Shown: positions 1 through 64,000 of the stretch, piece by piece
Position numbering within the stretch: the first letter of the stretch is position 1
Layout of the letters: every line of letters starts with the position of its first letter
NCBI GenBank assembly: GCA_026692705.1
Contig: JAPLOE010000213.1
Span: forward strand, 1-64,000
DNA: 64,000 nucleotides
DNA from: Planctomycetota bacterium
GTDB taxonomy: Bacteria; Planctomycetota; UBA1135; GCA-002686595
Reading direction: 5' to 3'
Position numbers and translations under genes: made by a program
The notes under the pieces: generated by a model
Seen by the model: the letters and a program-made list of their open reading frames with translations, nothing else
Databases searched by the model: none
What the model was told of the DNA's origin: nothing

Positions 1-58
1 GATCATCGTCGCGGCGGTCGCGCTCGATCGGCTGCGCGCGCGCGGGAGCGAAGCGTGA
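1..58 (+). CDS. C-terminal fragment of upstream gene (IIVAAVALDRLRARGSEA*), possibly a sugar ABC transporter permease tail
   Basis: Open frame from the window edge to TGA at 56-58, overlapping the GTG of the next gene (GTGA). Identity from a hydrophobic tail only. Confidence 0.35.
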   Translation, partial: IIVAAVALDRLRARGSEA

Positions 59-672
59 CGTTGCTCGAGGTGTGCGTGGATTCCGTGGGCGACCTGCGCA
101 AGGCCGTCGCGGGAGGTGCGCGGCGCATCGAGCTCTGCGCGCGGCTCGATGTCGGTGGCTTGACGCCGACGCGTGGGCTGATGGAGCTCGCGCAGGCGGA
201 AATGAAGCTGCCGATCTGCGCCATGGTGCGGCCGCGCGGCGGCGACTTCACGTACGACGAGGCCGAGCTCGCGTCGATGCGCGCGGACCTCGCGTGGCTC
301 AAGGAACGCAAGGTGATGGCGGCGGTGTTCGGCGTGCTCGGGCGCGACGGGAAGCTGGATGTCGAGCGCATGCGCGAGCTGGTCGCGCTCGCGCGGCCGC
401 TCAAGGTCACTTGCCACCGCGCCTTCGACCGCGTGCCCGATCCGCTGGAGGCGCTCGAGCAGCTCATCGGGCTCGGCGTCGAGCGTGTGCTCACCACCGG
501 CGGAGCGCCGGATGCGTTCGAAGGCCGCGACATGCTGCGCCAGCTCGTCGAGCGCGCGCGCGGCCGCATCGTCGTGCTGGCCGGCGGCGGCGTCCGCGCC
601 CACAACTGGCGCGAGATCGTCGCGCACGCGCGCGTCGGCGAAGTGCACAGCTCGACCGTGTTCCCCACCTGA
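55..672 (+). CDS. cutC: CutC family protein (copper homeostasis/TIM barrel family)
   Basis: Translation MTLLEVCVDSVGDLRKAVAGGARRIELCARLDVGGLTPTRGLM...CHRAFDR...VLTTGGAPDAFEG...VVLAGGGVRAHN matches CutC motifs. Confidence 0.9.
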   Translation: MTLLEVCVDSVGDLRKAVAGGARRIELCARLDVGGLTPTRGLMELAQAEMKLPICAMVRPRGGDFTYDEAELASMRADLAWLKERKVMAAVFGVLGRDGKLDVERMRELVALARPLKVTCHRAFDRVPDPLEALEQLIGLGVERVLTTGGAPDAFEGRDMLRQLVERARGRIVVLAGGGVRAHNWREIVAHARVGEVHSSTVFPT

Positions 673-697
673 ACGCGCACTTGGTATCAAGAAGGGC

Positions 698-2917
698 GTG
701 AAGCCCCTCCTCACAGCGTTGTCCGTCGTTGTCGCGCTCTTCGTTCCGCTCGTGTCGCCGTCGCGCGCCGCGCCGCAGGAAGAAGCGGCGAAATTGCTCG
801 AGGACGTCCGCACCGTCGAGCGCGTGGGCATCCCCGGGCCTATCGCCGTGTTCGGCGACAAGGCCTTCCCGATCGTCACCGGCGGTCACGGCGGCGCGCA
901 GGCGGCGCTGATCGCGGGCGGTCGCATCGGAAGCGGGCGTGTGCTCGTGTTCGGGCACAACGGTTACGCGGGTCCCGCGGCGAAACGGCCCGGCGAGACC
1001 GCGGCGCTGATGAAGAACCTGCTCGTGTGGACCGCGAAATCGAAGGCGAAGGCGCTCAAGGTCGGCACGCTCGGCGGCATGTTCGGCGGCCTGATGGCGG
1101 AGACGGGCTACGAGGTCGTCGCGCTGCCGAACGGGCCGGAGCCCGAAGGTGTGGCGAAGCTCGCGATCATCGGTTGCGCGCCGTTGTCGCTGAGCGACGA
1201 GGAGACCGACTGGCTGATCAAGTACGTCGCCGGCGGCGGAGCGGTGATCTGCGGCGACACGCCGTGGGGCTGGCTGCAGGGGCATCCGAATGAACGTGTC
1301 GAGGAGCGACCGGGGCAGCGGCTGCTCGCGCAGGCGGGGCTCGCGTACGCCGACGGATACACGGAGCCGACGTCGGACAACGGTCAGCTCGCGGCGAACG
1401 TGCCGGATCCGCTGGTGCATGCGGGCCGCGCGCTCGAGCTCATGCTCGCGCTCGAAGCGGGCAAGGCGACCGCGACCGATGCGCAACTCGCGCAGGCGCA
1501 GGTCTCGCTGCAGCTCGCGCTGCGCTGGATGCCCAAGGGCGATGTGGCGTTCCGCGAGCGGCTGGAAAAGCTCGTGAAGGCGAAGGAAGCGAGCCTCGTG
1601 GTCAGCGAGAGCCAGCCGATGAAGCGCTCGAACGCGCTCGGGCGCGCGCTGCTCGCGATCCAGGTCGAGATGCTGCGCAGCGAGCCGATCGGCAAGGTGC
1701 GCGCGCACGCTTCGGCGGCGGATTTTCCCGGCGATGTCGACGCGCCGGCGCAGGTGCTCTCGGCGGAGATCGACGCTTCGCTCGGCGGTTGGCATTCGAC
1801 GGGCGCCTACGCGCGTCCCGGTGCGAAGGTCGAGCTGCAGCTGCCGGCGGAGGCGCTCGGGCGCGGCTTCGCGCTGCGCATCGGCTGCCACGACGACACG
1901 CTGTGGCACCTCGACACGTGGAAGCGCGTGCCCGCGATCACGCTCGAAGTCCCGGCGAACGAACGCACGACGCTCGCGGCCAATCCGTTCGGGGGCCCGG
2001 TGTACGTCGTCGTCCCCGACGGCTGCACGCTCGGCAAGCTGAAGGTGCAGCTGCGCGGAGTCGTGCCGGCACCGCTGTTCGTGCTCGGGCGCACGACGCT
2101 CGAGGAGTGGCGCGACGAGCAGCGCACGCGTCCCGCGCCGTGGGCCGAGCTCAGCTCGCGCAAGCTCGGGATCAGCCTGCCTTCGGCGGCGATCCGCTCG
2201 CTCGACGATCCCAAGGCGCTGATGGAGTTCTGGGACCGCGTGCTCGACGCCGAGGCCGAGCTCGTCGGCGTTCCCAAGGCTCGCCCGCGGCCCGAGCGTT
2301 TCGTGTGCGACCGCCAGATCAGCGCGGGCTACATGCACTCGGGTTATCCGGTGATGACGCACCTCGATGCGGCCGAGCACGTCGTCGCGCTCGACAACCT
2401 GCGGCACGCCAAGGACGTGTGGGGCTTCGTGCACGAGCTCGGCCACAACCTGCAGCGGCCCGAGTGGACCTTCGACGGCACGGGCGAGGTGACGAACAAC
2501 GTGATCGGCCTGTACGCGATCGAGCGCTGCTGCGACCAACGCGGCGAGGATCCGGGGCACGAGGGCGTGTCGAATCCGCCGTCGGTCGAGGCCTATGTCG
2601 CGCGCGGCGCGAAGTTCGACGAGTGGAAGAACGATCCATTCCTCGCGCTCACGATGTACCGGCAGCTGCGCGAGGCGTTTGGCTGGGAGCCGTTCCAGCG
2701 CGTGTTCGCCGAGTACCGCGCGCTCGGGCGCAACGAGCGGCCGCAGGGCGAAGAGGAGAAGCGCGACGAGTGGATGCGGCGCATGTCGGAGGCGACGGGC
2801 AAGAACCTCGGGCCGTTTTTCCAGGCCTGGGGCGTGCCGACGAGCGAGAAGGCGCGGCGCGGGGTCGAGCGGCTCGCGCCATGGATGCCGGCGGGGCTCG
2901 AAAGCAAGGCGAAGTGA
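698..2917 (+). CDS. Secreted M60-like (enhancin/TCAF-type) metallopeptidase
   Basis: Start at GTG 698 gives signal peptide MKPLLTALSVVVALFVPLVSPSRA. HELGHN (HExxH) followed by WTFDGTGEVTNN, as in the peptidase M60 family. Confidence 0.8.
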   Translation: MKPLLTALSVVVALFVPLVSPSRAAPQEEAAKLLEDVRTVERVGIPGPIAVFGDKAFPIVTGGHGGAQAALIAGGRIGSGRVLVFGHNGYAGPAAKRPGETAALMKNLLVWTAKSKAKALKVGTLGGMFGGLMAETGYEVVALPNGPEPEGVAKLAIIGCAPLSLSDEETDWLIKYVAGGGAVICGDTPWGWLQGHPNERVEERPGQRLLAQAGLAYADGYTEPTSDNGQLAANVPDPLVHAGRALELMLALEAGKATATDAQLAQAQVSLQLALRWMPKGDVAFRERLEKLVKAKEASLVVSESQPMKRSNALGRALLAIQVEMLRSEPIGKVRAHASAADFPGDVDAPAQVLSAEIDASLGGWHSTGAYARPGAKVELQLPAEALGRGFALRIGCHDDTLWHLDTWKRVPAITLEVPANERTTLAANPFGGPVYVVVPDGCTLGKLKVQLRGVVPAPLFVLGRTTLEEWRDEQRTRPAPWAELSSRKLGISLPSAAIRSLDDPKALMEFWDRVLDAEAELVGVPKARPRPERFVCDRQISAGYMHSGYPVMTHLDAAEHVVALDNLRHAKDVWGFVHELGHNLQRPEWTFDGTGEVTNNVIGLYAIERCCDQRGEDPGHEGVSNPPSVEAYVARGAKFDEWKNDPFLALTMYRQLREAFGWEPFQRVFAEYRALGRNERPQGEEEKRDEWMRRMSEATGKNLGPFFQAWGVPTSEKARRGVERLAPWMPAGLESKAK

Positions 2918-2924
2918 GCCGAGA

Positions 2925-3839
2925 ATGAGCGCCATGGATTCGATCGATCGTCGCGGCGTCGTGATCGGTGCGGCGGCACTCGCCGCAGCGTGCGCGGTGC
3001 AGGGTTCCGCGGGTGAGGCCGCGAAAGGACAGGAAACTGGCGTGGAGAAGTCACCGAAGACCGGCGGCGAAGTGCAGCAACTGCCGACGTTGTTCGTGTC
3101 GCACGGCGCACCGAACCTCGTGCTCAGCGAACTGCCGGTGAAGCGCTTTCTCGCGTCGCTTGGCACGCGCTACCGGCCGCGCGCGGTGTTGTGCGTGTCG
3201 GCGCACTGGCTGACGAAGGAAGCGACGGTCGACGTCTCGCCCAAGCCGAAGACGATCCACGACTTCTACGGCTTCGAGGACGAGCTCTACCAGATGCGCT
3301 ACGCGGCGCCGGGAGCGATCGAGCTCGCCACGGAGATCGCGGACACGCTCGCGACGGCCGGTGTCGCCGCGCGCAAGGAAGAGCGTGGGCTCGACCACGG
3401 TGCGTGGGTGCCGCTGATGCTCGCGTACAAGGACGCGAACGTGCCGGTGACGCAGCTCTCGCTGCAACCGGGGCGCAACACCGAGCACCACTACAAGCTC
3501 GGGCTCGCGCTGCAGGCGCTGCGCAAGCAGGGCGTGCTCGTGATCGGTTCCGGCGGCGCGACGCACAACCTCGACGAGATCGGCCCGGGCGACACGTTGC
3601 CGAAGTGGGCGGCGGAGTTCGACACGTGGCTCGACGAGCGCGCGCACGCCGGCGACGCGAAGGCGCTGATGGAGTACCGCAAGGTCGCGCCGAACGCGGT
3701 GCGCAACCATCCGAGCGAGGACCACTACCTGCCGATCCTTGTCGCGCTCGGCGCCGCCGGCGAGAAGGCGAAGGCGAAGACGCTGCACGAGAGCGCCGCC
3801 TACGGCTCGCTCTCGCTGCGCGCGTTCGAGTTCGCCTGA
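2925..3839 (+). CDS. LigB/DODA-type extradiol dioxygenase family protein with Tat-like/lipobox N-terminus
   Basis: TLFVSHGAPNLVL, PRAVLCVSAHW, HDFYGFEDELYQMRYAAPG, GLDHGAWVPL and GSGGATHNL match the DODA/YgiD family. N-terminus RRGVVIGAAALAAACA. Confidence 0.85.
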   Translation: MSAMDSIDRRGVVIGAAALAAACAVQGSAGEAAKGQETGVEKSPKTGGEVQQLPTLFVSHGAPNLVLSELPVKRFLASLGTRYRPRAVLCVSAHWLTKEATVDVSPKPKTIHDFYGFEDELYQMRYAAPGAIELATEIADTLATAGVAARKEERGLDHGAWVPLMLAYKDANVPVTQLSLQPGRNTEHHYKLGLALQALRKQGVLVIGSGGATHNLDEIGPGDTLPKWAAEFDTWLDERAHAGDAKALMEYRKVAPNAVRNHPSEDHYLPILVALGAAGEKAKAKTLHESAAYGSLSLRAFEFA

Positions 3840-3846
3840 GCGAAGT

Positions 3847-6078
3847 TCAGTCGGCGAGCGAGAGCACGACACGCTCCCCGGCCTTCAGCGTGCCGACGAG
3901 ATCCGTGCCCTTGCGCTCCAGGACCGCGCCGTCAGCCTTGAACGGCGCTCCGCCGAACGGATCGCGCAGGCGCAGCTCGCCGCCAAGCTCGGACACGACC
4001 GTCACGGATCGTGTGCGTCCGGCGATACGCTTCGCGGACACGCGGAACGCTCCTTCGGCGCGCAGGTTGTCGAACTCAACGTCCGTCCAGCGCTCGCTCG
4101 TCGCCGGGAACACGCGCACGACGCCGCCCCAGCTCTGCAGCAGCATCTCGTGCACCGCCTGCGCGGCGAGCATGTTGCCCTCGAGCGTGAACGGCCGGTA
4201 CGTGAACTTCGACAGGCCCTTGCCCGACTGGTCTCCGTTCAGGTGGAAGCCGTTGCGGCCCGTGAAGGCGAGGTAGTTCTCGAGTTGCGCGAGCGCCTTC
4301 TCAGGCCTTCCCGTGCGCGCGAGCATGCACGAGAACCACGAGAAGCTGTAGCCGGTCCACCAGTCGCCGCCGTGGCGCTCGAGCTGCTCGAGCGTCGCGT
4401 CGATCGTGTGGCGCTCGCTCTCGCTGCCTTCGATGGTGATCGTCCCCAGCGGATGGATCGCCATCGCGTGCGAGAAGTGGCGGTGCGAGCTGTCGTAGGG
4501 CAGGCCGCGCGCGAACGTCAGCGCGCCACTCTCCGCATCGACGTCGAGCGGCTCGAGGCGCGCGAGCACGTCGCTCCATTTCGCCGCCTCTTCCGCGCGG
4601 CCGAGCTCGTTCGCCTGACGCGCGAGCGCGCCGAACAGCCAACGCAGGAGCGCTTGGTCGTAGTTCGAGTTCGGCGCCAGCCACGAGCGCGGCGAGTTGT
4701 CGAAGATCTCCGGACTCGACGAGAGCGGCAGGCGCAAGTGGCCGGCGCTGTCGGGCGCGAGCAACGCCGCGAGCGCGCGCCCCGCCTGCGCGCACCACGG
4801 ATGCACAACGCTCTCGAGGAACTTGCGATCGCGCGTGTAGCGCCAATGCTCGTCGAACAGCAACGCAAGCCACGCCGTGTTCGTCGGCGAGAGCGAATAC
4901 TGCCCCCAGCCCCCCATCGCGCGCCCTTCGAGCGTCATCACGCCCGGCACGACGAGACCGTCGACGGCGTAGAAAGAGCGCGCAAAGCGCTCGAACGTCG
5001 GCTGCAGGTTCGCGAGGTGCTGCAGGAAGCACAGCCCGGCTTCCGCATGCCCCATCGGCAGTTGCGCGATGTACGTCGTCTGCGTGTTGAGGTCGTTGTG
5101 GTAGTCGCCCTTCCACGGCGGCAGGCCACCTTCGTCCGCGGTCCACAGGCCTTGCAGCGCGATCGGTGCGCCGCCGCGACCGAGCTGGTCGACGCGCGAG
5201 CCCGCGCCGTAGAGGTAACGCACGAGGTCGTACTGCGCCTGGATGCGCTCGTCCGGCACGCGCACGCTCGAAGCGCCCCAGTGCTCCTTCCACCACGATT
5301 CATGCCACTGCTGCAGGAGCCACTCGTACGGCATCGCGACCTGCAGCTGCGCACCGACGCCGAGCCAGCTGTCGAGCGACTCGCCCTCGCGCGGCGCGTG
5401 GTCGCGCTTGCCCACGTGGATCAGCAGCGTCGAGCCCTGCTCGTCGTCGTGGCGCACGCACGCGACACCGTACGCCCCGCCCTGCGCCGCTTCCTGCACG
5501 TACCACTGGCGTTCGCCGTCGGACACCACGCTCGCGGGCGCGTAGTCGAGCCGCTTCACGGCCTGCGGAGGCACGAGGCGGACTTGCGGCTTCGCTCCGT
5601 CGACGCGCACGACCGTGTACGGAAGCGTCGCGCTCACGTGCAGCCGCACCGTCGTCGCTCCGAGCTCAACTCTTGCCTGCGCACTTGCCAGATCGAGCGA
5701 GAACCGCTGCACGTTCGTGCCTTCAGGGAACACGAGCTCGATGCGCCCGCCCGGCAGCTTCGTCGGGTACGGCACCGTGTCGTAGGGCACGTCGAAGAGC
5801 TCGTGCAGCTTCTGCTGCGGCCCGTTCGCGACGAGTTCCTTCATCGTCGCGTAGGTCCAGTCCTCGCGTTGGAGCATGTCGGGCGTGCGCTCGTCCCACA
5901 GGTCGCCGCGGTCGAGCGAGAGCCGCACGACGTTGCCTTCGCCCCACACGAGCACGCCCTGCGCGCCATTTCCCAGCGGCAATCCGTCATCCCAACGCGA
6001 CACGGGCGCCTCGAGCACGAGCGGCGCCGGAACGTGCGGCGCCTGCGCGACGACGGCCAGAAATAGCAACTCAAGCAT
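3847..6078 (-). CDS. Glycoside hydrolase family 95-like (alpha-L-fucosidase type)
   Basis: RWDDGLPLGNGAQGVLVWG...LSLDRGDLWDERTP...GLWTADEGGLPPWKGDYHNDLNTQ...PWCAQAGRALA is the GH95 pattern; signal peptide. Confidence 0.85.
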   Translation of the reverse strand: MLELLFLAVVAQAPHVPAPLVLEAPVSRWDDGLPLGNGAQGVLVWGEGNVVRLSLDRGDLWDERTPDMLQREDWTYATMKELVANGPQQKLHELFDVPYDTVPYPTKLPGGRIELVFPEGTNVQRFSLDLASAQARVELGATTVRLHVSATLPYTVVRVDGAKPQVRLVPPQAVKRLDYAPASVVSDGERQWYVQEAAQGGAYGVACVRHDDEQGSTLLIHVGKRDHAPREGESLDSWLGVGAQLQVAMPYEWLLQQWHESWWKEHWGASSVRVPDERIQAQYDLVRYLYGAGSRVDQLGRGGAPIALQGLWTADEGGLPPWKGDYHNDLNTQTTYIAQLPMGHAEAGLCFLQHLANLQPTFERFARSFYAVDGLVVPGVMTLEGRAMGGWGQYSLSPTNTAWLALLFDEHWRYTRDRKFLESVVHPWCAQAGRALAALLAPDSAGHLRLPLSSSPEIFDNSPRSWLAPNSNYDQALLRWLFGALARQANELGRAEEAAKWSDVLARLEPLDVDAESGALTFARGLPYDSSHRHFSHAMAIHPLGTITIEGSESERHTIDATLEQLERHGGDWWTGYSFSWFSCMLARTGRPEKALAQLENYLAFTGRNGFHLNGDQSGKGLSKFTYRPFTLEGNMLAAQAVHEMLLQSWGGVVRVFPATSERWTDVEFDNLRAEGAFRVSAKRIAGRTRSVTVVSELGGELRLRDPFGGAPFKADGAVLERKGTDLVGTLKAGERVVLSLAD

Positions 6079-6409
6079 GGTGGAACACCTCGCGCATCTG
6101 CGCCCACCACTCGCCGGGTTGGCGCGTGCCGACGGGCTCCTGGCAAGGCTCGGTGAGCTTCCACCAGCGCTGCGTCTCCGGATCCGCCGCCATGCGCGCC
6201 ATGTCCGCCGCGAAATCCGCGCCCACGTGCTCGAAACACGCGAACAGGTAGTCGCGGCCGTCGTCCAGGCGTTGCAGGAAGATCGAGTAGTTGCGCAGGT
6301 TGCAGTCGTGGATGCGCGCGAGCACTCCCGGCCAGACCTCCGCGTGCAGGCGAACGTACTCGTCGACCTTCTCCGGCCGCAGCCGGATCACCATTCCGTA
6401 GCGCTTCAT
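6071..6409 (-). CDS. L-rhamnose/L-fucose mutarotase family protein (RhaM/DUF718)
   Basis: MKRYGMVIRLRPEKVDEYVRLHAEVWPGVLARIHDCNLRNYSIFL is characteristic. Overlaps the GH95 start by 8 bp. Confidence 0.9.
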   Translation of the reverse strand: MKRYGMVIRLRPEKVDEYVRLHAEVWPGVLARIHDCNLRNYSIFLQRLDDGRDYLFACFEHVGADFAADMARMAADPETQRWWKLTEPCQEPVGTRQPGEWWAQMREVFHHA

Positions 6410-6445
6410 GCTCGCGACTCTATCGCGCCGCGTTACAACGTTCCC

Positions 6446-7528
6446 ATGCTCCCCCTGCTGTTCCTCGCGCTCCAGGACGCCCCTGCGTTTCTCGACCTTT
6501 CCGCGGATTCGGCGCGGCGCGTCGTCGTCGACCGCGAGCCGGGGAAGTACCTCGGCCATCCGACGACGGCACTGCTCGGCGACGGCCGCACCATCCTGTG
6601 CGCCTATCCCGAAGGCCACGGGCGCGGCGCGATCCGCTTGGTGCGCAGCGAGGACGGTGGCGCGAGCTGGAGCAAGCCCTTGCCCGTTCCCGCGAGCTTC
6701 GCGACGAGCCTCGAGACGCCGACGCTGCATCGTTTCGCGCTGCCCGACGGCCGCGAGCGCGTGCTGCTCTTCTCCGGCCTCAACCCCGCGCGCCTCTCGC
6801 ACTCAGACGACGGCGGCCGCACGTGGACCGAGCTCGCGCCCGCGGGCAGCTGGGGCGGCATCGTGGTGATGTCGAGCGTCGCGCGGCTCGCCGACGGCAC
6901 GCTCGGCGCGTTCTTCCACGACGACGGGCGCTTTTTCGCCGCCGGAGGCAAGGCCGCGGGCACGTTCACGCTCTTGCAGAGTTTCTCGAAGGATCTGGGC
7001 CTTTCGTGGAGCGAGCCCGAGCCGATCTGGAGCGGCAGCGACGTGCACCTGTGCGAGCCGGGCCTCGTGCGCTCGCCCGACGGCAAGCGCCTCGCGCTGC
7101 TGCTGCGCGAGAACCGCCGCGCGAAACCGTCGCAGGTGATGCTCTCCGACGACGAGGCGCGCTCGTGGGGCCAGCCGCGCGAGCTGAATGCGGCGCTCAC
7201 GGGCGACCGCCACGTCGGCGTCCACTCGCTCGACGGCCGACTCGTGGTGACGTTCCGCGACATGGCGCCGGAAAGCCCGACGCGCGGTGACTGGCTCGCC
7301 TGGGTCGGCCGCTTCGACGACCTCGAGCGCGCCGGCGCCGGCGAGCTGCGCGTGCGCCTCGCCGGCAACCACCACGACTACGACTGCGGTTATGCCGGCC
7401 TCGAGCTGCTCGCCGACGGCACGTTCGTCGCGACGAGCTACGGCCACTGGACCGAGGGCGAGCAACCCTTCGTGATCAGCGTGCGCTTCACGCTCGCAGA
7501 GCTCGACCGCCTTCGCGCGCAGCGGTGA
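6446..7528 (+). CDS. Secreted BNR-repeat sialidase/exo-alpha-sialidase-like protein
   Basis: SEDGGASWSKPLPVP, SHSDDGGRTWTEL and FSKDLGLSWSEPEPIW Asp-box repeats. Confidence 0.85.
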   Translation: MLPLLFLALQDAPAFLDLSADSARRVVVDREPGKYLGHPTTALLGDGRTILCAYPEGHGRGAIRLVRSEDGGASWSKPLPVPASFATSLETPTLHRFALPDGRERVLLFSGLNPARLSHSDDGGRTWTELAPAGSWGGIVVMSSVARLADGTLGAFFHDDGRFFAAGGKAAGTFTLLQSFSKDLGLSWSEPEPIWSGSDVHLCEPGLVRSPDGKRLALLLRENRRAKPSQVMLSDDEARSWGQPRELNAALTGDRHVGVHSLDGRLVVTFRDMAPESPTRGDWLAWVGRFDDLERAGAGELRVRLAGNHHDYDCGYAGLELLADGTFVATSYGHWTEGEQPFVISVRFTLAELDRLRAQR

Positions 7529-7616
7529 AAGCCCGCGCCGCCGCTCGCGCAACCCGCTCCGGAACTCGGTATCGTCCGCGCGGTCCCGTCCCGCCCCCAC
7601 GAGCATCAGGCCAGCC

Positions 7617-8870
7617 ATGAGCACGAGCGCGCCCCCCGCACCCGCGATCCAGTCCCGCCTCTCGGTGATGATGTTCCTCCAGTTCTTCGTCTGGGGCGCG
7701 TGGTACGTGTCCATGACGGGCTGGATGAAGCAGGTCGGTCTCGGCGGACCCGACGGCGTGGTCGGCTGGGCCTACACCGTCGGCCCGATCGCCGCCTGCA
7801 TCTCGCCGTTCTTCCTCGGCATGATCGCCGACCGCTACTTCGCCACGCAGCGCGTGCTCGCGGCGATGCACGTCATCGGCGGCGCGATCCTGCTCGCCGT
7901 TCCCGCGATCGCCACCGGAGCCGGCGCCGGCGCGACGATGGGCTTCACGCACCCGTACATCCTCGCGCTCTTCGCGCACATGCTCTTCTACATGCCGACG
8001 GTGGGCCTCACGACGACGCTGAGCCTCGCCAACATGACGGCGCCGGAGAAGCAGTTCCCGATCGTGCGCGTGTGGGGCACGATCGGCTGGATCGCGGCCG
8101 GAATCGTGGTGAGCCAGCTTCCGAGCGGCGACAAGAGCCCGGCGCAGTTCTGGCTCGCGGGCGGCGCGTCGATCCTGCTCGCGCTGTACTCGCTGACGCT
8201 CCCCAACACGCCTCCGCCCGGCAAGGGCAAGGCGGTGAGCGCGCGCGAGCTGCTCGGCCTCGACTCGCTCGCGCTGATGAAGTCCGCGCCCTACGCGATC
8301 TTCATCCTGTGCTCGTTCCTGATCTGCATCCCGCTCGCGGGCTACTACAACCAGGCGCGCGGCTTCGTCGAGGCGATCGGCGACACGAACTCGACCTTCA
8401 CCATGACCTACGGACAGATGTCCGAGATCCTGTTCATGGTGACGATGCCGCTGTTCTTCCGGCGCCTGGGCGTCAAGTGGATGCTCGCGGTCGGCATGCT
8501 CGCGTGGGTCGTGCGTTACGGCCTGTTCAGCTTCGCCGCGAACGACCACGTGATCTGGATGGCGATCATCGCGATCGTGCTGCACGGCATCTGCTACGAC
8601 TTCTTCTTCGTCACGGGCTTCCTGTACGTCGACCGCAAGGCGCCGCGCGAGCTGCGCGGCCAGGCGCAGGGCTTCCTCGTGCTCGTCACGCAGGGCCTCG
8701 GCCTCGGCCTCGGTGCGCAGGTCGTGGCGCGGCTCCTCGCATCGAACACGAACAGCGAAAGCGTCGTGAACTGGCAGCACTTCTGGGGCGTGCTCGCGGC
8801 GGCCGCGCTCGGAGTGTTCCTCATCTTCGTGCTGCTCTTCCGCGACAAGGCCGCGGAACAGGCGGAGTGA
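7617..8870 (+). CDS. MFS transporter, nucleoside:H+ symporter (NupG/XapB)-like
   Basis: SRLSVMMFLQFFVWGAWYVSMTGWM...SPFFLGMIADRYFATQRVLA and about 12 hydrophobic segments. Confidence 0.85.
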   Translation: MSTSAPPAPAIQSRLSVMMFLQFFVWGAWYVSMTGWMKQVGLGGPDGVVGWAYTVGPIAACISPFFLGMIADRYFATQRVLAAMHVIGGAILLAVPAIATGAGAGATMGFTHPYILALFAHMLFYMPTVGLTTTLSLANMTAPEKQFPIVRVWGTIGWIAAGIVVSQLPSGDKSPAQFWLAGGASILLALYSLTLPNTPPPGKGKAVSARELLGLDSLALMKSAPYAIFILCSFLICIPLAGYYNQARGFVEAIGDTNSTFTMTYGQMSEILFMVTMPLFFRRLGVKWMLAVGMLAWVVRYGLFSFAANDHVIWMAIIAIVLHGICYDFFFVTGFLYVDRKAPRELRGQAQGFLVLVTQGLGLGLGAQVVARLLASNTNSESVVNWQHFWGVLAAAALGVFLIFVLLFRDKAAEQAE

Positions 8871-8939
8871 CGGCGGTGGCGCGCGTCGGCGACGGGCGAG
8901 CGGCGTTCGAGCCGCGCCGCGTCGCCGACGACGCACGGA

Positions 8940-9512
8940 GTGCGCGTGCCGAAGCTGCGCGAGCTCGCGGCGGAGCTCGCGCGCCGCAAGCCGACGCTCG
9001 ACGAAGCATGCGAGCTGCTGGACGAGCTCGGGCGCGATGCGCAACGCGACGAATTCCTCGTCGGCGTGTTCGTGCTCGCGAAACAGGGCAAGGCGCTCGC
9101 GAGGCTCGAGTGGAAGCGTTTCGGGCGCTGGATCGCGAAGCTCGACAACTGGGAAACGTGCGACCAGCTCGCGATGGGCGTCGCCGCGCCGTGCGTCGCG
9201 GCGCGCAAGGAACTGGAGCGGGAGCTGCTCGCTCTCACAGGCGCCGCGAGCCCGTGGACGCGCCGTTTCGCGCTCGCGACGGCGGCCGCGCTCAACCAGA
9301 AAGGCCGTGAGCGCGTCGACCTGACGTTGCGGATCTGCACCGAGCTCGCCGCGAGCCGCGAACCGACGCTGGTGAAGGCCCTGTCCTGGGCGTTGCGCGA
9401 GGCCGGCGGCCACGACCGCGCGCGTGTGCTCGTTTTCCTCGAGAAAAATGCCGCAGTCTTGCACCGCAGCGTGCTGCGCGAAGTCGCGGCGGCCCTCGGC
9501 CGCGGCACCTGA
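8940..9512 (+). CDS. DNA alkylation repeat (AlkD-like) HEAT-type protein
   Basis: AKLDNWETCDQLAMGVA...SPWTRRFALATAAALNQKG resembles the AlkD/HEAT-like family. Confidence 0.65.
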   Translation: MRVPKLRELAAELARRKPTLDEACELLDELGRDAQRDEFLVGVFVLAKQGKALARLEWKRFGRWIAKLDNWETCDQLAMGVAAPCVAARKELERELLALTGAASPWTRRFALATAAALNQKGRERVDLTLRICTELAASREPTLVKALSWALREAGGHDRARVLVFLEKNAAVLHRSVLREVAAALGRGT

Positions 9513-9627
9513 ATCCGAGCCAGCTTGCGCGTCGACGAGAGGCGCCGCTAACCTCGCCCGCTCTGCGCGTTAGCTGGTCGGGTTCCGACCGCTCGAGCAC
9601 CCCCACCGGCACTTCCAGGAGCTTCCC

Positions 9628-9891
9628 ATGCGCCCCCATCGCGGCACCATGATCCTCGTCTTCGGCATCCTCGGCCTCGTCTGCTGCGTCGCCTTCGGCA
9701 TCGCGGCCTGGGTGATGGGCTCCGCCGACGAGAAGGCGATCGCCGCCGGTCAGATGGACCCCGCGGGCCTGGGCTCGACCAAGGCTGGCCGCATCTGCGG
9801 CATGATCTCGGTGATCCTGAACATCCTCGGCATCATCGGCTACGCGATCTTCTTCGTGATGCTCGCCGCCGGCGGCGCCCTGAGCCAGTGA
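9628..9891 (+). CDS. Small two-TM membrane protein (DUF4190/CCC-motif-like)
   Basis: 87 aa with two hydrophobic segments (ILVFGILGLVCCVAFGIAAWVMG; MISVILNILGIIGYAIFFVMLAAG). Confidence 0.6.
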   Translation: MRPHRGTMILVFGILGLVCCVAFGIAAWVMGSADEKAIAAGQMDPAGLGSTKAGRICGMISVILNILGIIGYAIFFVMLAAGGALSQ

Positions 9892-9902
9892 TCGCGCGCT
9901 GA

Positions 9903-10316
9903 GTGCGGATCGCCTTCCGACGCGTCCCTGCGACACGAGTGCCGCGAGTCCCTTGGTGGGGCGCGGCGCTCGTCTTCCTTTGGGCCGCCTTCGCTGCGCT
10001 CGGACTCCTGTTCGGCGACGGCGAAGGCGGCGGTTACGTGGTGTGCCACTTCAAGCGCTTCACCGGCCGCCCCTGTCCGAGTTGCGGTTCGACGCGTGGT
10101 GTCGTCGCGGCGCTGCACGGCGATTTCGTCGAGGCTTGGACCTGGAATCCGCTCGTGATGAGCGTGCTGGGGACGCTCGCCGCCCTCACGCTCCTGCGCC
10201 TCGTCACCGCGCGCCGCCTCGAGGTCGAGCTCGACCGCGGCGCCCGCTGGCTGCTGTGGTCGCTCGCGCTCGTGGCCCTCGCCGCCAACTGGTGGTGGAT
10301 CTGGGATCGCGCCTAG
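9903..10316 (+). CDS. DUF2752 domain membrane protein
   Basis: CHFKRFTGRPCPSCGSTRGVVAALHGDFVEAWTWNPLV is the DUF2752 signature. Confidence 0.8.
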   Translation: MRIAFRRVPATRVPRVPWWGAALVFLWAAFAALGLLFGDGEGGGYVVCHFKRFTGRPCPSCGSTRGVVAALHGDFVEAWTWNPLVMSVLGTLAALTLLRLVTARRLEVELDRGARWLLWSLALVALAANWWWIWDRA

Positions 10317-10317
10317 C

Positions 10318-11259
10318 ATGGTGCGCATGATCCGACGCCTGATCGCCCTCGCGTTCCTCGCCGCCTGCTCCTCGGCCCCGCAAGCCGAGGCGCCGCGCAC
10401 GTTCCGCGTGTTCCTGCTCGCGGGCCAGTCGAACATGGAAGGGCACGGCGTCGTCGATCTCGACGACGAGCGTGACTACAACGGCGGGCGCGGCACGCTC
10501 GCGCGCTTCCTCGAGCCGGCGGTGCAGCGCGCCCAGTGGGACGAGCTGCGCAACCCCGACGGGAGCTGGTTCGTGCGCGACGACGTCGCGGTCAGTTACC
10601 TCACGGCGAACGGCACGCGCAAGGTGGGCCCGCTGACGGTCGGTTTCGGCGTGCACGAAGGCGCGCACCACATCGGCCCAGAGCTCGGCATCGGGCGCGT
10701 GCTCGGGCGGCGCTTCGAGGAGCCGGTGCTGCTCGTGAAGACGGCCTGGGGCGGCAAGAGCCTCGCCGTCGACTTCCGCCCGCCTTCCGCGGAAGGCGAC
10801 ACGGGCCCGTTCTACACGCGCATGCTCGAGGAACTGCGCGCCGCGCTCGCGAGCGCCGCTGTCGACCATCCGCAGCTCAGCGGGCTCACGCCCCGCCTCG
10901 ACGGCGTGATCTGGTTCCAGGGCTGGAACGATGGCTGCGACGAGCGGATGGCCGCCGAGTACGAAGAGAACCTCGTGCTGCTCGCGAACGACCTGCGCGC
11001 GGAGTTCGGCGATCCGGCCCTGCCGTTCGTCGCCGGCGAGACGGGCAACATGGACAACACCGTGCTGCGCGAGGGCCAGCGCAAGGGGTGCGAGCGCCTC
11101 GAGTTCGCGCGCTTCGTGCCGACGCGCGAGTTCCTGCGGCCCGCGCAGGAGTCCCCCAACACGACCCACGGCCACCACTGGTTCGGCAACGGCGAGAGCT
11201 ACCTGCGCATCGGCGACGCGCTCGGGCGAGCGATGGCCGAGCTGACCGGGTCGCGCTGA
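10318..11259 (+). CDS. Sialate O-acetylesterase-like (SASA/DUF303) lipoprotein/secreted esterase
   Basis: FRVFLLAGQSNMEGHGVVD...GVIWFQGWNDG...YLRIGDALGRAM SGNH/SASA motifs. Confidence 0.85.
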   Translation: MVRMIRRLIALAFLAACSSAPQAEAPRTFRVFLLAGQSNMEGHGVVDLDDERDYNGGRGTLARFLEPAVQRAQWDELRNPDGSWFVRDDVAVSYLTANGTRKVGPLTVGFGVHEGAHHIGPELGIGRVLGRRFEEPVLLVKTAWGGKSLAVDFRPPSAEGDTGPFYTRMLEELRAALASAAVDHPQLSGLTPRLDGVIWFQGWNDGCDERMAAEYEENLVLLANDLRAEFGDPALPFVAGETGNMDNTVLREGQRKGCERLEFARFVPTREFLRPAQESPNTTHGHHWFGNGESYLRIGDALGRAMAELTGSR

Positions 11260-11265
11260 ACGCGC

Positions 11266-12819
11266 TCAGCGCGGCGTCTTCGCGGGCGCGCTCTCGCGTC
11301 CGGTGAGCGCGAGGCGCTTGCGCGGGATCGAGAACAGGAAGGCGGTGACGGCGCTCGCCTGCAGCCGCGCGTCGGAGCCGTAACCCGCGTTGTCGCGGTT
11401 GGGCTGGTAGTAGAAGGTGCCGTCGTTGCACTGCGCGAGCGTGAACCACCAGCGGTTGGCGTCCATCAGCCGGCGGAAGTTGGTGGGCTCGACCCACGCG
11501 GCGAGTCCGGCGTAACCCATGCCGAGGATCGGCGAACCGTGCGTGTCGGGGAAGCTCTCGGGATGCTCGCCGATCACGGCGGAATGGCGCTTCGCGCGCG
11601 AGCGGTAGGTCGCGTCGGGCCACGGCGCGAGCGCGTTCGCGATTCCCGCGGCGCCCGTGCGGCCCATGTCGGCCCAGTCCTTGTCGCCGGCGACCTCGTC
11701 GCCGTACCAGACGTAGCCGTTCGAACCGGTTCCACGCTCGAGGAACGCGTAGGCGGCGTCGTGGCGCGTGCGGTCGATCTCGACGCCGCAGCGGCTCATC
11801 AGCGCGAACGCGAGTGCGCCCTGCCCGGTGAGCATCGCGATCGGGCCGTAGCCCTCGAAGCCTGTGTTGTGGCCCCAGCCGCCGTGCTGCTGGAGCTCGT
11901 TCTCCGGCCACGCGTCGGGGTGCGACTGCTTCACGCTCGGCTTGAGCTGCGAGAGCGACAGGTACTGCGACGAGTACAGGAAGTCGCGCACCTCAGTGAG
12001 CTCCGCCACGACCCACTTGTCGCGCGTCGCGAGCTCCCACTCGCTCATCACGATCGCCGCGGTCATGTAGCGCCAGTTGATCAGCGAGTCGACGTCGACG
12101 GCCTTCGTCGTGCGCGCGTGGAAGCGCACGTTGCGCTCGACGGCCTTGCGGTGCGCGGGCACGTCGCTCTGCAGCAGCGCGAGCGGCGCGAACGTGTCGA
12201 CGACCGGATCGCCGAAGGACCCGTCCTCGCGCTGCGAGGCGGCGAGGAACTCGAGCAGCTCACCGAGGATGCGCTCGCTCTTCTTGCAATCCGCAGGAAA
12301 CGTCGGGGAAAACGTGCCGTAGCGCCGCCCGATGTCGAGCGTGACCGCACGCTCCTTTCCTTCGCGCTGCACCGTCAGCGCGAGCTTCCCGTCCGCCTGC
12401 GGGCCTTGGCAGGCCTCGAGCGCGTTCGCGAACTCGAGCACCGGCCCGTGCGCGCCGAACTTGTCCATGCCGTAGCCGTCGCGATGCGGCGTCTCGAACC
12501 TGCGCCCGGCGGCGCCGACGATCGAGTCCCCCACCTCGATCTTCTTGTGCGCGGGCGAGCCGTCGAACACGTGGCGCACGACGAGCGTCGTCGGCGCGTC
12601 CTCGACGAGCTCGATGCGCAAGCCAGAGAGCCCGAGGTTGTAGTACCAGCCCGGCACGACCGCGTCGGGGCCGGAGTCCGCGCGCTGGCTCCACGGCTGG
12701 CCATCGGCGCCGTAGTCGACCTGCGCGACAGCGGCGCCAGCGAGCGCGGCCAGTGCGAGGCCGCGGCAAAGGCTGCGAAAAAGAGGCTGCGGCGTGCGCT
12801 CACGGATCGGACGGCTCAT
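11266..12819 (-). CDS. Secreted DUF6288-like protein with PDZ-like N-terminus
   Basis: GWYYNLGLSGLRIEL...HVFDGSPAHKKIEVGDSIVGA...HGGWGHNTGFEGYGPIAMLTGQGALAFALMSRCG; alpha/alpha-toroid style repeats. Start chosen at ATG 12817-12819. Confidence 0.7.
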   Translation of the reverse strand: MSRPIRERTPQPLFRSLCRGLALAALAGAAVAQVDYGADGQPWSQRADSGPDAVVPGWYYNLGLSGLRIELVEDAPTTLVVRHVFDGSPAHKKIEVGDSIVGAAGRRFETPHRDGYGMDKFGAHGPVLEFANALEACQGPQADGKLALTVQREGKERAVTLDIGRRYGTFSPTFPADCKKSERILGELLEFLAASQREDGSFGDPVVDTFAPLALLQSDVPAHRKAVERNVRFHARTTKAVDVDSLINWRYMTAAIVMSEWELATRDKWVVAELTEVRDFLYSSQYLSLSQLKPSVKQSHPDAWPENELQQHGGWGHNTGFEGYGPIAMLTGQGALAFALMSRCGVEIDRTRHDAAYAFLERGTGSNGYVWYGDEVAGDKDWADMGRTGAAGIANALAPWPDATYRSRAKRHSAVIGEHPESFPDTHGSPILGMGYAGLAAWVEPTNFRRLMDANRWWFTLAQCNDGTFYYQPNRDNAGYGSDARLQASAVTAFLFSIPRKRLALTGRESAPAKTPR

Positions 12820-12891
12820 GCGGGGGGCTCCTCGGCCCCATGACACACCACCCCCTTGCGCGCGACGAAGGGTCGATCCAGAATTCCGCCG

Positions 12892-12984
12892 TACATCCGG
12901 AGTGGCTCGCAGGATCGCGGGCCCGGCAACCTGGGAGGACAACCCAAGGTGCCCAGATGCGCCCTGCTAGGGGCGCGCGATGTG
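12892..12984 (+). ncRNA. Candidate SAM-I/SAM-IV clan-like riboswitch aptamer (four-way junction)
   Basis: Hand folding: P1 TACATC/GATGTG; P2 GGCTCGC-aggatc-GCGGGCC; P3 GGCAACCTGGG-aggacaa-CCCAAGGTGCC with AA/T internal loop; P4 GCGCCC-tgctag-GGGCGC. Possible P2-loop ATC to J3/4 GAT pseudoknot. GGCAACC...GGTGCC is the SAM-I/IV core. Confidence 0.55.
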
Positions 12985-13008
12985 GCGGGAGCCCCCGAGG
13001 CTTGCCGC
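12982..13008 (+). promoter_or_regulatory. Hairpin mutually exclusive with aptamer P1 (possible expression platform)
   Basis: GTGGC-gg-GAGCC-cccga-GGCTT-GCCGC; its 5' strand shares 12982-12984 with P1. Confidence 0.4.
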
Positions 13009-13049
13009 AACGAAGTGTCCCGCGTCGGTCGCCGAACGACCCCGCGCTC

Positions 13050-13084
13050 CGGTGGTTCCAGAATTCATACGGAGCTCACCACCG
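13050..13084 (+). promoter_or_regulatory. Stem CGGTGGT/ACCACCG flanking the SD-like GGAG and abutting the ATG of the downstream ORF
   Basis: Exact 7-bp inverted repeat 13050-13056 / 13078-13084; GGAG at 13071-13074 in the loop; ATG at 13085. Confidence 0.4.
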
Positions 13085-13363
13085 ATGAAGGCCCGTCCGC
13101 CCGGCTTCACCCGCGTCCTCGCGGCCTGCACCGACCCCGACCACCACCTCTGGCTCAACGGCAAGCTCTGGTGGATCGCGTTCACTTACCACACCACCGA
13201 CGGCCGCAAGCGCCGTCTGCGCGCCTCGCTCGGCACCCGTGACGTGCGGCTCGCGCGCCAGCGCCGCGACGAACTGCTCGACAGTTTCGAGCGCGATTTT
13301 GGCCACCGCCCGTCCCTGCGCTACGCGGCGCGAGCCGAGGGTTTCCGTGAAGACGCCGCGTAA
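13085..13363 (+). CDS. Small orphan protein resembling the N-terminal arm/SAM-like segment of tyrosine recombinases
   Basis: KLWWIAFTYHTTDGRKRRLRASLGTRDVRLARQRRDELLDSFE is integrase-N-terminus-like; no catalytic domain follows (stop after 92 aa). Confidence 0.6.
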   Translation: MKARPPGFTRVLAACTDPDHHLWLNGKLWWIAFTYHTTDGRKRRLRASLGTRDVRLARQRRDELLDSFERDFGHRPSLRYAARAEGFREDAA

Positions 13364-13493
13364 GGCTCGTGGAAGTTCGCGGTGACGCTCCCCAAGAAAT
13401 GCCGCCCGTGGCATGCTCGCGCCACGCCCTTCGGCCTCTCGAATCAGGTTGAGAGGCACGACTCGCAGGGCGCAACCCTCCTCGGAGAATTTC

Positions 13494-14876
13494 ATGAGAG
13501 CTGCACTTCTCGTCACCTCTGTTCTGGCCCTTGGCTCTGCGGCATTCGCGCAGAGCGAGGACCGCGCTCCGGCCTCTGGCTCGCCGAGCGCGATGCCCGT
13601 CTCCGCCCCGCAGATGGCGCTCGGCACGCTGCTGCAGGGACCGCTCGACGTCCAGACCGGCATCACGCTGGCGCCCGCTCCGGGCGCCGGGTGGAATCGC
13701 CTCCTCGGCACCGCGCGCGCGTGGGGCTACATCTGGGTTTCGGGCGGCGCCGGCACCGCGGGTGCCTTCGCGATCCACCAGTACAACCTGAACGGCGTCT
13801 ACATCCAGTCGTTCCTGCAGGACATGACGCAGGCGACGGCCTCCCAGTGGGGCGTCCGCGACTTCGCCGTCGACCACGCGAACTTCACGCTCTGGGCCGG
13901 CATGGAAGGCCGCGTGATGAAGCGGTACACCTTCAATCCCGGCGCCGGCCCCAACGGCACGCTCGCCTACACGAGCACGTTCATCCTGCCGACTGGCGGC
14001 ACGTTCCTCTCGACGCAGACGGTGCGCGCGCTGGCGCTCGACAACTCGGGCACGTTCTACGTGAAGAACTTCAACACCGCGATGTGGAAGTTCACGTTCA
14101 ACGGCACGGCGTTCACCTATGCGGGTGAGTACGCCGGCAACGCGGGCGCGAGCTACGGCATGGCGTACGACTCGTTCAACGACACGCTCTGGCAGTTCGA
14201 CCAGAACGCGAGCACGGGCACGGGCTCGGGCACGAACGACCTCGTCGTGATGAAGGAAGTCAACAAGACCACCGGCGCGCTGACGGGCCGCCAGTTCGAC
14301 GGCAACCTGACCGGCACCGCCAACGCGAACCTCGCCGGCGGCGTCGAGTTCTTCAACGACGGCTCGGGCAAGACGAAGCTCGTCGCGCTGCACCAGGACA
14401 CGCTCGACAGCGTGTACGTGTACGAGCTCGACTCGACCGTCTTGCCGCCGACCAACTACTGCACGGCCGGCACGACGACCAACGGCTGCAGCGCCTCGAT
14501 CGCCGCGAGCGCTCAGCCGAGCGTCACGGCCGCCAGCGCCTGCAACATCTCGGTCACCAACGTCGAGGGCCAGAAGTCGGGCCTCGTCTTCTACTCGATC
14601 ACCGGCCAGGCCTCGGCGCCCTGGAACGCGTCGAGCTTCCTGTGCGTCAAGGCTCCGACGCAGCGCACCGGCACCCAGACCTCGGGTGGCACGGCCGGTG
14701 CCTGCGACGGCACCCTCGCGCTCGACTGGAACGCCTTCCAGGCCGCGAACCCGGGCGCGCTCGGCAACCCCTGGTCGGCGGGTGACACGGTTCAGGTCCA
14801 GGCGTGGTTCAGGGATCCGCCGGCCGGCAAGGCCACGAACCTGTCGAACGGTGTGGAGCTGACTTACCAGCCGTGA
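13494..14876 (+). CDS. Secreted protein with beta-propeller-like N-region and C-terminal YC...TYxP module
   Basis: Signal peptide MRAALLVTSVLALGSAAFAQ; C-terminal NYCTAGTTTNGC...WFRDPPAGKATNLSNGVELTYQP. Confidence 0.7.
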   Translation: MRAALLVTSVLALGSAAFAQSEDRAPASGSPSAMPVSAPQMALGTLLQGPLDVQTGITLAPAPGAGWNRLLGTARAWGYIWVSGGAGTAGAFAIHQYNLNGVYIQSFLQDMTQATASQWGVRDFAVDHANFTLWAGMEGRVMKRYTFNPGAGPNGTLAYTSTFILPTGGTFLSTQTVRALALDNSGTFYVKNFNTAMWKFTFNGTAFTYAGEYAGNAGASYGMAYDSFNDTLWQFDQNASTGTGSGTNDLVVMKEVNKTTGALTGRQFDGNLTGTANANLAGGVEFFNDGSGKTKLVALHQDTLDSVYVYELDSTVLPPTNYCTAGTTTNGCSASIAASAQPSVTAASACNISVTNVEGQKSGLVFYSITGQASAPWNASSFLCVKAPTQRTGTQTSGGTAGACDGTLALDWNAFQAANPGALGNPWSAGDTVQVQAWFRDPPAGKATNLSNGVELTYQP

Positions 14877-14909
14877 TTTCGGCCTGAGCTGATCCGCTCT
14901 TTCTCTCAG

Positions 14910-14942
14910 GGGCCGGCCACTGATCGCAGTGGTCGGCCCTTT
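14910..14942 (+). terminator. Intrinsic terminator-like hairpin
   Basis: GGGCCGGCCACTG-ATCG-CAGTGGTCGGCCC followed by TTT, 33 bp after the stop at 14876. Confidence 0.8.
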
Positions 14943-15055
14943 CGCGTTTTCCGGGTGGTCTGGCGCCGAAAGAGAGGCGAAGCGCACCAACCAGTCCCGC
15001 CGGAAACCACTGCGCCGAAGAGGGAACTGCAAAGAAGCCCCGCCCCGGCCTAAGA

Positions 15056-16021
15056 ATGGCGCTCATGGAACGTCCGTTGCGAAATCCTTGGCTCGTCGCC
15101 GTCTGGCCCGGCATGGGTGGCGTGGCGCAGATCGCGGGCACGTACCTCGTGCGGCAGCTCGAGATGCAGCCCCTCGTGGAGCTCGACACGCAGGGTTTCT
15201 TCGAGTCCGTGTCGATCAGCGTGCGGAACGGGCTCGTGCAGCCGGCGGAGCGGCCGCGCAGCGTGTTCTACGTGTGGCGCAACCCGGGCGAGGGGCGCGA
15301 TCTGGTCGTGCTGCTCGGCGATCGCCAGCCCAACGTCGACGGCGCGCGCTACTGCCAGGCGCTGCTGGAGCTCGCGGAGAAGCACGGCATCGAGCGCGTG
15401 TACACGTTCGCGGCGATGGCGACGCCGATCCATCCGGCGGCGGAGCCGCGCGTGTTCGCCGCGGCGACGAATCCGGAGTGCGCGAGCGAGCTCGAGGGCG
15501 CGGGCGCGACACGCATGCGCGACGGCGACGTGACGGGCCTGAATGGCGTGTTCGTGTCGGTCGCGTCCGAGCGCGGGCTCCCCGGCGGCTGCCTGCTCGG
15601 CGAGTTCCCGTTCTTCGCGGCCACGGTGCCCAACCCCAAGGCCTCGGTCGCGGTGCTGCGCGTCTTCGCGCAACTGTCGGGCGTCGCCGTGCCGCTGGCC
15701 GAGCTCGTCGCCGACGCGCGCAAGTTCGAGCGCGGGCTGGTCGAGCACCTCGAGAACCTGCAGAACGCCGCGCGGCTCGCGGCCTCGCGCGAAGGCAACG
15801 ACGAGGCGCGGGAGGCGAGCGAGGGCGAAGGCGCCAAGGAGACTTTCAGCGCGCCCGAGGAAGGCCCGTCGAAGGGCGTGCTGCGGCGCATCGAGGCGCT
15901 GTTCAAGGTCGCCAAGGGCGACCGCTCGCGCGCGCTCGAGCTCAAGACCGAGCTCGACCGCCACGGCCTGTTCCGCGACTACGAGGACCGTTTCCTCGAC
16001 CTGTTCAAGCAGGCGAACTAG
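15056..16021 (+). CDS. PAC2 (proteasome assembly chaperone-like) family protein
   Basis: PWLVAVWPGMGGVAQIAGTYLVRQLEMQPLVELDTQGFFE...GLPGGCLLGEFPFFA. Confidence 0.8.
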   Translation: MALMERPLRNPWLVAVWPGMGGVAQIAGTYLVRQLEMQPLVELDTQGFFESVSISVRNGLVQPAERPRSVFYVWRNPGEGRDLVVLLGDRQPNVDGARYCQALLELAEKHGIERVYTFAAMATPIHPAAEPRVFAAATNPECASELEGAGATRMRDGDVTGLNGVFVSVASERGLPGGCLLGEFPFFAATVPNPKASVAVLRVFAQLSGVAVPLAELVADARKFERGLVEHLENLQNAARLAASREGNDEAREASEGEGAKETFSAPEEGPSKGVLRRIEALFKVAKGDRSRALELKTELDRHGLFRDYEDRFLDLFKQAN

Positions 16022-17576
16022 CCGTCGCGAGGTGCGCGCGGTCGAGCTCGAGCAGGAGCCCCATGTACGTGCGGTCGTTGATGCGGCCGCCGTCGCGCAG
16101 GTTGAGCAACGCGCGCCGCTGGGACTCGACGACCTCGCGGCGCACGTCCTGGGTCACGTCGAGGCGCGAGCGTGCGGCCTTGCGCGTGGCCTCGTCCTTG
16201 TCCTCGAGCGTCCGCAGCTCGTCCGCCATCAGCTCGCGCCAGTGGTGCACCGACAGCGGGCAACTGGTCTCGCTGCAGTAGGCGTCGAGGCGCGCGATGC
16301 CGGCGGAAAGCAGCGCCTCGCGGGCGGAACGGATCTCGGTCACCGAGTCCTCCTCGCCGCGGATGCCTAGCCACTCGATCAGCGGCTGCAGCGTCAGGCC
16401 CTGCACCAGCAGCGTGGTGAGCACGACGACGAGCGTGCAGGCGACGATCTCCGCGCGCCCGGGGAACGGCGTGCCGTCGGGCAAGTTCATCGGCAACGCG
16501 AGCGCCGCCGCGAGCGAGACCACGCCGCGCACACCGGCCCACGACACGACGACCACACCCTTCGCCGGCGGATAACCGCCCTCGCGCTTGCGCAGGCGCG
16601 GCGAGAAGACGAGCGGCAGGTACGCTCCCGGCACGCACCAGCCGATGCGCGTCACGACCACGACGAGAGTGATGACGAGGCCCGCGACGAGCCACTCCGG
16701 CCGCGCCTCGAGCACGAGCGGCGCCGAGAAGCCGACCAGCAGGAAGCACAGGCCGTTGAGCAGGAACGTGAGCTTGTCCCACGACGAATACAGCTCGAAA
16801 CGCGTGTCGCCGTCGAGCGAGTGGATGCGCCAGGCGACGACGAAGCCGGCCACGACGACCGCGAGCACGCCCGAACCGCCGAGCATCTCGGCGGCGGCAT
16901 AGGCGACGTAGGGCGAGAGCAGCGACAGCGTGAACAGCGTGCGCACTTCGTGGAACCACAGGTTCAGCCGCGCGAACACGAGCCCGATCACGAGGCCCGA
17001 CAGCACGCCGAGGCCGGCGACGCGCGCGAACGAAAGACCCGCGACGGCGGGATCGAAGCTGCCGTGCAGCACGACCGCGATGCCGACCTGCACGCCGACG
17101 AGGCCGGTCGCGTCGTTGACGAGGCTCTCGCCGCCGAGGATCGCGGTGATGCGGCGCGGCACGTGGAGGCGCTCGATCACGGCCTGCACGGCGACGGTGT
17201 CGGTCGGCGAGAGCACGGCGCCGAGCAGCAGGCACGAGGCGACGCTCAGGTGCGGCAGCATCTCGTGCGCCGTCAGGCCGACCGTGACGATCGTCGCGAG
17301 CACGAGTCCGATCGCCAGCATCGCGATCGGTCGCAGCCAGCGCTTGAAGTCGATCCACGACGTCTGGAACGCGTCGGCGTACAGCAGAGGCGGCAGGAAC
17401 GCGACGAGGATCAGCTCCGGGTCGAGCTCGATCTCGGGCATGCCCGGCGTCATCGCAGCGAGCACGCCGATCAGCGCGAGCAGAGCCGGCGCGGGCGCGC
17501 GCAGCCGTTGCGCGAGCAGGCTGCCGGCCGCGAGCAGGGCCAGCAGCACGACGAGGCGCGGGAGCAGATGGTGCAT
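16005..17576 (-). CDS. Na+/H+ antiporter, CPA1/NhaP-like
   Basis: MHHLLPRLVVLLALLAAGSLLAQRLRAPAPALLALIGVLA...LGAVLSPTDTVAVQAVIERLHVPRRITAILGGESLVNDATGLV. Confidence 0.9.
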   Translation of the reverse strand: MHHLLPRLVVLLALLAAGSLLAQRLRAPAPALLALIGVLAAMTPGMPEIELDPELILVAFLPPLLYADAFQTSWIDFKRWLRPIAMLAIGLVLATIVTVGLTAHEMLPHLSVASCLLLGAVLSPTDTVAVQAVIERLHVPRRITAILGGESLVNDATGLVGVQVGIAVVLHGSFDPAVAGLSFARVAGLGVLSGLVIGLVFARLNLWFHEVRTLFTLSLLSPYVAYAAAEMLGGSGVLAVVVAGFVVAWRIHSLDGDTRFELYSSWDKLTFLLNGLCFLLVGFSAPLVLEARPEWLVAGLVITLVVVVTRIGWCVPGAYLPLVFSPRLRKREGGYPPAKGVVVVSWAGVRGVVSLAAALALPMNLPDGTPFPGRAEIVACTLVVVLTTLLVQGLTLQPLIEWLGIRGEEDSVTEIRSAREALLSAGIARLDAYCSETSCPLSVHHWRELMADELRTLEDKDEATRKAARSRLDVTQDVRREVVESQRRALLNLRDGGRINDRTYMGLLLELDRAHLATASSPA

Positions 17577-17688
17577 CGGGCGAAGATCCTGACGATTGCG
17601 CGGCCGGATTCCATAGGCGGCTGTCACCGCCCCTCCCGCGTCCGCTAGCTGGACCGCGCCCCCATCGCCGGTTGCTACTCTCCGAACC

Positions 17689-19416
17689 ATGCTCCTCGCC
17701 GCCCTCGCCCTCGCCTGCCTCCCCGCCGCCCCGCAGGACCTCGAAGTGCGCGACGAGGACTCGGTCGTCGTGCCGGCGCCGTTGGAAGTGGTGTGGGAGA
17801 CGTTCCGGCAGGCGCCGGAGATCAATGCGAAGGACGGGGATAGTTTCCGGCCCTCGAGTGCTGTCCCGGAGTCGATGCTGCGACTTCGTTCTCCGTGGGA
17901 GTTCTCGATCAGTAGCCTGCCGGAGGGGCACGAGGTCCACCTGACCTTCACGCAGCTGCAGTCGGATCGCACGCTCGTGCGTTACGCGATCTTGGGGCAA
18001 GGCAGCGTCGAGGCCCATGAGCACTGGCTCTCGGTGTGCGATGAGAAGGCCCTGAACTTGATTCGAGGCACTCTCGCCAAGTTCGACGAGGCGCGCGCGC
18101 AAGCCGAAGCCGAGTCGCGCGCGGCTTGGGAAGTCGTGAAGAGCTGGAGCGGCGGCACGTGGATCGCCGAGGCCCGCGACGCGAAGGGCGAAGTCGTCCG
18201 CGCCTGCGCCCGTGTCGAGCCGATCCTCGGCGGCACGTTCGTGCGCGAGGACTTCTGGGAAGGCAACGCGGAAGCGCTCACGCTTCACTCGCGCTCCATC
18301 TACGGATTGGACCCGAAGACGCGCAGCGTGCACTCGTGGACGTTTGGCGCGAGCGCCTGGCAGCGCGAGGCGAGCGTGCACCTCGACGGAACTGCGGCCA
18401 TCGAGCTGCGCTCCTTGCGCGCCTCGCGCCGCGATCCGCGGCCCGTCGTGCGCGTCGAACTGCGCGGCAACGATGCTCACGCCGAGCGTGGGCTCGAGTA
18501 CAAGCGCGTCGCGGAGCTGCCGACGGGCTGGACGCTGAAGGCACAAGACACCACTCAGAGCGCTTCGGCGCTCGCCGAGGAGCCGCTGAAGGCCCCGGAA
18601 GACGTGCTGCGCGCGTCGGCGACGCTCGGACTCGACGTGAAGGACGCTTGCAGGCACCTATACGGGGATGTCGAGCTCAGCAGAGCCGCACTGCACGGAA
18701 CTGACGTCACGGTTCCCGAAGGTGAGTTCATGCCGGTTGACATCGAGACGATGGAACCCGAGCGGTCGTTCTTCCTCCATCTGTCGTCGAGCATCGAGAA
18801 CGGCGACATAGGTACGGAACCGCTGTTGTTTCAGTTCGAGCCCGCCGACATCGACACCTGCACGCTCACCATCTCCGTTCGCGTGGGCCCGGAGATCGCG
18901 GCAGATGCGAAGAAGGCCCTTTCGGCCCGGCTCCAGCACGTGCTCGCCCGCGCCCGCGAGCTCGCGCCGTACACGCCGCAGCCCGAGACGATCGAGAGGT
19001 TGAGGTCACTGGTCGGACCGACGTACGAGGCGACGACGGTCGTGCCGACGGGAGAGACGCTGCGCGCGCGCACGACTTGGGAGAGCTGGAGCCACTCGAC
19101 GTTCGTCTGGCACGGACGGCTTGGGCCCGTGGACGCGACCGAACTGCCCGAACACACGCTGATGCTGTACGCGGTCGACCCCGAGCGCGGCCCGCGCTTC
19201 TGGAAGTTCGGCGCCGATGGTTCGGTCGCGACCGGCGCGGTGCTCGCCCACGGTCCGGGCGGCGTCGCGCACGACTGGCACAGCTCGTCGCCCTCGGGCC
19301 AGGAGCGCCACATCTTCGTGACGCTCGTGCCCGGCAAGTTCGACTACCGCTACGTCGCGCAGCCCAGCCGCTCGGAAGCGACGACGCTCGTCGACCTCAT
19401 GTACGTGCGCCAGTGA
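17689..19416 (+). CDS. Secreted hypothetical protein with SRPBCC-like N-region
   Basis: Signal peptide; VVVPAPLEVVWETFRQAPEINAKDGD. No firm family recognised. Confidence 0.55.
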   Translation: MLLAALALACLPAAPQDLEVRDEDSVVVPAPLEVVWETFRQAPEINAKDGDSFRPSSAVPESMLRLRSPWEFSISSLPEGHEVHLTFTQLQSDRTLVRYAILGQGSVEAHEHWLSVCDEKALNLIRGTLAKFDEARAQAEAESRAAWEVVKSWSGGTWIAEARDAKGEVVRACARVEPILGGTFVREDFWEGNAEALTLHSRSIYGLDPKTRSVHSWTFGASAWQREASVHLDGTAAIELRSLRASRRDPRPVVRVELRGNDAHAERGLEYKRVAELPTGWTLKAQDTTQSASALAEEPLKAPEDVLRASATLGLDVKDACRHLYGDVELSRAALHGTDVTVPEGEFMPVDIETMEPERSFFLHLSSSIENGDIGTEPLLFQFEPADIDTCTLTISVRVGPEIAADAKKALSARLQHVLARARELAPYTPQPETIERLRSLVGPTYEATTVVPTGETLRARTTWESWSHSTFVWHGRLGPVDATELPEHTLMLYAVDPERGPRFWKFGADGSVATGAVLAHGPGGVAHDWHSSSPSGQERHIFVTLVPGKFDYRYVAQPSRSEATTLVDLMYVRQ

Positions 19417-19423
19417 GCGCGGC

Positions 19424-21448
19424 TCAGCGCCGCCCGCTCCACTCGAGCATCTGCGCCTCGAGCGAGGCCGGGTAGCTGAGCTTCGCGTCGACCACGTTGC
19501 CCTGCGCGTCGCGCACGGCCTCGAGCTTGGGGAACACGAAGGCCGACAGCGCCGGTACGTCGAGGCGCGCGTAGCGGGCGACGATCTCGTCGCGCAGGCG
19601 TGGGTCGAACTCCACGCCGTAGCGCTCGATCAATTCCTTGGCGCCCTCGTAGTCGCCGGTGCTCTTGATCTGCTGCACGAGCGCGAGCAGTTCGCCGCAG
19701 GCAGCGCGGAAGCTGCGCGCGTCGAGCACACGCAGGAACGTGCGGCCTTCGCGCACGACCTGCTTGAGTGCCTCGGGATGGCGGTGCTCGATCCAGCGCA
19801 CGATCAGCTGGCGGTTGCGCAAGTGGTCCTCCTCGAGGCGCTCGCCCTCGGGCGCGCGGCGCAGCTGCTGCAGACCTCCGTTGCGCACGTACTGCTCGTA
19901 GCAGGCGAGCGAAGCCTCGGACACGTCGGACAGAAGCCCCAGCTCCTGCAACTTCGGATCGCCCATGAACCACAACGCGACGAGGTCGGAGCGTGCCTCC
20001 TCGAGCGTCGAGTAGTGCTCGCGAATCCACTCGGCCGGGTCGCCCTGCCGCTCCGGCGACTGGCGGCCCGAGGCGTGACCGATCACCTCGTGCAGCGCGA
20101 CGAGCAGCTCGTGCGTCGCGGCCTGCCAGCGCTCCGCACGCGCGAGTTCGGCGGAATCCCACGTGAATTCCGCGCGCGCCGACGGCGAGGCCGAACGCTC
20201 CTGCGCCTCGATCACGTTGGCGAGGCTGACCGACTTCGAGCCGTGGTTCTCGCGCACCCACGCGTCGTTGGGCAGGTTGATGCCGATCGGCGTCACGGGC
20301 CCCGAGTCGCCGGTCTCGACGATCACGTCGATCGAACGCGCGCTGATGCCGACGACGTCGGGCTTGCGGTATTCGGCCGCGTAGGGCATGTGGTCCTCGA
20401 ACCACTGCGCGTTCGCGGCGATCGTGCGCAGTTGCTCGGCCTTGCGCGGGTCCTCGTAGCTCACGATGCCCTCCCACGCGCCCTTGCGGCCGCGCGGATC
20501 GACGTAGACCTCGACGAAGGAGTTGACGGTGTCGACGGGCGAGGTCGTGTCGGCGACCCAGGCGATGTCGTAGGCGACACGATCCTCGCGCTTGCCCGTG
20601 CGGTAGAAGCGGATCTGCGCCTCGAGCGCGCGCCGCGTGGCCTCGGGCGCGAGCGGCAGCGCGGCCTCGAGGTGCTCGACGACCTTCGTGAGCTCCTCCG
20701 CGTACATCCCCGGCTCGACGCCTTCCGCGGGCAAGCCAATGCGCCACGGGCGCTCGACGAGCTTGTCGTCGGGCCCGAGTTCGACGTTGGAATTGAGCGA
20801 GTACTGCTCCTCGAAACCCTCGAGGCGCCGCATCGAAACCCCGGGGCCGTAGAAGTTCGCCGCGGAGGCCTGCACGATGTCGAGCCCGCCGACGCCGCTC
20901 TTCGCCGTCACCATCGGCTCGTGCTCGGGATCGAACAGCAGCGGCCCGAGCCGCTCGACCAACCCGCGCACGCTTTCGCCCTCGCGCAGCGGCAATTTCG
21001 CGCCACTCAGGCGCGCCGCGTCCGCCGCATCGGCGAGTTCGCTGGGCTTGAGCCGCAGGCAGAACTTGCGCGCCGTCGTGTTGTGGTACGGCGAGCTGTG
21101 CACCCACAGCAGTTTCGTGTAACGACGAATCTCCTCCTGCGCGCGCGTGCCAATCGAACCGGAGTGCGTGTAGAGCTCCTCGAAGAGCTGCAGCAGCTCG
21201 GGCCCGTCGGCGCAGCGCTGGCGGAAGTAGATCGTGCGGCCCGCGACGGCGGCCTGGTAGAGGTGCCAGCTCAGCGCACGCTCGCGCGGCGTCAGGCGCT
21301 CGAAGCCGTCGGCGTACACGCGCACAATCGCGACGTCGTCGACACGCTCGAGCAGGAACTTGCGCTCGGGCGTGGACGTCGCGGTCGGGGCCGACTGGCA
21401 GGCGCCGAGAACGCCGACGAAGGCGAGAGCGAGGGCACGGTGCTTCAT
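19424..21448 (-). CDS. Dipeptidyl-peptidase III-like (M49) lipoprotein
   Basis: VALHEVIGHASG (HExxxH-type) with EEARSDLVALWFM; lipobox LGACQS. Confidence 0.85.
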   Translation of the reverse strand: MKHRALALAFVGVLGACQSAPTATSTPERKFLLERVDDVAIVRVYADGFERLTPRERALSWHLYQAAVAGRTIYFRQRCADGPELLQLFEELYTHSGSIGTRAQEEIRRYTKLLWVHSSPYHNTTARKFCLRLKPSELADAADAARLSGAKLPLREGESVRGLVERLGPLLFDPEHEPMVTAKSGVGGLDIVQASAANFYGPGVSMRRLEGFEEQYSLNSNVELGPDDKLVERPWRIGLPAEGVEPGMYAEELTKVVEHLEAALPLAPEATRRALEAQIRFYRTGKREDRVAYDIAWVADTTSPVDTVNSFVEVYVDPRGRKGAWEGIVSYEDPRKAEQLRTIAANAQWFEDHMPYAAEYRKPDVVGISARSIDVIVETGDSGPVTPIGINLPNDAWVRENHGSKSVSLANVIEAQERSASPSARAEFTWDSAELARAERWQAATHELLVALHEVIGHASGRQSPERQGDPAEWIREHYSTLEEARSDLVALWFMGDPKLQELGLLSDVSEASLACYEQYVRNGGLQQLRRAPEGERLEEDHLRNRQLIVRWIEHRHPEALKQVVREGRTFLRVLDARSFRAACGELLALVQQIKSTGDYEGAKELIERYGVEFDPRLRDEIVARYARLDVPALSAFVFPKLEAVRDAQGNVVDAKLSYPASLEAQMLEWSGRR

Positions 21449-21497
21449 CGCCGCATGGTAGCGACGACGGGCGACGCTGGAACGCTAGGATGTGCGC

Positions 21498-22691
21498 GTG
21501 AAACTCCTCGTTCCTGCCCTCCCGCTCGCTCTCGTCGCGCTCGCAGCCTGCGACAAGACCGCGACGCCGCCCGCTCCGGTCGCACCGGCTTCCGTCCCCA
21601 CGAACACCGCCGCCACGCAGGCAACTGCGAACGGCGGGCTCGCGCTCGAGCTGCGTGGCCCGGCGGAAGTCGAGGAAGGCAAGTCGTTCGACGTCGAGTG
21701 CGTCGTCACGGGCGGGGGCGACGCGCCGGTGAAGTACCTGTGGACCTACCAGGGCGTGCAACCGCGCCTCGTCGTCGCTCCGAACGCGGGCGCGAAACAG
21801 ACACTCGCGGCGCCGGAGTGGGTGCAGGACGTCGAGCTCGTGATCGCGGTGAAGGCGAGCGCGGGCGAGGCGTCGGTCGAGCGCGAGCTCAAGGTGCGCC
21901 TGCGCGCCGACGACGACCCGCCGGTGGCCGAGATTTCCGCACCGAAGGCGTGCGAGTGCGGCGAGCTCGTCGCGCTCGTCGGCCAGAGCCACAACGAGCG
22001 CATGCAGGAGATCACGCCGCGCTGGTCGCAGCTCGGGGACGGCCCGCGGGTCGCGCTCGACGGCGCGGATCGGCTTCAGGCGCAGTTCCTGGCGCCGGAG
22101 CACGACGGCCCCTACTCGCTCGAGGTCGAGCTCGCGGTGTCCGACGCGGGCGGCGGCGTCGGCAAGGCCACGGCGCGCATCGACGTCACGTGCGATCCGG
22201 CGTCGGTGCCGTTGCCGAAGGGCTCGGAGCTCGAGCTCGTGGCGTCGCAGGGCGTCGAGAATCCGCTGCCGCGTGGCGCGTGGGTGCTCTCGGGCTCGGT
22301 CGAGCTCGAGCCGACCGGCACCGGCCCCGTCGAGTCGTTCGTGCGCTTCGGCGTCGAGAAGACCGGCGCCGCGCTCAAGCTCGTGCGCGAAGGCAACACG
22401 ACCCAACTCTCCGTCGTCGTGCTCGCGAAGAGCCCCGAAGGCGCGTGGATCCAGCCCGAATTCAACCGCGTGATGCCGCTCGGGCCGTTCCCGTCCGACG
22501 TCCCGCTCGGTTTCGAGTTCGAGAGCGACGGCCGCGAGGTCAAGGTGCGCATCGGCCCCGCCGGCGCGCGCGAGCAGTGGCAGGAGATGCCCTTCGACAT
22601 CTACCTGCTGCTCGACCGCCGCCCGCGCCACTTCGCCGTCGATGCGCTCGGTGGCACGGCGAAGCTCGGACGGCTCGTGCTGAAGAGCTGA
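21498..22691 (+). CDS. Hypothetical lipoprotein with PKD/Ig-like region
   Basis: Lipobox LVALAACDK; VTGGGDAPVKYLWTYQG Ig/PKD-like. GTG start. Confidence 0.6.
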   Translation: MKLLVPALPLALVALAACDKTATPPAPVAPASVPTNTAATQATANGGLALELRGPAEVEEGKSFDVECVVTGGGDAPVKYLWTYQGVQPRLVVAPNAGAKQTLAAPEWVQDVELVIAVKASAGEASVERELKVRLRADDDPPVAEISAPKACECGELVALVGQSHNERMQEITPRWSQLGDGPRVALDGADRLQAQFLAPEHDGPYSLEVELAVSDAGGGVGKATARIDVTCDPASVPLPKGSELELVASQGVENPLPRGAWVLSGSVELEPTGTGPVESFVRFGVEKTGAALKLVREGNTTQLSVVVLAKSPEGAWIQPEFNRVMPLGPFPSDVPLGFEFESDGREVKVRIGPAGAREQWQEMPFDIYLLLDRRPRHFAVDALGGTAKLGRLVLKS

Positions 22692-22692
22692 G

Positions 22693-24606
<1,914 letters not shown>

Positions 24607-24654
24607 GGGCCGCAAGAGAATGACGCGGGCCAGCGCGCGGCGCCACCTCCGACC

Positions 24655-26013
24655 CTACTCCGGCGGAGGCGTGCCGGCCTTGAGACCGTAGCGTTCGAGC
24701 TTGTTGTAGAGCGTTTTCAGGGCGATCCCGAGGGTCGCCGAGGCCGTGCGCTTGTCGCCGCCGTGGCGTTCGAGCGCGTCGAGCACCGCGCGACGCTCGA
24801 GCTCGTCGAGGTTGAGCGTCGGCAGTTCGCCCGACGGCCCGCCGCGGCGCAGCACGTAGCGGTCGACGAGTTCCGGCCCGATGCGCTCGCCGTCGCACAT
24901 CACGCACAGGCGCTCGGCGGCGTTCTCAAGCTCGCGCACGTTGCCCGGCCAGTCGTGGCTCTCCAGCCGCGCGATCGCTTCCGGAGCGAGCTCGAGCTGG
25001 CGGCCCAGGCGCCCGCCAGAGCGCTGCACGAAGCGCTTCGCAAGCTCGGCGATGTCCTCGCGGCGCGCGCGCAGCGGCGGCACCTCGAGCACGAGCGGGG
25101 CGATGCGGTAGTACAGGTCCTCGCGGAACTCACCTTCCGCGATGCGCTTCTGCAGGTCGCGGTTGGTCGCGCTCACCACGCGCACGTCGACGCGCCGCAC
25201 GCGGTCGCTGCCGACCGGACGGATCTCGCCGAACTGCAGCGCGCGCAGCAGCGCCGGTTGCACGGCCTTCGGCAGCTCGCCGACTTCGTCGAGCATCAGC
25301 GTGCCGCCGTGGGCCGCCTCGAACAGGCCGACGCGACGCTTGTCGGCGCCGGTGAACGCGCCACGCTCGTGGCCGAAGAGCTCGCTCTCGACGAGCGTCG
25401 CAGGCACGGCGCCGCAGTTGACGACCACGAACGGCTGCGTCGAGCGCGCGGAGATCGCGTGCAGGTGGCGCGAAACGAGTTCCTTGCCGGTGCCGTTCTC
25501 GCCGACGACGAGCACGTGGCTGTCGCTCTTCGCCACGCGCTCGATCTCGCCGCGCAAGCGCGCCATCGCGGGGCTCGCGCCGACGATGCCGCTGCGCGTA
25601 AGGTCGAGCTCGACCACGCGGCGCAGGCGTTCGTTGTCCTCGATCAGGCCGCGGCGCTCGACTGCGCGGCGCAGCACCTGATCGAGCACGTCGAGGCTCG
25701 CGGGCTTGGTCAGGAAGTCGTAGGCGCCAAGGCGCATCGCCTCGACGGCTTCGGGGATCGCGCCGTGGCCGGTGAGCATCACGGCCTGCGCACGCTCGTC
25801 CGCCGCGCGCAACCGGCGCAGCAGCTCGAGCCCGCCGATGCCCGGCAAGCGCAGGTCGATCAGCAGCGCGTCCGGAGGTTCCGCGCGCACGGCCTCGACG
25901 ACGCCCTCGGCCGAAGGAAAGGCACGCACGTCGAAGCCGAGCTCGCCGAGCTCGATCGACAGCACGCGCCGCAGGGTGTCGTCGTCATCGACGAGGAAAA
26001 GGCGGGGTTTCAT
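24655..26013 (-). CDS. NtrC-family sigma-54-dependent response regulator
   Basis: Receiver MKPRLFLVDDDDTLRRVL...LIDLRLPGIGG; AAA+ GENGTGKE, GAFTGA; Fis-type HTH ASATLGIALKTLYNKLERYGL. Confidence 0.95.
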   Translation of the reverse strand: MKPRLFLVDDDDTLRRVLSIELGELGFDVRAFPSAEGVVEAVRAEPPDALLIDLRLPGIGGLELLRRLRAADERAQAVMLTGHGAIPEAVEAMRLGAYDFLTKPASLDVLDQVLRRAVERRGLIEDNERLRRVVELDLTRSGIVGASPAMARLRGEIERVAKSDSHVLVVGENGTGKELVSRHLHAISARSTQPFVVVNCGAVPATLVESELFGHERGAFTGADKRRVGLFEAAHGGTLMLDEVGELPKAVQPALLRALQFGEIRPVGSDRVRRVDVRVVSATNRDLQKRIAEGEFREDLYYRIAPLVLEVPPLRARREDIAELAKRFVQRSGGRLGRQLELAPEAIARLESHDWPGNVRELENAAERLCVMCDGERIGPELVDRYVLRRGGPSGELPTLNLDELERRAVLDALERHGGDKRTASATLGIALKTLYNKLERYGLKAGTPPPE

Positions 26014-26016
26014 GGG

Positions 26017-27495
26017 TCATTCCAGAGGCAGCTGGATGCGGAACAGCGCGCCGTGGCCGGTGTCGAGCACATCGACGCGCCCCCTGTGGGCCGTGACGAT
26101 GCGGTGCACGATCGCGAGACCGAGACCGGTGCCCTGGCCCGGTTCCTTGGTCGTGAAGAACGGGTCGAAGATGCGCTCGCGCAGCTCGACGGGAATGCCC
26201 GGGCCTTGGTCCTCGACCTCGGTGCGCACGTCGCCGCCTTCGCGGGTCCAGCGCACCATCACGCGCCCGCCCTGCGGGCTCGCGTCGATCGCGTTGTGGA
26301 TCAGGTTGAGCAGCACCTGCTTCACTTCCGAGGGATTGCCCGAGAGCCGCGGCAACTCAGTCTCGATCTGCACGTCGAGCTCGAGCTGGCGCGAGCGCAG
26401 CCGGTGCTCGAGCAGCACGCGCAGCTCGCGCATCAGCTCTTCGGCGCCGAAACTGACGCGCACGCCGTTCTCCGCGCGCGCGAAGTCGAGCAGGCGCGAC
26501 GTGATCTCGTGCGCCCGGTAGGCCTCCTTGGCGATGATGCGCAGGTATTCACGCTGCGCTTCGCCGTCGACCGCGCCCTTGGCCAGCCGTCGCTCGAGCC
26601 CTTCCGCGCAGGAGGCGATCGACGCGAGCGGGTTGTTGATCTCGTGAGCAATGCCGGCCGCCATCGTGCCCAGGCCCGCCAGCCGCGCCGCACGCACGAA
26701 CTCGCGCGTGCGTTCCTCGACGCGCTGCTCGAGCCCGGTGCGCATGCCGTGCAGCTCGTCGCTCATGCGGTTGAACTCGCGCGCCAGCTCGCCGACCTCG
26801 TCGTTCGAGTGCACCGGCACGCGGTGGCCGAGATCGCCGCCAGAAATGCGCTTCACGCCCGCGCGCAGCGCCTGCACGGGCTTGACGACCGAGCGCCAGA
26901 ACATCCAGCTCAGCAGCGCGAGCACCGCCAACGCCACCGCCGTCGTCGCCAGCACCGCGAGCCGCACGCGGCGCGCCTCCTCGCGCATCGCCGTGCCGGT
27001 GTTGCGCGATTCCTCGCGCATTTCCTCGTTCAGCACGTAGGCGTGGCGCCGCGCGACCTCGACCAGCTCCGCCAGTTCCGGCGAGTTCGCGTCGATCGCG
27101 CGCTGGAGCGTGCCGATGTCGTCGCGCAGCGCGCCGAGCAGCCGCGACTCCGACTCGACGTGCTCCTCGCGCGACGGGTCGTCGCCGATCGGACCGCTCT
27201 CGAGCTCGATCAGGCAGCGCTCGGCCTCGCGCATGAAGGCGCGGAACGACTCGCGCTGCTCGTTCGACGGCCGCGAGTCGCCGAGGCTCTCCATGCGGCC
27301 CTTGAACATCGTCATCTCGTGCAGGATGTCGCGCGAGAAGGCCTCCTCGCGGTGCTCCTCCATCACGCGACGCACTTCGATGTGGATGTCCTCCACCGAG
27401 AGCGAGACCTCGATGCCCAGCGCCACGAGCAGCAGCGCGAGCGCACCGAACGCCGCCGCCACGCGCGCGCCGAAGCCGAAGCGCACGACCCTCAT
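26017..27495 (-). CDS. Membrane sensor histidine kinase (HAMP, HisKA, HATPase)
   Basis: AAGIAHEINNPLASIASC, NLIHNAIDASPQGG, DQGPGIPVELRERIFDPFFTTKEPGQGTGLGLAI; two TM helices. Confidence 0.95.
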   Translation of the reverse strand: MRVVRFGFGARVAAAFGALALLLVALGIEVSLSVEDIHIEVRRVMEEHREEAFSRDILHEMTMFKGRMESLGDSRPSNEQRESFRAFMREAERCLIELESGPIGDDPSREEHVESESRLLGALRDDIGTLQRAIDANSPELAELVEVARRHAYVLNEEMREESRNTGTAMREEARRVRLAVLATTAVALAVLALLSWMFWRSVVKPVQALRAGVKRISGGDLGHRVPVHSNDEVGELAREFNRMSDELHGMRTGLEQRVEERTREFVRAARLAGLGTMAAGIAHEINNPLASIASCAEGLERRLAKGAVDGEAQREYLRIIAKEAYRAHEITSRLLDFARAENGVRVSFGAEELMRELRVLLEHRLRSRQLELDVQIETELPRLSGNPSEVKQVLLNLIHNAIDASPQGGRVMVRWTREGGDVRTEVEDQGPGIPVELRERIFDPFFTTKEPGQGTGLGLAIVHRIVTAHRGRVDVLDTGHGALFRIQLPLE

Positions 27496-28103
27496 TTCGC
27501 CGCCTCCGCAGGCGCGAACTCGAGGTCGAGCGCGAGCGTGTCCTGGCCCGCGAGCTCGTCGTAGGGATCCCAAACCATGCCCGGCACCGCGATCACGCCT
27601 TGCAGTCTGGCACCGCCGCCGGGCAGGCGCATCCACGTGCAGTCGAATTGCACCTCGCGGGCGTGGCTGCGCTCGGCGCAGCGGCCGTGCATCGTCGCCA
27701 CGAGCACCCCGGGCACGGCCGAACGGCGCGTCTCGTTGGCCTGCGCGCGCAGCGCCACGTGACCCAGCCGCGTCGCGAGCACCTGATCCCCGACCCGCTC
27801 GAGCCCGAGCGTCAGCGTCCAGCCCTCGTCGCGCGCCAGCGTCTCGACCTGCCCCGCGGGCACGAACACGACCGCCTCCGCGCCCGGCCCGAACACGACG
27901 CGGCTGCGATCGGGGACGATCGCGAGCGTCTGCGCGACGCCGGGTGCACGCGAACCGAGCAAGTCGAGCGCGGTCGGCAGCACCTCGGTCGAGCTCGCGC
28001 GCTGCTCGGGATGCGGCGTGTGCGCGCGGGTCGCCTCGCGAACGCCGAGTGCCCCCAGCGCGATCGCCAGCGGAACGTACGTGATCCACGCCGGGGAGCT
28101 CAC
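27492..28103 (-). CDS. Membrane-anchored protein of unknown function, coupled to the histidine kinase
   Basis: Single N-terminal TM (ITYVPLAIALGALG); overlaps both neighbours by about 4 bp; no family recognised. Confidence 0.6.
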   Translation of the reverse strand: MSSPAWITYVPLAIALGALGVREATRAHTPHPEQRASSTEVLPTALDLLGSRAPGVAQTLAIVPDRSRVVFGPGAEAVVFVPAGQVETLARDEGWTLTLGLERVGDQVLATRLGHVALRAQANETRRSAVPGVLVATMHGRCAERSHAREVQFDCTWMRLPGGGARLQGVIAVPGMVWDPYDELAGQDTLALDLEFAPAEAAK

Positions 28104-29335
28104 GCCGGACTCCTCTCGCTCGCGAGAGCGTGGACCCACACGCGCGGTCGCCACAGCTCGCGCGTCGGCACGTAGTCGCCCGCCACCGACACGATCGTGT
28201 CGACGAGGTGCGGATGCCCCGCGAGCAGCCGGAACGCTGCGCTCACGAGGCGCGGATGCCGCAAGCCTCGCTGCAGGAGCGTCGAAACGGCCGCACGCGG
28301 CGCGATCTCGCGCTTGCGCCCCGCGAGGTACGGCGCGAGCGCCGCCGCATCCGTGCGGTAGTCGTGCAACGCCGGCTCGAGCGCGCTCGCGAGCATCTGG
28401 CCACCCTTGATCGCGAAGAAGATGCCCTCACCCGTCACCGGGTCGACGTAACCGGCCGCGTCGCCGACGAGCGCGACGCCGTCGAGCACCTGCGCGGAGG
28501 TCTTCATCGCCATCGAACCCGTGCCACGCACCGGATCGATGCGGCGGCCGCGCGCGATGCGCTCGCCGAGCAGCGGCGTGCGCGCGAGCCAGGTCTCGAG
28601 CAGCTCGTCGCGTCCGAGCTTCTCGCGCTCGTATTCCGCGCGGTCGAGCACGAGGTTGAGGCTCACCGCACCACCGTCGATCGGCGCGCAGGCGAAGAAG
28701 CCGTGCTCGAGGAAGTGCACCTCGGCGCGGTCGCCCCACGGCACGCCCTCGTAGCGCGTCGTCAGCGCGATCTTGCGCAGCCAGTTCGATTCCTTGCGGA
28801 CGCCCAGCGCCGTCGCGACGCCGGAGCGTGTGCCGTCGGCACCGATCGTCCAGCGCGCGCGGAGCGCGATCGGACTGCCACCCGGCTTGCGCGCGAGCAC
28901 GCCCGCGACCTCGCCGTCGGGACCGCGCAGGAGCTCGTCGACGCGCCAGCCTTCGTACAGGCGCGCGCCAGCGCGTTCCGCCGCGCGCAAGAGCACCTCG
29001 TCGAACACTTCGCGCCGCACGGCCCAGCCGTAGTCGAAGGGAGCGTGCGCGCGGCCGACGTCGACGAATTTCCCGCACACGCGGCGCCCGTGACCGTGCA
29101 GCACCATGCCACGCACCTCGCGCACGCCGCGGGCCTCGAGCTCCGGCCGCAGCCCGAGTTCCTCGAGCATCGGGATGACCTCGGGGCTCATGAACTCACC
29201 GCAGGCCTTGAAGCGCGGGAAACGGCGCGCGTCGACGAGCGCGACCGAGAAGCCCGCGCGCGCGAGCCGCAACGCGGTGGTCGAGCCCGCGGGACCGGCA
29301 CCGACGACGACGACGTCGTGAACGTGCTCACCCAC
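28100..29335 (-). CDS. FAD-dependent geranylgeranyl-reductase-family oxidoreductase
   Basis: VVVVGAGPAGSTTALRLARAG, FPRFKACGEFMSPEV, VALVGDAAGYVDPVTGEGIFFAIKGGQ. Confidence 0.88.
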   Translation of the reverse strand: MGEHVHDVVVVGAGPAGSTTALRLARAGFSVALVDARRFPRFKACGEFMSPEVIPMLEELGLRPELEARGVREVRGMVLHGHGRRVCGKFVDVGRAHAPFDYGWAVRREVFDEVLLRAAERAGARLYEGWRVDELLRGPDGEVAGVLARKPGGSPIALRARWTIGADGTRSGVATALGVRKESNWLRKIALTTRYEGVPWGDRAEVHFLEHGFFACAPIDGGAVSLNLVLDRAEYEREKLGRDELLETWLARTPLLGERIARGRRIDPVRGTGSMAMKTSAQVLDGVALVGDAAGYVDPVTGEGIFFAIKGGQMLASALEPALHDYRTDAAALAPYLAGRKREIAPRAAVSTLLQRGLRHPRLVSAAFRLLAGHPHLVDTIVSVAGDYVPTRELWRPRVWVHALASERSPA

Positions 29336-31316
29336 GCGCCACCTCCGCCGGACGGGCCTCGATCAGCAGCGCGGGCAGCAGGAGCACGTCGCACAGCAGC
29401 GCGACGACGATCGTGATCGCCGCCATGCCGCAAAATTCCGAGGTCGTCGAGAGCCGGCCGAACATGCCGATCGAGAAGCCCAGCCCGAGCACGACCGAGG
29501 TGATCAGCACGGCGCGACCGGAGTGCTGGTACACGCCTTCGAGCGCCGCCAGCCGCGCGACGCCGCGCGAGCGCGCCTCGCGGAAGCGGTGCAGCAGGTG
29601 GATCGTGTCGTCGACGATCAGGCCGAGCAGCACGGAACTGATCATGGCGGTGGCGACCGACAGCGGCCGCCCGAGGGCCGCGAGCGCGGCGTACACGACG
29701 ATGCACGGCAGGATGTTGGGCACCATGGCGAGAAGCGCGTAGCGCAGCGAACGGAAGCCCGCCCAGAACAGGAGGAAGAGCGTCGCGAGGCTCGTCAGCG
29801 TGCCGGTGAAGGCGCTGCGGATCAGGCGGCCGGAGTCGCGCGCGACCTGCACGGATGCGCCGGTGACGCGCACCTCGTGAGCGCCGAGCGCGGTGGCGTG
29901 CGCCTCGATGCGATCGAAGAGCTTCTCGCGCGCCGTGCTGCCCGAAGGCTTGAGCAGGAAACGCAGCAGCCAGTCGCCCGCTTCGGAGCGGCGCGGATAA
30001 CCGGCGGGGCCGGCGACGCCCGGTTCCTGCAGCAGGTTCGCGCCGAACAGCGCGAGCTCGGCAGAGCCGGCGAGCGGCGAGCGCGCGGGCACGAGCACGT
30101 CGAACACGTCGCTGCCGCCGACGAAACGCGCGATGCGCTCCGATTCGCGCCGAAACTCGTGCTCCTCGGGCAGCACACGCTGCGGATCGTTGTCGACCTG
30201 CACGTGCGGCCAGAGCGCGAGCCCACCGAGCGCGACCAGCAGCGCACAGGCGCGGATCGCGAGCGCGCGGGCCGCGAGCCAGTCGGCGACACGGCGGCCG
30301 AAGAGCTCCGACAGCGAGCCCTGGCGCTCGACGATCGCGGGCGAAACCTTGCGCGCGAGGCGACCGAGCACGATCGGCGTGAGCGTGGCGGCGAGCGCGT
30401 ACGTGAGCGCGACTCCGAGCGCCGCGAAAACGCCGAAGTCGATCACGGCCGGAATCGAGCTGAACGACAGCGACAGGAAGCCGACGACCGTCGTCAGCGC
30501 CGCGAGCAAGGCCGGCCGCCGCAGCTCGAGCACCGCCTGTTCGGCCGAGTGGCGCGGCTCGCGTCCCGCGCGCAACCCGTCGAGGTAGGCCTCGACCCAG
30601 TGCACGCCTGCGGCGACGCCGACGGTCAGGAGCACCGGCTGCAGCATGACCGAGATCGGATCGAGCTCGCGCCCCAGCAGCGCGAACGCGCCCGAGGTCC
30701 ACAGGATCGCGATGCCGGCCGGCGCGAGGATCGCGAGCACGAGCCCGAGGTGGCGGTAGTAGACGAGCAGCAGCAGCACGAATCCCGCGACGACCAGCGG
30801 CAGCACGCGCCCCTGCTCCGCCCGCACCTCGCGCGCGATCACGACTTCGCCGACCGCGAGGCCGGAGAGCGACGAACGCAGAGTCGGCGGCGTGCGCGCG
30901 GCGAGCAGGCGCTCGAGCGACTCGACCGAGGGCGCGAAATTGCCGCCGGGAGCCGCGAGGTCGATCGCCCACACCGCGCTCGAGTCCGAACGCGACGGCC
31001 ACGGCTGGATGCGCGCGATCGCCGGCTCCGCGAGCAGGCCCTTGCGCAGCTCCTCCAGCGAATCGAGCTCGACCCGCGTCAGCGTCCCCACCCCTTCCGG
31101 CACCGCGCGGAAGGCCGCGACGACCGTCACGTCCGGCCCGAACTGCTCGACCCGCCGCGCCAGCGCGACCGTCTCCGTCGAATTCGGCGACTTCAGCGAG
31201 CGGTTCTCGATGTCGACCTCGAGCCCCCGCTGCGCCCAGACGAACGCCAGCGTCACGAGGAGCAGGGCGGTCACCACGAGGGCGTCGCGCAGGCCAGAGG
31301 TACGGACAGGAACCAA
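29328..31316 (-). CDS. MMPL/RND-family exporter
   Basis: About 12 TM, duplicated architecture, SVMLQPVLLTVGVAAGVHWVEAYLDG and SSVLLGLIVDDTIHLLHRFRE. TTG start as listed; start uncertain. Confidence 0.88.
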   Translation of the reverse strand: MVPVRTSGLRDALVVTALLLVTLAFVWAQRGLEVDIENRSLKSPNSTETVALARRVEQFGPDVTVVAAFRAVPEGVGTLTRVELDSLEELRKGLLAEPAIARIQPWPSRSDSSAVWAIDLAAPGGNFAPSVESLERLLAARTPPTLRSSLSGLAVGEVVIAREVRAEQGRVLPLVVAGFVLLLLVYYRHLGLVLAILAPAGIAILWTSGAFALLGRELDPISVMLQPVLLTVGVAAGVHWVEAYLDGLRAGREPRHSAEQAVLELRRPALLAALTTVVGFLSLSFSSIPAVIDFGVFAALGVALTYALAATLTPIVLGRLARKVSPAIVERQGSLSELFGRRVADWLAARALAIRACALLVALGGLALWPHVQVDNDPQRVLPEEHEFRRESERIARFVGGSDVFDVLVPARSPLAGSAELALFGANLLQEPGVAGPAGYPRRSEAGDWLLRFLLKPSGSTAREKLFDRIEAHATALGAHEVRVTGASVQVARDSGRLIRSAFTGTLTSLATLFLLFWAGFRSLRYALLAMVPNILPCIVVYAALAALGRPLSVATAMISSVLLGLIVDDTIHLLHRFREARSRGVARLAALEGVYQHSGRAVLITSVVLGLGFSIGMFGRLSTTSEFCGMAAITIVVALLCDVLLLPALLIEARPAEVARG

Positions 31317-31330
31317 GGTGTCACCCCTCC

Positions 31331-31346
31331 TGCATTCCCCGTGCCG
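31331..31346 (-). promoter_or_regulatory. Sigma-54-like promoter (CGGCACGgggaATGCA), minus strand, upstream of MMPL arm
   Basis: GG-N10-GC spacing; close to TGGCACGN4TTGCW. Confidence 0.55.
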
Positions 31347-31394
31347 GGCGCACCCGGCCCGCCCGCCCGCGCGGCTGCGGATCGGCCCTCGCGC

Positions 31395-31435
31395 GCGTTG
31401 TCATTCCTTCCAACACCTTGCAGGTCCTACAACGC
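31395..31435. promoter_or_regulatory. Candidate upstream activator dyad GCGTTGT...ACAACGC
   Basis: Exact 7-bp inverted repeat (31395-31401/31429-31435) between the two sigma-54-like promoters. Confidence 0.35.
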
Positions 31436-31484
31436 CGGCGCTTCTTTCCGGTTTGCGCGAGCCTCCGGACCCGCTTTCGCCCCG

Positions 31485-31500
31485 TGGCCCGCTCCTTGCT
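31485..31500 (+). promoter_or_regulatory. Sigma-54-like promoter (TGGCCCGctccTTGCT) upstream of the type III PKS operon
   Basis: One mismatch to TGGCACGN4TTGCW with exact GG-N10-GC spacing; 33 bp before ATG 31534. Confidence 0.65.
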
Positions 31501-31533
31501 TGGTCTCGGTCTCCTACCCGCGGACCCCCGAAC

Positions 31534-32721
31534 ATGACTTCACGCTTCCTTCAGGCTTTCGGCGCGCTCGCGCTCGCCAGCCTCGTGCTCGGCTCGGTCG
31601 CGGCGCTCAGCGTCGTCAAGAGCCGGCTCAACATCACCGTCTCCGAGGCGGACGAGAGCCCGGCCCGCGGGCCCGATCCGCTCGAGCTGCTGCGCGCCGA
31701 CGTCACGGAACTGCGCGGCGAGGTGGGAGCGATCGGCACCGCTTTGCCCGAGCACCTGCAGGTCCTCCACCAGGCGCTTTCGGACGCCGCCGACCAGCGA
31801 TCGCAGACGGCCGCCGCCGAGCTGGCCGAGCTGCGCCGCCAGGTGAACGCGCTGCAGTCGCGCCTCGACGCGTCCGCGGCCGAGCTCACCGCGCTGCGCA
31901 CGCAGAACCACGACACGCTCACGCGCCTCGCCGGCGCCGTCAACGAACTCTCCGCCGCCGTGCAGTCGAGCGCGAGTCAGGCCGCCGCGCTCGCGAACTC
32001 CGCCTCCGCCATCGAGAGCAAGCCGATCGAGGTCGTCGCGGTCGAAGTGCCCGTCATCGCGAGCGAAACGCCGGCGCCCGCCGCGCAACCCGTCGTCGCC
32101 GAGCCGGCCGCAGCTCCCGCGGAACCCGCGAAAAAGGGCTTCCTTTCGTTCAAGGTGCCCGAGAAAGGCTTCCGCTTCGAAGGCCGCCAGAAGCTCGGGA
32201 TCGTCGCGAGCCTCTCGCGCGTCGGTTTCGACGCCAAGAGCACGCTGCACGACTTCAGCGGCGTCACGCAGAAGGTCGAGGGCGAGCTGATCGTCGATCT
32301 CGCGCAGCCGGGCGCCTCGCCGTCGGGCAAGCTCGAAGTCGATGCGTCGTCGCTCGACACCGGCCTCGCCGATCGCGACGAAGGCATGCGCGAGCTGCTC
32401 AAGACCAAGGAACACTCCAAGCTCGTGTTCGAGTGGACCGGCTTCGAGCCCGACAAGGTCGACGTCGCCGCGCAGAAGGTCACGGGCAAGGCGCGCGGCA
32501 ACCTGACGCTGCGCGGCAAGAGCCGCGAGGTCACGCTGCCGGTAACGGTCACCGTCGATGCGAGCAAGCGCGTCGGCATCGAGGGCGAGCTCACGATCCA
32601 GCTGACCGACTTCGGCATAGAGCCGCCGAGCCAGCTCGGCATGATCTCGGTCGAGGACAAGCTCAAGCTGTGGATCTCGCTGCGCGCGCGCACGCTCGGG
32701 CCCGTGGAGGTCGCGAAGTGA
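31534..32721 (+). CDS. YceI-family lipid-binding domain protein with N-terminal TM and coiled coil
   Basis: C-terminal KLGIVASLSRVGFDAKSTLHDFSGVTQKVEGEL...LTLRGKSREVTLPVTV; coiled coil ELAELRRQVNALQSRLDAS. Confidence 0.85.
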   Translation: MTSRFLQAFGALALASLVLGSVAALSVVKSRLNITVSEADESPARGPDPLELLRADVTELRGEVGAIGTALPEHLQVLHQALSDAADQRSQTAAAELAELRRQVNALQSRLDASAAELTALRTQNHDTLTRLAGAVNELSAAVQSSASQAAALANSASAIESKPIEVVAVEVPVIASETPAPAAQPVVAEPAAAPAEPAKKGFLSFKVPEKGFRFEGRQKLGIVASLSRVGFDAKSTLHDFSGVTQKVEGELIVDLAQPGASPSGKLEVDASSLDTGLADRDEGMRELLKTKEHSKLVFEWTGFEPDKVDVAAQKVTGKARGNLTLRGKSREVTLPVTVTVDASKRVGIEGELTIQLTDFGIEPPSQLGMISVEDKLKLWISLRARTLGPVEVAK

Positions 32722-33149
32722 GCCGCGGCGCCGCTCCGTTCGCGCTCGCGAGCCTCGCGCTCGCTCTCGCGCCGGCCTGCATCACGCCGAGCGTGGTCGC
32801 GAGCTCGGGTCGCTCCGTGCAGGCCGAACCTGCCGCGCTCGACTGGCAACCGGCCGGTCCCGAGGCGCTCGACGGCTTCTTCGAGTCGGTCTCGATCGAA
32901 GGCGAGGCCGCGGCCGCGCTCGTGCGCATCTACTACCACTTCACTCGCACCGGGACGTACACGGGCGCCGCGCTCGTGATCGGCGGAAACGAGCCGGAAT
33001 TCCAGACGCTTTCGGGGCAGTGGAAGTTCGGACCCGAAGGGCTCGACCTCGGCGACGGAGTGCCGGTGCGGCTGCTCGCGGCGCCGGAGCACCTCCGCAT
33101 CGAGAGCGAAGGCGGCGTCGTCACCCTGCGGAAACGAGCGCTCGAGTAG
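32718..33149 (+). CDS. Small hypothetical lipoprotein/secreted protein
   Basis: GTG start overlaps the YceI stop (GTGA); signal sequence; ends TAG overlapping the next GTG. Confidence 0.6.
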   Translation: MSRGAAPFALASLALALAPACITPSVVASSGRSVQAEPAALDWQPAGPEALDGFFESVSIEGEAAAALVRIYYHFTRTGTYTGAALVIGGNEPEFQTLSGQWKFGPEGLDLGDGVPVRLLAAPEHLRIESEGGVVTLRKRALE

Positions 33150-33853
33150 TGGCCAAGGCGAACGATCTCACGCTCTACGACACGCACGCGGACCAGTGGT
33201 GGGACGCGCGCTCGCGGGCGTTCCGTTCGCTGCACCGCGTCAACGAGTTCCGCACCGCGCTGCTCACCGCGTGGCTGGGCACGAACCTCGAGGGGCAGGT
33301 CGCGGTCGACCTCGGCTGCGGCGGAGGGCTCCTGTGCGCGCACCTCGAGAGCTGCGGAGCGCGCTGGATCGGCGTCGACCTGAGCTTCGAGAGCCTCAAG
33401 ACGGGCCAAGGTCGTCTCGGGCGCCGTTTTGCGCGCGCGGACGTCGCGCACGTGCCGCTGAAGTCGGGCTGCGCGGACCTCGTGCTCGCGGCGGACGTGC
33501 TCGAGCACGTGCAGGACACGCGCGCTGTGCTCGCGGAAGCCGCACGCCTGCTGAAGCCGGGCGGTGCGCTGTACGTCAACACGATCAACCGCACGCGGCG
33601 CGCCAAGCTGCTCGCCGTCGATCTCGCCGAGGGCGTCGGGCTCGTGCCGCGTGGCACGCACGATGCGGCGCTGTTCGTCGATCCCGACGAGCTGCGCGCG
33701 GAAGCCTGGCACCTTCGACTGAGCCTCGAGGAACTGCAGGGCGAAAGCGTCGACGTGATCCGCACGGTGCGGAGCTGGGCCATCGCGCTGCGCCGAAGCA
33801 ACGACATCTCGGTCGGGTACAGCGCCCTCTTTCGAAAGGTTTCGAGCGCTTGA
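33149..33853 (+). CDS. SAM-dependent methyltransferase, UbiG-like
   Basis: VAVDLGCGGGLLCAHLESCGARWIGVDLS...ADVLEHVQDTRAVLAEAARLLKPGG. Confidence 0.88.
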   Translation: MAKANDLTLYDTHADQWWDARSRAFRSLHRVNEFRTALLTAWLGTNLEGQVAVDLGCGGGLLCAHLESCGARWIGVDLSFESLKTGQGRLGRRFARADVAHVPLKSGCADLVLAADVLEHVQDTRAVLAEAARLLKPGGALYVNTINRTRRAKLLAVDLAEGVGLVPRGTHDAALFVDPDELRAEAWHLRLSLEELQGESVDVIRTVRSWAIALRRSNDISVGYSALFRKVSSA

Positions 33854-34587
33854 GCCGCGCCCGCCGAATCTCCCTCGCGCTCGTGTACGGTGTCTCGTCG
33901 CACCTGACTTTTGCCGTCGCCGTCGCGTGGATGATCGTTTCGCTCTACGACGGGCTGCGCCCGGGCCGTGGCCCGTTGCAGGGCACCTGGGCCTGGATCG
34001 CGAACCTCGCGCTCGTCGCGCAGTTCCCGCTGCTCCACTCGTGGCTGCTCGCGCCATCGGGACGCGCCGCGCTCTCGCGCCTCGCGCCGAAGGAGTTCGG
34101 GCGTGACCTCGCGCCGACGACCTTCGCTTGGCTCGGCAGCCTGCAGGTGCTCGCGACGTTCGCGTTGTGGTCGCCGACCGGCATCGTGCTGCACGAGGCC
34201 GAAGGCGCGAGCCTGTGGTTCTTCCGCGCGCTGTTCGCCGCGAGCTGGCTGTTCCTCATCAAGGCGCTCAGCGACGCTGGGCTCGGACTGCAGACCGGCT
34301 CGATCGGCTGGACCGCGGTGCTCAAGGGCGAGCGTCCCCGCTACGGGGAAATGCCTACTCACGGCCTGTTCCGCGCCTGCCGCCAGCCGGTGTACCTCGG
34401 TTTCGCGCTGACGCTGTGGACCGGACCCGTGCACACGCTCGACAGCCTCGTGCTCGCGGTCCTATGGTCGCTCTACTGCGCGATCGGCCCGCTCCACAAG
34501 GAGCGTCGTTATCTCCGCATCTACGGGCAACGTTTCGAGAGCTACCGCTCCAGCGTGCCTTACTTCCTGCCTCGAATCCGCCCATGA
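33850..34587 (+). CDS. Isoprenylcysteine carboxyl methyltransferase (ICMT)-like membrane methyltransferase
   Basis: Multiple TM; GLFRACRQPVYLGFALTLWTGP...GPLHKERRYLRIYGQRFESYRSSVPYFLP. Confidence 0.8.
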   Translation: MSRARRISLALVYGVSSHLTFAVAVAWMIVSLYDGLRPGRGPLQGTWAWIANLALVAQFPLLHSWLLAPSGRAALSRLAPKEFGRDLAPTTFAWLGSLQVLATFALWSPTGIVLHEAEGASLWFFRALFAASWLFLIKALSDAGLGLQTGSIGWTAVLKGERPRYGEMPTHGLFRACRQPVYLGFALTLWTGPVHTLDSLVLAVLWSLYCAIGPLHKERRYLRIYGQRFESYRSSVPYFLPRIRP

Positions 34588-35633
34588 GAATCGCTTCCGC
34601 CGCCAGCGCCTTCCCCAAGTACTACTACGACCAGAAGACGGTGCAGGCGCGACTCGAGCGCATCTGGGCGCACAAGCCGGAGATCGTGCGGCGCCTGCCG
34701 GCGCTGATGGACAACTGCGGCGTCGAGGGTCGTGCGTTCGCGCTCGAGATCAACGAGTACGAGAAGCTCGAGAACTTCACCGACTTCAACGACCAGTGGA
34801 TCCGCGTGGCGCTCGAGCTCGGCCAGCAGGCCGTGCAGAAGGCGCTCGATCGCGCGGGGCTCAAGCCCGCGGACGTCGACCTGATCCTGTTCTCGACCGT
34901 GACCGGCCTCGCGGCGCCGTCGATCGACGCGCGCCTGTGCAACAAGATGGGCTTCCGCTCGGACGTGCGCCGCATGCCGTTGTTCGGGCTGGGCTGCGTC
35001 GCGGGAGCCGCGGCGCTCGCGCGCGCGACGGACTTCGTGCGCGGACGGCCCAAGGGCGTTGCGCTCGTGCTGACGATCGAGCTGTGCTCGCTGACCTGGC
35101 AGCGCGATGACATCTCCCTCGCGCATGTGATTTCCTGCGGGCTTTTCGGCGATGGCGCGAGCGCCGCGGTCGTCGTCGGAGCCGAGCACCCCGCGCGCGG
35201 CCTGACGGTCGTCGACACGCGCTCGGTGTTCTACCGCGACACCGAGGACGTGATGGGCTGGACCATCGGGGCGCACGGCTTCAAGATCGTGCTCTCGCCT
35301 TCCGTGCCCTCGGTCGCGAAGTAGCGCCTCGGCCCCGACTGCGCCAAGTTCCTCGCCGACCACAAGCTCACGCCGCAGGACATCGCGTTCTGGATCTGCC
35401 ACCCCGGCGGCCCCAAGGTGCTCGAGGCCGCGCGCGACTCGCTCGGCCTCGACGACGAAGCGGTCGCGATCTCCTGGGACTCGCTGCGCAACGCGGGCAA
35501 CCTCTCGAGCGCGTCGGTGATGCTCATCCTCGAGCGCACGCTCGAGCAGCGCCCGCCGAAGCCCGGCACCAAGGGCGTGCTGCTCGCCATGGGCCCCGGC
35601 TTCTGCTCGGAACTGCTGCTCCTGCAGGCCTGA
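34584..35633 (+). pseudogene. Type III polyketide synthase (chalcone/stilbene synthase family) interrupted by one in-frame TAG at 35322-35324
   Basis: Cys region FGLGCVAGAAALARA before the TAG; FWICHPGGPKVLEA (His) and AGNLSSASVMLILE (Asn) after it, in the same frame. May be a pseudogene, sequencing error or readthrough. Confidence 0.85.
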
Positions 35634-35643
35634 GCGCGCGACG

Positions 35644-36504
35644 TCAGACGGCGCGCGATGCCTCGCGAGAGGCGCAGTCGTAGTAGGCCTCGACGAGGCG
35701 GCGCACGCGCGGGCCGACCTTGCCGTCGCCGAGCAGTTGCGTGCCGATGCGGACCACGGGCACGGGGCCGCGTGCGGAGCTCGAGAGGAAACTCTCGTCG
35801 AAACGCGCGATTTCGGCCACGGGGACACGCTCGCGGCGCACGCGGAAGCCGAGCTTCGGCGCGAGGTGCAGCAGCACGGCCAGCGTGATGCCTTCGAGCA
35901 CGCCGTCGCCGGCGGTGACGAGCTCGTCGCCCGCGAAGAACGCGAGGTTGGCGCTCGAGCACTCGAGCACGCGCTCCTCCTCATCGACGAGCACGTGCTC
36001 GTAGCGCTCTTGCGCACCCAGCGGCAGCGGCTTGCGCTCGCGCACGAAGTCGGTCGTCTTGATCTTGGGCGCGCGACGGTGCAGGTGCGGCGCGAAGTCG
36101 AGCGTCACGCCTTCGCGCAGGAACTTCTCCGGGACGGCCACGAACGGCGAAAGCGCGACGAACATCTCGGCGCGTTGACCCTGGATCTCGAACGGCTCGC
36201 GCAGCACGTCAAAGCGCACGCGCGAGTCGGCACCGGGATAAGCGCGCACGAGAGCATCGAGCGCGGCACACAGACGCGTGCGATCGAGCGGCTTCGGCCA
36301 GCCGAGGCCCGCCATCGAACGTTCGGTGCGCGCGAGGTGCTCCTCGAGCCACAGGAAACGCTCGTGATCGAACGTGCGCAGCGCGGAATACACGCCGCCG
36401 GGGAAACGCTCGAGCAGGTCGTGGACGTTGCCGCTGCCCGCCTCGACGGCGAGGGCGCGCGGGCCCGATTCGGTGAGCGCGTGGAGCTGCAGTTCGGCGG
36501 CCAT
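35644..36504 (-). CDS. Class IV aminotransferase (PLP fold type IV)
   Basis: GGVYSALRTFDHERFLWLEEHLARTERS...TDFVRERKPL...VLECSSANLAFFAGDELVTA..GVLEGITLAVLL. Confidence 0.88.
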   Translation of the reverse strand: MAAELQLHALTESGPRALAVEAGSGNVHDLLERFPGGVYSALRTFDHERFLWLEEHLARTERSMAGLGWPKPLDRTRLCAALDALVRAYPGADSRVRFDVLREPFEIQGQRAEMFVALSPFVAVPEKFLREGVTLDFAPHLHRRAPKIKTTDFVRERKPLPLGAQERYEHVLVDEEERVLECSSANLAFFAGDELVTAGDGVLEGITLAVLLHLAPKLGFRVRRERVPVAEIARFDESFLSSSARGPVPVVRIGTQLLGDGKVGPRVRRLVEAYYDCASREASRAV

Positions 36505-36529
36505 GCGCGGAAGCGTATACGATCCCGCG

Positions 36530-37729
36530 ATGCAACTCGCGCCCTCGCTGCTCCTGCTCGCGCTCGCCACCGCTTGTGTCGCGACGCCGCCCGCCGATCC
36601 CGCCGCGCACGCGCGCGCGCTGCACACGGAACTGCCCGTCATCGACGGCCACAACGACCTTCCCGGCCGCATGCGCGACCGCACGCGCGAGAACTTCGAG
36701 TCCTGCGACTTGTCGCAACCGCGCCCGGAGTTCCACACCGACCTGCCGCGCCTGCGCACCGGCGGCGTCGGCGCGCAATTCTGGTCGGTGTTCGTTTCGG
36801 CGAGCACGGAAGCGAGCGGCGACGCGCTCGAACGCACGCTCGAGCAGGTCGACCTCGTGCACCGCATGGTGCGGCGGTACCCGGAATGGCTCGAGCTCGC
36901 ACCGACGGCCGACGACGTCGAGCGCATCCGCGCGAGCGGCAAGCTCGCCTGCATGCTGGGCATCGAAGGCGGCTACTCGATCGAATGTTCGTTGCCCGCG
37001 TTGCGCATGTTCCACCGCCTCGGTGTGCGCTACATGACGCTCACGCACACGCTCACGACGGCCTGGGCCGACTCGTCGACGGACGAGCCGCGCCACGGCG
37101 GCCTCGCGCCCTTCGGCGAGGAGGTCGTGCGCGAGATGAACCGCCTCGGGATGCTCGTCGACCTGAGCCACGTGTCCGACGACTGCGTGCGCGACGTGCT
37201 CGCGCTCTCCACGGCGCCCGTGATCGCCTCGCACTCGTCCGCACGCGCGCTCGCGAACCATCCGCGCAACCTGCCCGACGACCTGCTCGCGGCCATCGGT
37301 GCGCACGGCGGCGTCGTGATGGTCAATTTCGGCTCGAATTTCATCGATCCGGTATCGGCGGAACAGGCGGCGCGCACGCTGGTCGTGCAACGCGAGCTCA
37401 AGGCGCGTTTTCCCGACAAGGCCGACTACGACAAGGCGCTGGCCGAGTTCCGCGCGACGCTCGTGACCAGCCGCGGCACGGTCGAGCTCGTCGCCGACCA
37501 CGTCGAGCACATCGCGCGCGTCGCCGGAGTCGACCACGTCGGCCTCGGCTCCGACTTCGACGGCGTGAGCAGCCTGCCCGAAGGCCTCGACAGCGTCGAT
37601 CTCTACCCGAACCTCACGCGCGTGCTGATCGAACGCGGCTGGAGCGACACCGACCTGCGCAAGCTGTGCGGCGGCAACGTGCTGCGAGTCCTGCGCGAGG
37701 CCGAACGCGTCGCGCGCGCGTCGAACTAG
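36530..37729 (+). CDS. Membrane dipeptidase (renal dipeptidase, M19) lipoprotein
   Basis: LPVIDGHNDLPGRM...MLGIEGGYSIE...TLTHTLTTAWADSST...LVDLSHVSD...HVGLGSDFDGV. Confidence 0.93.
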   Translation: MQLAPSLLLLALATACVATPPADPAAHARALHTELPVIDGHNDLPGRMRDRTRENFESCDLSQPRPEFHTDLPRLRTGGVGAQFWSVFVSASTEASGDALERTLEQVDLVHRMVRRYPEWLELAPTADDVERIRASGKLACMLGIEGGYSIECSLPALRMFHRLGVRYMTLTHTLTTAWADSSTDEPRHGGLAPFGEEVVREMNRLGMLVDLSHVSDDCVRDVLALSTAPVIASHSSARALANHPRNLPDDLLAAIGAHGGVVMVNFGSNFIDPVSAEQAARTLVVQRELKARFPDKADYDKALAEFRATLVTSRGTVELVADHVEHIARVAGVDHVGLGSDFDGVSSLPEGLDSVDLYPNLTRVLIERGWSDTDLRKLCGGNVLRVLREAERVARASN

Positions 37730-39279
37730 CGCAACACGACGCGCTGCCAGATCGAGAACGACTTGACCGCGCCGTGGTCGCCGCGAGCGGCGTCCCAGAT
37801 CGCGAAGGCAACGACCAGCGGCTCGCGGGCGAGCTCGACCGCCCGGCCATCGTCGGACGCGAGCGCGCGCACGAACACGACGTTCCATTCCGATCCTGTG
37901 TGGCATGCGACGGTGCGCAAGTCGCCCTCGCGCTGCTCCGTCGCGCCTGCACCAGTGCCCTCGAGCTCGGCCGCGTTGCCTCCGGAGAGCGCTCCGCCAG
38001 GCGCGGGCAGGTACAGCGGCGCCACGTCGGCGCGCGCGGCCTCCGCGAGCGGATCCCGCAGCAAATGCGGCGCGGACTCGACGAGGTCGAGCACTCCGAG
38101 CAGGTCGACGGCGCTGCGTGCGCGCCAGTGCCACAGGTTGATCGGATGCTGTTCCGCGCCCATCCCCGCGAGCGGAGGCGCGGCCTCGTTCGAGAGCGCG
38201 ACCGCCGCGCCATCGAGCCGCGGCTCCTCGCGCTCGACCGACAGGCTGTCGTCGCGCGTCGGATCGCTCCAGCGCAACCGCAGCGCAAGCTCGCGCCCGT
38301 CGTGCAGCGCCGCCACGCGCACGCTGAACACGGCGTCGTCGCGCCACGCGATCGGCGCCAGCGTCACCTCGAGTTCCTGCGCGTCCTTCCAGCGTTCGTC
38401 GAGCCCGTTCGTCGGCAGTTTTCCGTCGCTGCGCCGCGCGACGAGCTCTCCCGAACGCTGCACGAGCCGCTCTTCGCTGGCCTGCGGGATCAGGCTCGCC
38501 GTATAGGTCGCGAGCGCCGCCAGATCAGCCTGCGGCAACTCGAACGACGGCATCGCGCTGCCCGGCATCCCGCATGCGATGCGTGTGGCGAGCGCCTCGA
38601 AGCTCGCACCGCCCTTCAGCGCGCCCGCGGTGAAATCCCTCGGCCAGTTCAGCGAGCCGTCCTCGTTCCAGCGCGGCTCGAGCCCGAGCCCACGCCCGTT
38701 TTCCCCGTGGCAACGCGCGCAATTCTCGCGGTACAGCGTCTTGCCACGCGCCAACACGCCCGCGTTCGGCGTGACTCGCGCCGGAGCGGCGAATCGCGGC
38801 CCCGCGTGCACCAAGTGCGTCGCCCGTTCGCGCGCACCTTCGAGATCGAGCGCCTCACCCGCCGCGAGTGCCTCGACCTCGAAACGCCGCTCGGCACCGA
38901 GCTCGACCAGCTCGAGCACGTGCCCCGCGAGCGCCTCGACGGCCTCGTCACCGAGCCACTCCCACGACGGCATCGCGCTGCCCGGCATTCCGCGCCGCAA
39001 GGTCGCCGCGATGTCCTCACGCACCGGTCGCCCGTCGCGCGCGCTCGTCAGCCGCAGGCGCCCGTCCGAGAACCGACGCGGCGGCGGGAACAACGAGGCT
39101 GCGACCCGACCGTCGGCTTCGCCTGCGGGGCCGTGACAAGCCGCGCAATGCTCCGCAAACAGCCGGGCCGCAAGCTCGCGCCGATCCTCAACACCGCTTC
39201 CGTCGGGAGCCAGCGCGACACAGGACGCGAGCGCGATGACCCACGGAACGGCAAGTTGGAACGGACGCGAGCGCAACAT
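37726..39279 (-). CDS. Di-heme c-type cytochrome with C-terminal ethylbenzene-dehydrogenase-like heme domain
   Basis: Two CxxCH motifs (CAACH, CARCH); C-terminal TEQREGDLRTVACHTGSEWNVVFVRAL...LVVAFAIWDAARGD resembles the EBDH gamma-type domain. Confidence 0.8.
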   Translation of the reverse strand: MLRSRPFQLAVPWVIALASCVALAPDGSGVEDRRELAARLFAEHCAACHGPAGEADGRVAASLFPPPRRFSDGRLRLTSARDGRPVREDIAATLRRGMPGSAMPSWEWLGDEAVEALAGHVLELVELGAERRFEVEALAAGEALDLEGARERATHLVHAGPRFAAPARVTPNAGVLARGKTLYRENCARCHGENGRGLGLEPRWNEDGSLNWPRDFTAGALKGGASFEALATRIACGMPGSAMPSFELPQADLAALATYTASLIPQASEERLVQRSGELVARRSDGKLPTNGLDERWKDAQELEVTLAPIAWRDDAVFSVRVAALHDGRELALRLRWSDPTRDDSLSVEREEPRLDGAAVALSNEAAPPLAGMGAEQHPINLWHWRARSAVDLLGVLDLVESAPHLLRDPLAEAARADVAPLYLPAPGGALSGGNAAELEGTGAGATEQREGDLRTVACHTGSEWNVVFVRALASDDGRAVELAREPLVVAFAIWDAARGDHGAVKSFSIWQRVVLR

Positions 39280-39328
39280 CGGAGTTCCCCCCCGCACAAG
39301 CAGGCAGTTGGAGCCTCATCGTCCTAGA

Positions 39329-40828
<1,500 letters not shown>

Positions 40829-40837
40829 GCGCGCGCG

Positions 40838-42022
40838 TCACGGCAAGTACGTGACCTCGATGGCGCCGGAGAGGTTCGAGCCGGAGCCGCTGGGGAGGTT
40901 GTCGCGGAACCAGAACTGGTAGAACCAGCTGCGGCCGGCGGTGATCGGGCCGACGGCGGCCGTGCCGGCGAAATCGATCGTTTGTGAGGTGAAGCCGGTG
41001 GAGTCGGTGGTGTGCAACGAGCCGAGGCGCTGCAAGCCCGGAGAGAATGGCGAAATGCAGAGGTAGCCGTCGCCGAAGGGAATGCGCGTACGGCGCATGC
41101 CGAACAGGAACTGGCCGGGATGTGCGGGAGGTGCGGCGTGCACTTCCAGCAGGGCGTTCGCGGCGCTGATCGAGAGACTTCCCGAGAGGCGCAGGGTCGC
41201 CATCGCACCCGAGGAATTCATCGTGCTGCTGCAATAATTCGTGCCGAGGCCGCTGTCAGGATCGAGCGGCGCCCCGGAGCTCTCCCAGGTCGGGTCGCTC
41301 GCCTCGGCGGAACTCGTCCAGCCCAGTCGACCGTGGTGCCCGAGTCCGGAGGAATCGCTCGCTACCTGCCCGGCGCCTTCGTCAAAACGCCAATAGGCAA
41401 CGAGCCCGGCCTGCGGCACGACGAGCGAACGATTCCAGTTCGCCGCGATCTCCGTCTGCGTGCGCGGATGGTTCCAGATGCGCACCTCGTCGATGCGGCC
41501 GCGGAAATACTCGTTCTGGAGCGTGACGGGCAGGCCGGCGCCGATGCACAGGTCCCTCGGCGGGTTGTGCGTCAACGCTCCCATGCTGTGGGGCGTGCTC
41601 GCGACCCGCACGCCATCGACGAAGAACTCCGCGTGGTCGGTGGCCCAGACACCGGCGAAATGGTGCCACTGACCGTTGTAGACGGTGTGCGGCTGCGGGT
41701 CGGTCGCGCTCTCAAGAAATTGCGAGTCGCGGGTGGCCATGATCTGCATGCGCGCGTCGTTGTCCTGATCGGCCGCCAGGAAGTAGGCGTCGATCTCGCC
41801 CTTGCGCAAGAGCCGCGTGTTCCAGTCCTGCGGGCCATCGAGCCGCGCCCAGAGCTCGATCGTGATCTGGCCGGGTTCGAGCGCCGCCGTGCGCCCGACG
41901 TTGACGAAGTCGTTGACGCCGTCGAAGGCGAGGCAGCCGCCGCCGCCCGATTGCGCGAGACCGGGGAGCGCGAGGCCGAAAGAGCCGACGAGCGACAGAA
42001 CGATGTGCGACGAGCGGAACAT
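40838..42022 (-). CDS. Secreted LamG/concanavalin-like protein with C-terminal YC...TYxP module
   Basis: LAFDGVNDFVNVG...ITIELWARLDG...WHHFAGVW..FFVDGV LamG pattern; tail NYCSSTMNSSG...WFRDNLPSGSGSNLSGAIEVTYLP. Confidence 0.85.
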   Translation of the reverse strand: MFRSSHIVLSLVGSFGLALPGLAQSGGGGCLAFDGVNDFVNVGRTAALEPGQITIELWARLDGPQDWNTRLLRKGEIDAYFLAADQDNDARMQIMATRDSQFLESATDPQPHTVYNGQWHHFAGVWATDHAEFFVDGVRVASTPHSMGALTHNPPRDLCIGAGLPVTLQNEYFRGRIDEVRIWNHPRTQTEIAANWNRSLVVPQAGLVAYWRFDEGAGQVASDSSGLGHHGRLGWTSSAEASDPTWESSGAPLDPDSGLGTNYCSSTMNSSGAMATLRLSGSLSISAANALLEVHAAPPAHPGQFLFGMRRTRIPFGDGYLCISPFSPGLQRLGSLHTTDSTGFTSQTIDFAGTAAVGPITAGRSWFYQFWFRDNLPSGSGSNLSGAIEVTYLP

Positions 42023-42142
42023 GGTGCGATTGCCTCCCGACTCTCTGTATGCGGCAGGCGGTCAAGACGCAGAAGCTGGCGGAAGTTCGCAGGATCCACG
42101 CACGTCGCCCGGACGCCGCGCCGGGGCGAGCCGGGGGCAAGT

Positions 42143-42182
42143 GGACGAAACGTAAAGCGTCAACGCTGGACGAAGTGTCAAC
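42143..42182 (+). repeat. Tandem degenerate repeat GGACGAA...GTCAAC, candidate activator site
   Basis: GGACGAA at 42143-42149 and 42168-42174; GTCAAC at 42159-42164 and 42177-42182. Confidence 0.4.
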
Positions 42183-42230
42183 AGGGGCGCGGGAACGGTC
42201 CCCGCGGGGCCTGGAAGCGTGCTCGGGGCG

Positions 42231-42246
42231 TGGCACGGCGCTTGAT
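42231..42246 (+). promoter_or_regulatory. Sigma-54-like promoter (TGGCACGgcgcTTGAT)
   Basis: Exact -24 TGGCACG and TTG at -12, but GA instead of the invariant GC; 53 bp before ATG 42299. Confidence 0.45.
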
Positions 42247-42298
42247 TTGGAAGAGGGAGCGACTGGACGGTCGCACACCCTTCGGAGACCACGCCACG

Positions 42299-43702
42299 AT
42301 GATCCTCAAGCAGTACTACCTCGGTTGCCTCGCCCACGCTTCGTACCTGATCGCCGATGAGCGCACGAAGGTCGCGGCGGTGATCGACCCGCAGCGCGAC
42401 GTCGGACAGTACATCGACGAGGCGGCGAAGCTCGGGCTCGAGATCCGGCACGTGATCCTGACGCACTTCCATGCGGACTTCGTCGCGGGGCATCTCGAGC
42501 TGCGCCGGCGCACGGGCGCGCGCATCTACCTGGGCGCGCGGGCGAAGGCCGAATACGAATTCACGGCGCTGAAGGACGGCGATGCACTCGAGTTCGGCGA
42601 CGTGCGGCTCGCGATCCTCGAGACGCCGGGCCACACGCCCGAGGGCATCTCGATCGTCGTGCACGACCTCGCGAAGAGCACGCGCGCGCCACATGCGGTG
42701 CTCACTGGCGATACGCTGTTCATCGGCGACGTCGGGCGGCCGGACCTGCTCGCGTCGATCGGCGTGACGGCGAACGAGCTCGGCTCGATGCTGTACGACT
42801 CGCTGCACGAGAAGCTGCTGAAGCTCCCGGACGAGACGCTGGTGTATCCGGCACACGGCGCGGGCTCGATGTGCGGCAAGCGCCTGTCGAGCGAGAGCGT
42901 GTCGACCCTCGGCGAGCAACGCCGCTACAACTACGCGCTGCAACCGATGAAGCGCGAGGAGTTCATCGCGCTCGTCACGGCGGACCAGCCCGACGCGCCG
43001 GCGTACTTCGTCTACAACGCGACGCTCAACCGCAAGGAACGCGACGTGCTCGACCAGCAGCTCGAGCAGGCGCTGCGGCCGCTCGCGATCGACAGCGTGA
43101 TGCTGCTCGTCAACCAGGGCGCTCAACTGGTCGACGTGCGGCCGGCGGCGGATTTCGCGGGCGGGCACCTCGTCGGCAGCATCAACATCAGCCTCGAAGG
43201 CAGCTTCGCGACGTGGAGCGGTTCGCTGCTCGATCCGGCGAAGCTCGTGGTCGTGATCGCGGAGCCCGGGCGCGAAGGCGAGGCCGCGCTGCGGCTGGGT
43301 CGCATCGGGTTCGAGCGGGTCGCGGGCTTCCTCGACGGTGGCATGGCAGCGCTCGCGGCTCGGCCGGAGCTCGTCGCGCGCACGCGCCGCGTCACGGTGC
43401 AGGCGCTCGCAGAGCGGCTCGCTCAGCCGGAGGCGCCGCTCGTGCTCGACGTGCGCACGCCGGCCGAATGGAACTCCGGCCACATCGACGGTGCGGTGCA
43501 CATTCCGCTGCAACGGCTGCAGCAGCGTCTGTCCGAGCTCGACCGCTCGCGCGAGCTCGCGATCATCTGCCGCACGGGCTACCGCTCGTCGGCCGCCGCG
43601 AGCCTGCTCGCGAACGCCGGCTTCACGTCGCTCGCCGACGTCGTCGGCGGAATGGAAGCATGGAATCGGCGGAACGGCGCGACGCCCGCGGTCGGCGCCT
43701 AG
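42299..43702 (+). CDS. MBL-fold hydrolase fused to two rhodanese domains (persulfide dioxygenase/Blh-like)
   Basis: THFHADFVAGH...GHTPEGISIVV...TGDTLFIGDVGRPDLL; rhodanese 1 lacks Cys (VVIAEPGREGE), rhodanese 2 has IICRTGYRSS. Confidence 0.92.
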   Translation: MILKQYYLGCLAHASYLIADERTKVAAVIDPQRDVGQYIDEAAKLGLEIRHVILTHFHADFVAGHLELRRRTGARIYLGARAKAEYEFTALKDGDALEFGDVRLAILETPGHTPEGISIVVHDLAKSTRAPHAVLTGDTLFIGDVGRPDLLASIGVTANELGSMLYDSLHEKLLKLPDETLVYPAHGAGSMCGKRLSSESVSTLGEQRRYNYALQPMKREEFIALVTADQPDAPAYFVYNATLNRKERDVLDQQLEQALRPLAIDSVMLLVNQGAQLVDVRPAADFAGGHLVGSINISLEGSFATWSGSLLDPAKLVVVIAEPGREGEAALRLGRIGFERVAGFLDGGMAALAARPELVARTRRVTVQALAERLAQPEAPLVLDVRTPAEWNSGHIDGAVHIPLQRLQQRLSELDRSRELAIICRTGYRSSAAASLLANAGFTSLADVVGGMEAWNRRNGATPAVGA

Positions 43703-43739
43703 AGAACCTCTCCCCTACCCAACTCGAGGAACTCCTCTC

Positions 43740-44207
43740 ATGACCCTGGATTGGCCTTTCTGGATCGCCGGAGCGTGCATCGGTGGCTTCGTGCCGCTCT
43801 TCGCGCTCGTTTCCGGCAAGTTGCTCGGCATCTCGTCGGGCTATTCGGAGCTGTGCTCGATCGCGAAGCCCGCGGGACCGGAGCGCTGGAAGCTCTGGTT
43901 CGCGCTCGGGCTGCCGCTCGGCGGTTTCGCGGCGTCGGGACTCGCAGGCACGCACAGGCTCGAGACGGTCGCCGAACCGGTGCGAGCCGCGCTCGGGGTC
44001 GGTGACGTCGCAACTCTCGCGTTGCTCGTCGTCGGCGGAGCGCTGATCGGGTACGGCGCGCGCACGGCCGGCGGCTGCACGAGCGGCCATTCGATCGTCG
44101 GCCTCGCGCTCGGCGCGAAGTCGAGCCTCGTCGCGACGCTCGGCTTCATGGCAGGAGGTTTCGCGGCGACGTGGGCGTTGGTCGCATTGACCGGAGGTGC
44201 CGCGTGA
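43740..44207 (+). CDS. YeeE/YedE (TsuA/PmpA-like) sulfur transport half-protein
   Basis: GYGARTAGGCTSGHSIVGLALGAKSSLVAT. Confidence 0.88.
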   Translation: MTLDWPFWIAGACIGGFVPLFALVSGKLLGISSGYSELCSIAKPAGPERWKLWFALGLPLGGFAASGLAGTHRLETVAEPVRAALGVGDVATLALLVVGGALIGYGARTAGGCTSGHSIVGLALGAKSSLVATLGFMAGGFAATWALVALTGGAA

Positions 44208-44617
44208 AGGCGCTCGTTTTCGTGGCGAGCGGAGCCCTGTTCGGCTTTCTGCTCTCGGCCGCACGCGCGACGGACTACACCGCGATCCACGGCATGTTCC
44301 TCCTGAAGGACCTGCACCTGTTCGGCGTGATCGGCGTCGCGGTGGCGACGGCCGCGCTCGGGCTGTGGCTCGTGAGGAGAGCGGGAGTTCGCGCGCTCGG
44401 TGGCACGCCGATCTCGCTCGCGCACAAGCCCTTCCACAACGCGGTTTTCGCGGGGGGAATCGTGTTCGGGATCGGCTGGGCGCTCTCGGGCACTTGCCCA
44501 GGCACGGCGCTCGCGCAACTCGGCGAAGGCAAGGCGTACGCGCTCGCCACGGTGCTCGGCATCGTCGGCGGCACGTGGCTGCGGCAACGACAGACCAGTC
44601 CCCCGAAGGTCGCGTAG
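44204..44617 (+). CDS. YeeE/YedE (PmpB-like) sulfur transport half-protein
   Basis: GGIVFGIGWALSGTCPGTALAQLGEGK; GTGA overlap with the previous gene. Confidence 0.88.
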   Translation: MKALVFVASGALFGFLLSAARATDYTAIHGMFLLKDLHLFGVIGVAVATAALGLWLVRRAGVRALGGTPISLAHKPFHNAVFAGGIVFGIGWALSGTCPGTALAQLGEGKAYALATVLGIVGGTWLRQRQTSPPKVA

Positions 44618-44629
44618 GAGCGCAGAACG

Positions 44630-45376
44630 ATGCTCGTCTGGCTGGGTGCACTGGCGATCGGACTGAGCCTCGGGTTGCTCGGCTCGGGCGGCTCGATCTT
44701 CACGGTTCCGGCGCTGGTGTACCTCGCCCATCAGGACGAGAAGGTCGCGATCGCGAGCTCGCTCGGCATCGTCGCGGGCATCAGCCTGTTCGCCGCGATC
44801 CCGTACGCGCGGCGGCACGAGATCGACTGGCGCAGCGTGCTGCGTTTCGGCCTGCCCGGAATCGTGGGAACGTTCGGCGGAGCGTGGCTCGCGAAGTACG
44901 TCAGCGCGCACACGCAGCTCGCGCTGCTCGGTTTCGTGATGCTCGCGGCGTCGGTGCTGATGCTGCGCAAGCCCACAGAAAACGTCGTGGCCAAGCCGCA
45001 TCCGACCTGGATGATCGCGCTCGAAGGTCTCTGCGTAGGTGTGCTGACAGGACTCGTCGGCGTCGGAGGCGGTTTCCTGATCGTGCCAGCGCTCGTGCTG
45101 CTCGGTGGCCTGCCGATGCGCCGCGCGATCGGCACGAGCCTCGTGATCATCACGCTCAAGTCGCTCGTCGGCTTCGCGAAGTACGTCGAAGTGCTGGCGG
45201 AGCTCGATCTCAAGGTCGACTGGAATGTGCTCGCGCTGTTCACCGCGGTCGGCATAGTCGGCAGCCTGCTCGGGAGCCGCGTCTCGACCGTCGTGCCCCA
45301 ACGCGCGCTGCAACGCGTGTTTTCCGCCGTGCTCGTGCTCGCCGGCGCCGGAATCCTGCTCACCCGCTGGAACTGA
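44630..45376 (+). CDS. TauE/SafE family sulfite/sulfur exporter
   Basis: GALAIGLSLGLLGSGGSIFTVPALVYL...GLVGVGGGFLIVPALVLLGGLPMRRAIGTSL. Confidence 0.9.
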   Translation: MLVWLGALAIGLSLGLLGSGGSIFTVPALVYLAHQDEKVAIASSLGIVAGISLFAAIPYARRHEIDWRSVLRFGLPGIVGTFGGAWLAKYVSAHTQLALLGFVMLAASVLMLRKPTENVVAKPHPTWMIALEGLCVGVLTGLVGVGGGFLIVPALVLLGGLPMRRAIGTSLVIITLKSLVGFAKYVEVLAELDLKVDWNVLALFTAVGIVGSLLGSRVSTVVPQRALQRVFSAVLVLAGAGILLTRWN

Positions 45377-45388
45377 GGCTTGGACAAG

Positions 45389-46801
45389 ATGAAATCCCAA
45401 TTGCTCCCGCTCGCACTAGCCCTGCCGCTCACGGGTTGCACAACGTTTGCGCCTGAGCAACCCGTGCCGCGTGCGGAGCTGCGCGCCGTTCCGGCCGTTC
45501 CCGCGGCGGCGAAGCCGGAGCCCGTGCGCGACGGAACCGTGCGCACGTTGCAGCAAGCGGTCGCACTGTGCCTCGCACGCAACCCCAACCTGTTCGAGGC
45601 CGAGGCGCGCGTGCACGGTGCGGAAGCGGCGCTCGCGCAGGCCCGCGCGGCGCTCTACCCGATGGTCGGAGCGCAACTCGCGGTCCTGTGGGCCGACGCA
45701 CCGTCGACGTACCTGTTCAAGTCGATCGACGCAGGACGATTGGGCCCGAACACGAACTTTAACGACCCGGGCTCGCTGCGCAACACGGAGGCATCGCTCG
45801 GCGCGAGCTGGAACCTGTGGCGCGGCGGCATCGATTCCGCCGGGATTCGCGCGGCGCAGCTCGGCATCGATGCCGGCACTGCGGCGCAGGACGCGGCCCG
45901 CAACGCGCTCGTCGCGGCAGTTTCGAGTACGTGGCTGGAACTGCGTGCCACGCGTGAACTCGCGGCGTCCGACGATGCGCGCGTTCGCACGCTGGAAGAG
46001 CAACTCTCGAGCGCGCGCAAGCGACTCGAGAACGGTGCGGCGCTCCGCATCGACGTTCTGTCGCTCGAAGTGCGGCTCGCGCAGGCCCAGGAACGCCGCA
46101 CGCGCACGGAGCTGGGGCGCAAGCTCGCGCTCGCTGGGCTGCGGCAGCTGCTCGCGCTCGACGATGCCGCGCCGATCGAGCCGGATGAGAGCTTGCCGGG
46201 CTCGATCACGTTGCCCGCGACACGCGAAGTCGCGCAAGGCGACGCGAAGCAGCACCGCGGCGAGCTGGTGGCGGCCCTGAGCGAGCTCGATGCTGCGAAA
46301 ACCCGCGTGGAAATGGCTCAACGCGCGTGGACGCCGCGCTTGGATCTCATGGCGCGCGTCTGGGGCGGAGAGACCGACGTCTCGCTCGACCTGCAGCGCA
46401 CGAACTCGCAAGTGGCGCTCGTGCTGTCGGTCGATGCGCTCGATGGCGGAATGCGCTCGGCGGGGCTCGCCGGTGCGCGTGCGCAGTTCGTGGCAGCCGA
46501 CGCGCGCATGCGCAGCACGGAACTCGCCGTCGCCAACGACGTCGACCGCGCGTGGTACGCGCTCGAGGAAGCCACCGCGATGCTCGACGTTGCGGAACGT
46601 GCGGAGCGGGCGGCTGCCGAGGGCCTCGGACTCGCTGCGACGTCGCTCGAGGGCGGCGCGACGACGGTCTCGCGCTATCTCGACGCCGAATCGGATCAGG
46701 CGCAGGCACGTGCCCAGCTCGTGCTCGCGCGAATTCATGTCCAGCGCGCCGGCTTCGAACTGCGTCGCGCGACGGGAACCCTGCAGGAGGTGACGTGGTG
46801 A
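45389..46801 (+). CDS. TolC-family outer membrane efflux lipoprotein
   Basis: Lipobox PLTGCTTF; duplicated OEP helices (ALCLARNPNLFEAEARVHGAEAALAQARAALYP). Confidence 0.88.
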   Translation: MKSQLLPLALALPLTGCTTFAPEQPVPRAELRAVPAVPAAAKPEPVRDGTVRTLQQAVALCLARNPNLFEAEARVHGAEAALAQARAALYPMVGAQLAVLWADAPSTYLFKSIDAGRLGPNTNFNDPGSLRNTEASLGASWNLWRGGIDSAGIRAAQLGIDAGTAAQDAARNALVAAVSSTWLELRATRELAASDDARVRTLEEQLSSARKRLENGAALRIDVLSLEVRLAQAQERRTRTELGRKLALAGLRQLLALDDAAPIEPDESLPGSITLPATREVAQGDAKQHRGELVAALSELDAAKTRVEMAQRAWTPRLDLMARVWGGETDVSLDLQRTNSQVALVLSVDALDGGMRSAGLAGARAQFVAADARMRSTELAVANDVDRAWYALEEATAMLDVAERAERAAAEGLGLAATSLEGGATTVSRYLDAESDQAQARAQLVLARIHVQRAGFELRRATGTLQEVTW

Positions 46802-47949
46802 GCGCTTCGAACCGTTGGCTGTCGTGGGCTGGCCTGGGCATCGTGCTCGGTGGCGTCGTGCTGTACGCCGGTGGTTTCCTGTCGGGCGAGCGCATCGCGC
46901 CGGGTGAAAGCGGAGCACGGCCGAAGCTCGATGCTCCCACGGAGACGACGACCGTCGTGAAGCGCAGCGTCGCGATCTTCGAGGAATCGGTGGGCACGGT
47001 GCGTTCGCGCCGCACGGTCGCGGTTTCGGCACAAGTGCCGGCGCGTGTCACACAGGTTGCGGTCGAGGCAGGCCAGGCCGTGAAGGCCGGGGACGTGCTC
47101 GCGACGCTCGACGATCGTGAATTCGCCTCGCGCGTCGCGCAGGCCAGGCAAGCCGTGCTCGCAGCCCAGAGCGGGATCGCCCGTGCGGAGCAGGCGCGGA
47201 CGCAGGCGCAAGCGCGTGCGACGCAGGCCAAGTCGGCGCGCGAGCGCACGAAGGTCCTGTTCGAGGGCGGAGCGGCGACGAGCGAGCAGCTCGAGGCCGC
47301 GGAAGCGGCGTTTTCCGGCGGCGAAGCTGCGGTGGCCGAGGGCGAGGCCGCGGTCGCGATGGCGAAGGCCGAGCACGCGCGCGCGCTGCAGATGACGAGC
47401 GAGGCGGAGGTCGCGCTCGGCTACACGCGCCTCGTCGCACCGCTCGACGGCGTCGTCGCTGAACGCAGCGTCGAGGCCGGCGATCTCGCGTTGCCGGGCC
47501 ATCCGCTGTTCGTCGTGCTCGATCCCGCGCAATTGCGGCTCGATGCGCGCGTGCGCGAGGGCCTCGTCGGACGCCTGAAGTCCGGGGATGAGCTCACGCT
47601 GCAGTTCGACACGCTCGCGGTGACCGCCAAGGGACGTGTGAGCGAGGTGCTGCCGTCCGCGGACGCGCGCAGCCGCACGTTCGAGGTGCGCGTGGACTTC
47701 GATGAAATCACCGGTGCGCGGCCGGGCATGTTCGCGCGCTTGCGCATTCCGGCCGGCGAACGCGAGGTCGTGCTCGCGCCGGCCGAGGCGATCGCCCACG
47801 TCGGTCAGCTCGCCAGCGTGATCGTCGAGGACCGCGGCGAGTGGAAGCGGCGACTGGTCACGGTCGGAGATCCGCTCGAGGATGGGCTCGTCGAGGTGCT
47901 CTCCGGCCTCGCAGGCGGCGAGCGCATCGGCCGCGGAGGCACGCGATGA
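46798..47949 (+). CDS. RND efflux periplasmic adaptor (HlyD/AcrA-like)
   Basis: VSAQVPARVTQVAVEAGQAVKAGDVLATLDDREF...GYTRLVAPLDGVVAERSVEAGDL. Confidence 0.92.
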   Translation: MSASNRWLSWAGLGIVLGGVVLYAGGFLSGERIAPGESGARPKLDAPTETTTVVKRSVAIFEESVGTVRSRRTVAVSAQVPARVTQVAVEAGQAVKAGDVLATLDDREFASRVAQARQAVLAAQSGIARAEQARTQAQARATQAKSARERTKVLFEGGAATSEQLEAAEAAFSGGEAAVAEGEAAVAMAKAEHARALQMTSEAEVALGYTRLVAPLDGVVAERSVEAGDLALPGHPLFVVLDPAQLRLDARVREGLVGRLKSGDELTLQFDTLAVTAKGRVSEVLPSADARSRTFEVRVDFDEITGARPGMFARLRIPAGEREVVLAPAEAIAHVGQLASVIVEDRGEWKRRLVTVGDPLEDGLVEVLSGLAGGERIGRGGTR

Positions 47950-50900
47950 CACGCCACGCGAGCGCGCCCTCGAACGAGGGTTGGATGTCGCGCATGGTGC
48001 GCGCGTTCACGACCGGGCCGCTGTCGCCGGTGCTGCTGATCCTGTCGGCCGCGGTTGGACTGGTCGCCGTGCTCGCGACGCCGCGCGAGGAAGAGCCGCA
48101 GATCGTCGTGCCGATGGCCGACGTGATGGTGTCGTTCCCCGGCGCGAGCGCCGAGGAAGTCGAGCAGCTCGTCGCGACGCCGCTCGAGAAGCTCATGTGG
48201 CAGATCGACGGCGTCGAGCACGTGTATTCCGTCTCGCGTCGCGGCGGTGCGGCGATCACCGTGCGCTTCTTCGTCGGCGAGGACCGCGAGCGCGCGCTGG
48301 TGCGCTTGCAGTCGAAGATCGAGGCCCACCGCGGCGAAGCGCCCCCGGGCGTCGCGGGTTGGGCCGTGCGCCCGGTCGAGATCGACGACGTGCCGATCGT
48401 CGCGCTGACGCTGTGGTCGGAGAGCGCGGATCCGGCGGCGTTGCGGCGCTCCGCCGAGGAACTGCTCGCGCGGCTCGAGGAAGTGCCCGATGTGTCCCGC
48501 ACGGAGATTCTCGGCGGGCTTCCGCGCGAAGTGCGCGTCGAGCTCGATCCTGAGGCGCTCGCGGCGCGCGAGTTGTCGCCCCTGGAAGTCGCGGGCGCGC
48601 TGGCCGCGGCGGATTCTGCGTTGCAGGCGGGTGCCTTCGACCGTGCGGACCGGCACATCGAGCTGCAGGCCGGGCCGTTCCTCGGGGACAGCCGCGAAAT
48701 CGCCGAGCTCGTGGTCGGCGTGCACGGCGACCGGCCGGTGCACGTGCGCGACGTCGCGAAGGTCGTCGACGGTCCCGTGGAGGCGCGAGCGCTCGTGCGA
48801 CTGGGTTTCGGGCCGAATGGCGCCGGGCCGCAGGGCAAGTCCTTCGACGCGGTCACGCTCGCGATCTCGAAGAAGAAAGGCACGAACGCGGTTCACGTCG
48901 CCGAAGCCGTCGTCGAGCGCGCGCACGAGCTCGCTCGCGAGATCCTGCCGAGTGACGTCCACTTGCAGGTGACACGCGACTGGGGCGAGACCGCCGACGA
49001 GAAGGTCAACGAGCTGCTTGGCCACCTCACGCTCGCGATCGTCACCGTGATCGCGCTGGTCGCCTTCGCGCTCGGGCGCCGCGAGGGCCTGATCGTCGCC
49101 GCCGCCGTGCCCGTCACGTTCGCGCTGACGCTCGGCTTCAACTTGCTCGTCGGCTATTCGATCAACCGCGTGACGCTGTTCGCGCTCGTGTTGGTGCTGG
49201 GACTTGTGTGCGACGACCCGATCGTCGACGTCGAGAACATCCATCGGCACTTCCGCCGCGCCGCGAAGGCGCCGCTCGAGGCCGTGATCGAGGCGGTGAA
49301 CGAGGTTCGCCCGCCGGTGATCGTCGCGACGCTCGCGGTGATCCTGTCGTTTGTCCCGCTGTTCTTCATCACCGGGATGATGGGGCCCTACATGCGCCCG
49401 ATGGCGTTCAACGTGCCGGTCGCGATGGCGATGAGCCTGCTCGTGGCATTCACGGTGACGCCGTGGATGAGCTACAAGCTGCTCAAGCCGCACACGGGCG
49501 AGCACGACGATTCAGGTGGCCTGCTCGAGCGTGGTTACGTCGGCGCGTTGACGGCGCTGCTGCGCAGCAAGGTCGCGCGCTTCTCGCTGTGGGCCTCGAT
49601 CGCGGTGTCCGGAGCCCTTGCCGTTGGCCTCGGAGCGAGCGGCGCCGTGCCGCTGAAAATGCTGCCCTACGACAACAAGAGCGAGTTCGACCTCGTCATC
49701 GACTTGCCGAACGGCTCGACGCTCGAGGCGACGGATGCGGCCGTGCGCGACATCGAGGCGCAGCTCGCGACGGTCGCGGAAGTTACGGATTTCTCGGCCT
49801 TCATCGGCACCGCCGGCCCGATCGACTTCAACGGCCTCGTGCGCCGCTACAACCTGCGCGCGTCGCCGGAGCTGGCGCAAGTGCGCGTGCGGCTCGTGGG
49901 CAAGGGCGAGCGCGAGCAGCGGAGCCACGAGCTCGCGCTGCGCATCCGCAACGAGCTGCAGGAGATCGCGGGTCGCCACGGCGCGACGTTGAAGATCGTC
50001 GAGCTTCCGCCAGGGCCGCCGGTGCTCGCCACGCTGGTCGCCGAGGTGCGCGGACCCGCGGAGCGCACGTGGCCGGAGATCGTCGCCGGTGCGCGCGAAG
50101 TCGCGAAGTCTCTCGCCGCCGAACACGGCGTGGTCGACGTCGACGTGATGACCGAAGAGCCGCACGCGCGCCTGGAATTCGAGCTCGATCGCGAGAAGGC
50201 CATGCTGCACGGCGTCTCGTCGGAGCTCGTGACTCGCACGCTCGCGCTCGCGCTCACAGGCGCCCCGGTCGCGACCGTTCATGAGCCGCACGAACGCCAG
50301 CCGCTCGTGCTCAAGCTCGGCCTCGACCGCGAGCACCGCAGCGGGGCGGAAGAGCTCGGGCGCCTCTCGATGAAGGGCGCCGACGGCTCGCTCGTGCCGC
50401 TCGCGGAGCTCGGCCGTTTCCGCGAGGTCCAGAGCGAGCCCTCGATCTACCACAAGGACCTGGCGCGCACGGCCTTCGTGCTCGGCGAGGTCGCAGGCCG
50501 TCCGCCGGCGGAAATCGTGCTGTCGCAGCAGGCCTTGCGCGAGCGCGAACCGCTCCTCGGTGGCCTCGCCGCCGACTGGTCGGGCGAAGGCGAGTGGCAA
50601 ATCACGCTCGACGTCTTCCGCGACCTCGGCCTCGCCTTCGCGGGCGCGCTGGTCGGCATCTACGTGCTGCTCGTGCTGCAGACGCACTCGTTCCTGCTGC
50701 CGCTGGTGGTGATGCTCTCGATCCCGCTGGGCGCGATCGGCATCCTCCCGGGCTTCTGGCTGCTCAACCTCGTCCTCGACGAGCCCGTCGGCGGCTACGG
50801 CACGCCCGTGTTCTTCACCGCGACGGGCATGATCGGAATGATCGCGCTCGCCGGCATCGTCGTGCGCAACTCGATCATCCTGATCGACTTCATGTCCGAG

Positions 50901-51149
50901 CGCGAAGCGGCGGGAGCGTCGCTCGACGACGCCGTGCTGGAGAGCGGGACCAAGCGCCTGCGCCCGATCCTGCTCACCGCTGGAGCCGCGATGCTCGGCG
51001 CCTGGCCGATCACGCTCGACCCGATCTTCTCCGGGCTCGCGTGGAGCCTGATCTTCGGCCTCGTGGCCTCGACCGGATTCACGCTGCTCGTCATCCCGAT
51101 CGCCTACCGCTGGCTCCGGCAGCGCGCGCGGGCCAAGGTCACGGCGTAG
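47946..51149 (+). CDS. RND efflux permease (AcrB family)
   Basis: 1068 aa; VSFPGASAEEVEQLVATPLEKLM; LGLVCDDPIVDVENIHRHFR; IVVRNSIILIDFM. Confidence 0.95.
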   Translation: MTRHASAPSNEGWMSRMVRAFTTGPLSPVLLILSAAVGLVAVLATPREEEPQIVVPMADVMVSFPGASAEEVEQLVATPLEKLMWQIDGVEHVYSVSRRGGAAITVRFFVGEDRERALVRLQSKIEAHRGEAPPGVAGWAVRPVEIDDVPIVALTLWSESADPAALRRSAEELLARLEEVPDVSRTEILGGLPREVRVELDPEALAARELSPLEVAGALAAADSALQAGAFDRADRHIELQAGPFLGDSREIAELVVGVHGDRPVHVRDVAKVVDGPVEARALVRLGFGPNGAGPQGKSFDAVTLAISKKKGTNAVHVAEAVVERAHELAREILPSDVHLQVTRDWGETADEKVNELLGHLTLAIVTVIALVAFALGRREGLIVAAAVPVTFALTLGFNLLVGYSINRVTLFALVLVLGLVCDDPIVDVENIHRHFRRAAKAPLEAVIEAVNEVRPPVIVATLAVILSFVPLFFITGMMGPYMRPMAFNVPVAMAMSLLVAFTVTPWMSYKLLKPHTGEHDDSGGLLERGYVGALTALLRSKVARFSLWASIAVSGALAVGLGASGAVPLKMLPYDNKSEFDLVIDLPNGSTLEATDAAVRDIEAQLATVAEVTDFSAFIGTAGPIDFNGLVRRYNLRASPELAQVRVRLVGKGEREQRSHELALRIRNELQEIAGRHGATLKIVELPPGPPVLATLVAEVRGPAERTWPEIVAGAREVAKSLAAEHGVVDVDVMTEEPHARLEFELDREKAMLHGVSSELVTRTLALALTGAPVATVHEPHERQPLVLKLGLDREHRSGAEELGRLSMKGADGSLVPLAELGRFREVQSEPSIYHKDLARTAFVLGEVAGRPPAEIVLSQQALREREPLLGGLAADWSGEGEWQITLDVFRDLGLAFAGALVGIYVLLVLQTHSFLLPLVVMLSIPLGAIGILPGFWLLNLVLDEPVGGYGTPVFFTATGMIGMIALAGIVVRNSIILIDFMSEREAAGASLDDAVLESGTKRLRPILLTAGAAMLGAWPITLDPIFSGLAWSLIFGLVASTGFTLLVIPIAYRWLRQRARAKVTA

Positions 51150-52500
51150 GCGCGAGCGCACCGCCGCTGGCGCGGGCGAGCTCGAGCCGACTGCGCGCGA
51201 GCACGGCCTGCGCCGCGACGACCGCGCGCTGCAGGGCCACCTGTCGCGCCTGCGCGTCGAGCAGGTCGAGTGCGGTCGCGTGGCCGGCCTCGAAGGCGGT
51301 GCGCGCAAGTTCCGCGGCTCGGTTTGCCTGCGGCGCCGCCGAGGACGAGAGCGTCGCGAGCGTGCGCTCGGCTGCGAGCGCGTTGGCGTGCGCGGCACGG
51401 ATCTCCTGCTCGGCCTCACTGCGCAGCGCCTCGCGTTCCTCCTCGGCCTTGTCGCGCAGGAGCTCCGCGCGCCGCAGCTGCACGAGGTTCTGGTCGAAGA
51501 TCGGGATCTCGATCGAACCGCTGAAACCGCCGACGAACGGCGTGTTGGTGCCGCGCTCGGGGTGTTCGGTGTCGAGCCCAAGCGAAACGTCCGGCGTCGT
51601 GCGGCTGCGCTCGAGCGCGACGATCGCTTCGGCGCGCTGCACCGAGAGGTTCGCCGCGCGCAGGTCGAGCCGACGTTCACGGGCCGCGGCCAGCAGCTCG
51701 TCGAGCTGCGGCACGAGGAAGACGTCGGACGGGTCTTCACCCAGGACCTCGATCCGGGCGGGATCGCCGTCGAGCGACAGGAGCGACGCGAGTTCGCGAC
51801 GCTGCTCGATCACGGCGGATTCGAGCCGCTGGTGCTCGACGAGCGCGAGAGAGACGCGGCTTTCGGCCTGGTTGAGCTCGACGGAGCGACCCACGCCGCG
51901 TTCGACGCGAATGCGCACGAGATCGCGGGCGCCGAGCGCGACCCGGATCTCGGAATCGACCGCCGCGCGGGCCGCGAGCGCTCCGCGGAGCCCGATGTAC
52001 GCGCGTTCGACGTCGTAGGCGAGCTTCGCCGCCTGCCCCGCGACCGCTGCGACCTTCTCGCGCAGCTCGGCCTCGGCGAATTCTCGGCGGAAACGGATCT
52101 GCCAGAGCTCGCTCAGGCTCTGCACGAGGTCGGCGCCGATGCGCTCGCGACCGCCGCCATCCGGCCACAGGTAGCTCAGGCCGAGCGTCGGGTTGCGCAG
52201 CAGTCCCGACTGCTCGTAGTCGGCGCGCGAGACGCCGATCTCGAAGAACGCCGCGCGCAAGCGACGGTTCTGCAGGAGCGCGAGCTGGCGCGCTTCGGCG
52301 AGCGTGAGCCCGTCCTCGAGCACGCGCTCGACCTCCACCGTCGACAGCCCCGGTTCATCGGGCCGCAGGACCTTCTCGACTCCGGTCGCCTCGCGGATCG
52401 CGACTTGGGCGTCCGCGTAGTCCGCGCTGGGATCGACCGTCGTCCGGCACGCCGCGACGAGCGCGACACCCGCCAACACCACGAGATCAAGCTTCCGCAC
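51139..52500 (-). CDS. TolC-family outer membrane efflux lipoprotein (CusC-like)
   Basis: Lipobox LVAACRT; TLAEARQLALLQNRRLRAAFFEIGVSRADYEQSGLLRNPTLGLSY. Confidence 0.88.
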   Translation of the reverse strand: MRKLDLVVLAGVALVAACRTTVDPSADYADAQVAIREATGVEKVLRPDEPGLSTVEVERVLEDGLTLAEARQLALLQNRRLRAAFFEIGVSRADYEQSGLLRNPTLGLSYLWPDGGGRERIGADLVQSLSELWQIRFRREFAEAELREKVAAVAGQAAKLAYDVERAYIGLRGALAARAAVDSEIRVALGARDLVRIRVERGVGRSVELNQAESRVSLALVEHQRLESAVIEQRRELASLLSLDGDPARIEVLGEDPSDVFLVPQLDELLAAARERRLDLRAANLSVQRAEAIVALERSRTTPDVSLGLDTEHPERGTNTPFVGGFSGSIEIPIFDQNLVQLRRAELLRDKAEEEREALRSEAEQEIRAAHANALAAERTLATLSSSAAPQANRAAELARTAFEAGHATALDLLDAQARQVALQRAVVAAQAVLARSRLELARASGGALAPTP

Positions 52501-55500
52501 CGGTCACCTCCATTGGCATGTCGTTTTCCTCGCCGGTTTCCGCCGGAATCGCGAAACGCAGGAACAGGCTCGGAACGAGCAGCATGTTGAGCAGCGTCGA
52601 CGACAGGAGTCCCCACAGGATCACCACCGCCATCGGCGTCAGGATCTCGCTGCCCGGCTTGTCGCCGCGCAGTGCGAGCGGAATCAGGGCGAGGCCCGCA
52701 GCCAGCGCCGTCATCAGGATCGGAGCGAGGCGCTCGAGCGCACCCCGCCGCACCGCCTCGCGGAAGTCGCGCACGCCCTCGTGGCGTTGCAGGTGGCGGA
52801 TGTGCGACACGAGCATGATGCCGTTGCGCGCCGCGACGCCGAACACCGTGATGAACCCGATGATCGACGCCACTGTCAGCACGCCGCCGGTCAGGTAAAC
52901 GCCGAGCACGCCCCCGATCAGCGCGAGCGGCAGGTTGAGCAGGATCAGCGCCGCATCGCGCACCGAACCGAACGCGAAGTACAGCAGGAACGCGATGCTC
53001 ACGACGATCAGCACGCCGAGCACGCTCAGGAGCTCGCCCGTGGCCTGCGCGCTCTCGAACTGGCCGCCGTACTCGACCCAGTAGCCCGACGGCAGCTCCA
53101 CCTGCGCCTCGATGCCGCTGCGGATCTCCTCGACGACGCCGCGCAGGTCGCGCCCGGCGACGTTGCACATCACGACGATCTTGCGCTGCGCGTTTTCGCG
53201 ACTGATGAAGTTCGGCGTGCGGTCCTCGCGCACCGAGGCGAGCGCGCGCAGTGGGATTCGCTGCCCTTCCGGCGCCTCGACGAGCACGTCCGGCAGGTAC
53301 TCCGGATCGAGCTGCCCCGCCCCGGTCGTTCGCACGACCAGCGCGACGGGGTTGGTGCCCTCGAGCACTTCGCTCGCGACGCTGCCTTGCGTGGCGAGCT
53401 CGACCGCGTGCGCCACGTCCTCGATGTGCAGCCCGTGCCGCGCGATCGCCGCGCGATCGAACTCGATGCGCATCGTCGGCACCAGCGCCTGCCGCTCGAC
53501 CGACAGGTCGACGACTCCCGGGACGGTTCTCATCACCTCCTCGATCTTCGCGCCGAGGTCGCGCAGTTGCCCCAGATCCGGCCCGAACAGCTTGACCGCG
53601 ATGCTCGCGCGCGTGCCCGACAGCATGTGGTCGATGCGGTGACCGATCGGCTGCCCGAACGAGGCCTGGATCCCCGCGATGCTGCCCAGCCGCTCGCGCA
53701 TCGACTCGAGCAGCTCCTCCTTCGTGCGCCGCGGCTTGCCCATGCGCACCGGAGCTTCCATGTCCAGCGTGAGGTCGATCTCGCTCGCCTCGACGCCCTG
53801 CACGTGCTCGTCTTCCTCGGCGCGCCCGGTGCGACGCCCCATCGCGACGACTTCCGGTTCCTGCATGAGCTGCTGCTCGACCATGTGCGCGAGCTGGTCG
53901 CCCTGCGCGATCGACGTGCCCGGCAGGCTCGCCACCTCGACGACCAGCGCGCCCTCGTTGAATTCCGGCAGGAATCCGCGCCCCATCGTGGCCGCGCTCC
54001 AGGTCGCGAGCGCCAGCATCGCCGCACTCGGGATGCCGACGATCCACGGGTGATTCAGCGCCCACTCGAGCGGTTTCGCGTAGAGCTTCTGCAGAAGGTG
54101 CACGAGCGGCGGCTCGCCGCCCTTGGTCACGATGCGGCTGTTCGGCAAGAGCAGGCTGCACAGCGCCGGCGTCAGCGTGAGCGCCGTGAGCAGCGAGGCC
54201 GCGAGCGACACCGTGAACGCAAGACCAAGCGGCCGAAGCAGGCGTCCTTCGACGCCCGACAGGAAGAACAGCGGTGCGAACACGAGCAGGATGATGAACG
54301 TCGCGAGCACGATCGAGCCGCGCACTTCGACGCTCGCCGCGTAGATCACGCTCGCCGCCGCCTTGCGCCGCCCCTCGGGCAGCTTGCGGTTCTCGCGCAG
54401 GCGCCGCAGCACGTTCTCGACGTCGATGATCGCGTCGTCGACCAGTGCGCCGATCGCGATCGCCATGCCGCCGAGCGTCATCGTGTTGATGTTCGCGCCC
54501 ATCAGCTCGAGCGCGAGCACCGTGATCAGGAGCGACAGCGGCAGCGCGAGCAGCGTGATGACGCTCGCGCGCGTGCTCGCGAGGAACGCCGCCACGACCA
54601 GCACGACGAACAGCGCGCCCTCGACCAGCGCCGACACCGTGTTGTCGACCGAGTTCTGGATGAACGAGGCCTGCCGGAACAGGTTGCGGTTGATGTGCAT
54701 GCCCGCCGGCAGCACGGCCTGCAGCTCGTCGAGCGTGCGGTCGAGGCGCTCGGTCAGCTCGAGCGTGTTCGCGCCCGGCTGCTTCTGCACCGCGAGCACG
54801 ACGCCCGCCTCGATGATCGGCTCCCAGTCCTCGCCGCGCCGCGAGGCCGCCGCCGTGCCGCGCTTGAGCGCCGGCCCGATCACGACCTCGCCGAGATCGC
54901 GCACCGTCACCGGCACGCCGTCGCGCCGCGCGACCTGCACCGCCGCGATGTCGTCGATCCCGACGACGCGGCCGATGCCTTCGACGAGCACTTCCTGCGA
55001 GCCCATGTGCAGCACGCCCGCGGCCACGTTCTGGTTCGAGCCCGCGAGCGCCTCGATCACCTCGTCCGCCGTCACGCCGTAGGCGCGCATGCGGTCGGGC
55101 TCGAGCAGCACCTGGTACTGCTTCGTGTCGCCGCCGATCGGCGTCACCTGCGACACGCCCGGCACCGACAGCAGGCGGCGCTTGAGCACCGTCGTCGCCG
55201 TCGTGCGCAGCTCGAGCGGCCCGTGGCGATCGCTGGTGAGCGACACGAACAGGATCTCGCCCATCACGCTCGACACCGGCGCGAGCTTCGGCGCCTCGAC
55301 GCCTTCAGGCATCGCGCCCGAGATCGTGCTCAGCCGCTCCGCCACCGTCTGGCGCGCGCGGTGGATGTCGGTGCCCCACTCGAACTCGACCCACACGACG
55401 GTGATGCCGAGCGCCGTGCCCGAGCGCACGCGCCGCACGCCCGAGGCGCCGTTCATCACGCTCTCGATCGGGAACGTGACCTGCGTCTCCATTTCCTGCG

Positions 55501-55672
55501 GAGAGAGGCTGTGACCTTCGACGAGCACCGTGACGGTCGGCGCCGTCAGGTCGGGGAAGACGTCGACCGGCATGCGCAGCGTGACGAACACGCCCAGCGC
55601 CATCGCGAGGATCGACAGGACGATGACCGTGAGGCGCTTCTCGAGCGCCCAGCGGATCAGGAGGTTGATCAC
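52487..55672 (-). CDS. CusA/CzcA-family RND permease
   Basis: MINLLIRWALEKRLTVIVLSILAMALG...MPVDVFPDLTAPTVTVLVEGHSLSPQEMETQVTFPIE...GALVDDAIIDVENVLRRL. Confidence 0.93.
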   Translation of the reverse strand: MINLLIRWALEKRLTVIVLSILAMALGVFVTLRMPVDVFPDLTAPTVTVLVEGHSLSPQEMETQVTFPIESVMNGASGVRRVRSGTALGITVVWVEFEWGTDIHRARQTVAERLSTISGAMPEGVEAPKLAPVSSVMGEILFVSLTSDRHGPLELRTTATTVLKRRLLSVPGVSQVTPIGGDTKQYQVLLEPDRMRAYGVTADEVIEALAGSNQNVAAGVLHMGSQEVLVEGIGRVVGIDDIAAVQVARRDGVPVTVRDLGEVVIGPALKRGTAAASRRGEDWEPIIEAGVVLAVQKQPGANTLELTERLDRTLDELQAVLPAGMHINRNLFRQASFIQNSVDNTVSALVEGALFVVLVVAAFLASTRASVITLLALPLSLLITVLALELMGANINTMTLGGMAIAIGALVDDAIIDVENVLRRLRENRKLPEGRRKAAASVIYAASVEVRGSIVLATFIILLVFAPLFFLSGVEGRLLRPLGLAFTVSLAASLLTALTLTPALCSLLLPNSRIVTKGGEPPLVHLLQKLYAKPLEWALNHPWIVGIPSAAMLALATWSAATMGRGFLPEFNEGALVVEVASLPGTSIAQGDQLAHMVEQQLMQEPEVVAMGRRTGRAEEDEHVQGVEASEIDLTLDMEAPVRMGKPRRTKEELLESMRERLGSIAGIQASFGQPIGHRIDHMLSGTRASIAVKLFGPDLGQLRDLGAKIEEVMRTVPGVVDLSVERQALVPTMRIEFDRAAIARHGLHIEDVAHAVELATQGSVASEVLEGTNPVALVVRTTGAGQLDPEYLPDVLVEAPEGQRIPLRALASVREDRTPNFISRENAQRKIVVMCNVAGRDLRGVVEEIRSGIEAQVELPSGYWVEYGGQFESAQATGELLSVLGVLIVVSIAFLLYFAFGSVRDAALILLNLPLALIGGVLGVYLTGGVLTVASIIGFITVFGVAARNGIMLVSHIRHLQRHEGVRDFREAVRRGALERLAPILMTALAAGLALIPLALRGDKPGSEILTPMAVVILWGLLSSTLLNMLLVPSLFLRFAIPAETGEENDMPMEVTGAEA

Positions 55673-55687
55673 TTGGTTTCCTCCCGA

Positions 55688-57301
55688 TCAGTGGTCGTGG
55701 TGTTCCATGGACGCGGGCGCCATGGACGAGAGCCGCACGATGTAGGCGCCGCGCGTGGCGACACGCTCGTTCTCCGCGAGTCCCTCGAGCACCTCGACGG
55801 TCGCGCCGTCGCGCACGCCCAGCCGCAGCTGGCGCTTCTCGAACAGCTCGCCCGAGCGCATCACGTAGGCCGTCGGGACGCCCTGGTCCATCACGATCGC
55901 CTCGTGCGGGATCGCGAGCGCGCCGCGGACGACTTCCGTGCGCAGCTCGAGCTCCGCTAGCTGGCCATCGATCAGCTTGTTGTCCTTGTTTTCCGCGGCA
56001 AAACGCACGAGCACGGCTCGGGACTCCTCGCTCACGCGCGGAGCGATGTACGGCGCTCCCGCGAGCTCGAGGCGCTCACCCGCGAGTCCGAGGAACGTCG
56101 CCGTCGCGCCCAGCTCGCGCGACAGACGGTGCAGGTCGAACTCCGACACGCGGCCTTCGATCCACACGCGCGACGTGTCGACGATGCGCAGGAGTTCCAT
56201 GTCCGGCGTCACGCTCGCGCCCGCCGAATTCGGGGCCCACGTCACGACGCCGTCGATCGGCGCGAGCACCTGCACGCGCACCACGGGCGAGCCCGTCTGC
56301 GCGTCGAAGGGCACGCGGTCGGCGAGCAGCCGCTCCACCGTCTGCTTGCGGCCGAGCGCGAGCTCTTCCTCGTGGATCGTCATCTCCACCTCGAGCTCCG
56401 CCGCGTCGAGCTCGGGCAGCGTGCTCAGGCCATCGGGCCGCAACGTCTTCAGCCGGTCGAGCTCGCGCTGCGCGAACGAGCGCCGCAGCTTCGAGTGCTC
56501 GACCTCGTGCACCGCCTCGACGAGCCGCATCTCGAGCTCGAGCCGCAGCGCGTGCAGCTGCGCGATCGTCGCCGCGTCCGCCGGCGGTTCGACCGTGCAG
56601 AGCACTTCACCCGCCTTCACTCGCTCGCCCGAACGCGGCAACGTGCGTCCCGCGACCGGCGCGAGCCTGCCGCCCACCGGCGCGTGCACTTCAGCGCTCG
56701 CACCATCGGGCAACCGCACGCTCGCCGGCACGACCAGCCGTCGCGCGAGGTCCTTGCGCTCGACCTTCGCGAGCAGGAGCCGCAGCGGCCACTGCTGCTG
56801 GAACGTGAACGGCACCTGGTTCGACGCGATCACGGGCTCGACGACCGCCGCCGCCGCCTCCGCCGCGCCCGCGTTGGGGTGCACGTACAGCTCGCCGCAC
56901 TCGACCGTCTCGCTCACCTGCTCGCTCTCGATGCCGATCGCGAGCGGGAAGCGGCCGGTCGCGTCGGGAGTGACGACCACGGGGAAAATCCCCGGTGATT
57001 TCGGGGCTTCGATCCGGAACTCGCGCGTGCCAACGCGCACCTTCGCGACGCCCGAACGCACCGGCTCGCCGGTGGCGAGCACGCTCAAGTGCACCATGAA
57101 CGTCGCCGCGCTGCCGGCCGCGACATGGGGATGTTCCGCGAACACGAGCACACGCTCGCCGAAGCGCGTGACGAGCTCGGGCTGCAGGTGCGCTTCGGCG
57201 CTCTCCGCCGCCTTCACCGCAGGTTGCGCAGGCGCCAGCTTGTCGCAGGAAACGAGGGACGTGACGAGGAACAGCGAAACGGGCAGGAACGGACGATGCA
57301 C
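55688..57301 (-). CDS. CusB-like RND periplasmic adaptor
   Basis: Biotinyl-lipoyl-like LAPVAGRTLPRSGERVKAGEVLCTVEPP; VLAPIDGVVTWAPNSAGASVTPDMELLRIVDTSRVWIEGRVSEFDL. Confidence 0.88.
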   Translation of the reverse strand: MHRPFLPVSLFLVTSLVSCDKLAPAQPAVKAAESAEAHLQPELVTRFGERVLVFAEHPHVAAGSAATFMVHLSVLATGEPVRSGVAKVRVGTREFRIEAPKSPGIFPVVVTPDATGRFPLAIGIESEQVSETVECGELYVHPNAGAAEAAAAVVEPVIASNQVPFTFQQQWPLRLLLAKVERKDLARRLVVPASVRLPDGASAEVHAPVGGRLAPVAGRTLPRSGERVKAGEVLCTVEPPADAATIAQLHALRLELEMRLVEAVHEVEHSKLRRSFAQRELDRLKTLRPDGLSTLPELDAAELEVEMTIHEEELALGRKQTVERLLADRVPFDAQTGSPVVRVQVLAPIDGVVTWAPNSAGASVTPDMELLRIVDTSRVWIEGRVSEFDLHRLSRELGATATFLGLAGERLELAGAPYIAPRVSEESRAVLVRFAAENKDNKLIDGQLAELELRTEVVRGALAIPHEAIVMDQGVPTAYVMRSGELFEKRQLRLGVRDGATVEVLEGLAENERVATRGAYIVRLSSMAPASMEHHDH

Positions 57302-57398
57302 GGGCAGACCTCAGGCAGGATTCGAAGCTAGTTCGACGACCGCCACACGCGGCCATCACGCCCGCGCAACCGCGCGAGCGCAGCGACGAAACCGCTGG

Positions 57399-57908
57399 CT
57401 AGATCCGCAGCGGCAGACTGCCGCCCGGAGACGGCTCGCCGCTGGGCTCGTGCGACGCCGTACGCGCCGCCACGACCGCTTCGAGCCCTTCGTTCGCCGG
57501 CACCGCGAGCGCCAGCGTCACGAGCGCTTCCCAGCTCGGCAGCGCCACGCCTTCCGACGGTCCATCGACCACCGGCGGCGCCGTGGGGAACGCGAACACG
57601 ACGCGCTCGACATCCTCGTGCGAGCCCTGCGCCTTGCCGTCGCGCCCGGGCGTTTCGCCGTGATGGTGCGTGTCAGCGAGCCCCGCGTGCTGGCTGCGAT
57701 GCCAGCTCTCGTGCCGCGCATGGTCCGGCTGGTGCACGCCACCCGCAACCAGATGCAGGTGCCCACCGAGCCCACCGTGCGCATGGATCAGCGCCGCCGT
57801 GCCGCTCAGCATCTGCACCACCAGCATCCACGCAACCAAGGCCGCCGCCATCCACCGCCCGCGCACGCGAGCGGCGTTCCGACGTCGATCCTCAGCACCC
57901 GTGCCCAT
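57399..57908 (-). CDS. His-rich membrane/secreted protein, first gene of the CusCBA-like cluster
   Basis: TM WMAAALVAWMLVVQMLSGTAAL, then IHAHGGLGGHLHLVAGGVHQPDHARHESWHRSQHAGLADTHHHGE. Confidence 0.6.
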   Translation of the reverse strand: MGTGAEDRRRNAARVRGRWMAAALVAWMLVVQMLSGTAALIHAHGGLGGHLHLVAGGVHQPDHARHESWHRSQHAGLADTHHHGETPGRDGKAQGSHEDVERVVFAFPTAPPVVDGPSEGVALPSWEALVTLALAVPANEGLEAVVAARTASHEPSGEPSPGGSLPLRI

Positions 57909-57987
57909 GGGGCCTCATCCATAGCACGCCCTTTCCGGACTTCACAAGCCCCCAAGTCACCGCAACCTCTCGCGCGCCCCGAATCAC

Positions 57988-60135
57988 TCACGGCATACGC
58001 ACGAGCAGCGGTTCGCTCCCCACTGTCACCCGGCGCTCGTGCTCGCCCACACGCACCACGTAGGTCCCGGAGACCACGCGGAACGCGTGCGGCGATCCCG
58101 GTACGAGACGCGTGTGGCCAAGGCGTTCACCAGCGACGGAAAGCACGTCGAGCCAGTCGGCGGGCTCGGCGTCGCGCGCGAAGATCACGCACAGGTCCGC
58201 GCCAGGTGCGAGCTCGAGCTCGACGTTCTCGATCGGAACGTCTTTCACGTCCACCGTTCGCTGCACCAAAGGAAGCCCTGCGCCGCTGAACGACAGCCTG
58301 TACTTGCCTGGGATGAGCCCGGCGGCGACGAACCTGCCTTCCGCGTCGATCTCGAACGCGCGTATTCCGCCGCTCCACACCGGCTCCCCGGTCCGTTGGT
58401 CTAGCCGCTGGCAAGCGACGCGCACGGTCAGCTGTCCCGGCTCCGCTCCAACCACCCGGCCGCGGAGCGCGATGCCCTTCGACACGAACACGTCGCCGAG
58501 GTCGAGCTCCGCACCCGGCTCGATCTTCAGTTCCTCGTCCCACGCATACCCCGCCTCGAACAGCGACACGCGCCACGGCCCGGGGTCAAGCCCAGAGAAT
58601 TTCACGCGTCCGTCAGCATCGATGGGACCGAGCGACAGCTTCGAGAACTCACCGACGAGTGAGACGGACCCTCGAACGAACGGCAATCTCGTGTCGGCCG
58701 CGACGAGGCGCGCCCGCACCGACCCGGGAGTGAACGACAGGTCGCGGCCGGCGAGATCGAACTCGACCGTCGTGGCGCCGGGCTGCACACGCTTGCGGTC
58801 GAGAACGGTGCGCCGGCGGACGAGATGCACCCACACGGGAACGTTCACGCCGATCTCGAGCGAGCCGAGCGAATCCGGGTCGGCCTCCGACGAACGCCCG
58901 GGACGGAAGATTCCGAATCCGAAGACGCCCGCGCGCTGCGCCGCATTCTCTTCGAACCGTTCTCCCAGCGGCTCGATCGTCGCGACTGCGAACGCCGAAG
59001 AGCCGGAGCGCAGTTCGTCACTTCCCGGCCCCGCGATCACGTCGATCTTCCACGGTCGCTCCAGTCGCACGACGACTTCGAGCCGCTGCAGCCCGGGCAC
59101 GACTTCGAATTCCGTCGTGCCCGTGCCCTGCTCCCCCGCACTCGCCCAGAGCCAATGCACGCCGACCGCAACACTCGGAAGCGTGAACGCCCCGTCCGAC
59201 GCGCAAGCGACCTGCGTCCGCTTTCCGTCCATGTCCTTCAGCCACACGAACGGCGCCGACTCGAGCTCTTCCCCATCGTTCTCCGGCCGAACGTGCCCGA
59301 ACACCACCGTGCCCCACGTCATCAACGACGCTACGTCTGCGACCGACGGAAGGCCCGTGCCCGCATCCGCCACGTCCTTCATCGCGCGCACCTCCGTCGG
59401 CGCCTCCACGCGCTCGTCCTCGACCCGAGCTTGCGCCACTTCGGCGCTTGCGACCGGAACCGCGACGCCCACCAGCGAGTCGGAGAAGGCCTCGGGCTCA
59501 TCCGTTCGCATCCACAGGATCGCCCCGATCAGCATCAAAGCGGCCGCACTCGCGGCGAGTTTCCATCCCACGAGGGCTCCTCCGGCGATGAGAGGTTTCG
59601 ATGCCGTCGACGTCGCGGGCACGACCAGCGTGGACCACAGCGAGCGGTCGCCGTAGTCGCGGTCGAGGCGCTCGCGCAGGAGCGAGTGCGCGCGAGCGAG
59701 ACGGTTGCGCACGGTCGAGCCGGATTCACCCGAGCGGCGCGCGATGTCCTCGGCCGAGAGGCCCTCGTAGTGGCGCAGGAGCACGACCGAGCGGTAGGAC
59801 TCTGGCAGGTTCGCGACGGCGGAGAGCACACGGCGCTGCAATTCGGCGCGCGCGAGCAGCTCGTCGGGTCCCGGCACGGCTTCGGGGCGCGCGGTCGCAC
59901 GCTCGCGTTCGCTGCGCGCCGCGTCGCGGGTGCGCCGGCGCGCGACGAGGTTCCGCAGGACACCCCCGAGCCAGCCGCGCGCTCCTCGGGCCTTGCCCCC
60001 TTCGCGCAGCGCCTCGAGCCAGGTGTCCTGCGCGAGATCCTCGGCGGACGCCGCGTCCGCACACAGCCGCTCGGCGAGCGCGCGCACCCACTCGCGCTCC
60101 TCGAACAGTTGCTCGAATCCGCTTTCCTGCTCCAC
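57988..60135 (-). CDS. ECF sigma factor fused through a TM helix to extracytoplasmic regulatory-like domains
   Basis: Sigma2 AEDLAQDTWLEALRE; sigma4 LPESYRSVVLLRHYEGLSAEDIARRSGESGSTVRNRLARAHSLLRERL; TM WKLAASAAALMLIGAILWM; about 480 aa C-terminal beta-rich region. Confidence 0.88.
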   Translation of the reverse strand: MEQESGFEQLFEEREWVRALAERLCADAASAEDLAQDTWLEALREGGKARGARGWLGGVLRNLVARRRTRDAARSERERATARPEAVPGPDELLARAELQRRVLSAVANLPESYRSVVLLRHYEGLSAEDIARRSGESGSTVRNRLARAHSLLRERLDRDYGDRSLWSTLVVPATSTASKPLIAGGALVGWKLAASAAALMLIGAILWMRTDEPEAFSDSLVGVAVPVASAEVAQARVEDERVEAPTEVRAMKDVADAGTGLPSVADVASLMTWGTVVFGHVRPENDGEELESAPFVWLKDMDGKRTQVACASDGAFTLPSVAVGVHWLWASAGEQGTGTTEFEVVPGLQRLEVVVRLERPWKIDVIAGPGSDELRSGSSAFAVATIEPLGERFEENAAQRAGVFGFGIFRPGRSSEADPDSLGSLEIGVNVPVWVHLVRRRTVLDRKRVQPGATTVEFDLAGRDLSFTPGSVRARLVAADTRLPFVRGSVSLVGEFSKLSLGPIDADGRVKFSGLDPGPWRVSLFEAGYAWDEELKIEPGAELDLGDVFVSKGIALRGRVVGAEPGQLTVRVACQRLDQRTGEPVWSGGIRAFEIDAEGRFVAAGLIPGKYRLSFSGAGLPLVQRTVDVKDVPIENVELELAPGADLCVIFARDAEPADWLDVLSVAGERLGHTRLVPGSPHAFRVVSGTYVVRVGEHERRVTVGSEPLLVRMP

Positions 60136-60185
60136 AAAGGCTCCTGTGTCCGCCGCGGCCGGAATCGTCGCACGAATTCCGGGAT

Positions 60186-61769
60186 TCAGCGCAGTCCGAG
60201 GCGCGTGGCGAGGTGGTGCAGGTTGCTGCGGTGCAGGCCGAGGGAGCGCGCGGCGGCGGCCCAGTTGTCGCGGTGCAGCGTGAGCGCGCGGCGGATGCGC
60301 GCGCGCTGGAATTCGAGCGTGGCCTCGCGCAGGGGCAGGTCGGAGGCGACGGACGGTGAGGTGTCGGGAGCGGTCGACGCCGAAAGCTCGGCCGGTGCGT
60401 CCGCGGAAAGATCGCTCGTCCGAACGATCACGGTCTCGCCGGGCTGCGTGCGGCCGACGGCGCGCAGGATGGCGCGCGAGAGCGCGTTCTCGAGCTCGCG
60501 CACGTTGCCGCGCCAGGTCCCGCGCCCGAGCTGGTCGCGCGCGTCGGGCGAGATGCGGATCGGTCCGGTGCCGAGCCTGCGCCGCGCGCGGTCGGCGAAG
60601 TGGCCCGCGAGCAGCGGGATGTCCTCGGCGTGGTCGCGCAGCGCCGGCACCTTGATGCGGCAGACGTCGAGGCGGTGCAGCAGGTCCGCGCGGAAACGCC
60701 CGGCGCGCACCTCGGCCTCGAGGTCGCGGTTGGTGGCGGCGAAGATGCGCACGTCGACGCGTGCGACGAGGTCGGAGCCGACCGGCTGAACCTCGCCTTC
60801 CTGCAGCACTCGCAGGAGTTTCGGTTGCACGTGCAGCGGCAACTCGCCGATTTCGTCGAGGAAAAGGCTCGCGCCGTCGGCGACGCGGAACTTGCCGGGC
60901 CGCGCCTCGGTCGCGCCGGTGAAGGCGCCCTTCACGTGGCCGAAGAGCTCACTCTCGACGATCGACTCCGGCAACGCGGCGCAGTTGACGTACACGAGCG
61001 CCTCGCTCGAGCGCCGCGACTGCGAATGCAGCGTCCGCACCGCGAGTTCCTTGCCCGTGCCGGTCTCGCCGGTGACGAGCACGGGCAGGTCGGTGCTCGC
61101 GACGAGCTCGATCTCGCGCCGCAGCTGCACCATCGGCTCGCTCTGGCCGAGCAAGCCCCCACCGCGGCGGTCGAGCATGTCGCGCACGAGCTCGCGCGCG
61201 ATCTGGCCTTTCTGGCTCGCGTGGCGCTCGAGCGCGACGATCAGGTCGTTCGTGCGCAACGCGGCGGCGCTGAGCGCGGCGAGCTGCTCGAGAAAACGTG
61301 GATCGACCGCATCGAAGGCGCCTTCTTCGAGCGCGTCCGCCGTCAGCACGCCGACGAGCTCGCCCTCGACCCGCAGCGGACAACCGAGGCACGAATGCAC
61401 GTCGAGGTGCGGCGCATCGGTGACGAGGCCGTCGTAGGGATCGGGCAGGCTCGAGTCGGACGGGAAGAGCGTCGGCGCGGCGGCGCGGCACAGGATGTCG
61501 AGGCGCGGATGTTCGCTGCGGCGGAAGCGCCGGCCGAAGACGTCGCTCGCGAGGCCGTGCGCGGCGATCGGGACGAGCTCGTCGCCGTCGAGGCGCAACA
61601 GCACCGCCGCGTCGCACGGCAACGCGCGCACGACGGCCGCGACGAGGCGCCGCGAGCGGTCTTCGCTCGACAGCGACGCCGTCATGTCGAGCGCGATCGA
61701 GAGCAACGTGTCGGCGGCGCTCGGGGCGGGTGCGGCGCTGGCCGCGGGCTTCTTGCTGGGCTTGGGCAT
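60186..61769 (-). CDS. norR: NorR-like GAF-AAA-HTH sigma-54-dependent activator
   Basis: GAF domain (DVHSCLGCPLRVEGELVGVLTADAL), GETGTGKE, GAFTGA, HTH AAARSLGLHRSNLHHLATRLGL; NO-gene neighbours. Alternative start at 61805. Confidence 0.85.
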   Translation of the reverse strand: MPKPSKKPAASAAPAPSAADTLLSIALDMTASLSSEDRSRRLVAAVVRALPCDAAVLLRLDGDELVPIAAHGLASDVFGRRFRRSEHPRLDILCRAAAPTLFPSDSSLPDPYDGLVTDAPHLDVHSCLGCPLRVEGELVGVLTADALEEGAFDAVDPRFLEQLAALSAAALRTNDLIVALERHASQKGQIARELVRDMLDRRGGGLLGQSEPMVQLRREIELVASTDLPVLVTGETGTGKELAVRTLHSQSRRSSEALVYVNCAALPESIVESELFGHVKGAFTGATEARPGKFRVADGASLFLDEIGELPLHVQPKLLRVLQEGEVQPVGSDLVARVDVRIFAATNRDLEAEVRAGRFRADLLHRLDVCRIKVPALRDHAEDIPLLAGHFADRARRRLGTGPIRISPDARDQLGRGTWRGNVRELENALSRAILRAVGRTQPGETVIVRTSDLSADAPAELSASTAPDTSPSVASDLPLREATLEFQRARIRRALTLHRDNWAAAARSLGLHRSNLHHLATRLGLR

Positions 61770-61870
61770 CGTGGTTCGTTCCGCGCGGGAGCGTGTTGTC
61801 GCCATCGCAACAAGTGTAGTGGTGTTCACAACGCCGTGGCGCTGCCTTTTCGACAACACACCGTCGTAAG

Positions 61871-61887
61871 TCGTTGATTTTCAACGA
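61871..61887. promoter_or_regulatory. Inverted repeat TCGTTGA-ttt-TCAACGA in the norR/ytfE intergenic region
   Basis: Exact 7-bp palindrome just upstream of the sigma-54-like promoter. Confidence 0.45.
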
Positions 61888-61897
61888 TCCACGCGCG

Positions 61898-61914
61898 TGG
61901 CACGGCCTTCGCCA
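61898..61914 (+). promoter_or_regulatory. Sigma-54-like promoter (TGGCACGgcctTCGCC) upstream of ytfE/ric
   Basis: Exact -24 TGGCACG and GG-N10-GC spacing; 28 bp before ATG 61942; adjacent NorR-like gene. Confidence 0.65.
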
Positions 61915-61941
61915 TGGGTCCCTCGAACCCCGGAGGAACCC

Positions 61942-62619
61942 ATGACGACCACCACCCTGCTTCGCCCCGAAACCAGCCTCGCCGACCTCGCCACCCAGCT
62001 CCCCGGCGCGATCCGCGTCTTCCACCGCCACCACCTCGACTTCTGCTGCGGCGGCCACGTGTCGCTCGGCAGCGCCTGCGCCGAACGCAAGCTCGACGTC
62101 GGCTCGGTGACGGCGGAGCTGCGCGACGAGAGCGCGCGTTCGAGCGAGCCGTTGCCCGCCGACACGCTCGCCGTGCCGGAACTCGTCGCGCACATCCTCG
62201 AGCGCTTCCACGCCAAGCACCGCGAGGACCTGCCGCAGCTCGTCGCGATGGCGCGCAAGGTCGAGAAGGTCCATGCCGAGCGCGCCGATTGCCCGCGTGG
62301 CCTCGCGGCGTTCCTCGCGTTCCTGTCCGACGAGCTCGAGAGCCATATGCAGAAGGAGGAGCAGGTGCTCTTCCCGATGATCCTCTCCGGCCGCGGCCGC
62401 ATGGCGGCGATGCCCGTGCAGGTGATGGAGCTCGAGCACAAGGAGCACGGCGCGAATCTCGAGCGCCTGCGCAAGCTCACGAACGATCACACCGCGCCCT
62501 CCGATGCGTGCGCGACGTGGACCGGCCTGTACCTCGGCCTCGCCGAACTCGAGCGCGAGCTGATGCAGCACATCCACCTCGAGAACAACGTCCTCTTCCC
62601 GCGCGCGCTGCGCGCCTAG
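61942..62619 (+). CDS. ytfE: Iron-sulfur cluster repair di-iron protein (YtfE/ScdA/RIC)
   Basis: LPGAIRVFHRHHLDFCCGGHVSLGSAC; His/Glu di-iron motifs RFHAKHREDLPQL, ELEHKEHG, HIHLENNVLFPRAL. Confidence 0.95.
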   Translation: MTTTTLLRPETSLADLATQLPGAIRVFHRHHLDFCCGGHVSLGSACAERKLDVGSVTAELRDESARSSEPLPADTLAVPELVAHILERFHAKHREDLPQLVAMARKVEKVHAERADCPRGLAAFLAFLSDELESHMQKEEQVLFPMILSGRGRMAAMPVQVMELEHKEHGANLERLRKLTNDHTAPSDACATWTGLYLGLAELERELMQHIHLENNVLFPRALRA

Positions 62620-62642
62620 GCCCCTCGAAACGTCCCAACCCC

Positions 62643-64000
62643 ATGAAATTCACCGAGAAACGCCTGTGGATCGTGCTGTGCTTGGTCGTCGGGCTCGGCT
62701 TCTTCCTGCTCGGCTTCGGCGGCCGCGAGATCTACCGCCAGGCGCCGCCGCTGCCTGAGCGCGTCGTCACGGAGTCGGGTCAGGTCCTCGCGACGCGCGA
62801 GCAGATCCTCGACGGCCAGCAGGTCTGGCAGTCGATCGGCGGCCAGCAGATCGGCTCGATCTGGGGCCACGGCAGCTACCAGGCGCCGGACTGGTCCGCG
62901 GACTGGCTGCACCGCGAGTGCGTCGCGCTGCTCGACCTTTGGAGCCGCAACGAACACGGCAAGCCCTACGCCGAGCTCGATGCAGCGACGAAGGGTGCGC
63001 TCGATGCGCGCCTGGTGCGCGAGATGCGCACGAACCGCTACGACGCCGCGAGCGGCACGCTGGTGCTGAGCGACGCGCGCGCGGCGGCGCGAACGGAAGT
63101 CGCGCAGCACTACAAGGCGCTCTTCGGCGGCGACGAGTCGCTCGCGAGCCTGCGCGAGGACTACGCGCTGCAGGACGACGCGCTCACCGACGCGGTCGAG
63201 CTCGAGCGGCTGGCGACGTTCTTCGGCTGGACGGCCTGGTCCTGCACGACCGAACGCCCCGGCGAAAACTACACGTACACCAACAACTGGCCGCACGAGC
63301 CGCTCGTCGCCAACGTGCCGACCTCGTCGAACGTGCTGTGGTCGATGCTCTCGATCGTGGCGCTGCTCGCGGGCATCGGCGGCATGGTGTGGTTCCTCGC
63401 GAGCCGCGGCCGCGAGGAAGAGGACCCGCCGGCGCCGGCGCGCGACCCGCTCTCGGGCCTCGTGCTCACGCCCTCGATGCGCGCCGTCGGCAAGTACATC
63501 GGCGTCGCCGTCGCGCTCTTCTGCGTGCAGGTCGTGCTCGGCGCCGTCACCGCGCATTACACCGTCGAAGGCGAGGCCTTCTTCGGCTTCCCGCTCGCGA
63601 AGTGGCTGCCTTACGTGACGAGCCGCACGTGGCACATCCAGACCGGCGTGTTCTGGATCGCGACCGCGTTCCTCGCGACGGGCCTGTTCTTCGCGCCCGT
63701 GATCGGCGGCCGCGAGCCCAAGGGCCAGCGCCTCGGCGTGCACCTGCTGCTCGCCGCGTTGTTCCTCGTCGTCGGCGGCTCGCTGACCGGCGAATGGCTG
63801 TCGGTCGAGCGCAAGCTCGGCCTCGACGCCTCCTTCTGGTTCGGCCATCAGGGCTACGAGTACGTCGACCTCGGCCGCGTGTGGCAGATCGCGCTCTTCG
63901 GCGGCCTGCTCGGCTGGCTGTTCCTGATGCTGCGCGCGCTCGCGCCCGCGCTGAAGAAGGGCGCCGCCAACCGCAGCTTGATCGGGCTCTTCACGCTCTC
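62643..64000 (+). CDS. norB: Quinol-dependent nitric oxide reductase large subunit (qNOR/NorZ type), truncated by window end
   Basis: Translated from ATG 62643: MKFTEKRLWIVLCLVVGLGFFLLGFGGREIYRQAPPLPERVVTESGQVL...QVWQSIGGQQIGSIWGHGSYQAPDWSADWLHRE...NNWPHEPLVAN; qNOR N-terminal extension. Confidence 0.92.
   Translation, partial: MKFTEKRLWIVLCLVVGLGFFLLGFGGREIYRQAPPLPERVVTESGQVLATREQILDGQQVWQSIGGQQIGSIWGHGSYQAPDWSADWLHRECVALLDLWSRNEHGKPYAELDAATKGALDARLVREMRTNRYDAASGTLVLSDARAAARTEVAQHYKALFGGDESLASLREDYALQDDALTDAVELERLATFFGWTAWSCTTERPGENYTYTNNWPHEPLVANVPTSSNVLWSMLSIVALLAGIGGMVWFLASRGREEEDPPAPARDPLSGLVLTPSMRAVGKYIGVAVALFCVQVVLGAVTAHYTVEGEAFFGFPLAKWLPYVTSRTWHIQTGVFWIATAFLATGLFFAPVIGGREPKGQRLGVHLLLAALFLVVGGSLTGEWLSVERKLGLDASFWFGHQGYEYVDLGRVWQIALFGGLLGWLFLMLRALAPALKKGAANRSLIGLFTL

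Follow-up and report, generated by a model that had tools for sequence, protein, structure and literature searches.

As a rule, riboswitches act directly on the genes of enzymes and transporters. Among SAM riboswitches, P5 is a standard element of the SAM-I/IV class, to which PK-2 also belongs, while the pseudoknot between the P2 loop and J3/4 is a feature of SAM-I that SAM-I/IV does not have. DUF6538 is a domain of the N-termini of tyrosine integrases. The SAM-I-IV variant has been listed as occurring in "Several phyla, marine" (Weinberg 2010, PMC2864571), and PK-2 has been described in SAM-IV, with SAM-I/IV containing P4 and lacking PK-1 (PMC6890682). In the window, by which we mean the entire 64,000-nt stretch of planctomycete DNA analysed here, an aptamer of a known SAM class is coupled to a single small DNA-binding-like protein that is uncharacterised and has a promoter box of its own, a linkage that extends across several phyla. 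We consider it probable that this locus is an OFF-type SAM-I/IV riboswitch controlling a stand-alone arm-type DNA-binding-domain protein, here termed HHLW protein, which likely regulates from the TATGACAC box. The main texts of the literature searched contained no report of a SAM-I/IV aptamer paired with the HHLW gene; provisionally, the unit is probably an undescribed way of relaying SAM levels to genes.

A search of Rfam by cmscan yields a full-model match to SAM-I-IV (RF01725) at 12888-13024 (+) with 39.8 bits and an E-value of 1.2e-4. This is marginally below the gathering score of 41.1 bits, and a scan of the whole window at the gathering threshold is therefore empty. The aptamer, comprising P1-P5 and PK-2, is assigned to SAM-I/IV because relatives pass the cut-off and because its helices covary. 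In an alignment of 83 distinct aptamer sequences, 88.5% of the cells pair, two-sided changes occur in 26 of the 32 pairs throughout P1-P5, and the covariation score amounts to 0.509, compared to 0.168 for shuffled and at most 0.136 for slid alignments; the alignment is model-fitted and thus leans towards the structure, an effect that we judge too small for the observed margin. The earlier note, which read a SAM-I-type four-way junction here and proposed conserved covariation in homologues as its test, is thereby borne out with respect to the SAM clan, while the class is SAM-I/IV instead of SAM-I. Likewise, the hairpin at 12982-13008, previously taken to compete with P1, is P5, a regular constituent of SAM-I/IV, and the P2-loop/J3-4 pseudoknot suggested at the time gives way to PK-2, formed by GGACA in the P3 loop (12937-12941, +) and TGTCC in the 3' flank (13016-13020, +). 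PK-2 complementarity is present in most leaders and carries lineage-specific changes, with a mean energy of -9.2 kcal/mol for own and -7.1 kcal/mol for foreign strands, a weaker contrast than for the anti-sequestor described below. The MAG of 4.95 Mb to which the window belongs contains a single copy of the aptamer, whose presumed ligand is SAM.

The aptamer is firmly linked to one gene. Within the same GTDB family, RF01725 is matched at E up to 0.1 in 24 of 81 genomes, and in the eight that pass the cut-off the aptamer precedes this gene, SAM-I (RF00162) being found in one of the 81. A small ORF with the HHLWxN..WW motif starts within ~200 nt after 22 of the 27 family aptamer loci examined, the combination that the earlier note had proposed to search for in related genomes. 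Scanning contigs with the protein alignment further identifies 80 loci, which are distributed over Planctomycetota, Verrucomicrobiota, Acidobacteriota, and MAGs labelled Deltaproteobacteria; the record names of a few (Akkermansia muciniphila, Klebsiella pneumoniae, Paceibacterota) are nominal, stemming from the labels of MAGs. With a model built from 28 aptamers, almost all of the 80 loci prove to have the RNA immediately in front of the gene, and those without a match start too close to the gene. Since the contig scan used a motif from the aptamer-linked family, we additionally screened 395 genomes of the phylum with a protein profile, blind to the riboswitch, and obtained 16 strong (E <=2.5e-19) and nine weak matches. 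All 16 strong homologues, eight of them at loci new to the analysis, have the aptamer upstream, as opposed to none of the nine weak matches; most weak matches are N-termini of tyrosine integrases, and those inspected belong either to this group or to GNAT proteins. An independent Rfam scan of 14 verrucomicrobial loci detects RF01725 in ten of them (E up to 3), three of which exceed the gathering score, and scores before the same gene reach 49.4 bits. Taken at the level of sequence, the aptamer-gene pair with its promoter motif and predicted shut-off hairpin appears to recur in at least four phyla, and we hold it as near certain that the riboswitch of the window and the conserved unit are real. 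One genome, which also harbours locus L093, carries a second HHLW paralogue (L215, G464:C141) with its own TATGACAC box and an aptamer-like leader.

The gene itself (13085-13363, +) encodes 92 amino acids, which alignments, the DUF6538 profile, and structure prediction describe as a stand-alone arm-type DNA-binding-like domain of predicted beta-beta-beta-alpha topology. Across 59 family sequences, 12 residues are invariant, and the core follows the motif HHLWxN..WW..T..R.R.SL.T...AR..RD. Closer pairs in the genus display dN/dS values of 0.24-0.31, demonstrating that the ORF is coding and under purifying selection. DUF6538 matches 53 of the 59 members at E up to 0.1, with a best E-value of 1.6e-5 that is still below the Pfam cut-off; the core of the window protein reaches 19.9 bits and misses the gathering score of 27. 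Outside the HHLW family, the nearest relatives are N-terminal arm-like regions of integrases, consistent with the earlier description of the ORF as resembling an integrase arm-binding domain, while a tyrosine recombinase catalytic domain is absent from the 92-aa ORF. An AlphaFold2 model (mean pLDDT 78.4) shows three strands followed by a helix. Neither a Foldseek search of two models against the PDB nor a PDB sequence search with the HHLW protein gave a significant structural match or a sequence match, respectively. Kinship to integrase arms suggests that the HHLW protein binds DNA, and on balance we favour a DNA-binding autoregulator; its origin by domestication of an integrase arm domain is plausible.

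In some genomes, the gene neighbours connect the unit to methionine metabolism. The HHLW gene is directly followed by metK at L050, L069, L070, L071, L089 (Acidobacteriota), and L103 (Verrucomicrobiota), and by a metY-like gene and an aspartokinase-homoserine dehydrogenase at L018/L047, which represent one planctomycete. In four genomes of the window genus, the next gene belongs to the PAC2 family, and at the other loci neighbours are unrelated or on the opposite strand. Most genomes have a non-methionine gene at this position. Other SAM-I/IV targets in the phylum include metB/metY-like genes, named by eye from sequence. The ORF's resemblance to the N-terminal part of integrases only, together with the scarcity of methionine genes behind most family members, might point to a riboswitch left by a lost gene or to the remains of a mobile element next to part of an integrase. 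We give this reading next to no weight, as the same compact ORF with its invariant residues stands behind the aptamer in dozens of genomes of several phyla, is under purifying selection, and occurs in one copy in its own genome with no recombinase seen nearby. The suggestion of a mobile unit is likewise unlikely, given the single genome copy, the fact that neither an adjacent recombinase nor a phage match was seen, and the PAC2 neighbour shared by the four genus genomes.

Several further genes were observed in these neighbourhoods. A ~240-250-aa uncharacterised protein, found in both Planctomycetota and Verrucomicrobiota and without a Pfam match in L090, is encoded after the HHLW gene at L022, L026, L074, L080, L090, L097, L107-L109, and L111-L113. 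MoxR-type AAA ATPases are encoded behind the HHLW gene in L084 (5226-9962 region) and, as judged by eye, directly behind a SAM-I/IV aptamer in L270 and L276. At a distance of ~3.7 kb downstream of the HHLW gene, L084 (5226-9962) and L091 (7209-9909) have a MetK-like gene in divergent orientation. Other planctomycete SAM-I/IV aptamers precede small uncharacterised proteins (L256, L257, L278, L260-L263, L265, L268, L279, L280), one of which is a cysteine-rich protein of 100 aa, and genome G181 has three aptamers within 4 kb.

Between aptamer and gene, the leader contains the elements of a putative translational switch. A predicted sequestor hairpin (13050-13084, +), formed by CGGTGGT (13050-13056) and ACCACCG (13078-13084), abuts the ATG at 13085 and holds the SD GGAG (13071-13074) in its loop, exactly the 7-bp stem ending at the start codon that had been noticed before. 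A start-codon-abutting hairpin with the SD inside is predicted in the leaders of most relatives, and its stability in the window is unremarkable (z -0.8). The strand CATCCGGAG (12894-12902, +), which constitutes the 5' strand of P1 and J1/2, doubles as anti-sequestor strand: In the open aptamer it would pair with CTCCGGTG (13047-13054, +), which overlaps the 5' arm of the sequestor. This anti-sequestor strand, like the TATGACAC promoter box, had been overlooked in the earlier reading of the leader. The complementarity of CATCCGGAG amounts to -11.4 kcal/mol and is equalled by none of 13 foreign variants; the duplex in the window is bulged, and its z-score of -1.9 against shuffles is modest. Across the leader set, the P1-J1/2 strand of an aptamer is complementary to the sequestor 5' arm of its own leader or to a strand close by, which tracks the lineage changes of the aptamer, with mean duplex energies of -11.3 kcal/mol for own versus -7.2 kcal/mol for foreign strands, equally good pairing by foreign variants in 8.8% of cases, and a median z of -3.0 against shuffles. 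The common aptamer variants (CATCAGGA, CATTCCGA, CATCCGGA, CATCGGGA, CATCCAGA) all have a matching partner strand, and some leaders, e.g., L043, L044, L073, and L095, lack a clear anti-sequestor pairing. Moreover, a terminator scan flags intrinsic terminators in 23 of 73 leaders, nearly all of them verrucomicrobial, and most of the flagged loops carry GGAATG or CCTGAT, matching CATTCC- or CATCAGG-type aptamers.

Because the closed aptamer withholds its 5' strand from these alternative pairings, SAM binding would turn the gene OFF, and we consider this direction (SAM high, protein off) likely. An early idea, in which PK-2 frees the SD in an ON switch, was abandoned after the anti-sequestor was found. 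It is improbable that the switch acts in the ON direction or that its ligand is other than SAM, e.g., SAH: An OFF switch is indicated by the alternative pairing as well as by the terminators, the window aptamer retains the core of SAM-I/IV and is matched over the full length of the Rfam model, and metK, metY, and metB-like genes are found behind this aptamer class in related genomes. A different ligand would be in accordance with the P3 cores of L097, L103, L107, L108, L111, and L112, where GCGACC-type sequences replace GCAACC and ligand recognition is possibly altered.

Upstream of the aptamer, the promoter of the HHLW gene carries the TATGACAC box ahead of its -35 element. In the window, ATGACAC (12840-12846, +; family consensus TTATGACACR), a candidate protein-binding site, is followed after 9 nt by a -35-like TTGCGC (12856-12861, +) and, with a 17-nt spacer, by a -10-like CAGAAT (12879-12884, +), from which transcription would start near the 5' end of the aptamer; a strict sigma-70 scan of the window reports no promoter. 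As judged by 7-mer counts, exact ATGACAC lies upstream of the aptamer in 63 of 72 leaders (51 forward, 12 inverted) versus 6 of 1477 background windows. The inverted boxes are all verrucomicrobial, most of the nine exceptions are box variants differing by one or two bases, and a further eight HHLW loci all have the box. The gap between box and TTG is exactly 9 nt in 39 of the 51 forward-box loci. By comparison, the box occurs in none of 24 SAM-I/IV promoters of other genes (0 of 5 in the family, 0 of 19 in the phylum sample); L271 and L274, where an HHIW variant of the gene and the box are both present, were counted as gene-bearing. The repeat TCCAGAATTC (12877-12886 and 13057-13066), reported earlier as bracketing the leader, is indeed present; its first copy overlaps the -10-like sequence, both copies are missing from the nearest relative (G006), and it looks like coincidence.

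That the box is tolerated in either orientation suggests a protein-binding site, and autoregulation by the HHLW protein through this box would be the simplest reading. The pattern TTATGACACN{8,10}TTG has 21 matches in 20 genomes, mostly one per genome and located at the promoter of the HHLW gene; matches beyond this promoter are near the control count of 4. Exact ATGACAC within ~420 nt of metK is found in 2 of 21 genomes, near chance, which speaks against TATGACAC as a general metK operator. With the exact box at this spacing almost confined to the promoter of the HHLW gene and not general at metK, no wider regulon emerges, and both the assignment of the box to the HHLW protein and any target beyond its own operon are inferred. 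Separately, metK is preceded by a tandem CATCCNNNCATCCG in five genomes of the window genus that have the HHLW gene (L145, L146, L147, L149, L150); it is the only copy in genomes G000, G007, and G008 and is missing in G009, a genome of this genus without the gene. As CATCCNNNCATCCG is absent from other genera, its role as an operator was left unproven.

Alternatively, the riboswitch may operate as described while the HHLW protein is not a transcription regulator and has some other nucleic acid or a protein such as SAM synthetase as its target, the TATGACAC box being bound by a different regulator. The invariant HHLW-N segment, absent from the integrase domains seen, the near confinement of the box at this spacing to the gene's own promoter, and metK as direct neighbour in several genomes are compatible with such a role. 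In contrast, the closest relatives of the domain are arm-like regions of integrases, and the box is found only where the gene occurs and at none of the other SAM-I/IV loci. We regard this alternative as unlikely, albeit deserving of consideration.

In our preferred model of an OFF riboswitch controlling a DNA-binding regulator, ample SAM would close the aptamer and lock away its 5' strand. The sequestor hairpin would then hide the SD, in many Verrucomicrobia the terminator would form as well, and no protein would result. At falling SAM levels, the 5' strand of the aptamer would pair with the sequestor's 5' arm or with the terminator loop, freeing the SD and permitting synthesis of the HHLW protein, which most likely binds the TATGACAC box beside the -35 of its own promoter and regulates transcription. 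SAM supply would thereby be tied to the protein's own operon, including metK or metY/thrA in some genomes. We see an even chance that these proteins form a new family of stand-alone transcription regulators that derive from integrase arms, are made only at low SAM, and relay SAM status through a TATGACAC operator in Planctomycetota, Verrucomicrobiota, Acidobacteriota, and deltaproteobacterial lineages. If true, this would establish a two-step control in which RNA senses SAM and a protein relays it in phyla with poorly known methionine regulation, allow a function to be assigned to an unnamed protein family, and represent a compact switch with a single RNA strand acting as aptamer, anti-sequestor, and anti-terminator.

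In its architecture, the window aptamer resembles SAM-I/IV (RF01725; Weinberg 2010, PMC2864571; PMC6890682), sharing P1-P5, the four-way junction, an unbroken P2, the P3 core AACC...GGTG, and PK-2 between the P3 loop and the 3' flank, with no PK-1. It differs in scoring just below the cut-off, in controlling a small DNA-binding-like protein, and in the coupling of its 5' strand to a start-codon sequestor and, in many Verrucomicrobia, to a terminator loop. The HHLW protein shares the pattern WW..T..R.R.SL.T.....AR..RD and, as far as its model predicts, three strands and a helix with DUF6538 (PF20172) and the arm domains (PF13356) of tyrosine integrases. In contrast to these, it stands alone with ~60-110 aa, has no core-binding or catalytic domain, possesses the additional HHLW-N segment, and scores below the Pfam cut-offs. 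Similar to MetJ, SahR, and SamR, protein sensors of SAM or SAH that act on methionine genes (PMC4239095, PMC3228920), the unit would link SAM status to transcription. In contrast to these sensors, the HHLW protein belongs to an unrelated family and would only relay a signal that is sensed by the RNA.

Follow-up and report, generated by a model that had tools for sequence, protein, structure and literature searches.

A private in-frame amber codon in a type III PKS gene of a Planctomycetota assembly, most simply read as a recent loss-of-function mutation or a sequencing error

The type III PKS gene described here is the last of a five-gene cluster located on contig C213. The assembly is a Planctomycetota MAG of 4.95 Mb in 348 contigs, 89% complete, and the stretch of it that we analysed, 64,000 nucleotides long, is referred to as the window. 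Reading along the forward strand, we see that the cluster begins with a gene for a YceI-domain (lipid/isoprenoid-binding) protein (31534–32721, +; Pfam PF04264, E = 3e-25; synteny with "Saltatorellus ferox" Poly30), followed by that of a putative small lipoprotein (32712–33149, +), for which there is no Pfam match and 40% identity to the gene found at the same place in Poly30. Two methyltransferases come next: a UbiG-like SAM methyltransferase (33149–33853, +; TIGR01983, 116 bits against a cut-off of 103), which also adjoins the PKS in the relatives G006, G002 and G001 and in Poly30, and an MddA/ICMT-like membrane methyltransferase (33852–34586, +; 50% identity to its Poly30 counterpart; NCBIfam NF045656, E = 1.4e-20, a match below that model's cut-off), the stop codon of which overlaps the start of the PKS gene (ATGA). 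On the opposite strand lie two divergent neighbours—an MMPL/RND-type exporter (29328–31316, −; PF03176, E = 7e-19), found beside the cluster in several relatives, and an FAD-dependent, geranylgeranyl-reductase-like oxidoreductase (28100–29335, −; PF01494 and TIGR02032; a 41% match in Poly30). In the relative G005 an intact PKS gene (G005:C27; L078 / L158) stands without the preceding methyltransferase, lipoprotein and YceI genes seen in the other relatives.

The PKS frame opens with ATG at 34584 and runs on the forward strand for 349 codons, with a TAG at 35322–35324, in frame, after 246 codons. The original prediction of a split gene at this point is borne out, as is the continuation of the frame beyond the stop; its end, previously placed at 35633, is here refined to a terminal TGA occupying 35631–35633. 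The 5′ part (34584–35321, +; 246 codons, including Cys138) matches Pfam PF00195 (Chal_sti_synt_N, E = 8.6e-19) and the 3′ part (35325–35633, +; 102 codons plus the TGA, including His273 and Asn306) matches PF02797 (Chal_sti_synt_C, E = 3e-15) as well as PF08541 (ACP_syn_III_C), such that the N and C domains of the chalcone/stilbene synthase family flank the TAG in a single frame, both above their cut-offs. The nucleophile Cys138 (FGLGC) precedes the stop and His273 (ICHPGG) and Asn306 (AGNLSS) follow it, just as had been proposed from the first inspection of the locus; the Cys-His-Asn triad, carried by one polypeptide in all five intact same-genus orthologues, is here not on a single chain. 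Given the known chemistry of this triad, a 246-aa product would be predicted to be inactive.

The 5′ part is 97.6% identical to the intact orthologue of G004 and the 3′ part 97%. Each same-genus relative has a single uninterrupted protein that both halves match (77–98%), so that their pairing is more than chance. All five of these orthologues are 349 aa long and intact, with identities of 98, 91, 90, 89 and 77% over the first 246 aa, and all five have GAG at the site of the TAG; an in-frame stop was likewise found in none (0/80) of the PKS genes of 80 further relatives (GTDB genomes, a set in which the same-genus genomes above are also counted). Orthologues ending naturally at this position, the outcome that the original prediction had offered against itself, were looked for and none was seen. 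This speaks against a programmed short product or two-piece enzyme, in which the 246-aa form, or separately made N and C halves, would be functional: an open frame downstream of the TAG is all that speaks for it, set against a divided catalytic triad, the want of any orthologue that ends or splits at the site, and the lack of a usable start after the stop. Reinitiation was considered and rejected; between the TAG and the His region no start preceded by a plausible ribosome-binding site is found, and GTG first occurs in frame at 35418. We regard such an arrangement as extremely improbable.

With respect to G004, the stop differs from GAG by a single base, a G to T change at the first codon position. 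Glu occupies the site in nearly all close relatives, whereas distant ones have Thr, Ser, Ala or, in the case of Mycobacterium tuberculosis Pks11, Arg; judged from these alignments, Glu is common at this position but not essential, and the Arg of Pks11 shows that the fold can do without it. Polarising the changes in this lineage since the G004 split against G006, G002, G005 and G001 gives nonsynonymous:synonymous counts of 2:19 upstream of the stop and 2:3 downstream, with the stop itself counted as an extra change (Fisher P 0.15); degeneration of the 3′ part by an excess of amino-acid changes is thus not significant. The changes since the split are still mostly silent, and the stop is therefore young; the gene gives no sign of long relaxation. 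Neither the 3′ half of the PKS gene nor the remaining genes of the operon show decay, and the TAG is the only in-frame stop among the 33 genes (13,008 codons) that could be matched from the syntenic G005 contig.

Could the TAG be read through? Recoding or suppression, with TAG translated as Glu, Gln or Pyl and a full-length PKS being made, would be in keeping with the conserved frame downstream, with the range of residues tolerated at the site in distant relatives and with a run of Glu codons at other private stops (see below), but the decoding machinery and the general use of TAG in this genome argue against it. RF1 is present (TIGR00019, 437 bits, above cut-off). No CUA or UUA anticodon is found among the 41 tRNAs matched by Rfam, a result which in an 89% complete assembly is not absolute; ARAGORN, run on 1.9 Mb, reports tRNA-Sec as the only stop-reading tRNA. 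Its call of a 91-nt tRNA-Pro (CGG) at 44327–44417 is probably spurious, lying inside a coding gene and having no Rfam tRNA match. The PylS profile (TIGR03912) has no match in the genome, though it detects the Methanosarcina control; the search for an amber suppressor tRNA or pyl genes advised in the original prediction has thus returned neither a CUA/UUA tRNA nor PylS. TAG ends 329 of 1180 gene calls (28%) in 1.58 Mb, and both TAG and TAA are normal terminators here; when compared with G005, seven of eight TAG-ended genes of the contig share their end point with the orthologue, and only the PKS gene does not. Family searches across the whole genome revealed no in-frame stops in ABC_tran (56 matches), Sigma54_activat (24) or ACR_tran (12), and one in-frame TAG in Pkinase (41 matches). 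The known changes of stop-codon meaning in bacteria reassign UGA, and the in-frame stops of pseudogenes, which mostly arise by single changes from certain codons, can mimic recoding (PMC8629427). A candidate for genus-wide amber use, provided by three TAGs in a YeeE/YedE-like gene pair of G005, was rejected, since a frameshift is present there as well and the pair has decayed to a pseudogene; this copy lies at about 23350–24100 of G005:C27 (L159), and the corresponding pair in the window (43737–44617) is intact.

The genome itself offers a positive control for what a recoded stop looks like. An all-frames tblastn scan for stops proved too noisy at 70% GC and gave way to one confined to coding frames. 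A codon-usage scan, covering 1.58 Mb and later 1.90 Mb, searched for coding frames that continue across a stop. In-frame TGA codons were found in five selenoprotein-like genes (C97:33905, C124:14329, C241:57744, C115:4635 and C104:8020): a deiodinase-like protein (GSFTUPPF; NF038285), a SenB-like selenosugar synthase (SAPAUPP; TIGR04348), an FG-GAP-type protein (DLUSFFW) and two thioredoxin-like proteins, one ResA/TlpA-like (WUGPC) and a second with YWUGPC. For the four genes compared (the SenB-like gene, the FG-GAP-type gene and the two thioredoxin-like genes) the TGA is kept in same-genus genomes, in the case of the second thioredoxin-like gene (C104) at a single locus of G004 (L326). A tRNA-Sec gene is also present (C339:3082–3175). 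Sec in SenB and in an FG-GAP protein may be little described. Like the PKS gene, these genes have a stop in frame and a conserved frame beyond it; unlike it, their stop is TGA, is shared by relatives in the four genes compared and is served by tRNA-Sec, whereas the stop of the PKS gene is a private TAG for which we found no decoding tRNA. Taking these observations together we consider recoding very unlikely, and of the three options originally put forward—recent nonsense mutation, assembly error, and recoding or suppression—the first two survive and the third is unsupported.

Across 1.9 Mb of this genome the same scan gave three further private in-frame stops, each inside a gene: a TAG in place of the Glu codon of a protein kinase's APE motif (C135:19359; L181), a second TAG (C124:29785; L196) and a TAA (C173:3188; L211). 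At all three the relatives have Glu (GAG or GAA), so that each of the four private stops, that of the PKS included, turns GAR into TAR by a G to T change at the first position, and none of the four TAG/TAA codons is shared by any relative—again in contrast to the recoded TGAs that were tested, which are kept. Four is a lower bound, for interrupted genes in which a start codon follows shortly after the stop may have escaped the scan. The chance of all four stops striking Glu codons is 0.012 if one-step codons are left unweighted and 0.08 if G:C to T:A changes alone are allowed, values calculated with codon shares from the 1.58-Mb gene calls, after the pattern had been seen and with n = 4. We take the pattern to be mildly unexpected, and as a hint toward G-to-T base-call error or damage rather than as evidence of a new code. 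A low-level suppressor reading some UAG and UAA codons as glutamate, under which private stops at Glu would be tolerated and not null, we hold to be exceedingly unlikely; we know of no bacterium in which UAR is read as Glu.

That the contig carries a consensus base error, or a minority variant from a mixture of strains, with a sense codon in the organism itself, is a serious possibility to which we would assign a little less than an even chance. The genome is after all a MAG in 348 contigs, the stop is private to it, the PKS gene is otherwise intact, and the shared G-to-T change at Glu codons sits more comfortably with a G:C to T:A bias (0.08) than without one (0.012). Against this, there is no clear genome-wide excess of such changes: they make up 16 of 108 private substitutions here and 17 of 147 in G004 with the stops excluded (Fisher P 0.46, a comparison of low power). 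A mutator or oxidative damage, sought through the same spectrum, accordingly finds no significant support at that power, and a per-site error rate sufficient to produce four stops would be invisible in it. All four interrupted genes, moreover, look accessory and not essential, which also tells against error.

The other reading, which we judge about as probable as not, is that a recent single-base change, private to the lineage or strain from which the assembly derives, introduced a nonsense codon into this gene for a PKS of the alkylresorcinol-synthase type. If the base is real, a G to T change at the first base of a Glu codon would have created the TAG, RF1 would be expected to stop translation at codon 247, and the pathway's core enzyme would be lost because the resulting 246-aa product, presumably inactive, would be without the C-terminal half that bears His273 and Asn306. 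Two observations weigh against a nonsense mutation: the undecayed state of the operon and of the 3′ half of the gene, and the four-of-four GAR to TAR pattern, which would fit G-to-T consensus errors too.

Most simply, then, either the PKS gene has lately been disabled by mutation or the sequence is in error at this base, and both explanations are ordinary. On its own the stop carries little weight, meaning that the alkylresorcinol pathway probably does not work in one strain or that a single base of a MAG is wrong. What is more useful is the approach: a recoded stop is common to relatives and accompanied by a tRNA, a pair of features by which the TGA Sec codons pass and the TAG fails. That all four private stops fall at Glu codons also counsels caution before in-frame TAGs from this assembly are cited.

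Comparison with characterised relatives indicates what the enzyme might have made. Among solved structures the best relative is M. tuberculosis Pks11 (PDB: 4jao; E = 1e-92 over the full length), deposited as an alpha-pyrone synthase, with which Cys138, the His and the Asn all align and which carries its Arg at the position of the TAG; the residue aligned with Cys138 is Cys in 4jao and Ser in the otherwise matching sequence of 4jat. Matching in gene context is the cluster of "Saltatorellus ferox" Poly30 (Poly30_13900–13920, CP036434.1), in which tblastn synteny recovers the same five-gene order, with 52% identity for the PKS and 46% and 50% for the methyltransferases. The Poly30 PKS produced penta- and heptadecylresorcinols in Corynebacterium glutamicum (PMC10896814); alkylresorcinol synthesis from fatty acyl-CoA is known for this homologue only. 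From homology and gene context, an intact form of the PKS described here would most likely make an alkylresorcinol as well; the difference between the two clusters is that the PKS gene of Poly30 is intact and that of the present assembly is interrupted at codon 247.
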